Below are positions 1-64,000 of a DNA stretch of 64,000 bases, piece after piece. Numbering within the stretch: position 1 is the stretch's first letter; each line of letters starts with the position of its first letter. The translations under genes were made by a program, and so were the position numbers. The stretch is taken from contig NZ_AUHP01000012.1 of NCBI RefSeq assembly GCF_000423245.1, positions 62,001 to 126,000 on the forward strand, read 5' to 3'. Origin of the DNA: Ligilactobacillus ceti DSM 22408 (GTDB taxonomy: Bacteria; Bacillota; Bacilli; Lactobacillales; Lactobacillaceae). The notes beneath the pieces are model-generated. The model saw only the letters and a program-made list of their open reading frames with translations. It did not search any database and had not been told where the DNA came from.

Positions 1-542
1 AACGTTTTAAAAACAATCTCTGTTAAAGCTTCATCATCACGATCACTAGCAAAATTTAAAGTTAAAGCTTCAAACTCCTGATCATTTTGTGCATAATAAC
101 TTTCACGAACTTCTTCCCAAACTTTTTCACGTAATAATTGTTGTTCCATCGAATCAGTAATCATACGAAAATTAGGATCTAAATCAATAACATAATAATA
201 ACGTTTAATTAAATATGAACAAAAAGAATCAATAGTACTAATATTAGCAACATTCAAAGCTAGCAATTGTTCTTGATAATAACGTTTTTGATTTTGATCA
301 TTAGTCAACTTCAATTCTTGCCGCAACTCGGCTTGAATTCTTTCTTTCATTTCTCGGGCAGCTGCATCTGTAAAAGTTACAACTAATAAATCATTTAAAC
401 TAATCCCACTTTTAATTTTTTCAATTACACGTTGTACCAAAACACGTGTTTTTCCAGAACCAGCTGAAGCTGCAACTAAAATATTTTTCCCACTATCATA
501 CACAGCTTGTTCTTGTGCTGGTGTTAAAGTGATTTTCGCCAT
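1..542 (-). CDS. addA: ATP-dependent helicase/nuclease subunit A (RexA/AddA), N-terminal part
   Basis: Only the first ~180 codons are inside the window; the rest continues left of base 1. The start of the protein reads MAKITLTPAQEQAV, followed by a Walker A motif (AASAGSGKT, near residues 24-32) and a helicase motif Ia-like VVTFTDAAAREMK stretch, typical of the UvrD-like helicase domain of AddA/RexA. AddA is the 3'-5' helicase and one nuclease of the heterodimer that resects double-strand breaks for RecA loading. Its ATG (540-542) overlaps the TAA stop of addB by one base (TAATG), and the Shine-Dalgarno GGAGG is encoded in the Glu-rich tail of addB, so the two are translationally coupled. Confidence 0.95.
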   Translation of the reverse strand, partial: MAKITLTPAQEQAVYDSGKNILVAASAGSGKTRVLVQRVIEKIKSGISLNDLLVVTFTDAAAREMKERIQAELRQELKLTNDQNQKRYYQEQLLALNVANISTIDSFCSYLIKRYYYVIDLDPNFRMITDSMEQQLLREKVWEEVRESYYAQNDQEFEALTLNFASDRDDEALTEIVFKT

Positions 543-3500
543 TATTCTCCCTCCTCTTGCTCGACTGAAATTGCTTTTAAAATTTCCGACTTAGCTAACT
601 TTTCAACATCACGATAGTGATTATCAGGTAGCAATTCATCAAATTGCATAATTGCTTTATATTCAGAATATTGCAAAGCTGTTTCTTGATCAGAATAGCG
701 AATTGGATTCAAAGCATTTTCACCGGCAAAAATCGCTTCCCCAGCTGCTTTAATTAATTGTTCATTATGATATAGCAATAATTCTAATTCTTCTTGAGTA
801 ATTAAATTGGTTAAATTTTTATTGTATTGATCTTTTTTAGTTAAACCAACTTGATAAATATCAGAACTCGCTCCCGGCTCTAATTGATCATCTAAATTAG
901 CTAAAAGTTCCCGATCATCCAGTAAAATCCCTTTTAATTTATGTTCTTTAAATAAAATTTGTGCCGCTTGGCTTAAATCACCTTTCAAATCTTTATAATT
1001 TAAAACAGGATCGACAATCTGCATATATAATGCTCCAGCCGGTAAAATTTCCTTCTTGGTTGCTGGCTGTTTAATTAATTTATTAGCATTATTCAATAAA
1101 GCTTGTAAATAAGTTAACATCTGCATACTTGTGCCATAATAAGCTTTTAAATATTCAAATTTTTTAGCACTCGATTTATAATCTACTAAGCCAATATATG
1201 TTTTATCCGGTAAACTAATTTGATCAACCCGGTCAATAATTCCCCGAACTGCAATTTTATTTTTCGAACCAATAGGATACACTAACGGAGCTAATCCTTC
1301 TTTGCTGCCGTGATGTCCAAATAAAACTTCTGTTCCAATAGTTTTTAAATTTTTAGAAACTTGCCGTTGGCGGTGCATTACCCAACCCATATGTTGAATG
1401 GTTGCTTGTAATTGCCGACTAATAAATTTCATACGCGCTGTAGATTGTAAAATTTGGAATTGTGGTTCTTGTAAAATCTCAGTCATAACTTGATTCAAAT
1501 ATTGTAAATATTCTTTTTCAGTAACATTTTTAATATCTTGATTACTTTGGGCTAATTTATTAAATAATTGTTCAAATGCTAAATGGAATAACGATCCTTT
1601 ATCGGCATTCGTAAGTTCAAATACATCTCGCTCTTGCAACTTCAAACCATATTTCAAAAAATAAGCATATTGATTATTATAAAATTCTTCTAATTTCGAA
1701 ATTGACGTATTCAACGTATCACCATATAACAACTTAACACTCGTCTCTGTTAAAGGTTCGGGTTGATTAGTATATTGTAAACTAGCTAATAATTTATTCA
1801 TTAAATCAGCTTCTGCAGGAGTCGCGTCAGCTTGTAATTGTGCATAGACATATTGCCAAATAATCGGTAACGGCAAACCTTGTTCTTGATAATCACGCAT
1901 TGTCTGAATTAAATTACTTAATGTAGTTCTTTTCGTAGTAATTAATGTTCTAACATCACCAGCTTCTTGGATTTCTTGCGACACAATTTTAATATCAATT
2001 CCAAAGAAATTGGTAATCCGTTTTAAATAAGGCGATATTTGTAAACTTTTCTCTTGATCATCATGTAAAGGATATGTCATAACCAATTCTTGTGTACTAC
2101 TCATAAAAGCTTGATAAGCTACAAAACTTTCATTCGCCATTCTTTCAGCTGTACCTTCGGCTAATTGTTGGTCTGGCGCTAAATTAGGCATTAAAATATC
2201 TTTTTCTTGATCAGTTAACAATTGTTCACTTTGTTGCATACCAGGTAAAACTGTATCCACAGCCCCAATTAAAAAAGTAATTTTACGATCGTTTAATTGT
2301 GTAGTACGCATTTCTGTCACTAAAACTTCATCTAAAGTTGAAGGAACTTGACTATAAGTGGCACTTTCAAAACCAGCATTCAATAAATCTAAAAAGTCTT
2401 CCGGAATAAATGGTAAAGTTCCTAAGTTTTCAACATATTCATCTAATAAATTACAAAATACTTGCCAAACTTCTTCAACTTGTTTAGAAGCTTGCACTTC
2501 ACCACTTTCTAGTGCTTGTTGTCGCCAACTACTCAATCTTTGTGGCACTTCTTCTTGTTGTAAAAATTCCATTAAAATTTGTGCTGCTTCTTTTCCGTTT
2601 TGAGCTTTTTTCAATTTAAGATAGAACGGTGGCAAAGTGTTTTTGACGTAATTTTTAATTACGTTAATTTTTTCTGCCATTTTAATTTCTTTGTCTTTTA
2701 ACTCTTGATCATCTTGTGAATTAAATCGATAATACAACCAATCTTCATCACTCGTCCAAGCGTGTTGTCCTTGTAATCCGAATTTCAAAATAGTATTTTC
2801 GGCTAAATCTAAATATTCCCGATACGTGGCCACCGCATAACGTTCATCATAAGGGCTTTTAGGAATTAATAGTTCTGTTTTCAATAGTCGCATCACATCG
2901 ACATATCGATAATTTGTTAAAGGAATTGTTAGTAATGCTTGTAATAACTCAACTAAAGGATGATCTGACATGCGTTTTTTTAAATCCATAAAATGCGGAA
3001 TTTCATATTTTTGCAAAACAGGATCTAAAATATTTTGATATAACTCAATTTTAGGAGTTAAAATCATAAAATCTTGATAATGGTACCCTTGAATAGTAAC
3101 TAATTCTTTAATTTTAGCCGCTACAAATTCCAGCTCTTGTAAGCGAGAATCAACTTGATAAATTGCTAACTTCTTATTTGGTTGTTTGATTTGTTGTAAT
3201 GACAACCCATTAATCGAATTAATCCAATATTCTTCTAACGCTAATAAATTAGGTGTTTTAAAACGTTTTTGTGTTACTTGATAATTAGTGATTTTTTGAC
3301 CATAACGTTTGGCCGCTTGTGTTAATTGCCAATAAGTTTTCCCTGTAACATAAAACAAATCATTCGGTTGCGGCATTTCCTTAATCCAAGGTTTATCCAA
3401 AACTAAAGAAACTTTGACATGCGCTCCTTGTTCTAACAAGACGTGAATTAATTTCATTTCTTGCGCGGTAAAATTGGTCATTTGATCTAAAATAAAATAA

Positions 3501-4126
3501 TAATCATGCAAATCTTGTTGTTTTAAATAACTCGTTAATAACTGTAAAATATCATTATTATCAAGGTATTTATTAAAAATAAACTTTTCAAATTCACGAT
3601 ATACAAGTTGCAAATCTTTTAACTTTGCTTTTAAAATTTGTTCTTTAGCACTGCCGGTTTCCGGTATTTGCTGTTCTAAAACTTGTAACGCTTGACTATC
3701 AACATTACCATCTTTTAATTCCAACATTTGTGTCACAAGTTTTTCCACAAACCCAGCTTGATTCTTCTCACCTTTAAAGATTGTTAATTCATCATGATGA
3801 TCACGCAAAATTCTTTGTACAATCATTTGCAAACCCGCTTGACTAATTCTTGGTAAATAATATGCCGGTTCATTTTTCAAAAAATACCAAGCTAATCGGG
3901 TTAAAGAATAAATTTGAACTTGATTAGCTGCAAAAATTTCATGTGTAGGTTGGTCAATTTTACGTAACTCATCTAAAACTTTAACTTCAGCTCCAAATTT
4001 AATATGATCCGGTACAATATAGAAAAACTGACTATTTGGCTTTTCTTGCATTAAAGTATGTAATTGATTTCTTAATTCAGCTTGATGATCACAGCTAGCA
4101 GTTCCTAAGATAAAATCTAAAGCCAT
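542..4126 (-). CDS. addB: ATP-dependent deoxyribonuclease subunit B (RexB / AddB type 2)
   Basis: This 1194-residue protein is the partner of AddA in the RecBCD-like recombination nuclease. The C-terminal nuclease core is visible as GIIDRVDQI ... LVDYKSS (the GxIDRxD/DYKSS motif of the RecB-family nuclease). The N-terminus (MALDFILGTASCDHQ) has no GxxGxGKT Walker A, as in the RexB/AddB type 2 class. The cysteines that hold the 4Fe-4S cluster in Bacillus AddB are absent: SKLEEFYNNQYAYF stands where a Cys is expected, and the C-terminal end has no Cys cluster. It is the first gene of an addB-addA operon; AAAGGGG lies 11 bases before the ATG. Confidence 0.95.
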   Translation of the reverse strand: MALDFILGTASCDHQAELRNQLHTLMQEKPNSQFFYIVPDHIKFGAEVKVLDELRKIDQPTHEIFAANQVQIYSLTRLAWYFLKNEPAYYLPRISQAGLQMIVQRILRDHHDELTIFKGEKNQAGFVEKLVTQMLELKDGNVDSQALQVLEQQIPETGSAKEQILKAKLKDLQLVYREFEKFIFNKYLDNNDILQLLTSYLKQQDLHDYYFILDQMTNFTAQEMKLIHVLLEQGAHVKVSLVLDKPWIKEMPQPNDLFYVTGKTYWQLTQAAKRYGQKITNYQVTQKRFKTPNLLALEEYWINSINGLSLQQIKQPNKKLAIYQVDSRLQELEFVAAKIKELVTIQGYHYQDFMILTPKIELYQNILDPVLQKYEIPHFMDLKKRMSDHPLVELLQALLTIPLTNYRYVDVMRLLKTELLIPKSPYDERYAVATYREYLDLAENTILKFGLQGQHAWTSDEDWLYYRFNSQDDQELKDKEIKMAEKINVIKNYVKNTLPPFYLKLKKAQNGKEAAQILMEFLQQEEVPQRLSSWRQQALESGEVQASKQVEEVWQVFCNLLDEYVENLGTLPFIPEDFLDLLNAGFESATYSQVPSTLDEVLVTEMRTTQLNDRKITFLIGAVDTVLPGMQQSEQLLTDQEKDILMPNLAPDQQLAEGTAERMANESFVAYQAFMSSTQELVMTYPLHDDQEKSLQISPYLKRITNFFGIDIKIVSQEIQEAGDVRTLITTKRTTLSNLIQTMRDYQEQGLPLPIIWQYVYAQLQADATPAEADLMNKLLASLQYTNQPEPLTETSVKLLYGDTLNTSISKLEEFYNNQYAYFLKYGLKLQERDVFELTNADKGSLFHLAFEQLFNKLAQSNQDIKNVTEKEYLQYLNQVMTEILQEPQFQILQSTARMKFISRQLQATIQHMGWVMHRQRQVSKNLKTIGTEVLFGHHGSKEGLAPLVYPIGSKNKIAVRGIIDRVDQISLPDKTYIGLVDYKSSAKKFEYLKAYYGTSMQMLTYLQALLNNANKLIKQPATKKEILPAGALYMQIVDPVLNYKDLKGDLSQAAQILFKEHKLKGILLDDRELLANLDDQLEPGASSDIYQVGLTKKDQYNKNLTNLITQEELELLLYHNEQLIKAAGEAIFAGENALNPIRYSDQETALQYSEYKAIMQFDELLPDNHYRDVEKLAKSEILKAISVEQEEGE

Positions 4127-4158
4127 AATATATATATCCCCTTTGTTTCATTTCCTTC

Positions 4159-4167
4159 ATTTTACCA
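4159..4167 (-). promoter_or_regulatory. Extended -10 promoter element for addBA
   Basis: The minus strand reads TGGTAAAAT, a TGnTAAAAT extended -10, about 30 bases upstream of the addB ATG and downstream of the pepC terminator. No convincing -35 is seen. Confidence 0.45.
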
Positions 4168-4180
4168 CGCTTTGAACTAA

Positions 4181-4216
4181 AAAAATAACAGCTCAGATCT
4201 TCATCTGAGCTGTTAT
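4181..4216 (-). terminator. Rho-independent terminator of pepC
   Basis: An 11-bp inverted repeat (AACAGCTCAGA, 4187-4197, against 4204-4214) is followed on the minus strand by ATTTTTTT. It lies directly after the pepC stop codon. Confidence 0.9.
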
Positions 4217-4229
4217 ATACTGAATCAAA

Positions 4230-5552
4230 TTAACGTAAAGAATCCCATGGTTCTAATTCAATCGCTGTTGCAGTTTCCCAAAGTTGAACTTGTTCAGCTG
4301 ATAAATATTTCTTATTAATAATTACTTCATACATATATTTATCAAACCATTCATCGGACATAATAAAGTAGCCTTTTTCACCAATCTTATCACTCCAACT
4401 GTTTTCAACTTTCCATTTAGTTGTTTGACCATTAATTTCATCAACACCCGTAAATGTCATAGCATGTGATACTTCAGCTTCACCTGTAAGTAGGCGATCT
4501 TTTTTCGAAAATTCTAAATCCAAACCAAATAATTCATCTTGTTTAAAGTATTCACTAGCTAAAATACCTTGTTTACGATCCATATCTTTCGCAACATCAC
4601 AAGCAAACCAAACTGTTTCACCAGCTTTTAATTGCGCAACCGTAGCATCTTTTAACGCTTGTGTTGTTGAAATTAAAAAGCGGTTCTTTTGTCCTTCTGG
4701 AATATAATCTTGACTTGGAAGACCGTAAACTTTACCTAATTCATGATCAGGTGCATCAGTTAAACAAACATAATCTTTTAAATCTACACCAACATATTTA
4801 TCATAAAATTCTTTTGGTGTTAAATCTTGATCAATATGATAATTTTTATCATCATCACGATATTCAAAATCAAATTTTACAGGTGGTTGACCAAAGGCAA
4901 AAACTAACATGCGATAAATTTCAGTCATCATCTCATCTTTTTTAGCTGCTACTTCTTGAGCATCAATACCATATTTCTCTACTAATTCACGTAAAACTAA
5001 AGCATCTTTCTTTAATTTTAAGTTTAATGTCGCATTTAAACCTTCTGTATTATTACTATTGAAAGTTTCTGGCATGACATCTTGTGGTACAAGACCATAT
5101 TTAGGTATTAAAGCTGCTGCATTAGCCCATTGACCACCATCATTATTTCCCCAATGAAGAATATCTTGTACATAACGATCTTTCAAAGGACGATCCGCTG
5201 TTTTAATAATATTATTATAAAATTGATTACTCTTTTCTAAACGATCATAAAATGAAACATAATTTTGTGAGAACTGGAAATTTTTCACTTTATATTTTTT
5301 AGCAAAATCATGACGTAAAGTATTTAAAGTAGCAAAAATCCAACAACGTCCACTCTTTTGTTGATAGGTTACATCACCAGTTTCAATTTCCACTGAATAT
5401 GTCCGGTTTAATTTACGTTTAGCATCATGGTTTTCACTTGCTTCAATCACACCATTTTTTTGTGTAGCACGTGCTAAAGGATTAGCAGCTGGATATGTTG
5501 TATATTGTTCACGATAATAAGCTAATTTTTGTGGATCAATTAAATTTGTCAT
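4230..5552 (-). CDS. pepC: Aminopeptidase C (C1B cysteine peptidase, bleomycin-hydrolase family)
   Basis: PepC is a cytoplasmic thiol aminopeptidase that finishes the breakdown of imported peptides in lactic acid bacteria. The 440 residues match the usual family length. The papain-like triad is visible: Cys70 in QQKSGRCWIFA, the His in SHAMTFTGVD near residue 370, and the Asn in KVENSWSDKIGEKGYF near residue 390. A GAAGG Shine-Dalgarno lies 7 bases before the ATG. The gene is monocistronic, with its own terminator. Confidence 0.95.
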   Translation of the reverse strand: MTNLIDPQKLAYYREQYTTYPAANPLARATQKNGVIEASENHDAKRKLNRTYSVEIETGDVTYQQKSGRCWIFATLNTLRHDFAKKYKVKNFQFSQNYVSFYDRLEKSNQFYNNIIKTADRPLKDRYVQDILHWGNNDGGQWANAAALIPKYGLVPQDVMPETFNSNNTEGLNATLNLKLKKDALVLRELVEKYGIDAQEVAAKKDEMMTEIYRMLVFAFGQPPVKFDFEYRDDDKNYHIDQDLTPKEFYDKYVGVDLKDYVCLTDAPDHELGKVYGLPSQDYIPEGQKNRFLISTTQALKDATVAQLKAGETVWFACDVAKDMDRKQGILASEYFKQDELFGLDLEFSKKDRLLTGEAEVSHAMTFTGVDEINGQTTKWKVENSWSDKIGEKGYFIMSDEWFDKYMYEVIINKKYLSAEQVQLWETATAIELEPWDSLR

Positions 5553-5584
5553 GCAAGAACCTTCTTTCTGAATATATTAAATCT

Positions 5585-5593
5585 ATCTTAGCA
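5585..5593 (-). promoter_or_regulatory. Extended -10 element for pepC
   Basis: The minus strand reads TGCTAAGAT (extended -10) about 33 bases upstream of the pepC ATG, just after the prs terminator. The -35 is not clear. Confidence 0.4.
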
Positions 5594-5600
5594 TATTTTA

Positions 5601-5656
5601 ATCAAAAAAACACACTAACGTCGCTAACAAAAATTGCTAGAAACGTTAGTGTGTTA
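5601..5656 (-). terminator. Rho-independent terminator of prs
   Basis: Inverted repeat AACACACTAACGT (5609-5621) pairs with 5643-5655 and is followed by TTTTTTT on the minus strand. Confidence 0.88.
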
Positions 5657-5663
5657 CTTGTTT

Positions 5664-6629
5664 TTAAATATCTGAACTCTTATCAAATAATTCATTAACT
5701 GAATGATTATTATAAATAAGTGAGATTGCTTCACCTAATACTTCAGCTACTGAAATAGTTGTTAATTTATCAAATTTCTTTTCTTCTGGAAGACTAATTG
5801 TATCTGTTACCACAACTTCACAAAAATCAGATTTCTTCAAATCTTCAACTGAAGTTCCGGATAAGATAGCATGTGTTGCACAAGCATAAATGTCTGTTGC
5901 GCCAGCTTCTTTCAAAGTAGTTGCAGCAGTCATCATCCGATGTCCTGTATCAATCATATCGTCAACTACAATACAACGATATCCTTTAACATCACCAATT
6001 ACAGCATTGTATGTTTTACCATCAACATGACGTTCATCAATAATTGCAATCGGAGCTTTTAATAATTCAGCTAAATTACGGGCACCTTTTACACTACTAT
6101 GATCTGGTGCTACAACGACTACATCATGATCTAAGCCTTTTTCTTTGAAATATTTAGCTTGTTCAAAAATAGCAAAAATATGATCAACAGGAATATTAAA
6201 GAACCCTTGTAATTGCGCAGCATGTAAGTCCATCGCAATCACACGATCTACTCCAGCCATTTCGATTAAGTTTGCAATTAATTTAGCAGTAATTGGTTCT
6301 CTTGAACGCGTCTTACGATCTGCACGTGCATAACCATAGTAAGGAATAACAACATTAATTGTACCCGCACTAGAACGACGTAAAGCATCAATCATAACCA
6401 TCAATTCCATAAAATTCTCATTAATTGGATCAGCGATTGATTGAATAACGTAAACATCATCACCACGAATACTTTCATTAACTTTAATTTGGATTTCACC
6501 ATCACTAAAGTGTTTAATTGAAGCGTCACACAATTCAACATTCATATAATCAGCAATTTTAGCTGCTAATTCACGATTTGAATTTAAAGTAAATAACTTA
6601 ATACCTGTTGTTTCTTGCTTGCGTTCCAT
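5664..6629 (-). CDS. prs: Ribose-phosphate pyrophosphokinase (PRPP synthase)
   Basis: It makes PRPP from ribose 5-phosphate and ATP, feeding purine, pyrimidine, His, Trp and NAD synthesis. Visible class I Prs features are the flexible-loop segment YYGYARADRKTRSREPI, DLHAAQLQGFF, and the PRPP-binding loop VVDDMIDTGH. The start is placed at the second ATG (MERKQETTG, 321 residues): an ATG four codons upstream lies inside the Shine-Dalgarno GGAGG, which is 5 bases from the chosen start. The gene has its own promoter, a ~130-nt leader and a terminator. Confidence 0.96.
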   Translation of the reverse strand: MERKQETTGIKLFTLNSNRELAAKIADYMNVELCDASIKHFSDGEIQIKVNESIRGDDVYVIQSIADPINENFMELMVMIDALRRSSAGTINVVIPYYGYARADRKTRSREPITAKLIANLIEMAGVDRVIAMDLHAAQLQGFFNIPVDHIFAIFEQAKYFKEKGLDHDVVVVAPDHSSVKGARNLAELLKAPIAIIDERHVDGKTYNAVIGDVKGYRCIVVDDMIDTGHRMMTAATTLKEAGATDIYACATHAILSGTSVEDLKKSDFCEVVVTDTISLPEEKKFDKLTTISVAEVLGEAISLIYNNHSVNELFDKSSDI

Positions 6630-6757
6630 AATATCCTCCATTTGTCTTGTGTCAACTACTCAAAATGAGCGAAGCCTAAGCCTCTTTGTAATAAAATTAT
6701 TACCATTTAGTTCGCAAGTTGCTAAACGAACCGACGTTAACCGTCATTAGTCTCTTT
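6630..6757 (-). other. Structured 5' leader of prs
   Basis: About 128 nt lie between the predicted transcription start and the prs ATG. It contains small stems: GACG/CGTC, GTTCG (6710-6714) facing CGAAC (6727-6731), GTAAT/ATTAC and CTCA/TGAG. The facing GTTCG/CGAAC pair resembles degenerate PurBox cores but sits downstream of the promoter. No known riboswitch was recognised. Confidence 0.35.
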
Positions 6758-6764
6758 GGCACTT

Positions 6765-6773
6765 ATTATAACA
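6765..6773 (-). promoter_or_regulatory. Extended -10 promoter of prs
   Basis: The minus strand reads TGTTATAAT, a consensus TGnTATAAT extended -10. The -35 region is poor, which is usual for extended -10 promoters. Confidence 0.65.
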
Positions 6774-6800
6774 TAAGAATTTAACTCTTTTGAGCAACAA

Positions 6801-6848
6801 TTAAAAAAAGGCTTAAATTATTTTCCAAGATAATTTAAGCCTTTTTTA
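6801..6848 (-). terminator. Rho-independent terminator of proBA
   Basis: An A-rich/T-rich stem-loop, AAAAGGCTTAAATTA paired with TAATTTAAGCCTTTT (6803-6847), lies against the proA stop. It has U-tracts on both strands. Confidence 0.85.
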
Positions 6849-8096
6849 TTATTCACGAATCTGACCTGATCCTTGAATTAAATATTTAGTTGTCGTCAAC
6901 TCACGTAACCCCATTGGTCCACGAGCATGCATTTTTTGCGTTGAAATTCCAATTTCGGCACCAAAACCAAATTCAAAACCATCTGTAAAACGTGTGGATG
7001 CATTCACATAAACACATGCAGAATCAATTTGATTTAAAAACTTTTGACTATTTTGATAATCATTCGTAATAATCGCTTCCGAATGATGCGTACTATAACG
7101 ATTAATATGTTGAATAGCTTCATCAATATCACTCACAACTTTAATCGCTAAAATATAATCATTATATTCTGTTTCCCAATCTTCCGCTGTCGCTGGTTGA
7201 ACTTTACCGCCTAAAATTGCTTGAACTTTTTGATCACCACGTAATAACACATGTGATGAAGCCAATTCTTCTGCAATTTTTGGTAATAATTGTGTAGCAA
7301 TTTTTTCATTAATAATTAATTTTTCAGCTGAATTACATACCGATGGACGTTGACATTTTGCATTTTCAACAATTTTCACGGCCATTTTTTCATCTGCAGA
7401 TTCATCAATATAAACATGACAATTACCGGCACCAGTTTCAATGACCGGTACAGTAGCATTTTTAACCACAGCTTGAATTAATTTTTTACTACCACGAGGA
7501 ATCAACACACTTAAATAATCACTTAAACGCATAAATTCATTCGCTAGTTCATGTGATGTTTCCGAAATAATTTGAATAGCATCCGGATTAATCCCTGATT
7601 CTTTTAAAACATTTCTTAAAACTTCTGCTAAAACTAAGTTAGTTTGTAAGGCTTCTTTACCACCACGTAAAATAACTGTGTTTCCTGCTTTAAAACACAA
7701 TGCACTCGCATCAACCGTCACATTGGGACGAGCTTCATAAATCAAACCAATCACACCTAACGGAACTCTTTGTTGTGTGATTTTCAAACCTACATGGTTC
7801 ACCCACGCACGTTCGACATCTCCAATTGGATCAGCTAATTGGGCCACTTGTTGCAAACCATGTGCCATTCCCAAAATCCGTGATTCATCAATCAATAACC
7901 GATCTATAAATTTCGCCGGCATATCTTGGGCTTGCGCTAAATCAATTTGGTTAGCTGCCACAATCCGATGACTTTCTTCAATTAATTTTTGAGCCATTAA
8001 ATTTAAAATTTTATTCTTTTGATCAGTCGAAAGTTGGGCAATTTCCTGAGCAGCAACTTGCGATTTTTGACCCATTAATTCCAAATCTGTTTTCAT
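6849..8096 (-). CDS. proA: Gamma-glutamyl phosphate reductase
   Basis: ProA reduces gamma-glutamyl phosphate to glutamate 5-semialdehyde with NADPH, the second step of proline synthesis. The 415 residues match the family. Visible features are the aldehyde-dehydrogenase-fold segment GLIYEARPNVTVDA, the substrate/cofactor segment VILRGGKEA, and the catalytic Cys in KCQRPSVCNSAEK. AAGGGG lies 8 bases before the ATG. It follows proB by 12 bases and ends at a terminator. Confidence 0.97.
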   Translation of the reverse strand: MKTDLELMGQKSQVAAQEIAQLSTDQKNKILNLMAQKLIEESHRIVAANQIDLAQAQDMPAKFIDRLLIDESRILGMAHGLQQVAQLADPIGDVERAWVNHVGLKITQQRVPLGVIGLIYEARPNVTVDASALCFKAGNTVILRGGKEALQTNLVLAEVLRNVLKESGINPDAIQIISETSHELANEFMRLSDYLSVLIPRGSKKLIQAVVKNATVPVIETGAGNCHVYIDESADEKMAVKIVENAKCQRPSVCNSAEKLIINEKIATQLLPKIAEELASSHVLLRGDQKVQAILGGKVQPATAEDWETEYNDYILAIKVVSDIDEAIQHINRYSTHHSEAIITNDYQNSQKFLNQIDSACVYVNASTRFTDGFEFGFGAEIGISTQKMHARGPMGLRELTTTKYLIQGSGQIRE

Positions 8097-8108
8097 TTGA
8101 TTTTCCCC

Positions 8109-8915
8109 TTATTTTTTAGCGAACAATGTTCCAATCGCAGCATTGTTTAAAATTTTAAAAATAATTGATGGATTCGATCCATCCGCTAAAATCATTTTTT
8201 TATTCGCCGCTAACATCATTTCAGCAGCTTTTAATTTTGTAGTCATTCCACCTGTACCTAAATTCGTTCCACTACCTTCAGCAGCTTGGTAAGTTTGCTC
8301 ATTAATTTCATTAATTTCAGTAATTAATTGTGCATCACTATATTTTTGCGGATTTTTATTATAAAACCCTGCAATATCTGACAACATAACTAATAAATCA
8401 GCATTAATTGCTGTTGCCACAATCGCTGACAATTGATCATTATCACCAAACTTCGTAATATGATCTAATTCAGCTACCGCCACCGTATCATTTTCATTAA
8501 CAATTGGAATAACTCCCCACGAAAGTAAAGTATCAAAAGTATTTAAGACATTTGCTCGACTATGAGGATAATCTAAAACATCATGTGTTAATAAAACTTG
8601 ACTAATTTTTTGTCCATATAAAGAAAAACGTTGTTGATAAACAGCCATCAATTGACTTTGTCCAATAGCTGCCAATGCTTGTTGTTCTGGGATTGATTGG
8701 GGTCGTTGTGTCAAGCGAAGTTGGCCCATCCCTACGCCGATCGCGCCGGATGATACTAAAACAATTTCTTTTCCTTCATTAACTAATCCACTTAATGTAT
8801 AACTAAGTTGATCAATCGCTTGTAAATTAAACAAACCATTCGCATGTGTTAGCGAACTTGTTCCAACTTTCACAACAATTCGTTTAGCTTGTTGTAAATT
8901 TCTTTCCAATCCCAT
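8109..8915 (-). CDS. proB: Glutamate 5-kinase (short form, no PUA domain)
   Basis: ProB phosphorylates glutamate on its gamma-carboxylate, the committed step of proline synthesis. The amino-acid-kinase fold is clear: RIVVKVGTSSLT at the N-terminus, VSSGAIGVG, NENDTVA, FGDNDQLSA, and GTGGMTTKLKAA. The protein ends at residue 268, so it lacks the C-terminal PUA domain of E. coli ProB. The start is set at ATG 8913-8915 because GAGG lies 6 bases upstream; an in-frame GTG 18 bases upstream would put that motif inside the ORF. It is first in the proBA operon. Confidence 0.95.
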   Translation of the reverse strand: MGLERNLQQAKRIVVKVGTSSLTHANGLFNLQAIDQLSYTLSGLVNEGKEIVLVSSGAIGVGMGQLRLTQRPQSIPEQQALAAIGQSQLMAVYQQRFSLYGQKISQVLLTHDVLDYPHSRANVLNTFDTLLSWGVIPIVNENDTVAVAELDHITKFGDNDQLSAIVATAINADLLVMLSDIAGFYNKNPQKYSDAQLITEINEINEQTYQAAEGSGTNLGTGGMTTKLKAAEMMLAANKKMILADGSNPSIIFKILNNAAIGTLFAKK

Positions 8916-8980
8916 ATGGCACCTCAATTTCACTTTTTTATAATAGTGTTATTCTACAACCATCATTCGAATTTGAAAAG

Positions 8981-9028
8981 AAAAAAGAAGTGAATTATTG
9001 ATTATTTAAACCAATAATCCTCTTCTTT
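8981..9028 (-). terminator. Rho-independent terminator after the 143-residue membrane protein
   Basis: Stem AAAGAAGTGAATTATTG (8984-9000) pairs imperfectly with CAATAATCCTCTTCTTT (9012-9028), followed by T residues on the minus strand. It overlaps the stop codon of the gene. Confidence 0.75.
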
Positions 9029-9458
9029 ATAAATTCTTTAAAAGATCTAAGTCAATTATTTCCATAACAACATGAACAACTAGTATAATCAGACATTCAA
9101 TAAAAATAGTATTAAATACTATTATTAACCCCCGAGTAACTGAACTAACAACTTCAGGTGGTGTCGGTTTTGGGTATTTCGGTATTTTTTGTTCTTTGTT
9201 CGGTGGGATAATTTCAATTTCTGCGACTTTATTTTTCACAAAATAACCATTAACTCCCCAATGCTTATCAATTATGACTAATAAAGTTATCACGGCTGCA
9301 TAAACAACTAAAACCCAAAATTCAAAAAGAATCCAAAAATCTAATTCTCCCGCTAAATATCCTTTATAATTTCCTAGTAAGAAAAAAATTAATAAACTAT
9401 AGGAAATTAAAATTAAGCTTTTTTGTTTATCCCGACGTAAATATTCTAAAATCAACAT
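9027..9458 (-). CDS. Small membrane protein of unknown function
   Basis: A 143-residue protein that I cannot assign to a family. It shows three probable membrane segments (about residues 14-32, 42-63 and 108-136). Between the second and third lies a polar loop containing a Pro/Lys-rich stretch (IIPPNKEQKIPKYPKPTPPE). A strong Shine-Dalgarno (GGAGGG) 5 bases before the ATG argues that it is expressed. It sits upstream of proB on the same strand but ends in its own terminator, so it is probably not part of the proline operon. Confidence 0.7.
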   Translation of the reverse strand: MLILEYLRRDKQKSLILISYSLLIFFLLGNYKGYLAGELDFWILFEFWVLVVYAAVITLLVIIDKHWGVNGYFVKNKVAEIEIIPPNKEQKIPKYPKPTPPEVVSSVTRGLIIVFNTIFIECLIILVVHVVMEIIDLDLLKNL

Positions 9459-9644
9459 TATTCCCTCCTCTCAAAAAATAATGAAAACCCTATCATATTC
9501 CATTTTAGCGTACTTTATTTTTAAATTCCATGAATATTATTATTTTTAAATATTTAAACTGGTTTTCTCATTTTTTAAATTTTATATAAAAAAATAAATA
9601 TTTTACAAATCGCGTGTAACCATTGGTATATCAACTTTCCTGAA

Positions 9645-9660
9645 TGTTTCACGTGAAACA
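9645..9660. promoter_or_regulatory. parS site (ParB/Spo0J binding), perfect
   Basis: The 16-bp palindrome TGTTTCACGTGAAACA is identical to the parS consensus of Firmicutes. It lies between genes, next to a terminator. It is the most origin-distal of three parS matches in this window. Confidence 0.88.
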
Positions 9661-9700
9661 AAATAAAACAGCTCGTTATCAGTGACGAGCTGTTTTATTA
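9661..9700 (-). terminator. Rho-independent terminator of the TIM-barrel pair
   Basis: Inverted repeat AATAAAACAGCTCGT (9662-9676) pairs with 9685-9699, with a T-rich 3' side on minus. It abuts the parS site at 9645. Confidence 0.88.
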
Positions 9701-9708
9701 ACTATTTT

Positions 9709-10533
9709 CTAATGTAACATTTCTAATTCTTTTTCGATATCTTTTTGATGAGCTAAACTTTCATCCGCAAATGTTGTGAAAAAGCCTGCTAATTCAGGTG
9801 TTTTTTCTTTTAAATATACTAAATCTTGTTCATTTAAAACAGTTCCTCCATGACACAAAATTAACGTTTGTGGTTTAATTTTATGCACGACTTTAATAAT
9901 TTTTCTTAATTCCATTAAACAAGTTTGACGAATTTGAGCCTGTTGTGTGCCAATCGCTAATTGTGATTTCAAACCAAAATGCACAACAATAATATCCGCA
10001 CCAGCATGTACCATTTTTTGCGCTTGATCACTATCAAAAACATACGGCACCGTTAACAAACCTTGCTCATGAGCTTTTCTAATCATTTTCACTTCTAAAT
10101 CATAACCCATGCCTGTACTTTCTAACGTTCTCCGAAATGTACCATCAATAATTCCGACTGTCGGATAATTTTGCACACCAATAAAACCTTGTTTTTTAAC
10201 TTCTTGCAAATGTTGTTCCATTACTTTATATGGATCTGTACCACAAACACCTGCTAAAACTGGTACATCCGGCACAATCGGTAAAACTTCTTTTCCAGCT
10301 GCCAGAACTTGTAAATTAGCATCTCCATAAGATAACAAATCTGCAAAGCCCCCTGTATTAGAGCGGCGATAACTTCCTGAATTATAGACAACTAAAAAAT
10401 CTGCATCACTCACTTCACATGTTTTTGCAGTAATAGCTGTTCCCACACCTGCACTCAAAACATTTTCTTGATTTTGACTTTTTTTGTGTAATTTAGCTAA
10501 TAATTCAGTTGCTTGAATTGAATTTAATTCCAT
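9709..10533 (-). CDS. PEP-hydrolase-like TIM-barrel protein (stand-alone)
   Basis: The 274 residues fit the 'TIM-barrel signal transduction / phosphoenolpyruvate hydrolase-like' family (PF09370 type). Typical blocks are SAGVGTAITAKT at the first strand, ADFLVVYNSGSYR, PVLAGVCGTDP, GVQNYPTVGIIDGTFR, and ILCHGGTV near the C-terminus. The family is related to PEP mutase/isocitrate lyase-type barrels, but physiological substrates are mostly unknown. The gene starts 24 bases after a paralogue fused to an AraC domain, so the two are co-transcribed. Its function may be enzymatic, with the fused partner sensing the same ligand (inference). Confidence 0.85.
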   Translation of the reverse strand: MELNSIQATELLAKLHKKSQNQENVLSAGVGTAITAKTCEVSDADFLVVYNSGSYRRSNTGGFADLLSYGDANLQVLAAGKEVLPIVPDVPVLAGVCGTDPYKVMEQHLQEVKKQGFIGVQNYPTVGIIDGTFRRTLESTGMGYDLEVKMIRKAHEQGLLTVPYVFDSDQAQKMVHAGADIIVVHFGLKSQLAIGTQQAQIRQTCLMELRKIIKVVHKIKPQTLILCHGGTVLNEQDLVYLKEKTPELAGFFTTFADESLAHQKDIEKELEMLH

Positions 10534-10557
10534 TCGAAAAACCCCGATTTCACTTTA

Positions 10558-11760
10558 TTAAGATACAATTTGGATTTTTGTTTGCCGATATTTCTTCGGC
10601 GCAATATCCATATGTTTTCTAAAAATTTTATTGAACTGCGCATAATCAGTATATCCAACCATTGTCGCGATTTCTGTTAACTGTAATTCTTCATGGCGCA
10701 TTAATTCAACGGCTTTATTAATCCGATATTTCACAAGATAATCAGTAAAAGTAATACCCATTTTACGTTTAAATAAAACACTTAAATAACATGGTGACAA
10801 ATGAGCTAACTTAGCTAATTCACGCATATGAATTGATAACGAATAATTTTCTTGAACATATCGACGGACAAAATCAACAGGATCATCATATTGACTAGCA
10901 CCTTCTAACATTTCTGCAGTTAGATCGTCATTATGTGTCCGGTCAGCACGTTTGAAATCTTGAATTCGTTTCATAAATTGATCAGTTGTTCCTAATTGTT
11001 CAAAATTAGCTCCACCAACAAATCCACTTAAACTAGCAACATGATTATGCAAATAACGTACTTCTGTCACGCTGTTAATTGGTCCACCATAAATCATTAA
11101 AATACTTTGACTTTTACGTTTCTTCAATTCAACACTCACACGGCGAACTAATTCTAAAATATGCTCTAAAGAATCACGATGTTTAGCTGTTGTTTCTTCA
11201 TTAGGTGCTAAACCTAAATGTAAGCAAATAATATCTGCTTTTGCTTCATTCATTTGTAATGCACTTAATAAATCTGTTGCAAAACCAAATGTAACTAAAC
11301 CTTTTTTATTAGCTTCTCGAATTAAGTTTAATTCACGTGCATAACCTAACCCATTTTCTTCTAAAGCTTTTCTAAAATTACCATCAATTAATGACACAGT
11401 AGGATAGTTAGCCACCCCTGTATAACCTTTAACTTGAAGTTCATTTAAAAATTCATCCATTTTCAAAGTTGGATCAGTCGCATTAACACCTAACATTAAT
11501 GGTGTATATCCAGTAATAGGATGAATTTCACTATCAGAGAATTCTAAAGTATGTTGATTACTATTTTTAAATGGTAAAAAACTTCCAATTGGACTACGCC
11601 CCATTTGACGTAATTTACCTGAATTCAATGCTAAAATAAAATCTGCTCCCCCATCAACTGCACAACGAGCACTAATCCCGGTTGCTGTTTCTACTCCCAA
11701 TAAATAATTTCCAGCCTGTGTCTGGCGCTGCAAGGTAGTAATGAATTTCTTCTTATCCAC
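10558..11760 (-). CDS. TIM-barrel (PEP-hydrolase-like) fused to AraC-family DNA-binding domain
   Basis: A 400-residue two-domain protein. Residues 1 to ~275 form a TIM barrel paralogous to the next gene (shared blocks: ADFILALNSG, LMLGVNATDP, GVANYPTVSLIDGNFR, ILMIYGGPI). Residues ~295-395 are a complete AraC/XylS double helix-turn-helix, with the signature ATMVGYTDYAQFNKIFRKHM followed by PKKYR. It is probably a ligand-sensing transcription regulator whose sensor is an enzyme-like barrel. The GTG start is preceded by AGGAGG. It is first in a two-gene operon with the stand-alone paralogue, downstream of a structured leader. Confidence 0.88.
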   Translation of the reverse strand: MDKKKFITTLQRQTQAGNYLLGVETATGISARCAVDGGADFILALNSGKLRQMGRSPIGSFLPFKNSNQHTLEFSDSEIHPITGYTPLMLGVNATDPTLKMDEFLNELQVKGYTGVANYPTVSLIDGNFRKALEENGLGYARELNLIREANKKGLVTFGFATDLLSALQMNEAKADIICLHLGLAPNEETTAKHRDSLEHILELVRRVSVELKKRKSQSILMIYGGPINSVTEVRYLHNHVASLSGFVGGANFEQLGTTDQFMKRIQDFKRADRTHNDDLTAEMLEGASQYDDPVDFVRRYVQENYSLSIHMRELAKLAHLSPCYLSVLFKRKMGITFTDYLVKYRINKAVELMRHEELQLTEIATMVGYTDYAQFNKIFRKHMDIAPKKYRQTKIQIVS

Positions 11761-11874
11761 TTTGCTTCCTCCTCAATTTTTTGTCTTAATTACATTTCAT
11801 TCTTTTTTCCTACACTTCGCGTTAATTTTCGGTTTTTATTACTTCTCCCCTAACCGAGATCTTTTGATTTCGTA

Positions 11875-11909
11875 AAAAGAAGCAGTTTTTTTATGAAACT
11901 GCTTCTTTT
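11875..11909 (-). terminator. Terminator-like hairpin in the leader of the TIM-barrel/AraC operon
   Basis: AAAAGAAGCAGTTT (11875-11888) pairs with AAACTGCTTCTTTT (11896-11909), giving a stem followed by TTTTT on minus. It lies ~70 nt after a predicted transcription start and ~115 nt before the start codon, so it is either an attenuator or the end of a short RNA. Confidence 0.7.
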
Positions 11910-11950
11910 ACTTCTCATAATTAGACCAATTACGAAGTTTGCTCTCTAAT

Positions 11951-11979
11951 AATTTAACATAAAATAAAAGCGTTTTCAA
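11951..11979 (-). promoter_or_regulatory. Promoter with overlapping cre-like site for the TIM-barrel/AraC operon
   Basis: On minus: -35 TTGAAA (11974-11979), 17-bp spacer, -10 TAAATT (11951-11956) with TG upstream. A cre-like box, TTGAAAACGCTTTTA (11965-11979, 14/15 to WTGNAANCGNWNNCW), covers the -35, which would suit CcpA repression. Confidence 0.6.
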
Positions 11980-11997
11980 TTTTTATTTTTAAAAAGC

Positions 11998-12027
11998 AGA
12001 AGAACCTTGATATATCAAGGTTCTTCT
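11998..12027 (-). terminator. Perfect 30-bp palindrome, probable terminator
   Basis: Each 15-base half-site begins AGAAGAACC and the halves are exact reverse complements with no loop bases. GCTTTTT follows on minus. No gene precedes it directly, so what it terminates is not clear. Confidence 0.6.
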
Positions 12028-12321
12028 TAAATTAAATAAAAATTATACATTGCGCAAAACCTTTTATAAAAAAATAATTACTAGTAACAAAAAACAGATA
12101 TAAAACTATACCAATTTTAGGTTTTGTTATTCAAATTTATTATTTTTTATCTAGTCGATATATTAACTAAGCAAACAATTAGATTTATTGATTTAAAAAA
12201 CATGTTTTTCGGTACTTTTAACATGGAATTCACGACTTTTATTTCTGATCACGGGTTCGTTTTTTAGAAATTAACGAACATTAAGGTTTTACGACCATGA
12301 AATAATTAAGTTTTATTCCAA

Positions 12322-12362
12322 TAAAAAAAGAAGTTCTTTTGTCTAAAAACAAAAGAACTTCT
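12322..12362 (-). terminator. Rho-independent terminator of the purine transporter operon
   Basis: AGAAGTTCTTTTGT (12329-12342) pairs with 12349-12362; CTTTTTTTAT follows on minus. Confidence 0.85.
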
Positions 12363-12375
12363 ATCAGACCAATTT

Positions 12376-13662
12376 CTATAAAAAGACCGCATCACAAATT
12401 AATTGCAATAAAAATAACGCTGCTAAAATATACAAAGTCCCACTAACTTTTTTAGTTTGACCAACTGCAATTTTAGCAAGTGGATATGCAACGAAACCAA
12501 ATGCTAATCCTGTAGAAATTGAACCCGTTAAAGGTATTAACACCGTAATTAAAAACGCTGGGAACCAATCAGAAAAATCACCAAAATTAATCGATTGTAA
12601 AGCTCCCATCATTAAAGCACCTGTAATAATAATCACAGGAGCAATCGCTGCTTCAGGAACATAACTTAATAACGGAATAAATAATAACGAAATCAAGAAT
12701 AATGACCCCGCTGTTAATGACATAACACCAGTCCGACCTCCCGATTCAATCCCGGAAGCACTTTCTGCTGCTGCAACAGTTGGACTTGTTCCTAAGAAAC
12801 CAGACATAAAGGTACACATCGCACTTGCTTGATAAGCACGTTTAAATTGACTTTTTTCAGGTAACAAACCTTCTAATAAGCCCATTGATTCAAAAACCAA
12901 AATCATGGTCATTGAAAAAACAGCTAACAAGAACTTCAATGTAAATAAACTACTAAAATCACCTTTAAACATAATGCTTGGATATTGCGCCAGATGAGCT
13001 AACGATACACTCATTCCTGATTGTTGTTGTCCAATATCAAACACAACACCTAAAACACTTGTTAAAATAATCCCAATAATAAATCCACCAGGTGTTTTTC
13101 TTAAAAACAAAATTAATGTTACTACTAAGCCAAATAATGCTAATAAAACAGTAGGCGAACTAAGATCACCGATCGCTAATAAAGAACGAGATCCGCCTTG
13201 TTGAATTAAATGTGCTTTTTCCAAACCAATGGTAACTAAAAATAATCCAATCCCTGCTGTAATCCCAGCTTTTAAAGAACCTGGAATAGCTTGAGAAAAA
13301 ATCGTACTTAATTTAGTAAATGCAATAATTAAATATAAAACACTTGAAATAATTGAAATAGCAATTGCTTGTTGCCAAGTCAATTCCATCGCAACTACTA
13401 AAGTGTATGTGAAAAAGGCATTAACTCCCATTCCGGGTGTCATAATAATCGGCGCATCTGCCCAACGCCACATTAATAAACATCCCAAAGCTGAAGAGAA
13501 AATCGTAGCAAAAACGCTGAGGTCCGCAGGGATCCCAGCGTTTGCTAGTATCATTGGATTAACAATGATGATGTAAGAAATTGCAAAGAATCCGGTGATT
13601 CCTGCGATAATTTCTGTTTTGTAATCAATTCTTTTTGTCTTATGACTACTTTTAAAACTCAT
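12376..13662 (-). CDS. NCS2-family nucleobase permease (hypoxanthine/guanine/adenine type)
   Basis: A 428-residue polytopic membrane protein with about 12-14 hydrophobic segments. The NCS2 AzgA-like signature PGMGVNAFF follows NPMILANAGIP, and a second substrate-site block TSPTVAAAESASGIESGGRTG lies mid-protein. These place it with PbuG/PbuO and E. coli AdeP-type purine permeases; the exact base cannot be told. The ATG begins one base after the stop of the nucleoside transporter (TAAAATG), so the two are translationally coupled. They form a purine salvage import operon. Confidence 0.92.
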   Translation of the reverse strand: MSFKSSHKTKRIDYKTEIIAGITGFFAISYIIIVNPMILANAGIPADLSVFATIFSSALGCLLMWRWADAPIIMTPGMGVNAFFTYTLVVAMELTWQQAIAISIISSVLYLIIAFTKLSTIFSQAIPGSLKAGITAGIGLFLVTIGLEKAHLIQQGGSRSLLAIGDLSSPTVLLALFGLVVTLILFLRKTPGGFIIGIILTSVLGVVFDIGQQQSGMSVSLAHLAQYPSIMFKGDFSSLFTLKFLLAVFSMTMILVFESMGLLEGLLPEKSQFKRAYQASAMCTFMSGFLGTSPTVAAAESASGIESGGRTGVMSLTAGSLFLISLLFIPLLSYVPEAAIAPVIIITGALMMGALQSINFGDFSDWFPAFLITVLIPLTGSISTGLAFGFVAYPLAKIAVGQTKKVSGTLYILAALFLLQLICDAVFL

Positions 13663-13663
13663 T

Positions 13664-14950
13664 TTACCAGACGAACAAACCTACTGTTGCGGCAGATAAT
13701 AATGATACTAAAACACCAGATAATAACATGTAACCAACATTACGTGAAATTTCGTTGTTCTTTTCATCGTCAACAAGACCTTTGAAACAACCAATAATCA
13801 TACCTAATGTTGAGAAGTTAGCAAATGATGTGATGAAGACTGTTAATACAGCACGGTAGTGGTTTGAGAATGCAGCTGTGCGAATTGTATCTTTAACCAT
13901 ACCCATAACAACGAATTCATTTGTAACTAACTTCATACCCATGTATTGAGCAAACTTGAATGCATCGTGAACTGGAAGACCTGTTAACCATGCAAATGGG
14001 AATAAGAAGACACCTAAAATACTTTCTAATGAAAGTGGTGACCAAATCATACCTAATAATTTGTTAATTAAAGCAGCTAAAGATACGAATGCAATAACGT
14101 TAGCAACGATAATTAAAATTAATTTACCAGAACCTAAAATTGAGTTACCTAAGAATGAGAAGAATGGTTCGCGAGCTGGTTTTGCAGGCATTTCTGCACC
14201 AGGAGCGAAACGTTTTGCGTTTTCTTCAATATTTGCTTCAGCTTCATTTTGTGCTGAACCGCCCATTGTTACAATTACATCATCTTCAGGAGCAACTTTA
14301 ACTGGGTTTAACATTGATGTTACGATTAAAGCATTAATAATGTTAATTGGAACAGCTGTTAAAATTAAATCAGCTGGCATCATTTGTGTATATGCCCCTA
14401 AAATAGAAGCTGTAATACATGACATTGACATCATAGCTAATGTAACGTTACGTTTTGCAGACATTTGACGTAATTGTAAACCAGAAATAGCTAAAGCTTC
14501 TGTGTTACCTAAGAACATCATTTCAACTGCGAAGAATGATTCAAATTTTGGTTGGCCTGTTAATTTTGAAAGACCAAAACCGATCCATTTAATGATCCAT
14601 GGTAAAACACCAATATATGTTAAGATATCAAACATTGGAACGATCATTAAGATTGGAAGTAACGCAGCAGCAACGAAGTTAATTGGTTGGTTATCTGGCA
14701 TCCAGTTTGGTAATGCAAACTTAATACCTTCAAATGAAACCTCGACTAACGCATTGAAACCTGCTGCAGCACCGGCAACGATATCACGTCCGATTGAGAA
14801 ACTTGTTAAGAACCATGCTAAAACAAGGTTGAATACAACCATGATAGCAACTGATTTCCAGTTGATGTTTTTGCGGTCTTTTGAAAAAATAAGTCCAATT
14901 GCTAAGAATACAATAAGACCGATAATATTAACGACTAAGTACATACTCAC
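13664..14950 (-). CDS. nupC: Concentrative nucleoside transporter (CNT / NupC family)
   Basis: A 428-residue membrane protein of the NupC family: nucleoside:cation symport. Recognisable CNT blocks are FFAVEMMFLGNTEALAISG (the G-x-TEA motif) and FVVMGMVKDTI ... LTVFITSFANFSTLGMIIGC in the C-terminal half. The start is GTG (14948-14950), with GGAGG 8 bases upstream. It is first gene of an operon with the nucleobase permease, behind a strong promoter. Confidence 0.93.
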   Translation of the reverse strand: MSMYLVVNIIGLIVFLAIGLIFSKDRKNINWKSVAIMVVFNLVLAWFLTSFSIGRDIVAGAAAGFNALVEVSFEGIKFALPNWMPDNQPINFVAAALLPILMIVPMFDILTYIGVLPWIIKWIGFGLSKLTGQPKFESFFAVEMMFLGNTEALAISGLQLRQMSAKRNVTLAMMSMSCITASILGAYTQMMPADLILTAVPINIINALIVTSMLNPVKVAPEDDVIVTMGGSAQNEAEANIEENAKRFAPGAEMPAKPAREPFFSFLGNSILGSGKLILIIVANVIAFVSLAALINKLLGMIWSPLSLESILGVFLFPFAWLTGLPVHDAFKFAQYMGMKLVTNEFVVMGMVKDTIRTAAFSNHYRAVLTVFITSFANFSTLGMIIGCFKGLVDDEKNNEISRNVGYMLLSGVLVSLLSAATVGLFVW

Positions 14951-15028
14951 TTAGAATTCCTCCTTATAATGTATTAATTATATAATTAAAAAATGGCGTT
15001 AATTCGCTTCCTTTTTTAACGTATTGTT

Positions 15029-15056
15029 AGTATAACATTTATTAATAATTTGTAAA
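15029..15056 (-). promoter_or_regulatory. Sigma-A promoter of the nupC operon
   Basis: On minus: -35 TTTACA (15051-15056), 16-bp spacer, and extended -10 TGTTATACT ending at 15029. Transcription would start ~65 bases upstream of the nupC GTG. Confidence 0.8.
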
Positions 15057-15072
15057 CACTACCAAAAATTGA

Positions 15073-15089
15073 CCAATTCATTGAATTGG
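15073..15089. promoter_or_regulatory. Palindromic operator candidate upstream of nupC
   Basis: CCAATTCA/TGAATTGG with a one-base centre lies 16 bp upstream of the nupC -35. No regulator is recognised for it. Confidence 0.35.
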
Positions 15090-15395
15090 AATATTTTCCA
15101 AACACTAAAAAGCTATAGTTTGCCAATAACGAGCGATAAACTTCTTTTCAATCCTATGTCCACTGAATTAGTTACAAAAACACGAACATTAATCTTTTTT
15201 ATTTTTTGTAAACGCACTCATTTTTTGGTCGTTATCCCCTCTTTTAAAACGGATATTCAGTTTTTTTAGATTAGTTTTATTAATCTTATAACGTTTTACT
15301 AATTATAAAATAACTTATCTTATTAAGTAAAACCATTTAATGATTAACATTCTGTTTAACACCTCTGAACTCCAGCTAGTTTCACCTCTGTAGCA

Positions 15396-15408
15396 ATTAC
15401 CGAACATT
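15396..15408 (+). promoter_or_regulatory. PurBox match
   Basis: ATTACCGAACATT matches the PurR box AWWWCCGAACWWT at 13/13. It lies ~340 bp upstream of the nupC promoter, an unusually long distance; a weaker copy (11/13) lies at 15178-15190. Confidence 0.4.
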
Positions 15409-15424
15409 AACCTGTGAAAAACCT

Positions 15425-15464
15425 CAAAAAAAGATGCTATCTGAAACAAATCAGATAACATCTT
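15425..15464 (-). terminator. Rho-independent terminator of the rhodanese/CoA-disulfide reductase operon
   Basis: AAGATGCTATCTGA (15431-15444) pairs with TCAGATAACATCTT (15451-15464), followed by TTTTT on minus. Confidence 0.85.
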
Positions 15465-15477
15465 AATAATATCTTGT

Positions 15478-17145
15478 TTAATCAAATTCAACTAATTCTG
15501 GACACATATTTTTATAAACTAAATAAGCTCCATCGATATTGCGCAATTCTTTAAATCCTTGTCCTCGTAATTGACGTTCTGCTAAATAACTCCGCAAACC
15601 ACTTAAACATGCTAATAAATATTTTTTATTAGGATCTAGTTCATGACGACGTTCCCGTAATTCATCAATTGGTATATTAAGCGAACCAGGTAAATGTCCT
15701 TGTTCTTGATATTCTTGGGCGGTTCTCACATCGATAACTTCCCAACCAGCATCTAAATACTTTTTAATTTCATACCATTGAATACTTTGGGTTAATCCTT
15801 CCATCAAGTTCAAGCCCATATACCCTGCCATATTGACAATATCTTTTGCCACGCCAAATGGTGGAGCATAACTCAATTCTAATTCTGGTAATTCTGGTAA
15901 TAATAAACCACTTTTAATCGCAGTTGCAATCACATCTACTCGCCGTGCGACTGCATCACCATTAACACCAAAGGCTTGGGCACCATAAATTTGTCCAGTT
16001 TCTAAATTGAAAATAACTTTTAAGGAAATTCGTGTTGCATTTGGATAATATCCCGCATGATCTAAACCAAAAGTATGCACAACGCCTACGGGTACATCAC
16101 TATCTTGGAAAGCTTTTTCATTTAAGCCTGTACATGCTAAAGCATGACCGAAAGCCCCGACAATTGAAGTACCTAAGCTCCCTAAATTATGATGAGGTAA
16201 ATCTCCAACAATAATATCAGCAACTTGACGACCTTGTCGATTAGCTGGTGAAGCTAATGGAATCAACGTATCATTTCCTGTAATTTGATGTTTCACAACA
16301 ATGGCATCACCCACAGCGTGAATATCTTTCACATTTGTTTCATAATTATGATCAACAATAATCCCATTACCAACACCTAATTCAACACCCGCAGCTTGAG
16401 CTAATTCTGTCCGTGGACGAACCCCAGCAGCCCAAATAAAGAGATCTGTTTGTAATGTAGTACCGTCACCTAAAACAACTGTTTTTCCTTGATCTTTCAT
16501 TTCTACAACCGAACTCGCTGTTTTTACATCGATTCCATTTTTAATTAACACTTGTTTCATTAAATAAGACATCTCTAAATCCATAACTGAAAGAATTTGC
16601 GGATTACGATCAATTAAAGTAACTTTAATTCCTCTTTTAGCTAAATTTTCAGCAACTTCAACACCAATAAATCCAGCCCCTAAAACAACGGCTGTTTTTA
16701 CATCTTGATCTTGAATAGATGTCATAACATTTTGTAAATCCATCACATTAGTTAATGTGAAAACATTAGTTGCTTCTTTTAAACCTGGTAAGTTAAAGAA
16801 ATTAGTTTGCGAACCTGTCGCAATTAATAATTTGTCATATGTATCGACAAAGCTCTCTCCTTGATGTTTCACCGTTACAGTTTTCGCAACGGGATCAATA
16901 GCTGTTACCTCATGTTCTACTAAAGCATCAATATTAAAGCGTTTTTTCAAAACAGCTGGTGTTTGTAAAATCAACTGTTCTTCTTGTGGAATCGTTTTCG
17001 ATAAATGGTATGGTAAACCACAGTTGGAAAAAGAAACATATTTCCCTTTCTCGTAAACTGTAATATCCCAATCCTCCGATAAACGACGCGCTCTAGCAGC
17101 TGCAGACATACCTCCAGCTACACCACCAATAATTACTAATTTCAT
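15478..17145 (-). CDS. CoA-disulfide reductase-like flavoprotein fused to rhodanese domain
   Basis: The 555 residues divide into an FAD/NAD(P)H-dependent disulfide reductase (~1-450) and a C-terminal rhodanese domain (~460-555). The FAD site is IIGGVAGGMSAA at the N-terminus. The single active Cys (Cys42) is in SFSNCGLPYH as in CoADR/NADH-oxidase-type enzymes, and the NAD site is VVLGAGFIGVEVAE. The rhodanese loop ACLSGLRS carries the catalytic Cys near 513. CoADR-Rhd fusions reduce CoA-disulfides or per/polysulfides. It follows a single-domain rhodanese on the same strand, suggesting a thiol/sulfane-sulfur redox unit. NADH oxidase activity is an alternative. Confidence 0.88.
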   Translation of the reverse strand: MKLVIIGGVAGGMSAAARARRLSEDWDITVYEKGKYVSFSNCGLPYHLSKTIPQEEQLILQTPAVLKKRFNIDALVEHEVTAIDPVAKTVTVKHQGESFVDTYDKLLIATGSQTNFFNLPGLKEATNVFTLTNVMDLQNVMTSIQDQDVKTAVVLGAGFIGVEVAENLAKRGIKVTLIDRNPQILSVMDLEMSYLMKQVLIKNGIDVKTASSVVEMKDQGKTVVLGDGTTLQTDLFIWAAGVRPRTELAQAAGVELGVGNGIIVDHNYETNVKDIHAVGDAIVVKHQITGNDTLIPLASPANRQGRQVADIIVGDLPHHNLGSLGTSIVGAFGHALACTGLNEKAFQDSDVPVGVVHTFGLDHAGYYPNATRISLKVIFNLETGQIYGAQAFGVNGDAVARRVDVIATAIKSGLLLPELPELELSYAPPFGVAKDIVNMAGYMGLNLMEGLTQSIQWYEIKKYLDAGWEVIDVRTAQEYQEQGHLPGSLNIPIDELRERRHELDPNKKYLLACLSGLRSYLAERQLRGQGFKELRNIDGAYLVYKNMCPELVEFD

Positions 17146-17183
17146 TAAACTAGGTCTCTCCTTTAATTAAGTTATTTATTAAG

Positions 17184-17501
17184 TTATTTCTTATTCCAAG
17201 CCAACATTCCACCCACAACATTATCTGCTTGATAACCAACTTGTCGTAAAATTTGAACTGCTCTCGCACTTCGTCTCCCCGAACGACAAATGATATATAT
17301 TTTTTGACCTTTTAATTCAGTTAATTCTTGTGGTAAATCTAAACTAGCCACTACATCCAACGGAATATGAATCGCTCCTGGTATATGATCAGTGTGATAC
17401 TCATCACTCCGGCGCACATCAATCACTGCTACTTGGGGTAGTTTTTGTGCTAATTCATCCACAGTAATTTCTGGTCGATCTTTTTTGAAAAACTTAAACA
17501 A
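17184..17501 (-). CDS. Single-domain rhodanese-like sulfurtransferase
   Basis: About 105 residues form one rhodanese fold. DVRRSDEYHTDHIPGAIHIP is the usual N-terminal block, and the active loop CRSGRRSA holds the catalytic Cys. The start is chosen as TTG at 17501: an AGGAGG lies 9 bases before it and is itself inside the longer GTG-started frame (to 17534), making that start unlikely. It precedes the CoADR-rhodanese fusion by ~40 bases. Single-domain rhodaneses carry sulfane sulfur; here it may deliver persulfide to the downstream reductase (inference). Confidence 0.85.
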   Translation of the reverse strand: MFKFFKKDRPEITVDELAQKLPQVAVIDVRRSDEYHTDHIPGAIHIPLDVVASLDLPQELTELKGQKIYIICRSGRRSARAVQILRQVGYQADNVVGGMLAWNKK

Positions 17502-17534
17502 ATACAAACCACCTCCTTTAATGCTTCTTCTCAC

Positions 17535-17585
17535 AAAAAAGCCCTACAATAAAAAGAATCCACGACTTTTTTTATTATAGGGCTT
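17535..17585 (-). terminator. Rho-independent terminator of hsdMS
   Basis: AAGCCCTA...TAGGGCTT ends enclose an A-rich/T-rich extension of the stem, followed by TTTTTTG on minus, just after the hsdS stop. Confidence 0.75.
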
Positions 17586-17596
17586 GGGTCAGCTAA

Positions 17597-18544
17597 TTAG
17601 TGTTTCTTAACTAAAAACATTTTTTGTAAATAAGCTTGTTTATAGTCTTGTAAAACTTGAATTTTTGCTTCTTGTAATTCAACTTGACGACATAAATTAG
17701 TGAAAAACTCCCCAATTGCTTTTTGTTCAGCTACATCAGTTGGTACATAACATTTAACATGTCGGAAATTATCAACTGGTACTTTTCCGCCTTGTTCAAA
17801 ACGTTGCACACTATATAAGAAATTATACGTAGCTGTTAAAGCTTGAATAAAGTGAACATCGACCCCTTCATTGACACGCATAACATGATATTTTTTAGCA
17901 ACTGAACATGGTTGACTCAAGTTCAAACCACGCACACCACCTAAAAAGTCATCTCCATCATAAAGGTAATCATTTACCTCAACTTTTTGGAATTTCGCTA
18001 ATTCACGATAATCAATATCTTTAATCGGTGTTAACTCTAATTTCATATCAGCTTGTAATTTAACAGCTGGATAATATTCATTTGGAACAACTGGTTGTCT
18101 TGATTCATAAAATAAAGCACTTAAATTAACTTCGCGCCATGGCTCACTAAAACCAGTTAAACGGTCTTTTGGTTGTGAACCTCCATATGTTGGAAAGAGA
18201 CGTTGTAAATACCCATCTTTTAAATTACGAATAATAATCAGACGTTCTTCATTGTAACTAATCATTTTATCGATTTTAGCTAACAGTTGGACAATCCGTT
18301 GTTGTTCCCCAATTTCTTTTGGATAATAAAAAGCAATTCGTTTTTGATCTGCTTCTAATAAAGTTGGGAGCGCTTGGCCGTCTGCCGCAAAGCTATGATA
18401 TCCTTGCGTCACTAAATATTCGCCTAAATAGTCGGCAAACCGCGCCGCAATTGGCGTTAACTCAGCTAAATTAAAGTTTGCAGGTTTTAATTTCCATTCA
18501 TCAGAAAATTTATAAAACCGATATTTTGGCATTTTTTTAGTCAT
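17597..18544 (-). CDS. hsdS: Type I restriction-modification specificity subunit, first target domain shortened
   Basis: About 315 residues. HsdS normally holds two target-recognition domains (TRDs, ~150 residues each), each followed by a conserved helix. Here the second half is complete (GFSEPWREVNLSALF to VLQDYKQAYLQKMF, ~residues 130-312). The first half begins like a TRD (YRFYKFSDEWK) but reaches the central helix (EQQRIVQLLAKIDKMI ... LKDGYLQRLF) after only ~80 residues, so about half of TRD1 is missing. ATG 18542-18544 overlaps the hsdM stop by 8 bases, with GGTG 7 bases upstream. An A7 tract follows the start codon. Confidence 0.85.
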   Translation of the reverse strand: MTKKMPKYRFYKFSDEWKLKPANFNLAELTPIAARFADYLGEYLVTQGYHSFAADGQALPTLLEADQKRIAFYYPKEIGEQQRIVQLLAKIDKMISYNEERLIIIRNLKDGYLQRLFPTYGGSQPKDRLTGFSEPWREVNLSALFYESRQPVVPNEYYPAVKLQADMKLELTPIKDIDYRELAKFQKVEVNDYLYDGDDFLGGVRGLNLSQPCSVAKKYHVMRVNEGVDVHFIQALTATYNFLYSVQRFEQGGKVPVDNFRHVKCYVPTDVAEQKAIGEFFTNLCRQVELQEAKIQVLQDYKQAYLQKMFLVKKH

Positions 18545-20129
18545 GCAAATCACCACTCTTTGTTGTATCGATTAGCTCTGCTTCTAAAGCTTTAAAATCT
18601 TGTTGAGCTTGGACTAATTCACTATCAATTTGTTCAAGTCGTTCTTTAATTTGCAATAAATCAATTTCTGGTTCTGGTTGAATTTGGCTTACATAACGCG
18701 GAATGCTTAAAATATAACCATTTTCTTTCACATCAGCGAATGTTACTAATTCTGCATAACCAGGATGTGTCACCCGGTTTTTATATGTTGTTGCAATTTT
18801 TTCAATTTCATCATCGGTTAATTTATTTTCTGTTAAACCATATTCAAATTCTTGTGATGCATCAATGAAAATAATATCATCAGTTGTTTTATTTTTCTTC
18901 AAAATCATTAAAACAGCTGGTTGTTCTGTTCCGTGGAAAATATTTTCTGGTAAACCGATTACCGCATCAATTTGATTATTTTCTAAAAGTTTTTGACGAA
19001 TTTCACCTTCATTATCACCGGCAAATAACGCACTGTGTGGTAAAACAATCGCCATTGTCCCAGTTTCAGACAAATGATGTAAACCATGTTGTAAGAAGGC
19101 ATATTCTGGACGATCAGCTGGAGCTAACACGCCATATTCTTGATAACGTTCATCGCGCAAACGACTAAAATCATTATCCCATTGTGCTTGAATTGGTAAA
19201 TTCATCACAACCGCATCAAATTTAGATACTGGAGCAATTGGCCAATCTTTATCTAGACTATCACCGTTACGCACGTCCATGCGATCATATCCAACACCGT
19301 GCATCATCAAGTTCATACGAGCGACATTATACATAGCTGGATTCACATCTTGTCCATAATAATGTACAATTTCTGGTTCTTTGGTATGTTCACCAACTGT
19401 TAATAACAATGATCCTGAACCTAGTACGGGGTCATACAATGTAATAACTGGTTCACAATCATAATTGATAATATGTGCCATAATTTCCGCAACGGAACGT
19501 GGTGTATAAAATTCTTCTGCTTTTTTACCTGATTCACTTGCTAATTGTGCAATTAAATATTCATAAGCATCCGCTAAAAATTCACCATGGTGTCCTTCGA
19601 TATTAACTTTATTTAAGGCAATAATTAATTGACCAATTGTGCGATCACGTTGTGCTTTTGTTAAACCTAATTTTGGATTATTAAAATCTAAATCAGAAAA
19701 CAATCCAACAAAGGCTGGATAAGATGGTAGTTCTTTTGTTGATTCTTCTAAATCTTTAAATGCTTCCAATAAATCTTCACATTTAAATTCACGTTCTTGT
19801 GCTGATTTTGCAAAAGCACCAAAAAGATTTTCTGGTTTAATCACAAAACCTAGATTTTCACGTAGTTGATCACGGAATTGATCTTGTTCTGCACGACCTT
19901 GCACGATATTTAACGAGTGGAACATCCGAACATAAGCATCTGTCATATCACTATCAACCATCGCAAAGACGCCGGCTGCTTCTAGAGCTTGTTCTGACAA
20001 GAAACGATAAAAAATCAAGCCTAATAAATAGTTCTTATATTCTTCCGCTGTCATCTTCCCACGTAAAACGCTCGCTGCATCCCATAATGTTGATTCTAAC
20101 GTTACGACTTGTGAATTTTTTTCTACCAT
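18537..20129 (-). CDS. hsdM: Type I restriction-modification methylase subunit with altered catalytic motif
   Basis: A 530-residue HsdM of normal length with an N-terminal helical domain and an adenine-methylase domain. The SAM-binding motif reads YDPVLGSGSLLL, and YGQDVNPAMYNVARMNLMMHG is typical. The catalytic motif IV, normally NPPY/F, is NLPI (residues 310-313, DNA 19191-19202); both the second-position Pro and the aromatic residue that stacks on the flipped adenine are lost. The rest (FAFLQHG-like block, IVLPHSALF, FIDASQEFEYG) is intact with no stop or frameshift. No hsdR lies in the window. Shine-Dalgarno GAGGG is 6 bases before the ATG. Confidence 0.92.
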   Translation of the reverse strand: MVEKNSQVVTLESTLWDAASVLRGKMTAEEYKNYLLGLIFYRFLSEQALEAAGVFAMVDSDMTDAYVRMFHSLNIVQGRAEQDQFRDQLRENLGFVIKPENLFGAFAKSAQEREFKCEDLLEAFKDLEESTKELPSYPAFVGLFSDLDFNNPKLGLTKAQRDRTIGQLIIALNKVNIEGHHGEFLADAYEYLIAQLASESGKKAEEFYTPRSVAEIMAHIINYDCEPVITLYDPVLGSGSLLLTVGEHTKEPEIVHYYGQDVNPAMYNVARMNLMMHGVGYDRMDVRNGDSLDKDWPIAPVSKFDAVVMNLPIQAQWDNDFSRLRDERYQEYGVLAPADRPEYAFLQHGLHHLSETGTMAIVLPHSALFAGDNEGEIRQKLLENNQIDAVIGLPENIFHGTEQPAVLMILKKNKTTDDIIFIDASQEFEYGLTENKLTDDEIEKIATTYKNRVTHPGYAELVTFADVKENGYILSIPRYVSQIQPEPEIDLLQIKERLEQIDSELVQAQQDFKALEAELIDTTKSGDLHD

Positions 20130-20231
20130 AAAAAACCCTCATTTCCTCAATAATTGATCTGCACTAATTGGACCGTCGCCAAATGACCTCTTACTTTTTT
20201 CGGTAACGAACTAATTAATCTTATATCTCTC

Positions 20232-20260
20232 ATTTTACCGATAATTAGAAACGATTTCAA
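20232..20260 (-). promoter_or_regulatory. Sigma-A promoter of hsdMS, cre-like overlap
   Basis: On minus: -35 TTGAAA (20255-20260), 17-bp spacer, -10 TAAAAT (20232-20237). The -35 lies in TTGAAATCGTTTCTA, a 14/15 match to one cre consensus. Confidence 0.65.
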
Positions 20261-20314
20261 AAAAAACCATAATTGATTACTAGTAATTTAATATCTACTT
20301 TTCGTTTTTACATT

Positions 20315-20328
20315 ATTTCCCAGGAAAT
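20315..20328. promoter_or_regulatory. Noc-binding-site-like palindrome, one mismatch
   Basis: ATTTCCCAGGAAAT differs by one central base from the Noc binding sequence ATTTCCCGGGAAAT. It is intergenic, between walI and hsdM. Confidence 0.6.
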
Positions 20329-20333
20329 AAAAC

Positions 20334-20370
20334 AAAAGACAACTCCTTTTTAACCAGAAGTTGTCTTTTT
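20334..20370 (-). terminator. Rho-independent terminator of the wal operon
   Basis: AAAAGACAACT (20334-20344) pairs with AGTTGTCTTTT (20359-20369). It follows the walI stop, so the operon ends with walI. Confidence 0.85.
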
Positions 20371-20372
20371 AA

Positions 20373-21191
20373 TTAATTATTTAAAGTGTTACTCTCGCCC
20401 TCAACTACAGCTCCCGTAAAAGCATTAACCCGCCGATAGACTAATGTATCTGAATCAGCATTTTTGATACAAAAATTCCAAGTAGGTAAATAAATAGTAT
20501 TGCCATTCACGACCAACATTTTTGTATAACCTAATTCACCCCATAAAACAGTTGAGTTACTTGGGATTTTACGATATTGATATAACCAAATCAAAGCTCG
20601 TTCTTCACTAATAGTTGTTTGTTCTTCACGTAAAGACGTTACTTGATTTAAATAACCTTGTGTATATCCATCCACATAACCATTTTTAATATTAAAACGC
20701 ACCTGCCCTTGACTCGATAAAACCGGCTTGTGATATATCTTTTGCACATAGACAACTTGCGTTTTGGTGGAAAGCTCGGCAGTATATTCATACTCACTAC
20801 CATGCGCGATTAATTTTTTATCTTTCATCACGCTATCTAATGTTTTTTGCGGTTCTTTTGTATCTTTAATCGGAATCATCGTCGCAAAAGTTGCTGTAAT
20901 TTGTTGATTATTATAATTAATCGTTTGATAACGTAAATTTTTGCGATCTTGATCTAATTGATTATCATTCGGACTCGCTAAATAAAATCCTGTCCCTGTT
21001 TTTTTATCTAATTGACCATAATTAATTTGATCATTACGAATACTTTTTAAAATAGCTGATGTAGAAGTTTCTTGTGATGTATTCGTAGTGGATTCTACCA
21101 TATCATTTTGTTTTAAATACGAAATCGTTAAAAAAATGTCTAATGCAATAAAGGCAATTAAGAAAATACGTTGGATTCTTTTGAAATTCAT
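20373..21191 (-). CDS. walI: WalI/YycI, regulator of the WalK sensor kinase
   Basis: A 272-residue protein with one N-terminal membrane segment (about residues 8-26, IFLIAFIALDIFLTISYL) and an extracytoplasmic domain, matching YycI in topology, length and gene position after walH. YycH and YycI bind each other and WalK through their transmembrane helices and tune WalRK, which controls cell wall hydrolases. Near the end, TLVYRRVNAFTGAVVEGES is the usual YycI/YycH C-terminal pattern. A strong Shine-Dalgarno (AGGAGGAG) precedes the ATG. It is the last gene of the operon. Confidence 0.9.
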   Translation of the reverse strand: MNFKRIQRIFLIAFIALDIFLTISYLKQNDMVESTTNTSQETSTSAILKSIRNDQINYGQLDKKTGTGFYLASPNDNQLDQDRKNLRYQTINYNNQQITATFATMIPIKDTKEPQKTLDSVMKDKKLIAHGSEYEYTAELSTKTQVVYVQKIYHKPVLSSQGQVRFNIKNGYVDGYTQGYLNQVTSLREEQTTISEERALIWLYQYRKIPSNSTVLWGELGYTKMLVVNGNTIYLPTWNFCIKNADSDTLVYRRVNAFTGAVVEGESNTLNN

Positions 21192-21209
21192 ACTTTTCTC
21201 CTCCTACCT

Positions 21210-22568
21210 TTACTCTGTGGTCACTTTAACAATTTCAGAACAATTTAACCAAATCCCATTATAATAAATAAAATACGTTGGTTCTAAATCAATAACTTCT
21301 TTCGTAGCTGCATTCGGTTTCCAAGAATAACCCATTTTAATATCAGTAATATTATCCAAAGTATATCCATACTGCGCTAAACGTTTTAAAACTTCTTTCG
21401 TAGCTACTAACTCGGTACTATTTTTTTGTGAAGGCACCGGAACTTGCAGTGTATATAATGAGAAATCTAACCGTAAACCACCATTTTTAATAGTTTGTAA
21501 CTGATACGTACCATATAACCGATCAGAAATAATCGGCAAACCATTAATATAACTTCGATAAGCAATTACATGATTATGACTATTATATTCATCATATCTT
21601 AAATCATCTAACCCAATTCCCAAAGTAATTAATTTTTGTAAATCAAGTTCTAACATTTCTGTGAAATTAATTTTATTTTTTTCCATCACTTTTTTATCGT
21701 CATGATAATTTCTTTCATCATCATAATTAATATAAGAAACCATCCCTAGTTGATTATTAATAATCATGCGTTTATCCGTACCATCATAATAAACCATTTT
21801 ACCCCGTTGTTCTTTAGATGAAATCAATGACGATCCATTAGCACCTAATAAACGAGTAATATAAATATCCGCACCTTGTTTTTCTAATAAATAACTATAA
21901 TTTGGAACTTGGACTGCATTTTGATAATACATCACACAGCGCCCATCAATATCTTGCCAAGTAATTTGATTTTTTTGTAAATTTTTATCCTTAATAATCT
22001 TTTTCAACGCTTTTAAGTTTTGTTTTTCAATATGGACTTTTAACAACTGTAAATTATTTTCATCCAATAAATAAATTTCTGATTTTTTACTTTCATAAGG
22101 AATAACAATATGCATGATTTTCGGCAATTTTTTCACTGTAACTAAATCATTCACAAAAAGATTTTTGATCCATGATAAAGTAACTGGAGCAGAATAGTTT
22201 AACACAAGTGAATTTTTAATTTGCAAATAACTTTGATATTCTTTTTTGCTAACATTTTCAATGGCTAAATCTGTCATGTGCCATGTTTTGATACTTTTCA
22301 ACACATTTTGCAACACATCGATTTTTTCACTCGTTAATTTATAACTAGCATTTCCTTTATTATCAACCAAACTCGTTGGCGAATAAACTAAATTACTCGA
22401 TTTTTTCTTAATATTTTCATTATTGATATTTTTCTTTTGATTCTTTTTTTCAATTTGATAATGCCGTTGAATATAAATGGGATTTAACCATAAAAAACCA
22501 GACATCACAATACTAAATAAAACAGCAATCACTAACGCTAAATATAAGAGTACATTTCTAATTTTCAT
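21210..22568 (-). CDS. walH: WalH/YycH, regulator of the WalK sensor kinase
   Basis: 452 residues from ATG 22566-22568 (MKIRNVLLYLALVIAVLFS), with a single N-terminal membrane helix and a long extracytoplasmic part, as in B. subtilis YycH (~455 residues). The longer frame, beginning at 22670, would run deep into walK and has no ribosome binding site. At the chosen start the first 11 bases overlap the walK stop (GATGAAAATTAG), with a G-rich Shine-Dalgarno in the walK end. It is partner of WalI in control of WalK. Confidence 0.9.
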   Translation of the reverse strand: MKIRNVLLYLALVIAVLFSIVMSGFLWLNPIYIQRHYQIEKKNQKKNINNENIKKKSSNLVYSPTSLVDNKGNASYKLTSEKIDVLQNVLKSIKTWHMTDLAIENVSKKEYQSYLQIKNSLVLNYSAPVTLSWIKNLFVNDLVTVKKLPKIMHIVIPYESKKSEIYLLDENNLQLLKVHIEKQNLKALKKIIKDKNLQKNQITWQDIDGRCVMYYQNAVQVPNYSYLLEKQGADIYITRLLGANGSSLISSKEQRGKMVYYDGTDKRMIINNQLGMVSYINYDDERNYHDDKKVMEKNKINFTEMLELDLQKLITLGIGLDDLRYDEYNSHNHVIAYRSYINGLPIISDRLYGTYQLQTIKNGGLRLDFSLYTLQVPVPSQKNSTELVATKEVLKRLAQYGYTLDNITDIKMGYSWKPNAATKEVIDLEPTYFIYYNGIWLNCSEIVKVTTE

Positions 22569-24423
22569 CCCAGAGATCCCCCTCATATTCTTGATATGGT
22601 AATGAAATATAGAAGGTTGATCCTTTTCCTTCAACACTATCGACCCAAATTTTACCACCATGTAATTCAATAACTTCTTTAGAAATAGCTAATCCTAACC
22701 CGGTCCCACCTTGAGCCCGCGAACGCGCCTTATCAACTCGGAAAAAGCGGTCAAAAACATGATTAATATCTTTTTTCGGAATTCCTAACCCTTGATCACT
22801 AATGCTTAAAATAACATGATTATGAGTTTCCAAGAGTCGACAAGTAATAACCCCACCATCGGGAGAATATTTAATCGCATTATTCATAATATTATCAATT
22901 ACTCGAATAAATTTATCAGTATCTATATCTACCCACAATTCACGTTTAGTAAAATCACGCCGAATTGTATAATTTTTAGGTGCAACTTCCCGAATATCAT
23001 TATTATCTTTTTCCAGCATCATATCAAAACGGTTCAAAATATAATTAAATAAACGATTTAAATTAACCAATTCTAAATCTAATTGTGTCCGACCGGCATC
23101 CATTCTAGATAAACTCAACAGATCAGAAATCAACCGCATCATCCGATCAGCTTCTTCTTGTGTTATTTGTAAAAAGGTTGGGGCTAATTTAGGATCTTGC
23201 CAGGCCCCATCATTTAACGCCTCTAAATAACTCTTCATACTTGTTAATGGTGTCCGTAATTCATGTGATACATTCGACACAAACTCACGCCGTTCTTCAT
23301 CAATTTTTTGTTGTTCGGTAACATCATGCAAAACACATACTAAACCAGAAATAAACCCTGATTCCCGTTTAATTAATGAGAAATATGCTTGTAAAATTTG
23401 TTCTTGCTGCGGTGTGGATAAATCAATTAAAATTTCTTGTTGAATTTTCAATAAATCCCGCAAACTATATTGTGATTTCAATTGTAAAACATCTAAAATT
23501 GAACGTCCTAAAATTTCTTCTTCTTCCAAACCTAAATCAGCAATCGCCATATCGTTCGCGATAATAACATTCCCGCGGCGATCGGTCGCTAAAACACCAT
23601 CTGACATATGCGCCAAAATCGAATCTAAACGCCGTCGTTCAGCTTCTGAAGATTCTTGCGCTTCTTCAACACGATCTGACAAGTCATTAACTGCTTGTGC
23701 CAAAAGCCCCAACTCATCATTACCATAAATCTTCACTTGGCCAGAATAATCTCCTCTAGCGATCCGCTCCGTTTGTTTTTTCATTTCATCAATCGGACTC
23801 GTAATCGCACTAGAAATTAAAATCGCTAAAACTAAGCCGATGACGGTTGCGATTAACGCAGCTGTCGCAAAAATAATCGTGATTTTATTAATAGAATCAT
23901 AGACACTTTCTAAATTAGCGCGCAAATAAACAACACCAACTATTGTATTTGAATTCCCACTGGAACTAAAAAGCGGTGTAATTGAGATATAATAACGTTT
24001 ATTGTCATTATGATCATATGTTGTTTTTGAATAAGGTCGCCCACTATAAATCACTTGACTTACTTCAGCGTTCGTCGATCTTTGTCCTACAATACTGCTA
24101 TTATTAACAGCATTATCACCACGAATCGTACCTTTAGCATCAATAACTTGGATTTCTGCTGCGTTCGTATCATTCACATCTTCTAAAATTTCCTTAATTT
24201 TACGATTCGCAACTTTCGCATCCGTTTTTTCTAAATTTTCAATCAATGAATTATCGACATAAGTGGACAATTCAATCCGTTGCTTAAAAGTTTTTAAGTT
24301 ATCGCTTTTTAATTGTTGCACAAAATAAGCCCCGACAATTTGCAACGTTAATAATAACAACATGGCAAACACGAGCGCTATTTTGAAATGGATGGATTGA
24401 AAGAAATTAACTCTTTTGTTCAT
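22558..24423 (-). CDS. walK: Cell-wall sensor histidine kinase WalK (YycG/VicK)
   Basis: 621 residues from ATG 24421-24423 (MNKRVNFFQSIHFKIAL, aligning with WalK of Bacillus); an upstream in-frame TTG is less likely. Domains: TM1 (~13-35), extracytoplasmic PAS-like domain, TM2 (~178-203), HAMP, PAS (SILAHMSDGVLATDRRGNVI), HisKA with the phospho-acceptor His in FVSNVSHELRTPL, and HATPase_c with N box VIDNIMNNAIKYS, G1 SDQGLGIP and G2 GGTGLGLAIS. It is the essential kinase that controls peptidoglycan hydrolase expression through WalR. Confidence 0.97.
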   Translation of the reverse strand: MNKRVNFFQSIHFKIALVFAMLLLLTLQIVGAYFVQQLKSDNLKTFKQRIELSTYVDNSLIENLEKTDAKVANRKIKEILEDVNDTNAAEIQVIDAKGTIRGDNAVNNSSIVGQRSTNAEVSQVIYSGRPYSKTTYDHNDNKRYYISITPLFSSSGNSNTIVGVVYLRANLESVYDSINKITIIFATAALIATVIGLVLAILISSAITSPIDEMKKQTERIARGDYSGQVKIYGNDELGLLAQAVNDLSDRVEEAQESSEAERRRLDSILAHMSDGVLATDRRGNVIIANDMAIADLGLEEEEILGRSILDVLQLKSQYSLRDLLKIQQEILIDLSTPQQEQILQAYFSLIKRESGFISGLVCVLHDVTEQQKIDEERREFVSNVSHELRTPLTSMKSYLEALNDGAWQDPKLAPTFLQITQEEADRMMRLISDLLSLSRMDAGRTQLDLELVNLNRLFNYILNRFDMMLEKDNNDIREVAPKNYTIRRDFTKRELWVDIDTDKFIRVIDNIMNNAIKYSPDGGVITCRLLETHNHVILSISDQGLGIPKKDINHVFDRFFRVDKARSRAQGGTGLGLAISKEVIELHGGKIWVDSVEGKGSTFYISLPYQEYEGDLWDEN

Positions 24424-24461
24424 ATTGCGCAACTCTTTTCTTTCATGCCTTAAAATAAGAC

Positions 24462-25172
24462 TTATTCTTCTTCTGGATTACGTAAATAGTATCCTACACC
24501 ACGCCGAGTTACTAACCATTGTGGTTTACTTGGTGTATCTTCGATTTTTTCGCGTAAACGACGCACTGTAACATCAACGGTTCTCACATCGCCAAAATAA
24601 TCATATCCCCAAACAGTTTGTAATAAGTGTTCTCTAGTCATCACTTGATTCAAATGTTGTGCTAAATAATATAATAATTCAAACTCACGATGTGTTAGTT
24701 CAATTTTTTCATCATATTTAGAAACAATATATGATTCAGGATGAATAATTAAATCACCTACTGTAATATCACGTGATTCTTCTTCCTCTTCTTTAGCGTT
24801 TTTCAAAGCTACTGTTTGGCGGCGTAAATTAGCTTTAACACGCGCTACTAATTCACGATTTGAAAAAGGTTTTGTTACATAGTCATCTGCGCCTAATTCC
24901 AAACCTAAGACTTTATCAATTTCAGAATCTTTCGCTGTGACCATAATAATTGGAATATCATGTGTCTTACGTACTTCTCTTGCTACTTCTAAACCATCAA
25001 TTTTGGGTAACATTAAATCTAATAAAATTAAATCTGGTTCAAATTCTTCAACTTGTTCTAAAGCTTCTTCACCATCATAAGCTGTAGCGACTTCATAGCC
25101 TTCTTTGGTTAAATTATATTTAACAATATCAGAAATCGGTTTTTCATCATCTACCACTAAAATCTTTTTCAT
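24462..25172 (-). CDS. walR: Response regulator WalR (YycF/VicR)
   Basis: 236 residues of the OmpR/PhoB class. The receiver domain has the acidic pocket (VVDDEKPI), the phospho-acceptor Asp in LILLDLMLP (near residue 53) and the conserved Lys in [13 protein letters not shown]. The winged-helix output domain ends in [13 protein letters not shown] ... [13 protein letters not shown]. It is first gene of walRKHI, with a GGAGG Shine-Dalgarno and a near-consensus promoter 78 bases upstream. Confidence 0.98.
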
Positions 25173-25249
25173 TGTTCTTCCTCCTTGGAATGCAATTAAG
25201 TTATGTATTTTTAGTTTTTCTTGATTATTTTCTAGACCTATACTCTCCT

Positions 25250-25278
25250 ATTATAAACTATCTTATTTTCTATGCCAA
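25250..25278 (-). promoter_or_regulatory. Sigma-A promoter of the wal operon
   Basis: On minus: -35 TTGGCA (25273-25278), 17-bp spacer, -10 TATAAT (25250-25255). Confidence 0.85.
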
Positions 25279-25372
25279 ACTTCCTTTAATTTTTTAAGAT
25301 TCCAGAACCTTTCTCACTACTTTTTGTGCTACACTATTTTTAAATATACTTATACAAAGGAGCGCTCTCAAC

Positions 25373-25900
25373 GTGTCTAATCAATCACAACCACAAATTG
25401 TCACTTGCCGACAAACCCTTTCTGTTACAAATCATCGTGTTTTAGCAAGTGATTTAAACCATCACGATACCGTTTATGGCGGTCGCTTACTCGAAATGTT
25501 AGACGGCACCGCATCAATTTCCGCATCACGTGCAGCCCGTGTTGATACTGTTACAGCATCACTTGATCAACTAAACTTTATTGCCCCTTATCAATTAGAA
25601 GATTCTTTTTGTATTGAAACTTATGTGAGTGGAATTGGGGGACGCTCATTAGAAGTTTTCGCAAAAATTATTGGAGAACATCTTGATTCTGGTGAACGCT
25701 ATTTAGGTTTAACTGCATTTTTAACTTTTGTTATTCCTGAAAAAGGCATTCAATTACCTACGCTCCAACCTATCACAGCTGAAGAAAAAATGGTTTGTGC
25801 TGGTTTTTCTGATAGAAAAGCACAACGAATTGCTAATTTACAACGCCAAAAAGAATTCCAAGCCGGTTTATCATTAAAACATCCTTGGGATTTAAATTAA
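25373..25900 (+). CDS. Hotdog-fold acyl-CoA thioesterase
   Basis: 175 residues of the YkhA/YciA-like acyl-CoA hydrolase family. The signature LNHHDTVYGGRLLEMLDGTAS matches the usual N-H-x-G/D-T-x-F/Y-G-G-x-L-x-x-x-D block of hotdog thioesterases. It would hydrolyse acyl-CoA to free acid and CoA; the chain length cannot be predicted. The GTG start follows AAAGGAG. The gene is on the lagging-strand side, divergent from walR and convergent with purA, with a shared terminator. Confidence 0.88.
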   Translation: MSNQSQPQIVTCRQTLSVTNHRVLASDLNHHDTVYGGRLLEMLDGTASISASRAARVDTVTASLDQLNFIAPYQLEDSFCIETYVSGIGGRSLEVFAKIIGEHLDSGERYLGLTAFLTFVIPEKGIQLPTLQPITAEEKMVCAGFSDRKAQRIANLQRQKEFQAGLSLKHPWDLN

Positions 25901-25901
25901 T

Positions 25902-25915
25902 ATTTCCCGGGAAAT
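25902..25915. promoter_or_regulatory. Noc binding site (NBS), perfect
   Basis: ATTTCCCGGGAAAT is identical to the Noc-binding palindrome described in B. subtilis. It lies between the thioesterase stop codon and the shared terminator. Confidence 0.82.
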
Positions 25916-25948
25916 AAAAAAGCTAGCCCATAGGGCTAGCTTTTTTTG
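25916..25948. terminator. Bidirectional terminator between the thioesterase gene and purA
   Basis: AAAAAAGCTAGCCC-ATA-GGGCTAGCTTTTTT stem-loop with U-tracts in both directions. Confidence 0.92.
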
Positions 25949-25950
25949 AT

Positions 25951-27237
25951 TTATTTCCAAATATCTTGTAAAACGTTTGTTTGATTACGATCTGGACCAA
26001 CTGAAAATGTTGAAATTTCCACACCAACTAATTCAGCAACACGTTTTAAGTAATTTTGAGCGCTAACTGGTAATTCATCTAATGTCTTACATGCTGTAAT
26101 ATCTTCTTCCCAACCTGGTAACACTTCATATACAGGTTTACATGCTTGTAATTCTTTCAAACTAGCAGGATAACGATCAATTACTTCACCATTCAATTCA
26201 TATCCTGTACAAATTTTAACTTCTGGTAAACCACTTAAAACATCTAAACAGTTTAAACAAAGGTTTGTTAAACCAGAAACACGCGTTGCATGACGCATAA
26301 CAACTGCATCAAACCAACCAATCCGACGTGGACGTTTCGTTACAGTTCCATATTCATGACCAATCTCACGAATACGATCACCTGTTGCATCAAATAATTC
26401 AGTTGGGAATGGACCATCACCTACACGCGATGTATAAGCTTTGCAGACACCCATTACTTTTTGCACTTTCGTTGGACCAACACCAGTCCCTGTTGTAACA
26501 CCACCCGCAATTGGATTAGATGAAGTTACAAATGGATATGTTCCGTGATCAATATCTAACATAACCCCTTGAGCCCCTTCGAATAAAACATTTTTACCTT
26601 GGGCTAAGGCATCATTAATAATCACTGATGTATCAACAACATGTTTTTTCACTTCTTGACCATAAGCATAATATTCATCATAAATAGCTTGAAAATCAAG
26701 CGGTTCGATTCCATAAATTTTTGTGAAAAGTTCATTTTTTTCAGCAACATTTTGTTTTAATTTTTCATAAAATGTATCTTCTTCTAATAAATCAGCCATC
26801 CGAATACCGACACGTGCTGCTTTATCCATATAAGCTGGTCCAATACCTTTATTAGTTGTACCAATTTTATCAGCTTTTTTAGATTTTTCTTGTAAACCAT
26901 CTAAAACAATATGATATGGCAAAATTAAATGCGCCCGATTCGAAATTCTTAAATTATCAGTCTTCACACCACGTTCATGTAAATAGTTTAATTCTTCCAC
27001 TAATGATTTTGGATTAACAACAACACCATTTCCAATCACACTTAACTTATCAGCATAAAAAATACCTGATGGAATTAAACGTAATTTAAACGTTTCACCA
27101 TTAAACACGATTGTATGACCTGCATTATCCCCACCTTGATAACGTGAAATAACATCGGCTTTTTGACTTAAGAAATCAGTAATTTTACCTTTCCCTTCGT
27201 CGCCCCATTGACTACCTACTACTACGATTGATGACAT
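25951..27237 (-). CDS. purA: Adenylosuccinate synthetase
   Basis: 428 residues, the usual size. PurA joins IMP and aspartate with GTP to form adenylosuccinate, the first step from IMP to AMP. The N-terminal P-loop is [17 protein letters not shown], followed by [15 protein letters not shown]- and GTP-binding blocks [38 protein letters not shown] and [19 protein letters not shown] are all intact. It is monocistronic, with a strong promoter and a PurBox match upstream. Confidence 0.98.
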
Positions 27238-27310
27238 CTAAGCTTCACCTCATATTTATTTAACAAGCTTACCTTGTTTTATCTATTTTGTTTTTTTCAA
27301 CAACAATTTC

Positions 27311-27339
27311 ATTTTAACAAACCTATATCAAAATTTCAA
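27311..27339 (-). promoter_or_regulatory. Sigma-A promoter of purA
   Basis: On minus: -35 TTGAAA (27334-27339), 17-bp spacer, extended -10 TGTTAAAAT ending at 27311. This leaves a ~65-nt leader. Confidence 0.8.
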
Positions 27340-27383
27340 ACTAAAAACGAATATTTTTAATTAGATTTGTTTTTACCTGGATA

Positions 27384-27396
27384 ATAACCGAACTTT
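27384..27396 (+). promoter_or_regulatory. PurBox match upstream of purA
   Basis: ATAACCGAACTTT matches AWWWCCGAACWWT at 13/13, ~45 bp upstream of the purA -35. A weaker box (11/13, core CGAA) lies at 27343-27355, immediately upstream of the -35. Both fit PurR control. Confidence 0.55.
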
Positions 27397-27506
27397 ATAC
27401 CTTAAAAATAAACATTACACAATTAAAAACTAACTTAACTATGCTTTTTGCTAATTTTTATTTATAATTTAACTTAACAAGTAACTTACCAAAGGATGAT
27501 TACAAT

Positions 27507-28253
27507 ATGATTTATACCGAACTTTGCATCCAAGATTTCGCGGGTGCTCAAATCGCAGCCAATAATGGTTTTAATTCTGTAGAAATTAACTCAGCACTCT
27601 TTTTAGGCGGTCTAACGCCTTCTTTAGGTCTAGTACAAGAAATTTGTTCGCAATTTCCTGATTTAGATAAAATGGCCATGTTACGCAATCGAGGTGCTGG
27701 TTTTTGTTACTCAGATTCTGAATTCCAAACACTTTGTCGTGATTTAGACTTATTTTTAAAAACAGATTTAACTGGAATTGTATTTGGTTTTTTACTCCCT
27801 AATGGACAAATCGATCAAGTTAAAACTGCTTTTTTCGTCAATAAAATTCATGCTGCAGGTAAAAAAGCCATCTTTCACCGCGCTTTTGATAACACACCAG
27901 ATCCACAACAAGCACTCCAAACTTTAATTGATTTAAACGTCGATCGTGTCTTATCAAGCGGTCAGCAACCAACTGCTATTGCCGGTGCACCTTTATTAGC
28001 GGATTTAATCAATAAGTATCAATCTCAAATCGAAATCATTTGTGGCTCTGGTTTAAACGCCGCTAACATTGCATCCTTTATTCAAACAACACATGCTCAA
28101 TTCGTTCATAGCACATGCAAAAACATTAGTTCTGATCCTACCACAACTCTGAACGTTAGTTATGCTTATTTACCCACAATGAACTCGGGTGATTTTTTAT
28201 CCACAGACCCAAATCAAGCTCGAGATTTTATTAACAATGTGCATAAATTATAA
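27507..28253 (+). CDS. cutC: CutC-family TIM-barrel protein
   Basis: 248 residues of the CutC family, historically linked to copper homeostasis but with a disputed function. Typical blocks are YTELCIQDFAGAQIAANNG at the N-terminus, EINSALFLGGLTPS (family E-L-x-x-x-L-x-x-GG-L-T-P-S), GIVFGFLLPNGQID, KAIFHRAFDN and VDRVLSSGQQ. It is a single gene on the plus strand between purA and dnaB, with AAAGGA before the ATG. No copper-responsive operator is recognised upstream. Confidence 0.88.
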   Translation: MIYTELCIQDFAGAQIAANNGFNSVEINSALFLGGLTPSLGLVQEICSQFPDLDKMAMLRNRGAGFCYSDSEFQTLCRDLDLFLKTDLTGIVFGFLLPNGQIDQVKTAFFVNKIHAAGKKAIFHRAFDNTPDPQQALQTLIDLNVDRVLSSGQQPTAIAGAPLLADLINKYQSQIEIICGSGLNAANIASFIQTTHAQFVHSTCKNISSDPTTTLNVSYAYLPTMNSGDFLSTDPNQARDFINNVHKL

Positions 28254-28481
28254 AAACAACACCCTCTCATTCACATTTTATAAGTAAATAAATAACCTTA
28301 CTAATCTTGCTGTTTTATTTATTTTTTACCAAAACCCTACTACCATCGTTTTCAAACGCTTTACAAATAATCGGATTCTTATAAGCATATAACTTGCGTA
28401 ATTATTCTCTTCGTTGTAAAATACTAACATAATAATTAATTCCCTAGATTAATTATTATATCTTTTTTAAAATATGATCCC

Positions 28482-28521
28482 AAAAAAGCGCTGAACAACT
28501 TTGTTGTTCAGCGCTTTTTTT
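28482..28521. terminator. Bidirectional terminator of dnaB
   Basis: AAAAAAGCGCTGAACAAC pairs perfectly with 28503-28520 and carries U-tracts on both sides. The ~225 bases between cutC and this site hold only an AT-rich inverted repeat (AATAATTAAT, 28431-28457). Confidence 0.92.
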
Positions 28522-29911
28522 AATTTGGTTCAGGTGCATAAGAAATATTAGAAAATTTATTATATGATTTGATAAATAATAATTTAACAGTTCCGCGAGC
28601 TCCCGAACGGTTTTTTTCAATAATTAATTCTACTTCACCAACATCTTGATCCATCGGTTCTTTCTTTTGACCATCTTCATCATCGTCACCTTCTTGATCA
28701 CGATCATAATAATCATCACGATAGAGAAACGCTACAATATCAGCATCTTGTTCAATCGAACCCGATTCCCGGATATCTGATAACACCGGACGTTTATCTT
28801 GTCGTTGTTCTACACCACGTGATAACTGTGATAAGGCAATAATCGGAACAGATAATTCTTTCGCTAATTTTTTCAATTGCCGTGAAATTTCAGACACTTC
28901 TTGTTGACGACTTTCTTTATTAGAACCTTCAATCAATTGTAAATAATCAATAACAATTAATCCTAAATTCTTTTGTTCTTTCGCTAAACGGCGACATTTA
29001 GCACGAATTTGAGCCATTTTAATCCCCGGTGTATCATCAATAAAAATAGATGTAGATGATAAAGATCCGATAGCCACAATTAAATTATGCCATTCATCTT
29101 CTGTTAATTGACCCGTTCGCAAATGATTAGCGTTGATCGACCCTTCTGAACATAACATCCGATTAACTAACGATTCCGCACTCATTTCTAAAGAAAAGAC
29201 CGCCACAGTCTGATCTGTTTTCGTACCAACATTTTGCGCAATATTCAACGCAAAAGCCGTTTTACCAACAGCAGGACGGGCCGCTAAAATAATTAAATTA
29301 TCAGGTTGCAAGCCGGCTGTCATCATATCTAAATCATGATATCCCGTTGGTAACCCTGTAATATCTTCATGTTCTTGAGCTAATTTATCAATATCATCTA
29401 AAGTTGTTTCTAAAACTTGACCAATCGCTTTAAACCCACTCACATTGCGACGTTCAGAAACATTCATAATTTGCCGTTCTGCATCATCTAACAAACCAGC
29501 GACATCATCGTCTTGATTATTGGCTTGCGTAATAATATTAGTCGCTGCACTAATTAACCCTCGTAACATCGACTTTTCTTGCACGATTTTAGCATAATAA
29601 CCAACATTAGCAGCAGTTGGTACCGAACTAGCTAATTCAGCAATATAGGAGATTCCACCAACATCTTCTAGTTGATCATTCGCAGTCAGACGGTTTTGGA
29701 CAGTGATAACATCGATTCCTTCACTATCATCATTTAAATCCACCATTGTTTGGAACAACAATTGGTGGGCGCGTCGATAAAAATCACTAGCTTGAATATG
29801 TTCCGACGCATCAGCGAGCGCTTCATTACTTAAGAAAATCGCACCTAAAACAGCTTGTTCAGCTTCAATATTTTGCGGTGGAAGATTTTCCATCAACATC
29901 TCATTGTTCAA
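28520..29911 (-). CDS. dnaB: Replicative DNA helicase DnaB
   Basis: 463 residues. The N-terminal DnaB domain (NIEAEQAVLGAIF) is followed by the RecA-like motor: Walker A AARPAVGKTAFALN, H1a FSLEMSAESLVNRML, Walker B-region LIVIDYLQLIEG, and R-loop DIRESGSIEQDADIVAFLYR. It unwinds DNA at the fork (DnaC of B. subtilis). The start is TTG with AGAGGG 7 bases upstream; two in-frame ATGs follow at codons 5 and 7. It stands downstream of gdpP-rplI on the same strand. Confidence 0.97.
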   Translation of the reverse strand: MNNEMLMENLPPQNIEAEQAVLGAIFLSNEALADASEHIQASDFYRRAHQLLFQTMVDLNDDSEGIDVITVQNRLTANDQLEDVGGISYIAELASSVPTAANVGYYAKIVQEKSMLRGLISAATNIITQANNQDDDVAGLLDDAERQIMNVSERRNVSGFKAIGQVLETTLDDIDKLAQEHEDITGLPTGYHDLDMMTAGLQPDNLIILAARPAVGKTAFALNIAQNVGTKTDQTVAVFSLEMSAESLVNRMLCSEGSINANHLRTGQLTEDEWHNLIVAIGSLSSTSIFIDDTPGIKMAQIRAKCRRLAKEQKNLGLIVIDYLQLIEGSNKESRQQEVSEISRQLKKLAKELSVPIIALSQLSRGVEQRQDKRPVLSDIRESGSIEQDADIVAFLYRDDYYDRDQEGDDDEDGQKKEPMDQDVGEVELIIEKNRSGARGTVKLLFIKSYNKFSNISYAPEPN

Positions 29912-30018
29912 TCTGCCGCCCTCTCTTTCGTTTTTTATTATTCTATTATTTTACCACATAACATCCTTCTTTTAGCTTAAAAATGTTTGAATAAATAAAA
30001 CTTGATGCATCATCCCAC

Positions 30019-30056
30019 AAAAAAAGACAGATACTTTTTTTAAAGTATCTGCCCTT
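30019..30056 (-). terminator. Rho-independent terminator of gdpP-rplI
   Basis: GGCAGATACTTT pairs with AAAGTATCTGTC (one G-U pair), followed by TTTTTTT on minus, immediately after the rplI stop. Confidence 0.88.
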
Positions 30057-30064
30057 TATTAATA

Positions 30065-30514
30065 CTATTTTTCAGAAATATGCACGCGAATTGTGGCAAC
30101 CACATCATTATGCAATTTTACAGGAACGTTGCGGTATCCCATAGCTTTAATCGGTTCTTCTAAATCAATTTTACGTTTATCAAGCTTCACATTATGTTGT
30201 GCTTTCAAACCGTCAGCAATTTGTTTGCTTGTAATTGATCCAAATAAACGACCATCTGTTCCGGATTTCGCTGTTAATTCCACAACCATCTCGCCTGATT
30301 CTAATTCCTTTTTCAATTCTTTAGCTTCGGCAAGAAGTTCAGCTTCATGTTTAGCTTCTGCTCGTTGTTGTGCTCGTAATTGAGACATCGCATTAGCATC
30401 AGCTTTCTTAGCTTGCTTATTCTTAATTAAGAAATTTGCAAAACCATCAGGAATTTCCTTCACTTCACCGCGACGACCTTTGCCGCGTACATCTTGGGTA
30501 AAAATAACTTTCAT
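30065..30514 (-). CDS. rplI: 50S ribosomal protein L9
   Basis: 149 residues. The N-terminal RNA-binding domain has the L9 signature [24 protein letters not shown] long Ala/Glu-rich helix follows (~residues 42-75), then the C-terminal domain with [16 protein letters not shown]. It lies 15 bases downstream of gdpP, the usual Firmicutes order gdpP-rplI-dnaB. Confidence 0.98.
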
Positions 30515-30529
30515 CCTGCATTCCTCCTA

Positions 30530-32560
30530 CTAATCAGTATTACTATCATTCTGATGCTCTTCCTTTAAAATTGCAAGTAATTTCTCTTTTGCTTCTAAAA
30601 TAGTCATATCAGATAATTGTGTAGCTGCATTGGAAAGATGGCCACCACCACCTAATTTTTCCATTACCAATTGTACATTGAACTCACCGTTACTCCGCGC
30701 TGAAATCCCAATCTGACCATTCCGCCGTTGTGTAATTACGTAAGAAGCAACAACACCACTAACAGTTAACAATGAATCAGCCGCTTGCGCAGCAGATACC
30801 GGATCATAATCTGTATTTTCTTCGCCTGCACAGATTGCACTAATTTGTTTTTTACCATAAAACTCGACTAAATCAATTAAATGATTTCTTTGCATATAAC
30901 TTTCAACGTTTTCTTTCATAAAATGACGTAACATTTCAGGATCGGCGCCAACCGATAATAAATAGCTCGCCGCATCAAAAGTCCGCGTTCCCGTTCTTAA
31001 CGAGAAGGATTGCGTATCAACTGTAATCCCAGCTAACATTGCTGTTGCATCTAATTTAGTTACTGGTTCTTTACTTGTCGTTTGATATTCAAATAGCTCT
31101 GTAATTAATTCGCAAGCCGAACTAGCATAAGGCTCAATATATACCAAGACCGGATTTTCCGGAAATTCTTCTGCTCGGCGGTGGTGATCAATAATCACAA
31201 CGTTATTTTTCATTGTTTCATAAATCTCTGGATTAATTGAAATTGATGGTTTCGAATGGTCCACCATAATTAACAAACTATTTTTAGTAGCTTTTTCAAG
31301 TGCATCTTCAGCCGAAATGAAATCTCGTTTCATTTCTGGATGTCGTTTGACTTCATCCATCAAACGTTGAATATCTGAATGTAAATGATTTTCATCCATC
31401 ACAATCCAACATTGCTTATCATTCATCTTACAAATTCTACGAACACCTAAACAAGCTCCAATCGCATCCATATCAGGACGCGCATGTCCAATTACAATTA
31501 CTTGATCAGCTTTAGTAATAATTTCTTGTAACGCTTGCGAAATCATCCGGGCACGGACGCGAGTTCTTTTAGCCATCGGATTTGTTTTTCCACCATAATA
31601 ACGTGATTTTCCACCAATTTCACAAACAACAACTTGATCGCCACCTCGACCTAACGCTAAATCTAAATTACTTTGCATTAATTTCGATAATTCCGTTAAA
31701 TCATCGACCCCGTAGGCAATCCCCATACTGAGGGTAATCGGATAATTTTGTTTTGTGGTTGCTTCACGAATTTTATCAAGAATCGTAAATTTATCATTTT
31801 CCATTCGTGTTAAAGCTTGGCGATAACCTAATAATAAGAAATGATCATCATCAAGTCGTTTTAAATAGCAGCGATATTCTCGTGCCCAATCAGACAAAAC
31901 ATTTGTAATATAATTATTTAAATTGGAAATAGTTTCATCATCCATAGTTTTAGTAACTTCATCATAGTTATCTAAGAAAATTTGCCCTAAAACTAGACGT
32001 GTATTTTGATATTTTTCTTCGATATTGACCGATGTTGTTACATCTAACAAATAGACCGCGTTAATATCACTTTGAATTAATAATTCAAAGTGTGCATCAT
32101 TCCACGTCACTTCTGTAATTTTCTTGTTTTCCCAACATTCATTAACTAACATTCCTAATTGTTTATCAACCGCTGTTAGTTCGCGACCAATTAGATCTTC
32201 TTTACCAAAATATTTTTGTAGATAAGGGTTAACCCATTGAATTTCTTTTTGATCATTTAAAAAGATAATACCTATCGGCATGCGGATTAATGCATCTTGT
32301 TCACCACGTTTAATCCGATACGATAAATCTGATATGTATTCATTCGTATCATCGGTAATTTTAGCTAAGGTTCTAAAAGAAAATCCTAAAATAATTGCCG
32401 TGACAAAAATTAAAATCAATCCTAATATCCAATCAATTGTAAAAGCTAAAACGACACCAACTAAAGCCAATAATCCTAAAAAGATGGCTAGTAAACGTAG
32501 GCGTTCATTGTGCAAAAAATCTGGCATTTGCCGCTTTTCTTCCACAGTTTGTTTTTTCAT
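30530..32560 (-). CDS. gdpP: Cyclic-di-AMP phosphodiesterase GdpP (YybT)
   Basis: 676 residues from ATG 32558-32560 (MKKQTVEEKRQ); GGAG lies 9 bases upstream and overlaps an earlier in-frame ATG. Order of domains: two membrane helices (~25-65), degenerate PAS, degenerate GGDEF (GRGGDQVVVCEIGGKSRYYGG region), DHH (VIGHARPDMDAIGA, MVDHSKPS, VIIDHHRRAEEF) and DHHA1 (LGGGGHLSNAATQ). It hydrolyses c-di-AMP to pApA and thereby controls potassium/osmolyte balance and wall stress. All DHH metal-site motifs look intact. Confidence 0.97.
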   Translation of the reverse strand: MKKQTVEEKRQMPDFLHNERLRLLAIFLGLLALVGVVLAFTIDWILGLILIFVTAIILGFSFRTLAKITDDTNEYISDLSYRIKRGEQDALIRMPIGIIFLNDQKEIQWVNPYLQKYFGKEDLIGRELTAVDKQLGMLVNECWENKKITEVTWNDAHFELLIQSDINAVYLLDVTTSVNIEEKYQNTRLVLGQIFLDNYDEVTKTMDDETISNLNNYITNVLSDWAREYRCYLKRLDDDHFLLLGYRQALTRMENDKFTILDKIREATTKQNYPITLSMGIAYGVDDLTELSKLMQSNLDLALGRGGDQVVVCEIGGKSRYYGGKTNPMAKRTRVRARMISQALQEIITKADQVIVIGHARPDMDAIGACLGVRRICKMNDKQCWIVMDENHLHSDIQRLMDEVKRHPEMKRDFISAEDALEKATKNSLLIMVDHSKPSISINPEIYETMKNNVVIIDHHRRAEEFPENPVLVYIEPYASSACELITELFEYQTTSKEPVTKLDATAMLAGITVDTQSFSLRTGTRTFDAASYLLSVGADPEMLRHFMKENVESYMQRNHLIDLVEFYGKKQISAICAGEENTDYDPVSAAQAADSLLTVSGVVASYVITQRRNGQIGISARSNGEFNVQLVMEKLGGGGHLSNAATQLSDMTILEAKEKLLAILKEEHQNDSNTD

Positions 32561-32676
32561 ACACTTTTTCTCCATAACTTTATCAAGAACTTATTTTTAA
32601 TTTTTTATTAACTCCTTATATTTTACCATAATTTTCTTAATTCTTAATTGCTTTTATCAAAGTCAGACCAATATCA

Positions 32677-32715
32677 CAAAAACGCCCTAACATTTCGTTA
32701 GAGCGTTCCTTTTTT
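32677..32715 (-). terminator. Rho-independent terminator of the phosphatase-like gene
   Basis: AACGCCCTAAC (32681-32691) pairs with GTTAGAGCGTT (32697-32707), one mismatch, followed by TTTTTG on minus. Confidence 0.8.
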
Positions 32716-33303
32716 CTATTCTGCAGGATTAATAATTTCTTCCAGCTTAAATTCTTTCGTTGAAACTCGATAAGAGTATTTAAAAATGACACCTTTGAAA
32801 ATTTTAGCTTCCGGATCAATTTCAATATCTTCCATCCAGCTTTCACGTGCTAATAATGACGCTACTAAACTATGACTAATTACTAAAACTTCATCATTAC
32901 CTTTTTTATCCATAATATCGCGACAAACACGCATAATTCTACGTGATGCTTCTCGACCACTTTCACCGCCACATTCGGCAAAGTAATTCATAATTTCATC
33001 ATATGGCATTTCTGGATAACCAATTTTTTCAAAATGTGTGCCTTCTAGTGTTCCAAAGTACATTTCATTTAATGCTAATAATTTTTTATAATTGGAACGT
33101 GAAATAATTTCAGCGGTTTCAATTGCTCGTCGTGTATACGAACAAAACGTTGCATCAAAATTACGTTCTTTCAAGACTTCATAAGCTTGCTTGGCTTGAT
33201 CTATTCCTTTGTTTGTTAAAGGTGAATCACACCAACCTTGCATCCGGTGAAGTTCATCAAATAATGTTTCGCCGCAACACATCATATACATTGTTTTTTT
33301 CAT
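32716..33303 (-). CDS. Histidine-phosphatase-fold protein lacking the RHG motif
   Basis: 195 residues that follow the phosphoglycerate mutase-like (histidine phosphatase clade 1) pattern: GETLFDELHRMQGWCDSPLT (usual G-E-T-x-x-N ... G-x-x-D-x-P-L-T), SYTRRAIETAEI, NEMYFGTLEG, and VLVISHSLVAS with the second His. The N-terminal catalytic motif, normally LVRHGE, reads MMCCGE, so both the Arg and the phospho-accepting His (positions 9-10) are Cys. It may be a non-catalytic or rewired member. The ribosome binding site is weak (AAGGTGG 10 bases upstream). It is divergent from rbsK. Confidence 0.85.
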   Translation of the reverse strand: MKKTMYMMCCGETLFDELHRMQGWCDSPLTNKGIDQAKQAYEVLKERNFDATFCSYTRRAIETAEIISRSNYKKLLALNEMYFGTLEGTHFEKIGYPEMPYDEIMNYFAECGGESGREASRRIMRVCRDIMDKKGNDEVLVISHSLVASLLARESWMEDIEIDPEAKIFKGVIFKYSYRVSTKEFKLEEIINPAE

Positions 33304-33445
33304 CTTTTTTCAATCCACCTTTTAATATAAATGTATTATTTTTAATTTTTTCGTGCAGTTTCGGAATATACTCTTATTATACAAAACACCTTTAATTTTA
33401 CCTAACAAATTGCACTCAACTTATTTAATTTTTCTAGAAAAAATG

Positions 33446-33474
33446 TTGAAATCGTTTTCCGTTGGTGTTATTAT
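33446..33474 (+). promoter_or_regulatory. Promoter of rbsK with overlapping cre-like site
   Basis: -35 TTGAAA (33446-33451), 17-bp spacer, extended -10 TGTTATTAT ending at 33474. The cre-like box TTGAAATCGTTTTCC (33446-33460) matches WTGNAANCGNWNNCW at 14/15 and covers the -35. Confidence 0.7.
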
Positions 33475-33510
33475 TAACTTGCTTTTAAGAGGTAAATGAA
33501 ATCGGTCTAC

Positions 33511-33526
33511 GGTAAAACGTTTTACC
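33511..33526. promoter_or_regulatory. LacI-family operator upstream of rbsK
   Basis: GGTAAAACGTTTTACC is a perfect 16-bp palindrome with a central CG, the hallmark of LacI/RbsR-type operators. It lies ~30 bp after the predicted transcription start, a position suited to repression. No rbsR gene is in the window. Confidence 0.7.
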
Positions 33527-33586
33527 AAATTAAAAAGTTTATTTTATTACTCATTTATGGATAGTTTAAGAAAGGTGGATATTGAG

Positions 33587-34507
33587 ATGCCAAATCGCGT
33601 TACCGTTTTAGGTAGTATGAATGTTGACACAACATATCAAATCGAAAGAATGCCCCAACCAGGAGAAACACTTGCAACAACTAACAAGAGTTCTGCTGCT
33701 GGTGGTAAAGGAGCTAACCAAGCAGTGGCCGCAGTTCGTGCAGGCGCTACAACTGCTTTTATCGGAAAAGTTGGTAAAGATAGTTCAGGAGAATTCATGA
33801 TTGAATCTCTTAATGAAAACAATATCGATACAACAAATATTTCTGTGGATCCTTTAGTTGGTACTGGTTCTGCTGCTATTATGTTAGATGCTAATGGTCA
33901 AAATAGTATTTTAGTCTATGGTGGTGCTAATCATAAACTTAGCCCTGCTGATATTGAAAATGCTGCTGAAACTATTAAAAATTCTGACTTCTTAGTTTCA
34001 CAATTTGAAACACCTCAAGATGCTACTTTAGCAGCTTTCAAAATTGCTAAAGAAAATGATGTCTTAACTGTTTTAAACCCTGCTCCAGCTAGTGAAATCG
34101 ATCATGAATTATTAAAATATACTGATTTAATTATTCCAAACGAAACCGAAAGCGAACTTTTAACAGGGATTAAAATTACTGATGAAGCATCCATGTTAGA
34201 AACAGCTGCTCATTTCAAAAAATTAGGTGCCAAAAACTTAATTATTACAATCGGATCTAAAGGTGCGTTCTACGTTCACGAAGATGAATATGAAATGGTT
34301 CCTGCTTTCAAAGTTAAAGCCGTAGATACAACAGCTGCTGGCGATACTTTCATCGGAGCATTAACATCTCAATTAAAAACTGATTTTTCAAACCTTAAAG
34401 ATGCGCTAGTTTATGCACAACGCTCTTCATCAATTACTGTTCAAGGTTTAGGTGCTATGCCATCCATCCCAACTTATGATGAAGTAATGGCCGCATCCCG
34501 TAAGTAA
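33587..34507 (+). CDS. rbsK: Ribokinase
   Basis: 306 residues from ATG 33587 (MPNRVTVLGSMNVD), chosen because AAAGGTGG lies 8 bases before it; the frame is open 30 bases further upstream without a site. PfkB-family motifs: GSMNVDTTYQ, GGKGANQAVAAVRAG, IGKVGKDSSGEF and the anion-hole/catalytic DTTAAGDTFIGAL. It phosphorylates D-ribose to ribose 5-phosphate. It is the first gene of a ribose unit with rbsD and a transporter; a hairpin (34561-34607) separates it from rbsD. Confidence 0.95.
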   Translation: MPNRVTVLGSMNVDTTYQIERMPQPGETLATTNKSSAAGGKGANQAVAAVRAGATTAFIGKVGKDSSGEFMIESLNENNIDTTNISVDPLVGTGSAAIMLDANGQNSILVYGGANHKLSPADIENAAETIKNSDFLVSQFETPQDATLAAFKIAKENDVLTVLNPAPASEIDHELLKYTDLIIPNETESELLTGIKITDEASMLETAAHFKKLGAKNLIITIGSKGAFYVHEDEYEMVPAFKVKAVDTTAAGDTFIGALTSQLKTDFSNLKDALVYAQRSSSITVQGLGAMPSIPTYDEVMAASRK

Positions 34508-34560
34508 TTTACCTAACGTTTCCAATCTTCATCCAGCCAAAACATGAAGATTATTTAAAT

Positions 34561-34607
34561 TTTATATAGAAGCTGTCTTCAGCCAAACTCAGCTTCTATA
34601 TATTTTT
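34561..34607 (+). terminator. Terminator-like hairpin between rbsK and rbsD
   Basis: TATATAGAAGCTG (34563-34575) pairs with CAGCTTCTATATA (34590-34602), followed by TTTTT. It may partly uncouple rbsD and the transporter from rbsK. Confidence 0.75.
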
Positions 34608-34677
34608 AAATCATTTTTGATAATTAAGATTTTTTATTTTATCTATAATTAAATAAATACCTAAAGGAGTTTTCAAA

Positions 34678-35073
34678 ATGAAAAAAAGTGGTGTTATTAA
34701 TTCAGAAGTCTCAGCAGTTATTTCCAACCTCGGTCATATGGACTGGTTGTCCATTGGTGATGCTGGTATGCCTTGCCCATTAACAACCAAGAAAATTGAT
34801 TTAGCAGTTTCGCGCCAACTTCCTAGTTTCATCGATGTTTTAACAAATGTTTTAACTGAAATGGAAGTCGAAAAAATTTACCTAGCCGAAGAAATCAAAA
34901 CAATCAATCCCGACCAATTAGCTCAAATCAAAAAAGTTTTACCTGGAATCGAAATCGTTTTCGTTCCACACAGCCAATTAAAACAAGATTTGAACAAAAC
35001 TCATGCATTTATTCGTACTGGAGAAATGTCTCCATATTCAAACATTATTTTACAAAGCGGCGTTACATTTTAA
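34678..35073 (+). CDS. rbsD: D-ribose pyranase
   Basis: 131 residues, the family length. RbsD interconverts the pyranose and furanose forms of ribose so that ribokinase receives its substrate. The catalytic His20 is present in [18 protein letters not shown], and the C-terminal [18 protein letters not shown] is the conserved tail. AAAGGAG lies 8-9 bases before the ATG. It is followed after 32 bases by the FucP-type transporter. Confidence 0.95.
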
Positions 35074-35105
35074 TTCTGAATTAATTATTTAAAGGGGAAA
35101 TCAAT

Positions 35106-36455
35106 ATGTTTAAAAATAAAAGCTACAAACAGTTATCTGACGGTTATCTTAGCAAAACACCTCTCATGCAATTTTTAGTAATTTGTATGATTTTTCCACT
35201 TTGGGGTGCAGCAGCTAGTTTAAATGATATTTTAATTACACAATTTAAAACTGTTTTCACACTTAACGATACAGCAACAGCCTTTGTTCAAAGCGCTTTT
35301 TATGGTGCTTATTTCCTAATTGCTATTCCTGCTTCTATTATCATTAAGAAAAAAAGTTATAAATTTGCAATTTTAACTGGTTTAACATTTTATATTGTAG
35401 GTTGTGGGATGTTTTTCCCAGCTAGCAAAGTGGCAACTTACAGCATGTTCTTAGTCGCAATTTTCGCGGTTGCTGTTGGTTTAAGTTTCTTAGAAACATC
35501 ATGTGATACTTACGCTTCCATGCTTGGACCTAAAGAATATGCGAACCGTCGTTTAAACTTTGCCCAAACTTTAGTTCCACTTGGTGATATTTTAGGGATT
35601 GTTTTAGGTAAATACTTCATCTTTTCTGGTGGTGGTAACTTAGCAAATACAATGGCTAAAATGAGTCCAGCTGAAGCTGAAGCTTATGGTCAAAAAATGT
35701 TACAACTAACATTAAAACCTTATAAATTTATTTTAGTAATTTTAGTAATTGTTTTCCTAATCTTAGCTTTCACTGATATGCCAAAAGCAAAAGCTTTCTC
35801 AGTAGATAAAGATGGTAATTCTGTTGAAGAAGAAAAACCTTCTATGAAAGAAACACTCCATTACCTTTTAGGTAACCGTCGTTTCAAAAAAGGTGTTTTC
35901 GCTCAATTTATGTATGTTGGTATGCAAACTGCCGTCTGGTCTTTCACAATTCGTTTAGCACTTCAATTAGACAAACATATGCCAGATAGCATCGCTGCAA
36001 ACTTTATGATTATTAGTTACGCTGCTTGGTTTGTTGGTAAACTAGTCGCTAACTACTTGATGAATCGTTACTCAATTACAAAAGTCTTAACATACTACTC
36101 ATTCTTAGGGATGATTGCCTTAATTATTACTTTTGCAATTCCAAATATGATCGCAATTTATGCAGCCATCGCAACAAGTTTCTTCTTTGGACCTTGTTGG
36201 CCAACAATTTACGCACATACACTTGATACCGTGGAAGAAAAACAATATACAGAAACAGCCGGTGCCTTTATCGTAATGGCTATTGTGGGTGGTGCTGTTA
36301 TGCCCGCAATCCAAGGTATTGTATCTGACTTAACACACTCATTACAATTCTCATTTATCGTCCCAGCAATTTGTTTTGCAGCTGTAGCTTTCTACTTTTT
36401 ATCAGAACATCGTTACGAAACAAAAATGGCTGCTGTATCTGCAAACAATAAATAA
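35106..36455 (+). CDS. FucP-family sugar:H+ symporter, probable ribose transporter
   Basis: 449 residues, 12 predicted membrane segments, of the fucose permease (FHS) branch of the major facilitator superfamily. Family blocks: FPLWGAAASLNDILITQFK in TM1, FVQSAFYGAYFLIAIPAS in TM2, and LSFLETSCDTYASMLGP after TM4. A charged cytoplasmic loop sits at ~225-255. FucP homologues carry fucose, glucose or other hexoses; the position after rbsK and rbsD points to ribose here (inference). AAAGGGG precedes the ATG; a terminator follows. Confidence 0.85.
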   Translation: MFKNKSYKQLSDGYLSKTPLMQFLVICMIFPLWGAAASLNDILITQFKTVFTLNDTATAFVQSAFYGAYFLIAIPASIIIKKKSYKFAILTGLTFYIVGCGMFFPASKVATYSMFLVAIFAVAVGLSFLETSCDTYASMLGPKEYANRRLNFAQTLVPLGDILGIVLGKYFIFSGGGNLANTMAKMSPAEAEAYGQKMLQLTLKPYKFILVILVIVFLILAFTDMPKAKAFSVDKDGNSVEEEKPSMKETLHYLLGNRRFKKGVFAQFMYVGMQTAVWSFTIRLALQLDKHMPDSIAANFMIISYAAWFVGKLVANYLMNRYSITKVLTYYSFLGMIALIITFAIPNMIAIYAAIATSFFFGPCWPTIYAHTLDTVEEKQYTETAGAFIVMAIVGGAVMPAIQGIVSDLTHSLQFSFIVPAICFAAVAFYFLSEHRYETKMAAVSANNK

Positions 36456-36465
36456 TAATTACTCG

Positions 36466-36503
36466 AAAAGAAGCTTAGCTACTCTAGTTAAGCTTCTTTT
36501 TTA
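36466..36503 (+). terminator. Rho-independent terminator of the ribose operon
   Basis: AAAAGAAGCTTA pairs with TAAGCTTCTTTT, followed by TT. Confidence 0.85.
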
Positions 36504-36549
36504 TGTTATGACCTTTACCAATACTTAAATATGTTATCTTTTCAAACCA

Positions 36550-36558
36550 TGGTAAAAT
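36550..36558 (+). promoter_or_regulatory. Extended -10 element for the DUF1002 gene
   Basis: TGGTAAAAT lies ~43 bases upstream of the start codon. The -35 is weak. Confidence 0.45.
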
Positions 36559-36600
36559 AAATTTATAAGCTCCATAAAAAATTAAAGGAGGTCTCTCATA

Positions 36601-37623
36601 ATGAAGAAACCACACTTTTCAAAATTTCTGAATTTTGCACTTACAAGTTTAATGGCAGGTATTACGCTGCTTTCAGCTATTTTCCTAGCTCAACAACCAA
36701 TTCATGCATCACAAAATGTTAACGAACATACCTTAAAAGCACCTTATGTAGTTTATGGTTCAGGTGTCTCTTCGGAAATTTATCCCAAACTCAATGATAT
36801 TTTTCAAGTAAATAATAATTTCAAAAAAATTACTGTAGACGCTAATGATTATCGACAATATATTAACCCTAACGCGACCGGCACAACTAATGCAGCTATG
36901 ATTAGTTCTGTAGCTATTGCACCAAGTGATCCTGGATCAGGTGTTCGTGTTAATATCAAAGACTATAATGGCCAAAATAATATTTTAAAAGTAACTTCTC
37001 AACAATATGCCATGGTCGCTCAAATGGCTGGTGTAACTGATATTAATATTATCGTTACTGCTAATACACCTGTTTCTGGCGAATCAGCTTTAACTGGTGT
37101 TTATAAAGCGCTCGCAGCTGATGGAGCTACAATTGATACAGAAAACACTAAAGCCGCTAATGAAATGATCCGTGCTACACAACCTGCTATTGCAGCTAAC
37201 AAAGATGATAAAACATATCCTGGTAAATTAATGGCTGCTATTGGTGAAGTTTCCAAACAAGTTGCTGAACAAAAACAAAAAACCGATCAATTAGCTACTA
37301 AACAAGATATTCAAAGAATGTTAGAGCAAGCTCTCCAAAAACAAGGAATTGCTAATCAAACAGCGCCTCAACATATCACTGTCATTGTGAATGCTTTAAT
37401 TACTTTTGAAAATTCACCAATTGCTTCTAGTAAAAGTTATATTAAAAACGTTTCTAATACAATTAACAACGTCATTAATTCTACGGGTAATTTAATGACA
37501 CAAGCTAAAGACTGGCTTAATAGTACTGATTTTAAAGACGCAACACAAGCAGCCTCCAAAACTGCCCAATCTTGGATTGCTAAAATTATCCAATGGTTTA
37601 AAGAGCTCTTAAATCTGAATTAA
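36601..37623 (+). CDS. Secreted DUF1002-family protein
   Basis: 340 residues with an N-terminal signal peptide (FALTSLMAGITLLSAIFLA, cleavage probably near QPIHA-SQN, residue ~37). The body fits DUF1002: YVVYGSGVSSEIYPKL, AMISSVAIAPSDPGSGVRVNI and QYAMVAQMAGVTDINIIVTA. The function of this family is not known. The C-terminal half is Gln/Lys-rich with probable helices (KQVAEQKQKTDQLATKQDIQ) and ends in IIQWFKELLNL, possibly amphipathic. A strong AAAGGAGG Shine-Dalgarno is present. It is monocistronic with its own terminator. Confidence 0.82.
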   Translation: MKKPHFSKFLNFALTSLMAGITLLSAIFLAQQPIHASQNVNEHTLKAPYVVYGSGVSSEIYPKLNDIFQVNNNFKKITVDANDYRQYINPNATGTTNAAMISSVAIAPSDPGSGVRVNIKDYNGQNNILKVTSQQYAMVAQMAGVTDINIIVTANTPVSGESALTGVYKALAADGATIDTENTKAANEMIRATQPAIAANKDDKTYPGKLMAAIGEVSKQVAEQKQKTDQLATKQDIQRMLEQALQKQGIANQTAPQHITVIVNALITFENSPIASSKSYIKNVSNTINNVINSTGNLMTQAKDWLNSTDFKDATQAASKTAQSWIAKIIQWFKELLNLN

Positions 37624-37665
37624 ACAAAAAACAGGACTTTTCAATTTGAAAAGTCCTGTTTTTAT
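37624..37665 (+). terminator. Rho-independent terminator of the DUF1002 gene
   Basis: AAACAGGACTTTTCAA pairs with TTGAAAAGTCCTGTTTTTAT. Confidence 0.9.
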
Positions 37666-38126
37666 ATGTATATATAAAAAACGCTCCCTGCGTAGCTAGA
37701 CAAGAAACGTTTCTCATTTGGGTTATTACTTAATTTAAAATCCACAAAAAAGTTGACAGGTTAAGTAGATCTCATTCCTGAAAAATTCTCGCCCCAGTCA
37801 AAAGCTTAAATTTTTTGATACTACTTATCTTAATTACAAATTTTAAAAAAGCTGTTTTTATGTGTAATAACACGTTTGTTTAACCCCTACGGAACATTTT
37901 ACCATATAAAAGTTTAAATTCGTATGCTATATAAGAAGTTTTTGCAATCTTTTGCCGAATATTTCACAATTGTTAATATATTAACTAGTAATATTCTTGT
38001 TGCTTTTTTTAAAAGATTACTAATACTTAAATAATTTATTAGAATACAAATTTCATTTAAATTTGCAATCTGACGCAACTTCTTGAATAATAGACTTATC
38101 TTATTTTTTTACAAAGGATCTTAATT
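37666..38126. other. 461-bp region without a recognisable gene
   Basis: AT-rich sequence with no open frame that has a ribosome binding site. A perfect 12-bp palindrome AGAAACGTTTCT (37703-37714) with a central CG resembles a LacI-type operator half-pair but has no clear promoter nearby. The final bases carry the AAAGGA Shine-Dalgarno of gtrA. I see no tRNA or riboswitch. Confidence 0.45.
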
Positions 38127-38552
38127 ATGAAAACTTCATTTTTTAATAAATATAAAAATTTCTTTGATATCACCATGTTAAAATTTATTATTGTAGGAAT
38201 CATTAATACTATTGTTGGTATGGGCGCTATGTTAATTGCTGCTAATGTTTTTAATTGTGGCTATTGGTTTTCATCAGCTGCCAATTATATTATCGGAAGT
38301 ATTGTAAGTTATTTTCTCAATAAATATTTTACATTCCAAGATAAAAAGAAATCATTTAAAACCGTTTTGAAATTCATTATCAATATTAGTGTTTGTTATT
38401 TAATTGCTTATGGTGTCGCCAAACCGCTTATTTATGCTATTTTTAGTTTTACTTCTGCTAAAATTCAACTTAATATTGCAATGTTAACAGGCTCAGTTAT
38501 TTTTGTAGCATTAAATTATTTAGGCCAACGTTTTTGGGCTTTTAAACATTAA
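38127..38552 (+). CDS. GtrA-like membrane protein
   Basis: 141 residues with four probable membrane helices. The GtrA pattern is clear: MLKFIIVGIINTIVGMG in helix 1, ANYIIGSIVSYFLNKYFTF between helices 2 and 3, and a Trp-Phe-aromatic end (NYLGQRFWAF). GtrA proteins are thought to help move undecaprenyl-linked sugars or to support glycosylation of wall polymers. There is no glycosyltransferase beside it. AAAGGA lies 8 bases before the ATG. It is followed 31 bases on by a tiny membrane protein, likely in the same transcript. Confidence 0.85.
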   Translation: MKTSFFNKYKNFFDITMLKFIIVGIINTIVGMGAMLIAANVFNCGYWFSSAANYIIGSIVSYFLNKYFTFQDKKKSFKTVLKFIINISVCYLIAYGVAKPLIYAIFSFTSAKIQLNIAMLTGSVIFVALNYLGQRFWAFKH

Positions 38553-38583
38553 TTTGTATTTTTTAGAGAAAGGATCTCCTACT

Positions 38584-38766
38584 ATGTCATTTGAAATAAT
38601 TCATAATATTCAAGTTGGTTTAGCTATTTCACAAACGATTATCTTTTTTATGTATATGGGATTTGATCATTTACCATTTAAAGCTCCACTTTGGGTAAAA
38701 CCTATTTTGAAATATTGTATGGTTGCTATTATTATTATTTTTACTGGTTTATTTGCTTTTAAATAA
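38584..38766 (+). CDS. 60-residue membrane protein of unknown function
   Basis: Start ATG 38584 is preceded by AAAGGA at 9 bases; the frame opens earlier with a TTG that has no site. Two hydrophobic helices (~residues 11-27 and ~39-57), with a basic/amphipathic linker between, containing KAPLWVKPILKY. I do not recognise the family. It lies between gtrA and a strong terminator, so it is probably co-transcribed with gtrA. Confidence 0.65.
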   Translation: MSFEIIHNIQVGLAISQTIIFFMYMGFDHLPFKAPLWVKPILKYCMVAIIIIFTGLFAFK

Positions 38767-38769
38767 ATA

Positions 38770-38808
38770 AGTAATCCGCTCAGCCGAATGGCTGAGCGGA
38801 TTTTTTAA
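38770..38808. terminator. Bidirectional terminator between the 60-residue protein gene and mupG
   Basis: AATCCGCTCAGCC (38773-38785) pairs with GGCTGAGCGGATT (38790-38802), followed by TTTT on plus. On minus the following run is weaker. Confidence 0.9.
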
Positions 38809-38824
38809 TTTTGGAGGTTTTGTA

Positions 38825-39916
38825 TTATTGAGCTTGTAACTTAAATTTCGTCCAAGGTTTTATATATTCTAATAAAAATCTTTCTTCTGGTTTAATTCGT
38901 GCTACTAAATTTTTACGTATATCTTGTTGCGGTTTTAAAATAATTTGTAATTCATTTTTATAATTTTTAAAATCATCATTCCCTATCACAATATCTCCCA
39001 ATTGAAGTTCTTGTGTATGATTATGAGCCGGGTTAGCCTTCTGAGCATATTTTACTCGTGGTTGTGTCGAACGAATTACTAAATCAGTAATATCTCCTCG
39101 CCGAAAATGAAGGTTTTTTTCAACAATTTCTTTTTCTAAAGTTGTTGTTTGTTGTTCATATTCGACATTGAGCGTTAAACAGTAACGATTAACAGCCGCT
39201 AATTGCGCTAATTCCTCATCTGTTGCATAGGCATTCCCAATAATTACCGTATCAATTAAATTAGTCGCAAATAAATGTTTCGCCTGTAAAGCTATTGGCC
39301 AATCTCGGTGGATTTCTAATGTTGGTAAACCATCATTAATCGTCCACGGACCACCTGTTGCCGTTTGACTTGTCACAAACGCCGCCGTTTTTATCCCATA
39401 TTTTTTAAATCGTTGACTAGCTTTAACAAAGAAATCATATGGTAAACCAGACCCTTTTTGCGGATATAAATTATGACATCCGTAAATAAACGGAGCATTT
39501 GGTTGATAAGTCATAATATTATCTAAATAAGCAACATCATTACTCATATTCAATTCGATTTTTAACCCTTCTGGATTATATGATAAAAGCGATTCTTGTA
39601 ACCCCGAAAAAGCCTCGTCTAATCGAATACCACTCGCACCTAACGCTTTAAATAAACTCAAATCTTGATAGGAAATTCCTAATTTTGTAAAAGTTTGCGG
39701 ATTAATATCTAAAATCACTTCAAAATTCAAATCTCGCGCAAAATGAATAATTTGACTAAATTTTTCTAATGTGGCAGTTTGGTTTTCTGGGCTAACTTCT
39801 AACATACTCATAAAAACACGTGTATATCCTAGTGTAGCAGCTTTTTCCAAATAGATTTGATCTTGTTTTGGATCACTATGATCTGGATAGATGGATATTC
39901 CAATTTCTCTCAACAT
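38825..39916 (-). CDS. mupG: MupG-type 6-phospho-N-acetylmuramidase (DUF871)
   Basis: 363 residues. An N-terminal TIM barrel (EIGISIYPDHSDPKQDQIYL, VFMSMLEVSP, VILDINPQTF, IRLDEAFSG, LNMSNDVAYL, FIYGCHNLYPQKGSGL) precedes a C-terminal cyclophilin-like domain (RSTQPRVKYAQ ... LQLGDIVIGNDDF), the DUF871 architecture of MupG. MupG cleaves MurNAc-6-phosphate-GlcNAc made by a PTS. It closes a minus-strand operon IIC-IIB-IIA-mupG, so the PTS probably imports the phosphorylated disaccharide substrate. No murQ or murR is in the window. Confidence 0.87.
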   Translation of the reverse strand: MLREIGISIYPDHSDPKQDQIYLEKAATLGYTRVFMSMLEVSPENQTATLEKFSQIIHFARDLNFEVILDINPQTFTKLGISYQDLSLFKALGASGIRLDEAFSGLQESLLSYNPEGLKIELNMSNDVAYLDNIMTYQPNAPFIYGCHNLYPQKGSGLPYDFFVKASQRFKKYGIKTAAFVTSQTATGGPWTINDGLPTLEIHRDWPIALQAKHLFATNLIDTVIIGNAYATDEELAQLAAVNRYCLTLNVEYEQQTTTLEKEIVEKNLHFRRGDITDLVIRSTQPRVKYAQKANPAHNHTQELQLGDIVIGNDDFKNYKNELQIILKPQQDIRKNLVARIKPEERFLLEYIKPWTKFKLQAQ

Positions 39917-39977
39917 TAATTAACAACCTTTCTCCTTTGTGTATTTCAACTGTCCCTCACAGTTGAAATTCGTTTAA

Positions 39978-40301
39978 CTATTTTTGGTCTTTCAAACGTT
40001 GATATAATTCAACCATTTCACCCGCTAAATCCCGAAAAGTAATCGCATTCATCAAATGGTCTTGAGAATGAACGGTTAAAAGTGTAATGGTTTGTGTTTC
40101 GCCTTGTGCTTCCGAAGTAAGCATGGCTGTTTGAGAATTATGCGCCGCATGTAAAGCTTGATCAGCTTCTGCTAATTTGGCATTAGCTTGAATAAAATCG
40201 CCACTTTTAGCTGCTCGAATCGCTTCAAAAGCAAAACTTTTCGCATTTCCTCCGTTAATAATTAATCCCATAATCGCTTCCATATTATTATTTTCTGTCA
40301 T
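39978..40301 (-). CDS. PTS lactose/cellobiose-family IIA component
   Basis: 107 residues from ATG 40299-40301 (GAGG 8 bases upstream). The phosphorylated His and the metal-binding Asp of the Lac-family IIA trimer are in LLTVHSQDHLMNA. It relays phosphate from HPr to IIB. It is third in the IIC-IIB-IIA-mupG operon. Confidence 0.93.
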   Translation of the reverse strand: MTENNNMEAIMGLIINGGNAKSFAFEAIRAAKSGDFIQANAKLAEADQALHAAHNSQTAMLTSEAQGETQTITLLTVHSQDHLMNAITFRDLAGEMVELYQRLKDQK

Positions 40302-40325
40302 TTTCAAATCCTCATTTATTCTTTT

Positions 40326-40664
40326 TTAAGCTTCAATTAAACTTAATGCTTGTTTTAAAACAGCTTCCCCATTCATCATGCCGTACGCTTGCATATCAAT
40401 CACAGCTAATGGAATTGGGTTCCCTAAACTATTTTTTTCATTAGCTAAAAGTTGTTTGAAATCTGCTTCCATATAGCGAACTTGCGGTCCTAAAAGCACG
40501 CAATCAATCGTTTGTTGCGCTAATTGTTGGGAAACTTCACTCGCCCCAGTCGCAAAAATATCAACGTCAATTCCTTGTGCTTGTGCGCTCGCTTGCATTT
40601 TAGTTACTAATAAACTCGTACTCATGCCCGCCGCACAATTTAACATAATAGTATATTTTGCCAT
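40326..40664 (-). CDS. PTS lactose/cellobiose-family IIB component
   Basis: 112 residues from ATG 40662-40664 (AAGGAAG 8 bases upstream; a TTG two codons earlier is less likely). The phospho-Cys is at position 10 in IMLNCAAGMSTSLL, the usual Lac-family IIB P-loop. VLLGPQVRYM is the conserved second block. It phosphorylates sugar during transport by IIC. Confidence 0.93.
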   Translation of the reverse strand: MAKYTIMLNCAAGMSTSLLVTKMQASAQAQGIDVDIFATGASEVSQQLAQQTIDCVLLGPQVRYMEADFKQLLANEKNSLGNPIPLAVIDMQAYGMMNGEAVLKQALSLIEA

Positions 40665-40694
40665 TTTCAAAACTTCCTTTTTTATAAATTTAAT

Positions 40695-41969
40695 TTATCC
40701 TAAATCACTATTTAAATTTTTACGATCAGCTACTTTGAAGAAATAGTAGTAAATCAAAGCATCCACCACTAAACATACTACTTGCGTAATCGCTCCAGAA
40801 ATATGTCCGGTTGATAAAAATCCGGAAATAATAACTGGTGTCGTCCACGGTACCATAATCCCAATTGTTTTAGCACAAAGTCCAGTCGCCATAGCAAAAT
40901 AAGTAATTAAAACATTCGCAATTGGTGCCAAAATAAAAGGTACTGCGAGATAGATATTTAAAACAATTGGTGTCCCGAAAATAATCGGCTCATTAATATT
41001 AAATAACGCCGGTACAATTTCTAATCGACCCAAAGTTTTATATTCTTCACTTTTAGAAAATAACACCATTAACAAAGCTAAACCTAACGTTGCACCAGCT
41101 CCACCAATATGAACAAAATTATCAAAGAATTGAGCTGTAATAATATTAGGTAATTCTTTATGCGCTGTGAATGCGGTTGCATTTTGTTGCATAGCTTGTA
41201 ACCAAAAAGCCATCATCACACCACCAACAACATTCCCACCATGAACACCAAAGAGCCACAATACGGAAATTAATAACTCGCATAATAAAGCACCTGGTAA
41301 ACTCACACCAACAGCAGATAGTGGTTTAAAAATAAATTGCATTAAGCCTGGAATAGTTTCAATTGGTGTAAATGAGACACCCAAACGAATTAACCAAACT
41401 AATACTAGACAAAAGAACCCCGGAAATAACGATGTGAAAGAACTGCTCACAGCCGGCGGAACTGTCGCTGGCATTTTAATTGTTAAATCTTTGTGAACTA
41501 ACCAAACATAAAAATCTGTAATAAATAATCCGACTAAAATTGCAATAAATAAACTTGTTGCACCCATTTGGGACAATGGAATATAAAAAGCACCTTTCTT
41601 TAATTCAAATGGAATTGTTAAGAAAAAAGCACTCATTGAGATCAATGTTGCGGGTAAAGGCGCAACATCTCCATAACTTTTCGCTAAATTATAAGAAATC
41701 CCAATCACGGCAATTAATCCCATCAATGAAAATGATGCAAATGTAATTTGTTGTATAACAAGATTCCAATTCGAGCCAAAGGTTTTCGCCATAAAATCTA
41801 AGTAACCTTTAATTGGAAATTGACCAATAATCATAAATAACGATCCAATAATCAACAACGGAACCACTTGCGCAATCCCATCACGTAAAGCCACCATATG
41901 TCGTGATGATGATATTTTGCCAACTACCTTAAAAACTTTATCTTTAAAAGAAACACTATCAGCTACCAT
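40695..41969 (-). CDS. PTS lactose/cellobiose-family IIC permease
   Basis: 424 residues with about ten membrane segments. Family blocks: MVALRDGIAQVVPLLIIGS at the N-terminus, LWLFGVHGGNVVGGVM, and GRLEIVPALFNINEPIIFGTPIVLNI (the conserved N-E-P-I/V-x-F-G-x-P). The exact sugar cannot be told from the sequence. The link to mupG suggests a MurNAc-containing or other GlcNAc-type disaccharide rather than plain cellobiose. It is first gene of the operon, under a promoter with a GntR-type operator. Confidence 0.92.
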   Translation of the reverse strand: MVADSVSFKDKVFKVVGKISSSRHMVALRDGIAQVVPLLIIGSLFMIIGQFPIKGYLDFMAKTFGSNWNLVIQQITFASFSLMGLIAVIGISYNLAKSYGDVAPLPATLISMSAFFLTIPFELKKGAFYIPLSQMGATSLFIAILVGLFITDFYVWLVHKDLTIKMPATVPPAVSSSFTSLFPGFFCLVLVWLIRLGVSFTPIETIPGLMQFIFKPLSAVGVSLPGALLCELLISVLWLFGVHGGNVVGGVMMAFWLQAMQQNATAFTAHKELPNIITAQFFDNFVHIGGAGATLGLALLMVLFSKSEEYKTLGRLEIVPALFNINEPIIFGTPIVLNIYLAVPFILAPIANVLITYFAMATGLCAKTIGIMVPWTTPVIISGFLSTGHISGAITQVVCLVVDALIYYYFFKVADRKNLNSDLG

Positions 41970-42010
41970 ATTCCCACTCCTTTTTTGTAATCGTTGTCAA
42001 CAACACCTAG

Positions 42011-42039
42011 AGTATATTCGGTATATACCAAAAAAACAA
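42011..42039 (-). promoter_or_regulatory. PTS operon promoter with operator in the spacer
   Basis: On minus: -35 TTGTTT (42034-42039), 17-bp spacer, -10 TATACT (42011-42016). The spacer holds the palindrome GGTATATACC (42020-42029), which resembles GntR/HutC-family NagR sites. Binding there would block RNA polymerase. Confidence 0.68.
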
Positions 42040-42072
42040 GGCTTTTTTTCGTTGTTATATCAAGGTTTGTAG

Positions 42073-42084
42073 TGGTCTAGTCCA
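42073..42084. promoter_or_regulatory. dre-like site (GntR-family NagR/YvoA)
   Basis: TGGTCTAGTCCA differs by one base from the YvoA/NagR dre motif TGGTCTAGACCA. It lies ~35 bp upstream of the PTS -35. Confidence 0.5.
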
Positions 42085-42278
42085 TATTTCACCTTTCAAA
42101 AAATAGCATCAAATCAATCTTTTTTATCATTTAAAAACCTTTTAAAATTTTTTTGGTATAAACTAGAATATTGGTATAGTTTTCTTCGTTTTTATGGTTT
42201 CGATAAGTATTAAGTTAACGTTTCAAAAGAAGGTTATTTATAAAATGTTTTATTTTTATTTTTATAAATTGTGAACAA

Positions 42279-42318
42279 CAAAAAAACAGTTGCTTTCTTT
42301 TTTAGAAAACAACTGTCT
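42279..42318 (-). terminator. Rho-independent terminator of the SPFH gene
   Basis: CAGTTG-TTTTCT / AGAAAGCAACTG imperfect stem, followed by TTTTTTTG on minus. Confidence 0.75.
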
Positions 42319-42330
42319 AAAATCTTATTT

Positions 42331-43191
42331 TTAATTAGCTCCCGTATTAATAACTGGTTGAGTTCCTCGTTCACTAATAATAGCCACCATAATATTATTA
42401 ATAACTTGCAATTTTTGTTCTTCGGTTAAATTCAAACCTGTCTCTTGTGCTAATTGTTCGATCGCTTCTTCTGTAATCGAAACTGCACCTTCAACAATCA
42501 TTTTTCGTGCTGATAAGATGGCCGATGATTGTTGACGTTGTAACATTGCACTAGCAATTTCTGTTGCATAAGCTAAGTGTGTTAATCTTGTTTCTACAAT
42601 TTCAACACCTGCCACATTTAAACGTTCTTGTAATTCTTCTGCTAATCGTTGTGATACTTCAGTGGGATTTCCACGTAAAGTTAGTTCACTTTCATCTTCA
42701 AAAATATCATACGGATATTCACTAGCAACGTGTCGAATAGCGGATTCACTTTGAATTTGAATAAATTCTTCATAATCATCAACTGAAAATAACGCAGTTG
42801 CTGTATCAACTACTCTAAAAACAATTACAGCAGCAATTTCAATCGGATTACCTTTAGCATCATTAACTTTTAAAATGGGACTATTAAAGTTCCCCACTCT
42901 TAATGACACTGTTTCTTTAGTTGTAAAAGGAACTACCATAAATAATCCCGCTTCACGAATTGTACCAATATAGTTACCAAAGAAAGTTAATACTTTACCT
43001 TCATTAGGATTAACTGTTGTTAATGAGGTACTAAATAAAGCTGCGATAATAATTAAGAAGATTCCTAAAGTTGTACTTCCTTCGCCGCTAATAAAGTGTC
43101 GAATAATGTTCCACACTCCATAAATTCCGACTGCAAAGGTAATAATTAACCCGATAAAACCATTAATATAAACGGCCTTTTTTTCTTTCAT
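42331..43191 (-). CDS. SPFH/Band 7 domain membrane protein
   Basis: 286 residues from ATG 43189-43191 (GAGGAG 7 bases upstream). Two N-terminal hydrophobic segments (~10-30, ~40-58) are followed by the SPFH domain (TVNPNEGKVLTFFGNYIGTIREAGLFMVVPF, ~65-235) with the HflK/stomatin-type SESAIRHVASEYPYD block, and a helical tail. Such proteins form membrane microdomain scaffolds or cages. The gene stands alone between fbp and the PTS operon, so no partner can be named. Confidence 0.9.
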   Translation of the reverse strand: MKEKKAVYINGFIGLIITFAVGIYGVWNIIRHFISGEGSTTLGIFLIIIAALFSTSLTTVNPNEGKVLTFFGNYIGTIREAGLFMVVPFTTKETVSLRVGNFNSPILKVNDAKGNPIEIAAVIVFRVVDTATALFSVDDYEEFIQIQSESAIRHVASEYPYDIFEDESELTLRGNPTEVSQRLAEELQERLNVAGVEIVETRLTHLAYATEIASAMLQRQQSSAILSARKMIVEGAVSITEEAIEQLAQETGLNLTEEQKLQVINNIMVAIISERGTQPVINTGAN

Positions 43192-43221
43192 TTCACCACT
43201 CCTCAAGACTAATTATACCAT

Positions 43222-43235
43222 ATTTCCCGGGAAAT
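43222..43235. promoter_or_regulatory. Noc binding site (NBS), perfect
   Basis: ATTTCCCGGGAAAT lies between the SPFH gene start and the fbp terminator. It could overlap the SPFH promoter. Confidence 0.82.
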
Positions 43236-43257
43236 ACTTGCCAAACGCAACTAGACC

Positions 43258-43294
43258 AAAACACCGGATTGCGTTAGCAATCCGGCGTTTTTTT
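43258..43294. terminator. Terminator after fbp
   Basis: CCGGATTGC-GTTA-GCAATCCGG stem-loop (43264-43285). On minus it is followed by TGTTTTGG, a modest U-tract; the plus-strand U-tract is stronger. Confidence 0.75.
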
Positions 43295-43297
43295 ATT

Positions 43298-45286
43298 TTA
43301 TTCAGCTAACATGTCACGTAAAAGTGCAACTTTTTGTTGGAGTTGTTTTCCGATATCAGTATCAGCAACTAATTTTCGTTTTAATTTATAATTAATCACA
43401 CGACGAGTTGAAATAATATCATGACCTTGTTCAATAGCTTCTTCTTTCGATGAGAATGGATGGTGTGCTACTAACTGTAATCCATATGAGTTATATAACA
43501 ATGTATATCCGCCAATTCCCGTCGTAGCTTGATACGCTTTAGAATAACCACCATCAATCACAATCATTTTTCCATCAGCCATAATTGCTTCATGACCTTT
43601 TTTAACCGGTGTATGACCATTAATAATATGACCTTCTTTAGGATCTAGTCCAAATTCACTTAATAATTTTTCACAGAATTTTACATCATGACGCAACTTA
43701 AAGTAAGGATTTTTTTCTTCGTGATGAGTCTTTTTATCTGCAATAAAATAGCGTTCAAAAGTAGTCATATCTTTTTTACCAAACAATGGTGAGTTTTCAC
43801 CTTGCCATAAATACCATAAAACATCTGTTGCAAAATCATCTTCAATTTCTGGATGTGCATAGGCGATTCTAACTTGTTCTTCAAAGAAATCCATCATTTT
43901 TTGTCCTGTATAGGCTTTATTTTGGAATTTAATTGTTTTAAAGTTACCTTTTTCATCAACTGGCATACATCCATGAATTAATAAGTTTCCATTATAGCAT
44001 TTATACATATTACCTTTTTCCATCATAAAGTCTAAATGACGCCGCAACTGTGGTGATTTGCTGACAGAACGTAATAAATTATTAATGACTTCTTCTTCTT
44101 CAGCAGTCAATTTATACGGATCTTTCGGATCAATTGTAGCAAAACATGTATTTTCTAACGGATATGTCTTCCCGTTAATTTTAATAGTTTGTTTTTCATA
44201 ATCAATTTTATCTAATAACCCACGTGATTCCATTTTAAATTCAGGACGCCGCGCTATAATATGCCCTTCTAATTTAAATTGCATCATAGCTACCGCTTGA
44301 TGGATTTGTGTAATTTGTAATTGTTCACCATCAAAATTAAATGTATCACCTTTTAATAATTTCGGTCTAAATGCTGGATTATCTTGATAATTTTCTTCTG
44401 CAAATTTTGATAAATGCCGTAAATTAATCCCGTATGCATCTTCAATAATACTTAAATTATTATAACGTGCACAAATTCGTAAAATATTTAATAAACTTAA
44501 TTTCGATCCCGAAATCGCCCCGAGCCAAATCAAATCATGATTCCCCCATTGGATATCAATTGAATGATATTCCATTAAACGATCCATAATTTTTTCCGGT
44601 GCTTCCCCACGATCATAAACATCGCCAATCACATGTAAATGATCGACAACTAGCCGTTGAATCGTATAGGCTGTCGCAATAATAAATTCGTCCGCTTGTT
44701 CTAAAGCTACTAAATTTTGTAATAAACGATTAATATATTGTCGTTTCGCATTATCTTGATGATTTGTATATAATAATTCTTCTGTAATGTACGTAAAATT
44801 AGGATCTAAAGCTTTCCGAACTTTAGAACGTGTATATTTACGTGCTGCCACTTGTAAAAATTCTAGCATGCTGACAATAATATCTAAATACCATTGATCT
44901 AAATCATTTTTAGAAGCAAAATGTTGTTTTTCATAGGCAATCTTTTCTTCCGGATAATAAATCAAAGTCGCAAATTCTTGAATTGTTTTTTGTGTCATCC
45001 GACCACCAAAAGTATCTTGTAACTTTTGTTTCACATTCCCAGAACCATTCCGTAAAACATGATCAAAGGCCGTATATTCGCCGTGTAAATCACTCACAAA
45101 ATGTTCTGTTCCTTTTGGTAAACTCAAAATAGCTTCTAAGTTCATTAATTCCGTAACAACAGCTTGTTTTGTTGGATATTTTTCACGCATTAACTTTTGG
45201 GAATAAGAAAATAGTTCTTCCATATCAGCAGTTGTGGTTTCAGAGCTTATATTCAAAGCTTGTGAAACATCACTAAAATTCATCAT
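43298..45286 (-). CDS. fbp: Class III fructose-1,6-bisphosphatase
   Basis: 662 residues, the length of the Firmicutes-specific class III enzyme (YydE/Fbp of Bacillus). It dephosphorylates fructose 1,6-bisphosphate for gluconeogenesis. Calcineurin-like metallophosphatase motifs are clear: FVSDLHGEYTAFDHVLRNG, VIGDVYDRGEAPE, IQWGNHDLIWLGA, and IINGHTPVKKGHEAI near the C-terminus. The Shine-Dalgarno is weak and two adjacent ATGs are possible. It is monocistronic. Confidence 0.96.
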   Translation of the reverse strand: MMNFSDVSQALNISSETTTADMEELFSYSQKLMREKYPTKQAVVTELMNLEAILSLPKGTEHFVSDLHGEYTAFDHVLRNGSGNVKQKLQDTFGGRMTQKTIQEFATLIYYPEEKIAYEKQHFASKNDLDQWYLDIIVSMLEFLQVAARKYTRSKVRKALDPNFTYITEELLYTNHQDNAKRQYINRLLQNLVALEQADEFIIATAYTIQRLVVDHLHVIGDVYDRGEAPEKIMDRLMEYHSIDIQWGNHDLIWLGAISGSKLSLLNILRICARYNNLSIIEDAYGINLRHLSKFAEENYQDNPAFRPKLLKGDTFNFDGEQLQITQIHQAVAMMQFKLEGHIIARRPEFKMESRGLLDKIDYEKQTIKINGKTYPLENTCFATIDPKDPYKLTAEEEEVINNLLRSVSKSPQLRRHLDFMMEKGNMYKCYNGNLLIHGCMPVDEKGNFKTIKFQNKAYTGQKMMDFFEEQVRIAYAHPEIEDDFATDVLWYLWQGENSPLFGKKDMTTFERYFIADKKTHHEEKNPYFKLRHDVKFCEKLLSEFGLDPKEGHIINGHTPVKKGHEAIMADGKMIVIDGGYSKAYQATTGIGGYTLLYNSYGLQLVAHHPFSSKEEAIEQGHDIISTRRVINYKLKRKLVADTDIGKQLQQKVALLRDMLAE

Positions 45287-45511
45287 TTCTTGGGCACCGT
45301 CCTGTCTTGTTTTCGAATTTTCAGCTTATAACTAGACCATTTTTCTTTTTAAAATGCAAAAAGACTTAATCTGACTTGAAAATAACGTTTATTTCTGTTT
45401 TTTTCAGTTCACAAAGTCTCTTTCTCCATCTATACCTCTCAATAATACGTTTTAAAAATCATTAAGTCAATCATTTCTAAATCAAATTATAATGATTTGC
45501 TTACAGTTAAT

Positions 45512-45545
45512 TAAAAAAGGCCTTCCGAAACGGAAAACCTTTTAT
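45512..45545 (-). terminator. Terminator of the neopullulanase-type gene
   Basis: Imperfect stem AAAGGTTTTCCG / CGGAAGGCCTTT with TTTTTTAAT following on minus. Confidence 0.7.
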
Positions 45546-45552
45546 CATTAAC

Positions 45553-47331
45553 TTAGTTTGTGAAAATAGCCCAACCACCTGGTAAAAGAAGCTTTTGATC
45601 AGCCTGATATAAATTAGCTAATAGCAATTTTTTATCTTCAGGCGGTAGCTGGAAATTGTTAGGACTTATATTAAAATAACTAATAATTTCACTTTCGTGG
45701 TTTTGATTAATTTGCCAAAAAACAGCAGAATTATCAGTAGCAACTTCCCAACGAACATTTCCTTGATTGAATTGCGGTAAATATTTTTTTCGCAAGCTTA
45801 TTAACTCTTTAATCACTGTTAAAATTGTTAAATCTTGCTCTTTTTCATCCCAAATCATACATTTACGACAATCTGGATCTGGACCGCCTGTTAAACCAAT
45901 CTCTGTTCCATAATATAAACACGGAGCTCCTATTTGAATTAGCAAAAAGGCTAATGCTTGTAACATTAACGCCTTGTCTCCTTGACAAAGTGTTAGTAAC
46001 CGCGCTGTATCATGTGTATCTAAAGCATTAAATAAAACGCGATTAACTTGATCAGGATGTAAACTCAACTGATAATTAAGTTGATTAATCATCGTTTCCA
46101 AAGTGATGTCTCGTCTAACTAATCCCGCTAAAATAGCATCTGTATAAGGATAATTCATTGCACCACTAAACTCACCATGATTAACCCATGGACTAGCATC
46201 ATGCCAGACTTCTCCTAAAATATAAATGTCAGGATTTAATTGCTGCATTTTCTGCGTAAACTTCCGCCAAAAATGATGATCGATTTCATTAGCAACATCT
46301 AAACGCCACGCATCAATTCCAAATTTTTCCACCCAAAACGTCGCAATTTCTAATAAATATGCTTGAACTTGCGGATTTGATGTTTTTAATTTAGGCATAT
46401 GCGGATTTTTCGCAAACACTTCATAATTTAAATTCTTAGCTATCTCGTAATTATCAGTCGCTGTATAATTCACGGGTAAATCAGCAATATAAAACCAATC
46501 AATATACACCGATTTCGCTCCGTTTTGCACCACATCTTGCCAATAAGGTGACTGATCACCAATATGATTAAAAACAGCATCTAACATGACTTTAAACCCT
46601 AATTGATGTGCTTGTTGGATAAATTCCCGGAAAGTTTTTTCATCGCCAAAAGCTGGGTCTAATTTAAAATAATCAATCGTATCATATTTGTGATTAGATG
46701 TTGCTGCAAAAATAGGACACAAATATAACCCATTCACACCTAACTCTTTTAAATAATGTAAATGATCAATGATCCCTTGAAAATCACCACCAAAAAAATT
46801 AAACGGTGTCGGCTGTGCACTCCCCCAAGGTAAACAGTTCGGAGGATTTAAACGCTCATCTCCATTTGCAAATCGTTCTGGAAATATTTGATACCAAATT
46901 GTTTTTTGTGCCCATTGTGGCGCGTGCAAGCGATCAATGTCATGAAAATATGGCATTTTAAAACCATAACTCGTTTGAATTTGGCGATCATTTTGATATA
47001 AATAAATTCCCCGTTCATCATAAAAATAAAGTTGCCCGCATTGATCTTGTACTAAAAAGCTATATTGCATCCTTTTTAACGGCATCTGAACTTCACAACT
47101 CCAAATATCATGATATTGCGTTTGATATTTGACCTTTAAAGGAATTTTTTGAAACTCCCATAAATTTGTTTGAGTTTCTATTTCATAATTTAAATCGTAC
47201 GGATCTCCATATACAAGCCAAACAGCCTGTAAATCAGCTTTTTTCGCTTGTAATCTAATGTGTATCGTCGTTTTATCCACTAAATAAGCCATTTCACTAT
47301 CGGGTCGGTGATACAAGGCTGCTGCTTCCAT
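45553..47331 (-). CDS. GH13 subfamily 20-type alpha-glycosidase (neopullulanase / cyclomaltodextrinase / maltogenic amylase)
   Basis: 592 residues. An N-terminal CBM34-like beta domain (~1-125, AALYHRPDSEMAYLVDK) precedes the (beta/alpha)8 catalytic domain. The four GH13 regions are DAVFNHIG, GIDAWRLDVANEID (nucleophile Asp), LGEVWHD (acid/base Glu) and ALDTHDTAR (transition-state Asp). GGDFQGIIDHLHYLKELGVNGLYL is the usual start of the barrel. No signal peptide is present, so it acts in the cytoplasm on imported maltodextrins or cyclodextrins. It is a single gene; no maltose transporter is adjacent. Confidence 0.93.
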   Translation of the reverse strand: MEAAALYHRPDSEMAYLVDKTTIHIRLQAKKADLQAVWLVYGDPYDLNYEIETQTNLWEFQKIPLKVKYQTQYHDIWSCEVQMPLKRMQYSFLVQDQCGQLYFYDERGIYLYQNDRQIQTSYGFKMPYFHDIDRLHAPQWAQKTIWYQIFPERFANGDERLNPPNCLPWGSAQPTPFNFFGGDFQGIIDHLHYLKELGVNGLYLCPIFAATSNHKYDTIDYFKLDPAFGDEKTFREFIQQAHQLGFKVMLDAVFNHIGDQSPYWQDVVQNGAKSVYIDWFYIADLPVNYTATDNYEIAKNLNYEVFAKNPHMPKLKTSNPQVQAYLLEIATFWVEKFGIDAWRLDVANEIDHHFWRKFTQKMQQLNPDIYILGEVWHDASPWVNHGEFSGAMNYPYTDAILAGLVRRDITLETMINQLNYQLSLHPDQVNRVLFNALDTHDTARLLTLCQGDKALMLQALAFLLIQIGAPCLYYGTEIGLTGGPDPDCRKCMIWDEKEQDLTILTVIKELISLRKKYLPQFNQGNVRWEVATDNSAVFWQINQNHESEIISYFNISPNNFQLPPEDKKLLLANLYQADQKLLLPGGWAIFTN

Positions 47332-47356
47332 TTTTCATCCTCTTTTCTTATGATAC

Positions 47357-47391
47357 GAAAAAAGACTCGCCTTTCAGCAAGTCTTTTAAGC
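47357..47391 (-). terminator. Rho-independent terminator of the MFS exporter gene
   Basis: AAAGACTTGC / GCGAGTCTTT stem followed by TTTTTTCG on minus. Confidence 0.75.
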
Positions 47392-47393
47392 GC

Positions 47394-48881
47394 TTAATCT
47401 CCAGCGTTAACATCTAAAATATCATTGGCACCATGTTTTTTAGCGGCATATTGGCTATAAATCATCCCAATTGCCGTTAAGACTGCTGCTACAATCATAA
47501 TATTATGCAAGCCGTGATGTAAAATATTTCGCATTTGTGGAATCAAATGTTCTGGTAATGTTTTAATCGCTACCGGATCACTTAATGCGTTCATCATTTT
47601 AATTGTAATCTTACCTTTTGATTCTTTCACACCTTGAACTAACGCTTGATTCATGGTCACACCATAAATAGATGACATAAATGTTTGCGCTAAAATTCTA
47701 GATAAGAAACTTAAAGAAGTCGCAATCGCCATATCTTGACGACTCGAATCTTTTTGGACTTTTACTTGTAAAACAACGAAAATCAACCCTGTTCCTAATC
47801 CAAAGAAACAACTAGAAATTAATAATGTTGTAAAACTAGCATCCACACCTGCAAAGATTAAAATAACTAATGAAATTAAAATTAATAATAAGCTATAAAA
47901 ATTAATTGTCCCGGCACGGAATCTTGTTTGTAATCTTGGTGCACTTTGCGCGCCGATTAAATCCGTAACAGCCCCTGGAATTTGGGTCACACCACCAATT
48001 AAAGCCGTTGTTGCCAATAATCCTTGCGCCCACATCGGAGCGTAATTACTAAAGGCAATCCCGCCACCCCATGCAACTGAGAATAAAACAAAATCAGCTA
48101 CTAATGGTTTGTTTTTGAAAATTCGTCCCGGAATAATCGGATCTTGAGCTGTTTTTTCTACTTGTGTTAAACGCCATAAGAAATAACCACCCACAATCAT
48201 TAATCCTGCTACCCAATAATTCGAAGCCATTCCGATTAATTGAATTCCCAATAACAAGGCAGACAATCCAATAATCATATACACACTACCTTTAAAGTCA
48301 AAGTGGACTTTCCGTGTGTTTTTATTAACAGCATAATATTTTTGAATAATAATAATTGTAATCAAACCTAATGGTACATTAATATAAAAGACCCAATGCC
48401 AATTTAAAGCATCAACAATCCATCCACCGACTAACGGACCCATAATGGTTGCGGCACTCCAACTAGCTGCAATATAACCTAAGACTTTCGATCTTTGATA
48501 ATACTTATGATATAGTTCGCCAATCACGATATATGGCAGAGCACTCATCCCACCAGTTCCGATCCCCATAAAAATGCGGGCAATTAAAAAGAACCAAATG
48601 TTCGTTGCTGCACCTTCTAAAAGTGAACTAACAATGAAAACAACTAAAGATAATTGCAAAGCAAACTTATTACTTGTTCGTTCACCTAATTTACTCCAAA
48701 TTGGAGTCGAAATTGCCATTCCTAATAAAAAGACGGCAATAATCCATCCCATATATTCGATACCATTTAAATCACTAATAATCGCTGGTAATGCCGTTGT
48801 AATAATCGTCGCATCTAACCCGGAAATGATATTAGCTAATAACAAAGCACCTGTCACCCAAGCGACTTGTTTTTTGTGCAT
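47394..48881 (-). CDS. DHA2-family (14-TM) MFS drug exporter
   Basis: 495 residues and ~14 membrane segments. The DHA2/EmrB-QacA motifs are clear: LDATIITTALPAI in TM1, the loop motif A-like IWSKLGERTSNKFALQ, and motif C-like LGYIAASWSAATIMGPLVGGWI in TM5, followed by WHWVFYINVPLGL. It is predicted to export toxic compounds with proton antiport; the substrate is unknown. A strong GAGAGGGG Shine-Dalgarno is present. No TetR or MarR regulator lies next to it. Confidence 0.92.
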   Translation of the reverse strand: MHKKQVAWVTGALLLANIISGLDATIITTALPAIISDLNGIEYMGWIIAVFLLGMAISTPIWSKLGERTSNKFALQLSLVVFIVSSLLEGAATNIWFFLIARIFMGIGTGGMSALPYIVIGELYHKYYQRSKVLGYIAASWSAATIMGPLVGGWIVDALNWHWVFYINVPLGLITIIIIQKYYAVNKNTRKVHFDFKGSVYMIIGLSALLLGIQLIGMASNYWVAGLMIVGGYFLWRLTQVEKTAQDPIIPGRIFKNKPLVADFVLFSVAWGGGIAFSNYAPMWAQGLLATTALIGGVTQIPGAVTDLIGAQSAPRLQTRFRAGTINFYSLLLILISLVILIFAGVDASFTTLLISSCFFGLGTGLIFVVLQVKVQKDSSRQDMAIATSLSFLSRILAQTFMSSIYGVTMNQALVQGVKESKGKITIKMMNALSDPVAIKTLPEHLIPQMRNILHHGLHNIMIVAAVLTAIGMIYSQYAAKKHGANDILDVNAGD

Positions 48882-48982
48882 TTTAACGCCCCTCTCTCAT
48901 TTTTATTTTTGTCCATATCCTCTATATTAACTGATTGCCTTTTTTAGTCAATACTTCTTTCTCACTTCAAGGTGAAAATCAA

Positions 48983-49015
48983 TAAAAAAAGCAACCTTCT
49001 GTCAGAAAGTTGCTG
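48983..49015 (-). terminator. Rho-independent terminator of the membrane-anchored protein gene
   Basis: AGCAACTTTCTG / CAGAAGGTTGCT stem (G-U allowed), followed by TTTTTTT on minus. Confidence 0.82.
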
Positions 49016-49026
49016 AAAAATCTTGT

Positions 49027-49818
49027 TTAGTTAACTTTTTCTAATTGAATTTCTGAATTTGTTTGCCCTAACATACTTTGGTATTTACTCTCACCATATG
49101 TTAATAAGCGACCATCAATTTTTGTATGTTTTAAATCATTAATATTAATGACTGCTGCTGGATATTTTTTCTTTGATTTCTTATGAACATGAACTAAATT
49201 ATAGTTTAATTTAATTTTATCTTTTTCAATTTCATAAGTATATTGCGCAACTGCCCAATATTCCCATTCATCAGGACCCATTTGATACACTTTGTTAAAG
49301 AAATCTTGATCGGTCGCTAATTCTTTCAATTCAGCCTCATCCTTAGCTATATACCAACCATTAGAAGCCACAACATGCTTAGTTTCATTGTTTTTCTTCC
49401 GATAAATTCGTGCCAAAATAGCTTGTTTTTTCTCTTGTTTACCAAAAACAAGATAGTTCTTATAACTTGAATTTTTATCCGTTGATGTAATTTCAAACAC
49501 ATTACCTACAACTACTTTTTTAGGAGTTGCTCGTGTAAAAAACCAAACTAATCCAGCAATAACAATTGCTCCCATCACTACTACTAAGGCCCATTTTTTC
49601 TTATCAAACGGTTCTTTTTTATTTTTTACAGCAGGTGCTGCCTTGGAATCGTTGTTGGTTTCTGGTGTTAGCTCTTTTACTTCTGCCTTTTCCGTAATCT
49701 GATCAGCTTTTGGTTGGGCAACTACTTCATTATTTACAACTTGTTCTTTTGGTGCCACCTCTTCTGTGACTTGTTCTGATCCAGTTTCTTCTGGATTTGT
49801 TTTTGGTTTATCTGTCAT
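49027..49818 (-). CDS. Membrane-anchored protein with acidic disordered N-terminus, unknown function
   Basis: 263 residues. The first ~65 are Glu/Pro/Lys-rich and probably disordered. One membrane helix (~75-93, WALVVVMGAIVIAGLVWFF) follows a Lys-rich stop-transfer-like KKEPFDKKK. The ~165-residue outer part is rich in Lys, Tyr and Glu (TSTDKNSSYKNYLVFGKQE, GPDEWEYWAVAQYTYEIE). I do not recognise a family. By the positive-inside rule the N-terminus is cytoplasmic. It lies 81 bases downstream of a zinc-ribbon membrane protein, separated by a terminator. Confidence 0.75.
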   Translation of the reverse strand: MTDKPKTNPEETGSEQVTEEVAPKEQVVNNEVVAQPKADQITEKAEVKELTPETNNDSKAAPAVKNKKEPFDKKKWALVVVMGAIVIAGLVWFFTRATPKKVVVGNVFEITSTDKNSSYKNYLVFGKQEKKQAILARIYRKKNNETKHVVASNGWYIAKDEAELKELATDQDFFNKVYQMGPDEWEYWAVAQYTYEIEKDKIKLNYNLVHVHKKSKKKYPAAVININDLKHTKIDGRLLTYGESKYQSMLGQTNSEIQLEKVN

Positions 49819-49855
49819 TGATTATCTTCCTGTCTAATAATTTATCTTTAATAGA

Positions 49856-49890
49856 AAACAAGAGCTAGAATGTTCTTCTAGCTCTTTAAT
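49856..49890 (-). terminator. Rho-independent terminator of the zinc-ribbon gene
   Basis: AAGAGCTAGAA (49860-49870) pairs with TTCTAGCTCTT, with TGTTTTC following on minus. Confidence 0.78.
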
Positions 49891-49899
49891 TTAATTTTA

Positions 49900-50169
49900 T
49901 TATTTATTTAAAAAGTAAACTGCTAATGCCACAATCACTAACCCAACAATTAATAAAATTGTGTTCGTTAAATTATGTTTCACGCCGCCTTTAACAGAGT
50001 TTTCAATACTATCGCCTAACATTTCTTCTTCAGGTGTTGGGCTAGCTTGTTCGTGCATGATTTTTTCTGTATCAATTGCTTCCACTTCTGGACCGAATTG
50101 TTCACCACAGTTATCACACATTAAAGCTTCTGGATTAACTTCTTGACCACATTTTGGACACACTTTCAT
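49900..50169 (-). CDS. Zinc-ribbon protein with C-terminal membrane anchor
   Basis: 89 residues. The N-terminal zinc ribbon carries four cysteines in CPKCGQEV ... CDNCGEQFG (residues ~4-22). An acidic linker follows, and a C-terminal membrane helix (~68-86, TILLIVGLVIVALAVYFL) ends the protein: a tail-anchored layout with the ribbon in the cytoplasm. The target is unknown. GAGGG lies 6 bases before the ATG. Confidence 0.8.
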   Translation of the reverse strand: MKVCPKCGQEVNPEALMCDNCGEQFGPEVEAIDTEKIMHEQASPTPEEEMLGDSIENSVKGGVKHNLTNTILLIVGLVIVALAVYFLNK

Positions 50170-50294
50170 TGAAATCCCTCATTTCTAAAATATCTAAACT
50201 CTCTTTAATTTAATTTTACCATATAGACGATCTATTACTAAAAGAAAAAGCTTATATTAACTATTTTTTCTATACACTTCGCGGCATTTGCCTT

Positions 50295-50323
50295 TTGGCA
50301 GCGGTTCAATAATATGTTAAAAT
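50295..50323 (+). promoter_or_regulatory. Sigma-A promoter of the alpha/beta hydrolase gene
   Basis: -35 TTGGCA (50295-50300), 17-bp spacer, extended -10 TGTTAAAAT ending at 50323. Confidence 0.75.
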
Positions 50324-50377
50324 TCTTAATAGAATTTATTATTATTTTTTTAGCTTTTTAGAAAGAATCGATAAATT

Positions 50378-51196
50378 ATGCCTTATTTAAAAACCAATGA
50401 TAACGTTGACCTTCATTATGAAGTCTCCGGCTCAGGAAAACCACTCTTACTTTTACCTGGTTGGACATGCACGACTGAATTTTGGCAAAAAAATGTTCCT
50501 ACTTTGTCAAAACATTTTAAAGTCATCACTCTTGATTTTAGAGGTCACGGTCAGTCCGATAAAGTATTCTCTGGACATCGCATCGCGCGGTATGCTATGG
50601 ATGTTAAAAACGTTTTAGACACATTAGATGTCGAACACGTCACAGTCCTTGGTTGGTCTATGGGTGCGGCTGTTTTATGGAGCTATCTTGAATTATTCGG
50701 TAACCACCGTGTTGATAGTTTAATTTGTGTCGATCAATCACCTGCTCAATATGTTCAAGCTGATTGGCAATGGGGACAAAAAGCCTGCTTTGATGTAGAA
50801 ACTTTTATCCAAACTTGTGCAGCTATTAAATATGACCCATCCGGTTCAGCAGCAGGTCTCGTATCTGCTTGCTTGCATAATATTCCAACTGATGAAGAAG
50901 CTGAATTACTCGCTTCCGAAATCAATCGTTGTCCTGGTCAAATCAGAATTGATATTATGCGTGACCATACAAACCTTGATTGGCGCGACTTTATTCCAAA
51001 TATTAAAGTCCCAACTTTAGTTTGCGTGGCTCGTAATAGTCAAGTGTTCGATTGGCACGGTAGCGCATGGGTGGGTGCTAATATCCCGAACGCTCAAACT
51101 GTTTTCTTTGAAAATTCTGGTCATATGTTATTCTGGGATGAACCCGAAAAGTTCAATCAAACAGTAATTGATTTTATTGAAAATATTCAAAACTAA
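50378..51196 (+). CDS. Alpha/beta hydrolase
   Basis: 272 residues of the alpha/beta hydrolase fold. The oxyanion strand is LLLLPGWTCTTEFW, the nucleophile elbow is GWSMGAA with the catalytic Ser (near residue 94), and the His is in NSGHMLFWDEPEKF near residue 250. VITLDFRGHGQSDK is the conserved strand 4 loop. The substrate cannot be predicted; esterase or haloperoxidase-like enzymes are closest in pattern. There is no good Shine-Dalgarno. It is convergent with rpsR. Confidence 0.87.
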   Translation: MPYLKTNDNVDLHYEVSGSGKPLLLLPGWTCTTEFWQKNVPTLSKHFKVITLDFRGHGQSDKVFSGHRIARYAMDVKNVLDTLDVEHVTVLGWSMGAAVLWSYLELFGNHRVDSLICVDQSPAQYVQADWQWGQKACFDVETFIQTCAAIKYDPSGSAAGLVSACLHNIPTDEEAELLASEINRCPGQIRIDIMRDHTNLDWRDFIPNIKVPTLVCVARNSQVFDWHGSAWVGANIPNAQTVFFENSGHMLFWDEPEKFNQTVIDFIENIQN

Positions 51197-51197
51197 T

Positions 51198-51213
51198 TGT
51201 TTCACGTGAAACT
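51198..51213. promoter_or_regulatory. parS site, one mismatch
   Basis: TGTTTCACGTGAAACT matches the parS consensus at 15/16. It lies just after the hydrolase stop codon and upstream of the shared terminator. Confidence 0.78.
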
Positions 51214-51226
51214 TTTGTTTTTACTC

Positions 51227-51272
51227 AAAAAAGCAGCGCCAAAATTAATTATAATTTTGACGCTGCTTTTTT
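51227..51272. terminator. Bidirectional terminator flanked by two parS sites
   Basis: AAAAAAGCAGCGCCAAAATTA pairs, with one mismatch, with the 3' half ending CGCTGCTTTTTT. Confidence 0.9.
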
Positions 51273-51275
51273 CAA

Positions 51276-51291
51276 TGTTTCACGTGAAACA
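51276..51291. promoter_or_regulatory. parS site, perfect
   Basis: TGTTTCACGTGAAACA, identical to the consensus, centred 78 bp from the site at 51198. Confidence 0.88.
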
Positions 51292-51328
51292 AAAAGACAC
51301 CCTAACGCCGCTGGTTAGAGTGTCTTAA
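51291..51328 (-). terminator. Rho-independent terminator of rpsF-ssb-rpsR
   Basis: AAGACACTCTAAC / GTTAGGGTGTCTT stem followed by TTTGTTT on minus. It overlaps the edge of the parS site by one base. Confidence 0.85.
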
Positions 51329-51335
51329 ATATATT

Positions 51336-51572
51336 CTATTCTTCAGATGAGAATGGAAGTAAGCCCATGATACGTGCACGCTTGATAGCGATTGTTACAC
51401 GACGTTGGTTCTTTGCGCTTGTTCCTGTCACACGACGTGGTAAAATTTTACCGCGTTCTGAGATAAAACGACGTAAAAGATCTACATCTTTATAGTCAAT
51501 ATATTCAATGTGGTTTGCTGCGATGAAGTCGACTCTACGACGACGACGTCCGCCTCGACGGTTTTGTGCCAT
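51336..51572 (-). CDS. rpsR: 30S ribosomal protein S18
   Basis: 78 residues with the basic N-terminus and the S18 block [25 protein letters not shown]18 pairs with S6 on the platform of the 30S subunit. It is third gene of rpsF-ssb-rpsR, 21 bases after ssb, with a strong GAGGAGGG site. Confidence 0.98.
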
Positions 51573-51593
51573 TGTTAATTTCCCTCCTCGTTA

Positions 51594-52148
51594 CTAAAAT
51601 GGTAAGTCATCATCTGATATATCAATTTGTTGGCCACTATTAGCAAACGGATCGGGAGCATTATTATCACCCATTGTTTGTTCAGTGTTTTGACCAGCAC
51701 TTACATTGCCTGTGAATCCTGTGCTTTGAGCATTAGAATTCATTTGAGCACCATAAGGGTTGTTATCAGATTGATAGTTAGGAGTAGCACCACCTGCTGG
51801 ATTACTTTGACGGTAACGTTCAGCTTCGGAACGACTTTCAAGCAATGAGAAGCTATCAACTGCGACTTCAGTTACGTAAACACGTTGACCTTGTTGGTTT
51901 TCGTAATTACGTGTTTGAATTCGGCCATCAACGCCAATTAAGGAACCTTTATGTGTAAAATTCGCAAAATTTTCGGCTGCTTTACGCCAAATCACACAGT
52001 TAATAAAGTCAGCTTCACGTTCACCGTTTTGGTTCTTGAATTGACGGTTAACTGCTAATGTGAATGTTGCAACTGCAATACCACTTTGGGTATAACGTAA
52101 ATCAGGATCTCTAGTTAGTCTTCCGACTAAAGTTGCTCTATTTATCAA
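51594..52148 (-). CDS. ssb: Single-stranded DNA-binding protein
   Basis: 184 residues. The OB-fold ([52 protein letters not shown]) spans ~1-105. A Gly/Asn/Gln-rich linker follows, and the C-terminal tip DISDDDLPF recruits partner proteins. The start is TTG with AGGAGG 8 bases upstream. It lies between rpsF and rpsR, as in most Firmicutes. Confidence 0.97.
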
Positions 52149-52193
52149 GATTGCATCCTCCTAGTTTTCAAGTTTTAATTCAATAGTTAAAAA

Positions 52194-52478
52194 TTATTTT
52201 TCGCGTTTAACGATCATATGACGTAAGATGTTTTCGTTAATCTTAGCCAAACGGTCAAATTCGTCAATTGCTACTGCATCAGCTGTTACGTTAACGATAT
52301 GGTAGATACCTTCGTTAAAGCCACCGATTTCATATGCAAAACGACGCTTAGACCAGTCTTTTGAATCGCTAATTACTGCACCCTTATCTGTTAAGATAGC
52401 ATCAAAACGTTCAACTAATTCTGCTTTTGCAGCTTCGTCGATTGCTGGGCTGATAATATAAGTAATTTCATATTTCAT
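52194..52478 (-). CDS. rpsF: 30S ribosomal protein S6
   Basis: 94 residues from ATG 52476-52478 ([11 protein letters not shown]); a GTG four codons upstream would sit on the Shine-Dalgarno (AAGGAGG). The block [21 protein letters not shown] is typical of S6. It is first gene of rpsF-ssb-rpsR, behind a consensus promoter and a structured leader. Confidence 0.97.
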
Positions 52479-52571
52479 GACTGTTTGCACCTCCTTATGG
52501 ACTTGTGGTTCTTAAAAAATCTTAAGAACAAGGAGAGTAATCTAAAGCTTTTGCTTGTTAGATACTCACGA
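52479..52571 (-). ncRNA. Candidate S6:S18-binding leader of rpsF
   Basis: The ~93-nt leader folds into GAGTATCTAA/TTAGATTACTC and a second stem CTTG-TTCTTAA / TTAAGAA-CCA-CAAG, whose bulged CCA next to the outer helix resembles the CCG bulge of known S6:S18 leaders. The fit is partial. Confidence 0.4.
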
Positions 52572-52577
52572 AATAGT

Positions 52578-52606
52578 ATTATAGCACTGATTTTTCGCCA
52601 TTGCAA
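52578..52606 (-). promoter_or_regulatory. Sigma-A promoter of rpsF-ssb-rpsR
   Basis: On minus: -35 TTGCAA (52601-52606), 17-bp spacer, -10 TATAAT (52578-52583) with TG upstream. Confidence 0.85.
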
Positions 52607-52703
52607 CCATTTATCCCGCTCTTTTCCAGATTATCCGAAAAGTTAAATTTTGTTAAATCTCTTATTTTCAGAAGACTTTTTAATTTTCAAAATAATACTT
52701 TGG

Positions 52704-52712
52704 TGCTATATT
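52704..52712 (+). promoter_or_regulatory. Extended -10 element for the 58-residue protein
   Basis: TGCTATATT lies ~38 bases upstream of the start; a weak -35 (TTTTCA) lies 17 bp before TATATT. Confidence 0.5.
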
Positions 52713-52749
52713 CGACGTGTACAAAAAAAGATTAAAGGAGTGTTTTTTT

Positions 52750-52926
52750 ATGAGTTGTCAACATTGTCAAGACGATCAAAAGAAATTAGACGATTTAATT
52801 AAAGAAGAATGCCGAAATCTTTGCATCGATCATCACTTAATCGAAGAAGCTGAAAAGAAAGCTCAAGCTCGTTTCAACAAAATGAAAGAAGAACGAGTAA
52901 AAAAAGAAATGCATAAACATCAATAA
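52750..52926 (+). CDS. 58-residue Cys/His-rich charged protein, unknown
   Basis: Starts at ATG 52750 (AAAGGAG 9 bases upstream); the open frame begins earlier but without a site. The N-terminus has MSCQHCQ (CxxC), then ECRNLCIDHH adds two Cys and two His, which could make a small metal site. The C-terminal 25 residues are a highly charged helix rich in Lys and Glu, ending MHKHQ. I do not recognise the family. It has its own promoter and terminator and is divergent from rpsF. Confidence 0.7.
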   Translation: MSCQHCQDDQKKLDDLIKEECRNLCIDHHLIEEAEKKAQARFNKMKEERVKKEMHKHQ

Positions 52927-52936
52927 TCCCCTTTTC

Positions 52937-52974
52937 TAGCCCAGTGATTTGTAACAATCACTGGGCCTTTTTTA
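52937..52974 (+). terminator. Rho-independent terminator of the 58-residue protein gene
   Basis: GCCCAGTGATT / AATCACTGGGC stem followed by CTTTTTT. Confidence 0.92.
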
Positions 52975-53009
52975 TTTCAAAAAAACACCCCAAATTGAAT
53001 GGTTTTAAA

Positions 53010-53038
53010 TTTACAAAAACCTATAATTTTTTTATAAT
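53010..53038 (+). promoter_or_regulatory. Sigma-A promoter of the YSIRK surface protein
   Basis: -35 TTTACA (53010-53015), 17-bp spacer, -10 TATAAT (53033-53038). A weak cre-like box (53047-53060, 12/14) lies just downstream, near the transcription start. Confidence 0.75.
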
Positions 53039-53103
53039 AACAGTGAATAAAACGCTTACATTGCGTTATATTATTAATCTTTGGAATTAAAGGAGGTTTT
53101 ATT

Positions 53104-54912
53104 ATGCAAAATAATAAATTCTTTGTTGAAAAACGTAAATACACAATTAAAAAGTTATCTGTCGGGGTTGCTTCTGTTCTGATTGGGATTGGCTTAGCTC
53201 AAAATTCTATTAATGCTGATACAACACAGCCACCAACCAAACCAGTTGAAAAAGCGACACAAACCGTTGTTCCAAAAGAAGCCACACCAAGTAAATCTGT
53301 AAAATTAACACCTATTAAAGCAGCTGATCCAGTTACTCCAAGTAAAAAAGCTGAAAAAACAACGAATACCCCGGTTAAACCAGCTACTTTAAGAACACTA
53401 GCTGCGCCTACTGCTCAAAAAATTACAATTACTTTCTATCAAAATGGTCCCTCTTCAACAACTGCCACACAAACATTTAATGTTGGTGACAAATTACCCG
53501 GACCTAAATGGAGTTACTTTGACGGTAAAATGTTCATCGCTTATAACACAAAAGCTGACGGAACAGGTACTTTCTTCCGTAGCACACAAGTTTTAACAGC
53601 TGCTGATGTCAAAACAATCGAACAAGAAAGCAATGGTAAACTTTATCAAATCGGAGTTCCCAACCCTCGTGATGTTAAAAAGAACATCACATATTGGATG
53701 GCTCAGGTTAATAAAATCCGCTCCTTAGCACCAACTATTGCAATTTCAACAGATGATGTCGTACAAAACACCAAAGACTATGACACTGTTAAAAAAGCTT
53801 TACCTGTCACACAAGCCCAAACACTTCGTTATCGTGCAACTTTAGATCCTAAATCAATCGGTAAAGGTGATCAAAATCCACTTTATTTACTTTGGAGCTA
53901 TATTGGTTTTGTTTCCAAAGCTGAAGGTTCTTTAAAGGCAAGTTTTGATAGTCGTTTGATTTTCGACAAAAATATTGATGTTGTCTTCACAAGTGAATGG
54001 TTAAAACCTGATCCAACCGTCTTTCCACATGCTTATAAGGATCAACAAGGTTGGCATGTCACCATCGATACAGCTAAACTTACTAAAAAAGACCATCAAT
54101 ACTTAGTGAATATTCCAGTAGTGATGATTCCAACGGCTGATATTGAAAAAATGTCCGCTGCTGATTTTATGAAGCCAATGGTCTTATCTATTTCTAAAGA
54201 CTATAAACGTGGGGTTAATGCGATTATTACAAATAAATCATTTAATGAAATCGCAACAAGTACTGGAACTACTCAAGGAACTGGTCCTGTAATGTTAGTA
54301 ACTGGTGCCATCGACTTAAAACTTCATTCACCATATATTCAAAAAATGATTGCTCGCGTTCCTTTCCCATTCAGTCTTGGGTTAGGTTTATTGGGTCTTT
54401 CTGGCGATTCAATCCAACTTGCTAATGATGCTAATAAACAATACGCAAAATTGTTACCAACCGGCCAACTTACAATTAAATACGTTGATGAAAATGGTAA
54501 AACTTTGCATCCAGAAAAAATCGAATACGGTCGCGCTAAAAACCCAGCGCTAGGTAATGATCCACAAAATATTGCAGCTAAATTTAATATAACTAAATTA
54601 GCTATTCCAGGTTATGAATTTAAAGAAATCGCAACAACAACTAATACTAACTTAACAGGAGATTTCACAATTGCTCCTCAAGAGATCACTTTAATCTACA
54701 AAAAAGCAACTAAACCGGTTACTCCTGAAAAACCTAATAAACCAGTAAAACCGGTTAAACCAGTGGAAAAACCTGCAACACCAACGAAAAAGACCTTACC
54801 AACAACCGGTTCTACTTCTCCAATCGCTCACACAACCCTTGGTTTGATGTTACTCACCATTAGTGGCAGCCTTGCTTTCCTTGGTTTAGATTTACGCAAA
54901 AAAGAAAACTAA
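53104..54912 (+). CDS. YSIRK-type LPXTG cell-wall-anchored protein with MucBP-like domain
   Basis: 602 residues. A YSIRK-type signal peptide (KYTIKKLSVGVASVLIGIG, cleavage near NADTTQ) is followed by a Thr/Pro/Lys-rich stretch (~40-100). An InlB-repeat-like segment (ITITFYQNGPSSTTATQTFNVG ... FIAYNTKADGTGTFF), a ~300-residue unassigned region, and a MucBP-type repeat (LTIKYVDENGKTLHPEKI, ~455-530) come next. After a Pro/Lys spacer comes the sortase signal LPTTG (~565), a hydrophobic helix and KKEN. It is probably a mucus or surface adhesin (inference). Strong AAAGGAGG site; convergent with the next surface protein. Confidence 0.88.
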   Translation: MQNNKFFVEKRKYTIKKLSVGVASVLIGIGLAQNSINADTTQPPTKPVEKATQTVVPKEATPSKSVKLTPIKAADPVTPSKKAEKTTNTPVKPATLRTLAAPTAQKITITFYQNGPSSTTATQTFNVGDKLPGPKWSYFDGKMFIAYNTKADGTGTFFRSTQVLTAADVKTIEQESNGKLYQIGVPNPRDVKKNITYWMAQVNKIRSLAPTIAISTDDVVQNTKDYDTVKKALPVTQAQTLRYRATLDPKSIGKGDQNPLYLLWSYIGFVSKAEGSLKASFDSRLIFDKNIDVVFTSEWLKPDPTVFPHAYKDQQGWHVTIDTAKLTKKDHQYLVNIPVVMIPTADIEKMSAADFMKPMVLSISKDYKRGVNAIITNKSFNEIATSTGTTQGTGPVMLVTGAIDLKLHSPYIQKMIARVPFPFSLGLGLLGLSGDSIQLANDANKQYAKLLPTGQLTIKYVDENGKTLHPEKIEYGRAKNPALGNDPQNIAAKFNITKLAIPGYEFKEIATTTNTNLTGDFTIAPQEITLIYKKATKPVTPEKPNKPVKPVKPVEKPATPTKKTLPTTGSTSPIAHTTLGLMLLTISGSLAFLGLDLRKKEN

Positions 54913-54919
54913 ATAAGCA

Positions 54920-54960
54920 AAAAAATAGCTCGTTCCTTAAAAGGAACGAGCTATTTTGAT
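54920..54960. terminator. Bidirectional terminator between the two surface protein genes
   Basis: AAAATAGCTCGTTCCTT (54922-54938) pairs perfectly with 54941-54957. Confidence 0.92.
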
Positions 54961-54967
54961 TTAATTT

Positions 54968-57900
54968 TTAATTTTTCTTAATTTTATTTTTTAAAACGAC
55001 AAATCCTCCGATAAATAGACCAAAAACACCTAATAAACTACTAATTACTGGCGCAAAATTTTGTTTTTCTCCCGTTTTTGGTAATATTTTGTCTTTAGTT
55101 TCTTTTTGTGGTTGTGTAGGTTCTTTTTCTTTTTGTGGTTTATTTGGTTTTGTAGGCTCTGGTGTTGGATCATCAGATTTACTTGCTTTAAATGTCCAAA
55201 CTGCCTTAAATACTAAATCACCCTTAACAACAACTGCATCCTTTTGCCATGGAGTAGTTAATGTCCATGTCCCATCAGCCACTTTAATTTCAGTTGTATT
55301 AACCATTGCCGGTTGATATTTACTACCTTCAATTAAATCAGAATCTGCTTTAGGCAACAAATCAAGTACTGTTTGTGGCAATGTTTTTCCTGGTGTTCCA
55401 CTCGTAAATTCATAACTTGCTTGATATTTTTTGATTGGTTTTGGTGTAAATTTCCATTCAGCAACTAAGTGTTGATCTTGCATAATTTTTTTGATTTGTT
55501 TTTGCCAATTATGAGTTAAAGTCCATGTTCCATCAGCGACTTGAATTGTTTTTTGCGTGATTTTAGCCGTATTTACATCACTACCTTGATCAAATTGCTG
55601 TGCAGCTGGCAATAAATCTTGAATCGACTGTGGTAAATCTTTTCCTGGAGTAACACTCTTAAAGGCATAATCAACATTAACTTGTTTAATCCAACCGGCA
55701 TAAACATTTAAAAGATGCGGATTAACAATCTTTGTTACCATAGTTGTATTTGGTTCTAACTGACCAAAATGCCCCTTTGTAAAATCATATACGTTTTTTG
55801 TTGGATTTGTTAGGACATTTTCATCAGTTACTGCCGTTTGATACCAATTTTTCAACTTATAATGTGCCCGGGTTGGATTTTGTGATTCTGCCAAACGTGT
55901 CATTTGTACTGGATCAGTCCATGGTGTTTTAGAACTATAAATTGTATATAATTGTTCTTTCGTTGCTTTGTGATTGGCAAAAAAGGCATCTTTCGCATTA
56001 GCATGATAAATCATTTTAGCTCTTTGACCTAAAACAACTTCTTTTTGCGGTGCTAAAACAAAATCCCATTCCCCAATACCTTGGTGATCAGTATACGCTG
56101 CTACTTTTTGCGCAGTATCTTGACTAATATAATTTAAAAACTCTGAATCACTGGCTTGTGGTTGATAACCGTCAATCCCTTTCGCAACCACATATCCCAC
56201 ATGACGTTTTTGGGTTTCAGCAACTTTTTGATTTAAATTCCATTTACTGTCCTTGGCTTTTTCACTCACAGAAACATCAATTCTTTTGTCTAATTTTCCC
56301 GTTAATAAAATAGCCGATTGTTGATCTAAAACGCGCACATCACCATTTGTAATATTTGCTCGTGGAGTAATAATGACATCTTTTTTAGCATAAATATTGC
56401 TCCCACCATATTCTTGTTTACTTAAAACATGATGTTTTTCCGTTTCTTGATTATTATTAATCGTAGCTTGATCAACTTTTAAATATCCATCATTAAAAAT
56501 CCCGCCGGTAATAAAATGAGCATGATTATTCGAAATATTAGCACCACCAGAAATAGTAAGGTGGCCTTGATTATAAATCGCTCCTGCAGTGGCACTAGCT
56601 ACTGTAGAACTAATTGATCCCCCTAAAATATTAACTGTACTACCTTCATCGATAAACATTCCACCACCATAGTTGGCATTGTTCCAAGCATATGTGACGT
56701 TATTAATTAAGTCTGTATCTTGTAAGGTCACATTAACATTAGCATGTCGTTTATCATCTAATTGTGTCCCAATCGCAATCCCTGCACCTGAAATTTCACT
56801 AGTAAAATTTTGGATTTTTGTATTTTTAATCTCACCTTTAACAGTTGAGCCATCATAAAAACAAATTGCTCCCCCATATTTAGCCGTCTTTTTCCAACTA
56901 GCATTCCAAGCAACGCCAGAACCCGTCAAAGTTGAATTAACTAATTCAAAATTACCCGATCCAACAACTTGAATTAAGCCCCCTGCTTCTAAAGCATAAG
57001 ATTTTAATCCAGTTTGAAAATTAGTATCTGCAATTTTTAAATTAGAACCTTCTGTTGTAATCGCTCCGCCAGCTGTAACTACATTTGTTAAATTCGGCGC
57101 AATTTCAAAATATGAATGTACTACTTCTGCTTTAGGGCAATTTTCGAATTTAATGGCACCACCTGTATTAGCGGCAGGTGTCGTAATTTTAAATGTTGTA
57201 TTCTTAATCAAGACTTCACTATCCGTAGCTTCAATGGAGCCACCTTGACGTCCACCTGTATCCCAAATATCATCAGTATGATTACCTTCAAACAATGTCT
57301 GAGCCCGATTTTTAACTGTTTGATTTTGATTAATCTTCAGATGTGATCCACCTTCGAGTTTAATGGCACCACCTTCACCGTTCCATCCTTTCTTACCCAA
57401 AACACCACCTGTGGAATTATTCAAGAACTTACCACCTGTAATATTAATATTGGATGTTCCACTATAGATTGCACCACCGTGCGGAGCGGCATCTGCTGTT
57501 TTAGCTGCAACGCCTTCTTTTGTATGATTATTTTCAAAAGTTACATCGTTTAAATTTAAAGTAGAATGCAATGCATGAATCGCTCCACCTTGATAACTTT
57601 GTTTTAAAACACCTTGCGTATAAATATCTGGTAAATGTTGGGTTGTTCCATTTTTCACCGTTGTTTTCGTCAAAGTTAGATTATTAACTTCATTCAATGC
57701 AAATAGACGACCTTGATTGTTACCATCTAAAATGACATCTTTAAAAGTTGAACCTGATCCTTGTTTGCCGATCACAAACATATTTTGATTCACACTAGGC
57801 CAGTGACTTGTATCCAATTTGAGACAATGTTGATCTCCGTCAAGCTGAATTGGTTTTTCAACAATAAGCGGTTGCGTAATTTGAAAATCTTTCGTTAATT

Positions 57901-58093
57901 TAATTACTCCACCTTGTTTAACAGCTGCTTGTAATTCTGCAAAATTACCTACATTTTGAATTGTTGTATCTGCTGAAATTTCCGTCTTTGGTTGATATTG
58001 ATTTTCAAAAACAAAAACTCCACCCGAGACTAAAAAAGCTGATAAAGTTAAACTAGCGACTGTCACAGCTTTTTGTGATTTTTTATGTACCAT
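54968..58093 (-). CDS. Large LPXTG surface protein: right-handed beta-helix plus SHIRT-like repeats
   Basis: About 1041 residues from ATG 58091-58093 (AGGAGGG 6 bases upstream). A signal peptide (~1-42) is followed by a long parallel beta-helix domain (~45-600) with at least ten GGAI-type turns (GGAIHALHS, GGAIYSGTS, GGAIKFENC, GGGMFIDEG, GGIFNDG). A ~170-residue linker domain comes next. Then two SHIRT-like repeats of ~85 residues (YAFKSVTPGKDLPQSIQDLLP and YEFTSGTPGKTLPQTVLDLLP, each with VADGTWTLT), a Pro/Lys spacer, LPKTG (~1003), a hydrophobic helix and a basic tail. The beta-helix may bind or cut polysaccharide; no catalytic residues are evident. Confidence 0.85.
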   Translation of the reverse strand: MVHKKSQKAVTVASLTLSAFLVSGGVFVFENQYQPKTEISADTTIQNVGNFAELQAAVKQGGVIKLTKDFQITQPLIVEKPIQLDGDQHCLKLDTSHWPSVNQNMFVIGKQGSGSTFKDVILDGNNQGRLFALNEVNNLTLTKTTVKNGTTQHLPDIYTQGVLKQSYQGGAIHALHSTLNLNDVTFENNHTKEGVAAKTADAAPHGGAIYSGTSNINITGGKFLNNSTGGVLGKKGWNGEGGAIKLEGGSHLKINQNQTVKNRAQTLFEGNHTDDIWDTGGRQGGSIEATDSEVLIKNTTFKITTPAANTGGAIKFENCPKAEVVHSYFEIAPNLTNVVTAGGAITTEGSNLKIADTNFQTGLKSYALEAGGLIQVVGSGNFELVNSTLTGSGVAWNASWKKTAKYGGAICFYDGSTVKGEIKNTKIQNFTSEISGAGIAIGTQLDDKRHANVNVTLQDTDLINNVTYAWNNANYGGGMFIDEGSTVNILGGSISSTVASATAGAIYNQGHLTISGGANISNNHAHFITGGIFNDGYLKVDQATINNNQETEKHHVLSKQEYGGSNIYAKKDVIITPRANITNGDVRVLDQQSAILLTGKLDKRIDVSVSEKAKDSKWNLNQKVAETQKRHVGYVVAKGIDGYQPQASDSEFLNYISQDTAQKVAAYTDHQGIGEWDFVLAPQKEVVLGQRAKMIYHANAKDAFFANHKATKEQLYTIYSSKTPWTDPVQMTRLAESQNPTRAHYKLKNWYQTAVTDENVLTNPTKNVYDFTKGHFGQLEPNTTMVTKIVNPHLLNVYAGWIKQVNVDYAFKSVTPGKDLPQSIQDLLPAAQQFDQGSDVNTAKITQKTIQVADGTWTLTHNWQKQIKKIMQDQHLVAEWKFTPKPIKKYQASYEFTSGTPGKTLPQTVLDLLPKADSDLIEGSKYQPAMVNTTEIKVADGTWTLTTPWQKDAVVVKGDLVFKAVWTFKASKSDDPTPEPTKPNKPQKEKEPTQPQKETKDKILPKTGEKQNFAPVISSLLGVFGLFIGGFVVLKNKIKKN

Positions 58094-58115
58094 CAAAAGC
58101 CCTCCTATATAGCGT

Positions 58116-58130
58116 TGGTTACGCTTTCAT
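58116..58130 (-). promoter_or_regulatory. cre site before the beta-helix surface protein
   Basis: ATGAAAGCGTAACCA on minus matches WTGNAANCGNWNNCW at 15/15. It lies between the predicted -10 and the Shine-Dalgarno, suiting CcpA roadblock repression. Confidence 0.65.
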
Positions 58131-58141
58131 TTCACTAATAT

Positions 58142-58150
58142 ATTTTAGCA
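58142..58150 (-). promoter_or_regulatory. Extended -10 element for the beta-helix surface protein
   Basis: The minus strand reads TGCTAAAAT about 50 bases upstream of the start; the -35 is unclear. Confidence 0.5.
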
Positions 58151-58184
58151 TAAAATACAACTTAATTCATTGAGATGCTTTCAT

Positions 58185-58224
58185 AAAAAAATAGTCGCTT
58201 GTTAACTAACAAGCGACTATTTCT
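58185..58224 (-). terminator. Rho-independent terminator of gyrBA
   Basis: AAATAGTCGCTTGTTA pairs perfectly with TAACAAGCGACTATTT, followed by TTTTTAT on minus. Confidence 0.92.
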
Positions 58225-58237
58225 AATTTATTTAATT

Positions 58238-60814
58238 TTATTCTTCATCATTTTGTGCTTTATCTAAAAGACGTTCAACATCTTTTAAAGCATCAGCTTG
58301 ATCTAATGTTTCATTCGTTTCTAAAACAACTTCTGTTTCAGTTACTTCAATGATTTCTTCATCAGAATCTTCTGGAAGTTCTGGTTCAACTTTCGTCATA
58401 GTTGCTACACGATCATCTTGATCCAGACGCATTAACCGAACACCTAGAGTTGCCCGACCTGTTTGTGAAACATCTGCAACAGCGAAGCGAATAATAACGC
58501 CAGCATCTGTAATCACTAACATATCTTCTGTTCCGTTTACTGAATTCAAGCCCGCTAATTTACCGTTTTTATCAGTAACATTTAAAGTTTTCACACCTTT
58601 GATGCCCCGACTCTTAACTGCATACTCACTAGCTGGCGTTTGTTTTCCGTAACCTTTTTCAGAAACAACTAAGACATTGTTTTCCGGTTCTAAAATAGCT
58701 GAACCAATAATATAATCATCTTCACGTAAACGAACACCACGCACACCTGATGCAGATCGGCCCATTTCGCGAACATCTGTTTCAGGGAAACTAACAGCAT
58801 AGCCATCATGTGTCCCGATAATCATATTCTTAGTACCGTCAGTGATAACAACTTTGATTAATTCATCATTATCACGCAAATTAATAGCCTTTAGACCGTT
58901 TTTACGAACATTTTGGAACTCTGCTACACTTGTCCGTTTAACACGGCCATATAGCGTTGTAAAGAAGAGATATTGTTCTTTATCTTCTTGCTTATGTTCT
59001 TCAGTCACTTTAATAACAGCTTGAATTTTTTCTTCAGCTTCAATTCCTAATAAGTTAATTACTGGAATCCCTTTGGCAGTCCGTCCGTATTCAGGAATTT
59101 CATAACCTTTCATCCGGTAAACTTTACCAACATTTGTAAAGAAGAATAACTCATCGTGAGTTGAAGCAGTAATTAAATGTTCGATGAAGTCATCATCATG
59201 AATTCCCATACCTTTAATTCCTCGACCACCACGGTTTTGAGCTTTCAATTCTTCCGTTGCTAAACGTTTAATATATCCATTATGAGTTAAAGTAATTGTG
59301 ATATTTTCTTCTTCAATTAAATCTTCATCTTCAATTGATAAAACTTCACCAACCATTAACTCAGAACGACGAGCGTCACCAAATTTTTCTTGAACCATTA
59401 ATAATTCTTCATAAATGATTTGATGAATTCGTTCTGGACGAGCCAAAATATCTTCATAATCAGCAATTGCAGCCATTGTTTTTTGATATTCATTTTCGAC
59501 TTTATCACGTTCTAAGCCTGTTAAACGAACTAAACGCATATCTAAAATCGCTTGTGCTTGTTTATTAGTCAATTGATATTCATTCATCAAACGATCTTTC
59601 GCAATATCTCCACTTTGAGAATTCCGAATAATACTAATAATCGCATCAATATGATCTAAAGCCACCCGTAACCCTTCTAAGATATGAGCACGTGCTTGCG
59701 CTTTTTTCAATTCAAATTGTGTCCGACGACGAATAACAACTTCTTGGTGAGCTAAATAATGTTCTAAAATTTGTTTTAAACTTAAGACTTTTGGTGTTCC
59801 ATCAACAATCGCTAACATATTGAAACCAAATGTTGTTTGTAACATCGTCATCTTATATAAGTTGTTCAACACTACCGACGCACTATAGTCGCGACGAATA
59901 TCAATAGAAATCCGCATTCCATCACGATCTGATTCATCTTTAATATCGGTAATACCTTCGATTTTCTTATCGCGTGCTAAATCAGCAATCCGCTCAATCA
60001 ACTTCGCTTTATTGACCATATATGGTAATTCATGAACAACAATTTGTTCACGACCATTTTTTAATTCATCAATTTCAACTTTAGCACGTAATGTGATAGT
60101 TCCACGTCCTGTTTCATAAGCTTTTCTGATACCAGATTTACCCATCACAATCCCACCTGTTGGGAAGTCGGGTCCTGGAATAGCTTCCATTAAGTCAGCT
60201 GTTGTCGCATCAGGATTTTCCATTAAAACGTGTAAACCAGAAATAACTTCAGATAAGTTATGCGGTGGAATATTAGTTGTCATACCAACCGCAATCCCTG
60301 TTACCCCATTAACTAATAAGTTTGGGAAACGAGCAGGTAAAACAACCGGCTCTCTTTCACTCCCGTCATAGTTATCTTGGAAATCAATTGTATCTTTATT
60401 AATATCGCGTAACATTTCCAAAGCGATTTTTGACATTCTCGCTTCGGTATAACGCATCGCAGCAGCTCCATCGCCATCTACAGAACCAAAGTTCCCGTGA
60501 CCATCAACTAACATATAACGATATGAAAAGTCTTGTGCCATCCGAACCATGGATTCATAAATCGCGGAATCCCCGTGTGGGTGATACTTACCCATAACAT
60601 CGCCGACGATCCGGGCGGATTTCTTATATGGTTTATCTGGTGTCACACCTAATTCATTCATTCCGTATAAAATACGGCGGTGAACAGGTTTTAAACCATC
60701 GCGGACATCCGGTAAAGCCCGGGCCACGATAACACTCATTGCGTAATCTAAGAATGATTCTTTCATAACATTTGAAAGATCTATATCTGTAATTCGATTA
60801 GGTAATTCTACCAA
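58238..60814 (-). CDS. gyrA: DNA gyrase subunit A
   Basis: 858 residues. The catalytic Tyr is in [12 protein letters not shown] (near residue 124). The quinolone-resistance-determining region reads [14 protein letters not shown], the susceptible type with Ser and Glu. The C-terminal beta-pinwheel has the GyrA box [11 protein letters not shown], and the tail is acidic. It introduces negative supercoils with GyrB. The start is TTG with AGGGGG 8 bases upstream. It follows gyrB by 65 bases, which contain a Noc site. Confidence 0.98.
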
Positions 60815-60852
60815 GTCACTAACCCCCTATTTTCACTTTTTTCTGGACTAAT

Positions 60853-60866
60853 ATTTCCCGGGAAAT
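60853..60866. promoter_or_regulatory. Noc binding site (NBS), perfect, between gyrB and gyrA
   Basis: ATTTCCCGGGAAAT, identical to the Noc consensus, in the short gyrB-gyrA gap. Confidence 0.82.
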
Positions 60867-60879
60867 TTTCCCGCAGAAA

Positions 60880-62859
<1,980 letters not shown>

Positions 62860-62878
62860 TTAAGTTTTCATTGTGTTT

Positions 62879-64000
62879 TCATTCTTTTTTCGGAACGATT
62901 CCTAATATTTCATTTAGTTCTTGTTCTTTTTCAACTTTTTTCTTATTTTCTTGTAATTCAAGTTCTGTTGTTTTCATAAAACCTTCTTGTTGCAAGGTAA
63001 CCTGACCTTGTTCAATCGCGAAAATCCGCGGTTCTTCAATCAAATTTTGCGCCACATCCGTTAATTGCGGTGTTGTTAAAAAGGTTTGAACTTTTCCTTG
63101 AATTGTTTTCAATAACAAAGTTTGTCTTTGGCTATCAAGTTCTGATAAAACGTCATCTAATAATAAAATCGGATACTCACCTGTTTTTTCATACATCACA
63201 TCAATTTCCGCCAACTTTAAAGCTAAAGCAGCCGTTCTTTGTTGTCCTTGTGAGCCATAAATTTGAACATTTTTATCATTCAATAAGATTCGCATATCAT
63301 CACGGTGCGGTCCAACTAAAGTTGTTCCACGCTTGATTTCATAGTTTTTCAACTTTTGATATTCAGCTTTTAAAGCTTTTTGTAAATTTTCAACTGTTAA
63401 TTCCGAGGCTGTCATTTCTGAAAATTCTTTTAAACTACAATCATAGACTAACTTCAACTCTTCTTTCGCTTGACTAATTTCACTTTGCGTTTTTTGAGCA
63501 TGTTTTTCTAAAATTTGTAAAAATTGTTGCCGCTTAAAAATTACTTGACTACCATAAATTGCTAGTTGATCTGATAAAACATCTAAATAGAGTTCATCTT
63601 GAGCTTGTTTTTGCCGTAACATTTTCAAATATTGATTTTTTTGTTTTAAGACTTGGCGATATTGCGATAAACTCGCTAAATATTGACTATCAATTTGGCC
63701 AAATTCCATATCAATAAAACGTCGCCGGAGAGTCGGTGCTCCTTTAACAAGAGCTAAATCTTCTGGTGCAAATAAAATCACATTTAATTGACCTAAATAT
63801 TGCGAAAGTCGCGCTTTTTCCAATTGGTTAACTAACGCTTTTTTGCCTTTTTTATTTAAGATTAAATCTAATTTTGATTTACCTAATCGCCGTTGGATTG
63901 TTCCAGAAATTTTCGCAAACTCCTCTTCAAACGCAATCATTTCTTTATCATTCGTAGTTCGATGACTCCGCGCTAAAGCTAAAACATAGATTGCTTCTAA
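62879..64000 (-). CDS. recF: DNA replication/repair protein RecF (N-terminus outside the window)
   Basis: The C-terminal ~373 residues are inside; the frame stays open to base 64000 (LEAIYVLALARSHRTTND ...), so the start and Walker A lie to the right. The ABC-type signature is YGSQGQQRTAALALKLAE and Walker B is YPILLLDDVLSELD. RecF loads RecA at gaps with RecO and RecR. After the usual RecF end the protein carries a charged ~30-residue tail (LELQENKKKVEKEQELNEIL). It precedes gyrB by ~45 bases. Confidence 0.96.
   Translation of the reverse strand, partial: LEAIYVLALARSHRTTNDKEMIAFEEEFAKISGTIQRRLGKSKLDLILNKKGKKALVNQLEKARLSQYLGQLNVILFAPEDLALVKGAPTLRRRFIDMEFGQIDSQYLASLSQYRQVLKQKNQYLKMLRQKQAQDELYLDVLSDQLAIYGSQVIFKRQQFLQILEKHAQKTQSEISQAKEELKLVYDCSLKEFSEMTASELTVENLQKALKAEYQKLKNYEIKRGTTLVGPHRDDMRILLNDKNVQIYGSQGQQRTAALALKLAEIDVMYEKTGEYPILLLDDVLSELDSQRQTLLLKTIQGKVQTFLTTPQLTDVAQNLIEEPRIFAIEQGQVTLQQEGFMKTTELELQENKKKVEKEQELNEILGIVPKKE

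Follow-up and report, generated by a model that had tools for sequence, protein, structure and literature searches.

The window, a stretch of 64,000 nucleotides from Ligilactobacillus ceti DSM 22408, contains an hsdM-like and an hsdS-like gene side by side on the minus strand (Table 1); the plus-strand reading of the hsdM stretch is ridden with stop codons. The HsdM protein reaches 314 bits against TIGR00497 hsdM (cut-off 242.75) and thus belongs to this family, and PF02384 (N6_Mtase) and PF12161 (HsdM_N) are both found above their cut-offs. As it passes the curated hsdM model, annotation pipelines are expected to label it a working methylase. Its structure model shows a good fold (mean pLDDT 85.9), with a confidence that leans on the underlying alignment. 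When started at its ATG (18544), hsdS overlaps the end of hsdM by eight bases.

Table 1. Location of the hsdM-hsdS genes and of the features discussed in the text (positions in the window)
Feature	Position	Strand	Basis
hsdM-like gene, 530 aa, catalytically degenerate	18537..20129	-	ORF; TIGR00497, PF02384, PF12161
HsdM N-terminal residues 1-60, near-normal conservation rate	19950..20129	-	1/26 sister-unanimous columns changed
Glu205, Gly in 112/112 relatives; GEFYTP motif beside cofactor and target pocket	19515..19517	-	alignment
Motif IV, NLPI replacing NPPY/F, residues 310-313	19191..19202	-	homologue alignment
SALFAG, residues 366-371, GVLFRG in the family; includes R370A (aligned to PacII M1 R336, DNA-backbone contact)	19017..19034	-	alignment
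Leu432, Lys in 108/112 relatives; aligned to PacII M1 R401, minor-groove contact	18834..18836	-	alignment
HsdM C-terminal tail helix, residues 491-522, expected in four-helix bundle with HsdS	18564..18659	-	model secondary structure
hsdS-like gene, 315 aa from ATG	17597..18544	-	ORF; model matches solved HsdS subunits
Remnant of first target-recognition domain (TRD1), HsdS residues 18-77, 60 aa	18314..18493	-	homologue lengths; model confidence low in parts
Coiled-coil region 1 (CR1), HsdS residues 78-118, full length	18191..18313	-	homologues and model
Coiled-coil region 2 (CR2), HsdS residues 269-311, full length	17612..17740	-	homologues and model
Promoter-like site TTGAAA-17-TAAAAT upstream of hsdM	20232..20260	-	string match

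The original prediction had seen in the TTGAAA-17-TAAAAT string a promoter ensuring good expression of the genes. The string is indeed present, but 16 promoter-like sites were counted in the region versus 14.0 (sd 4.4) in shuffles; as such sites are no commoner than in shuffled sequence, it does not argue for good expression. A terminator-like hairpin lies 3' of yycI at 20369-20334 (two such sites found versus 1.7 in shuffles of the region), and a hairpin with a T run, recognized by eye only, follows hsdS at about 17590-17545. An hsdR gene belonging to the pair, as a complete Type I restriction-modification system would have it, was not found in the genome (17 contigs); the two HsdR matches present both reside in other Type I sets, the HsdM proteins of which carry NPPF and NPPY and each of which has its own hsdR.

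A walJ-like gene, named by its N-terminus and not by profile, follows yycI directly or one to three genes further on in 21 of 23 genus stretches, which stem from 23 of the 24 other genus members with a yycI match; no hsdM or hsdS match was found downstream of yycI in these 23 stretches, one of which comprises only 762 bases. The walJ-like gene of the host is situated at C9:19246-20037 and not at the place that follows yycI (window 20130-20372), so that the usual gene order is broken here. A replacement of walJ by hsdMS beside yycI was considered and rejected, as the host's own copy on contig C9 points to a rearrangement without visible link to hsdMS.

Conserved residues of HsdM

Residues 310-313 of HsdM read N-L-P-I (within VVMNLPIQAQWD), where relatives have NPPYSAKW or a similar stretch. 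NLPI had been predicted at exactly these residues, albeit without naming the strand, which is minus. Among 114 full-length homologues, which amount to fewer independent cases because some 26 are near-copies of a single plasmid-type protein and one pair is identical, 112 carry NPPY, one NPPF and one DMPL (113/114 NPPY/F); they were drawn from 120 loci, six of which had partial alignments only and were dropped before counting. A second set of 80 loci, consisting of 79 viral-contig loci and L042 (also part of the first set, the two not having been de-duplicated), covers the motif in 75 cases, 48 with NPPY and 27 with NPPF. The change to NLPI goes beyond chance: NLPI occurs in none of the 114 full-length proteins and of the 75 in the second set, all of them relatives of at most 52% identity. 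Motif-IV mutants are known for EcoKI. In the part of PMC3874165 on which we draw, motif IV is given as NPP(Y/F/W), the slot that grips the flipped base and whose aromatic residue stacks on it. With NLPI, the window HsdM departs from this catalytic pattern, and the pair differs from an orphan active methyltransferase, in which the catalytic motif is intact and the nuclease absent.

NLPI is one of a suite of changes, since HsdM departs from its 114 full-length homologues at 24 of 104 near-invariant columns (at least 97% agreement among the other sequences), while the median sequence departs at none. Other top departers are the DMPL protein L036 (51/108) and L035 (18/101), the next one following at 9/104; once L035 and L036 are excluded, HsdM shows 27 departures in 114 columns. 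Describing the remainder of the protein as intact and well conserved was therefore right for the reading frame and wrong for conservation. Columns unanimous in 112 relatives, again leaving out L035 and L036, are altered by G205E, E261D, S314Q, G366S, R370A, N473I and others. Motif I (DPxxGSGS) is retained, while G205E affects GEFYTP and E261D affects GQE.

Residues were also mapped onto PacII M1, the numbering of which was checked letter by letter. Lost are F279, S280, R336 and R401 (now I313, Q314, A370 and L432), and kept are N276, T367, E170 and F171 (N310, T401, E206 and F207). According to the passages of the PacII study used here, mutants of S280, R336, T367 and R401 reduce methylation (PMC9613975); three of these four positions are lost in the window HsdM and only T401 is kept. 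The backbone-contact mutations in the same passages were made in groups and read out as methylation (PMC9613975), and for this reason a loss of DNA binding by the window HsdM is something that we infer from them. The notion of a dead methylase gains strong support and a wider base than motif IV, as the conserved glycine of GEFYTP and the GVLFRG loop are altered as well. Judged by its residues, the window HsdM is almost certainly a dead methylase: with the base-flipping pocket, the neighbouring GEFYTP-loop residue and several DNA contacts gone, the M subunit should not be able to methylate.

The HsdS partner and the relatives of the pair

Between the entry segment and the first coiled coil, TRD1 of HsdS spans 60 residues versus 133-154 (mean 146) in 14 homologues, meaning that about 86 of some 146 residues are missing. 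The second recognition domain (TRD2) is of normal length (128 versus 120-152 residues in homologues), so that HsdS has one short and one normal target-recognition domain instead of two full ones. Mean identity to homologues amounts to 0.39 for CR1 and 0.42 for CR2. The AlphaFold2 model of HsdS, built from 22 sequences and with a confidence leaning on this alignment (mean pLDDT 83.6), features coiled-coil helices modelled with confidence (residues 78-115 and 271-309), and the TRD1 remnant is modelled with low confidence in places; among solved HsdS subunits it matches 1ydx with Z 16.3 and an rmsd of 4.4 over 272 residues. Elements for assembly are thus present in the form of the confidently modelled CR1 and CR2 and the M helix 491-522, and association of the two proteins is predicted. 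A four-helix bundle formed by the HsdS coiled coils and the M tails is described for PacII in the passages cited here (PMC9613975). Residues 119-311 of the HsdS model also match Esub1 (PDB 8vsq/8vsr; Z 9.9, rmsd 4.0, 177 aligned residues), a solved half-size HsdS-like protein co-crystallised with Prx according to the entry title; no paper naming 'Esub1' was among the matches listed for the open-access literature.

The pair is known from one genome, and no orthologue above 52% identity was found in the genus, family and order or among plasmids, phages and viral contigs. HsdM matches were obtained in 48 of 60 relatives' genomes, in 187 of 397 family genomes at E<=1e-60 and in 6 of 395 order genomes at E<=1e-137 (best 52% in both), and HsdS matches in 10 of 26 genus genomes (best foreign E 2.5e-12), the window's own genome being counted in whichever of these groups contain it. 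None of the 25 other genus genomes contained a near-full-length HsdM match above 42%. Matching plasmid records number 2322, all under 60% identity, and phage records 86, with 44% as the best among the 12 matches listed. An alignment search of viral contigs yielded 79 loci (best 52%) and a single-protein scan of them no match; the same kind of scan of genome contigs returned one locus (45%) and can miss relatives of 52% because it requires exact short peptides. In a tree of 90 rows, which leaves out 24 near-copies (L087-L110) and the outlier L036, the end branch of the window HsdM measures 1.42 versus a median of 0.15, and only that of L035 is longer. It sits nearest to rows of 45-52% identity, at a place without starred support, and the 52% group includes plasmid-borne sets of several lactobacilli (among the best 25 of the 2322 plasmid records).

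These plasmid-borne Type I HsdM proteins of many lactobacilli (52%; e.g. L086, H2-H26) resemble the window protein in length, domain order and the adjacent hsdS and are placed among the rows closest to it in the tree. The sequences read combine NPPY, GEFYTP and GVLFRG with an HsdS of about 399-436 aa, whereas in the window none of the three motifs is intact and HsdS has 315 aa. HsdM from Streptococcus thermophilus (3lkd) shares the fold along most of its length (TM 0.83, rmsd 2.0, 39% identity) but retains NPPYS, GVLFRG and a lysine at the position of PacII R401, which the window protein does not. PacII M1M2S (7vru), a non-canonical Type I methyltransferase, has the same coiled-coil and tail elements for assembly, but as far as the passages used here go (PMC9613975) it contains two catalytically competent M subunits where the window has one incompetent M.

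Because 24 of 104 near-invariant columns are changed, most of TRD1 is lost and no hsdR for the pair was found in the genome, the window pair is, going by its sequence, an orphan M-S pair that is long diverged and catalytically dead, and not the outcome of a single motif mutation.

Decay or retention

Tests for retention cover hsdM alone. When random mutations were introduced into the gene up to the point of 27 changes in the 114 near-invariant columns, a procedure which assumes that the departures accumulated neutrally, 9.9-12.1 stop codons arose on average and none of 900 runs stayed free of stops; the simulation is conservative because indels were ignored. Columns unanimous in 11 sister sequences are changed in 67 of 240 cases, distributed as 1/26 (residues 1-60), 5/25 (61-180), 21/71 (181-300), 20/58 (301-380), 17/54 (381-480) and 3/6 (481-530). 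Residues 1-60 hence differ from residues 181-480 (58/183; Fisher p = 0.002, a value somewhat flattering because the ranges were set after a first look at the divergence), and under a uniform neutral model 11 of 4557 runs left residues 1-60 with one change or none. Extra divergence is spread about evenly over residues 61-480, and the tail shows no extra constraint. The conservativeness of the changes is too weak a test to build on: in four settings, 23, 28, 62 and 77 of 1000 neutral runs reached the observed mean. We read this as a relaxation of the constraint on catalysis, with the open frame and the N-terminal domain still constrained to some degree. The simulations and the conservation of residues 1-60 beyond the uniform neutral model speak for a gene that has been kept, as was originally proposed, and not for plain debris, since equal neutral decay would leave about ten stops.

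That the M-S pair is retained as a non-methylating complex for another role is the reading that we favour, at about even odds, with assembly, DNA binding and expression all being predicted properties. In this reading the pair is an orphan akin to a Type I methyltransferase (M2S) of plasmid type, with an M subunit that the sequence strongly indicates to be unable to methylate and an S subunit lacking most of TRD1. The statistics point to an hsdM frame that was kept free of stops and to an N-terminus that was preserved during the drift of the catalytic domain. The two proteins would still assemble via a four-helix bundle of S coiled coils and M tails and via the M N-terminal domains, and the job of such a complex could be structural or regulatory, by weak or half-site DNA binding or by binding of a protein partner. 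Action as a DNA-binding complex, as suggested before, is undercut by the loss of three of the four positions tested in PacII and by a TRD1 of 60 instead of on average 146 residues. Site-specific binding becomes less likely with several DNA contacts and the greater part of TRD1 missing; bipartite sequence-specific binding by the pair is unlikely, and non-specific DNA binding or binding of a partner may take place. That domestication has turned the pair into a non-methylating particle, which shed catalysis and half of its sequence reading and kept assembly under selection for a new role, be it as a DNA-architectural or regulatory factor or as a decoy for the subunits of Type I systems on plasmids, is a tentative proposal that we consider rather unlikely.

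Slow decay is possible, if somewhat doubtful. An acquired Type I set would have lost hsdR and then methylation and would now drift towards a pseudogene, its frames open by chance or owing to an earlier second role that has lapsed. The long end branch, the 27 changed columns, the large loss in TRD1 and the even divergence over residues 61-480, as free drift would give, fit such a course, as do a tail without extra constraint, changes only weakly more conservative than neutral ones and the lack of a near-full-length match above 42% in the 25 other genus genomes; with one genome and best relatives at 52% there is also no orthologue showing retention over time. Against it stand the stop-free frame that none of the 900 neutral runs reproduced, the conserved residues 1-60, the in-frame nature of the TRD1 loss and the intact eight-base overlap between hsdM and hsdS.

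A dead M or S subunit might also join the subunits of same-family Type I systems that arrive on plasmids, spoil these systems and so shield the host from selfish restriction-modification plasmids, in keeping with the occurrence of the nearest relatives (52%) on plasmids of several lactobacilli and with the retention of assembly elements alongside the loss of catalysis and DNA reading. We regard this as improbable, given that cross-assembly is hypothetical at only 52% identity, that the HsdM tail is not specially conserved and that partial spoiling of methylation could lay the chromosome open to cleavage. A still-active methylase with an unusual motif IV is very improbable: N310, P312, E206, F207, DPxxGSGS and T401 are kept and the TIGR00497 cut-off is passed, but the stacking aromatic and the first proline of motif IV, G205, S314, R370 and K432 have been lost together and TRD1 is mostly missing. 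A sequencing or assembly error at motif IV, conceivable in a protein known from one genome, is negligible, with 24 departures spread along the gene without a frameshift.

Inactive and degenerate methylases elsewhere

Orphan methylases are well known, but those methylate. An M-S pair without methylation that has lost half of its reading and kept its frames and assembly parts would be a clean test case for non-enzymatic Type I complexes. Among the matches listed for the open-access literature, no paper dealt with a degenerate HsdM retained for another role or joined 'hsdm' and 'pseudoenzyme'. A loose precedent is offered by inactive enzyme domains retained in BREX systems, as reported in an excerpt of PMC12839542. 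For the EcoRII methylase, the part of PMC12707154 considered here states that the repressor role persists in a catalytically inactive engineered mutant; the EcoRII enzyme is, however, another methylase, to which a repressor domain is fused, and Pfam indicates no such domain in the window pair.

Within the same genus, L178:6227-7645 (+), also represented by L036 and L261, encodes a further HsdM relative (473 aa) with an open frame and a replaced motif IV (DMPL). Its motif I reads GTAN and 51 of 108 near-invariant columns are changed. Being only 28% identical to the window HsdM, it apparently is an independent case. The gene is immediately followed by a normal NPPF HsdM and by an HsdS, with a half-size HsdS in front of it; given this neighbourhood, the protein may form the silent half of a mixed M-M'-S complex. 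A second copy lies at G006:C11:18717-20084; a second relative at 52% identity occurs in this genome. In three genus members and one other genome (L026-L029), HsdM is part of a frame of 868-882 aa, about 340 aa longer than usual and perhaps a fusion. At L083:4326-5725 in the window's own genome (C1:349-351 kb), a short way upstream of a complete Type I set, a 203-aa frame resembling the HsdM N-terminus lies between two similar ORFs of 97 and 102 aa, which begin MSKNNASKVMKKTMKFY and MDKNKEVKQIKKAMKFY and look like duplicated small genes flanking an hsdM remnant.
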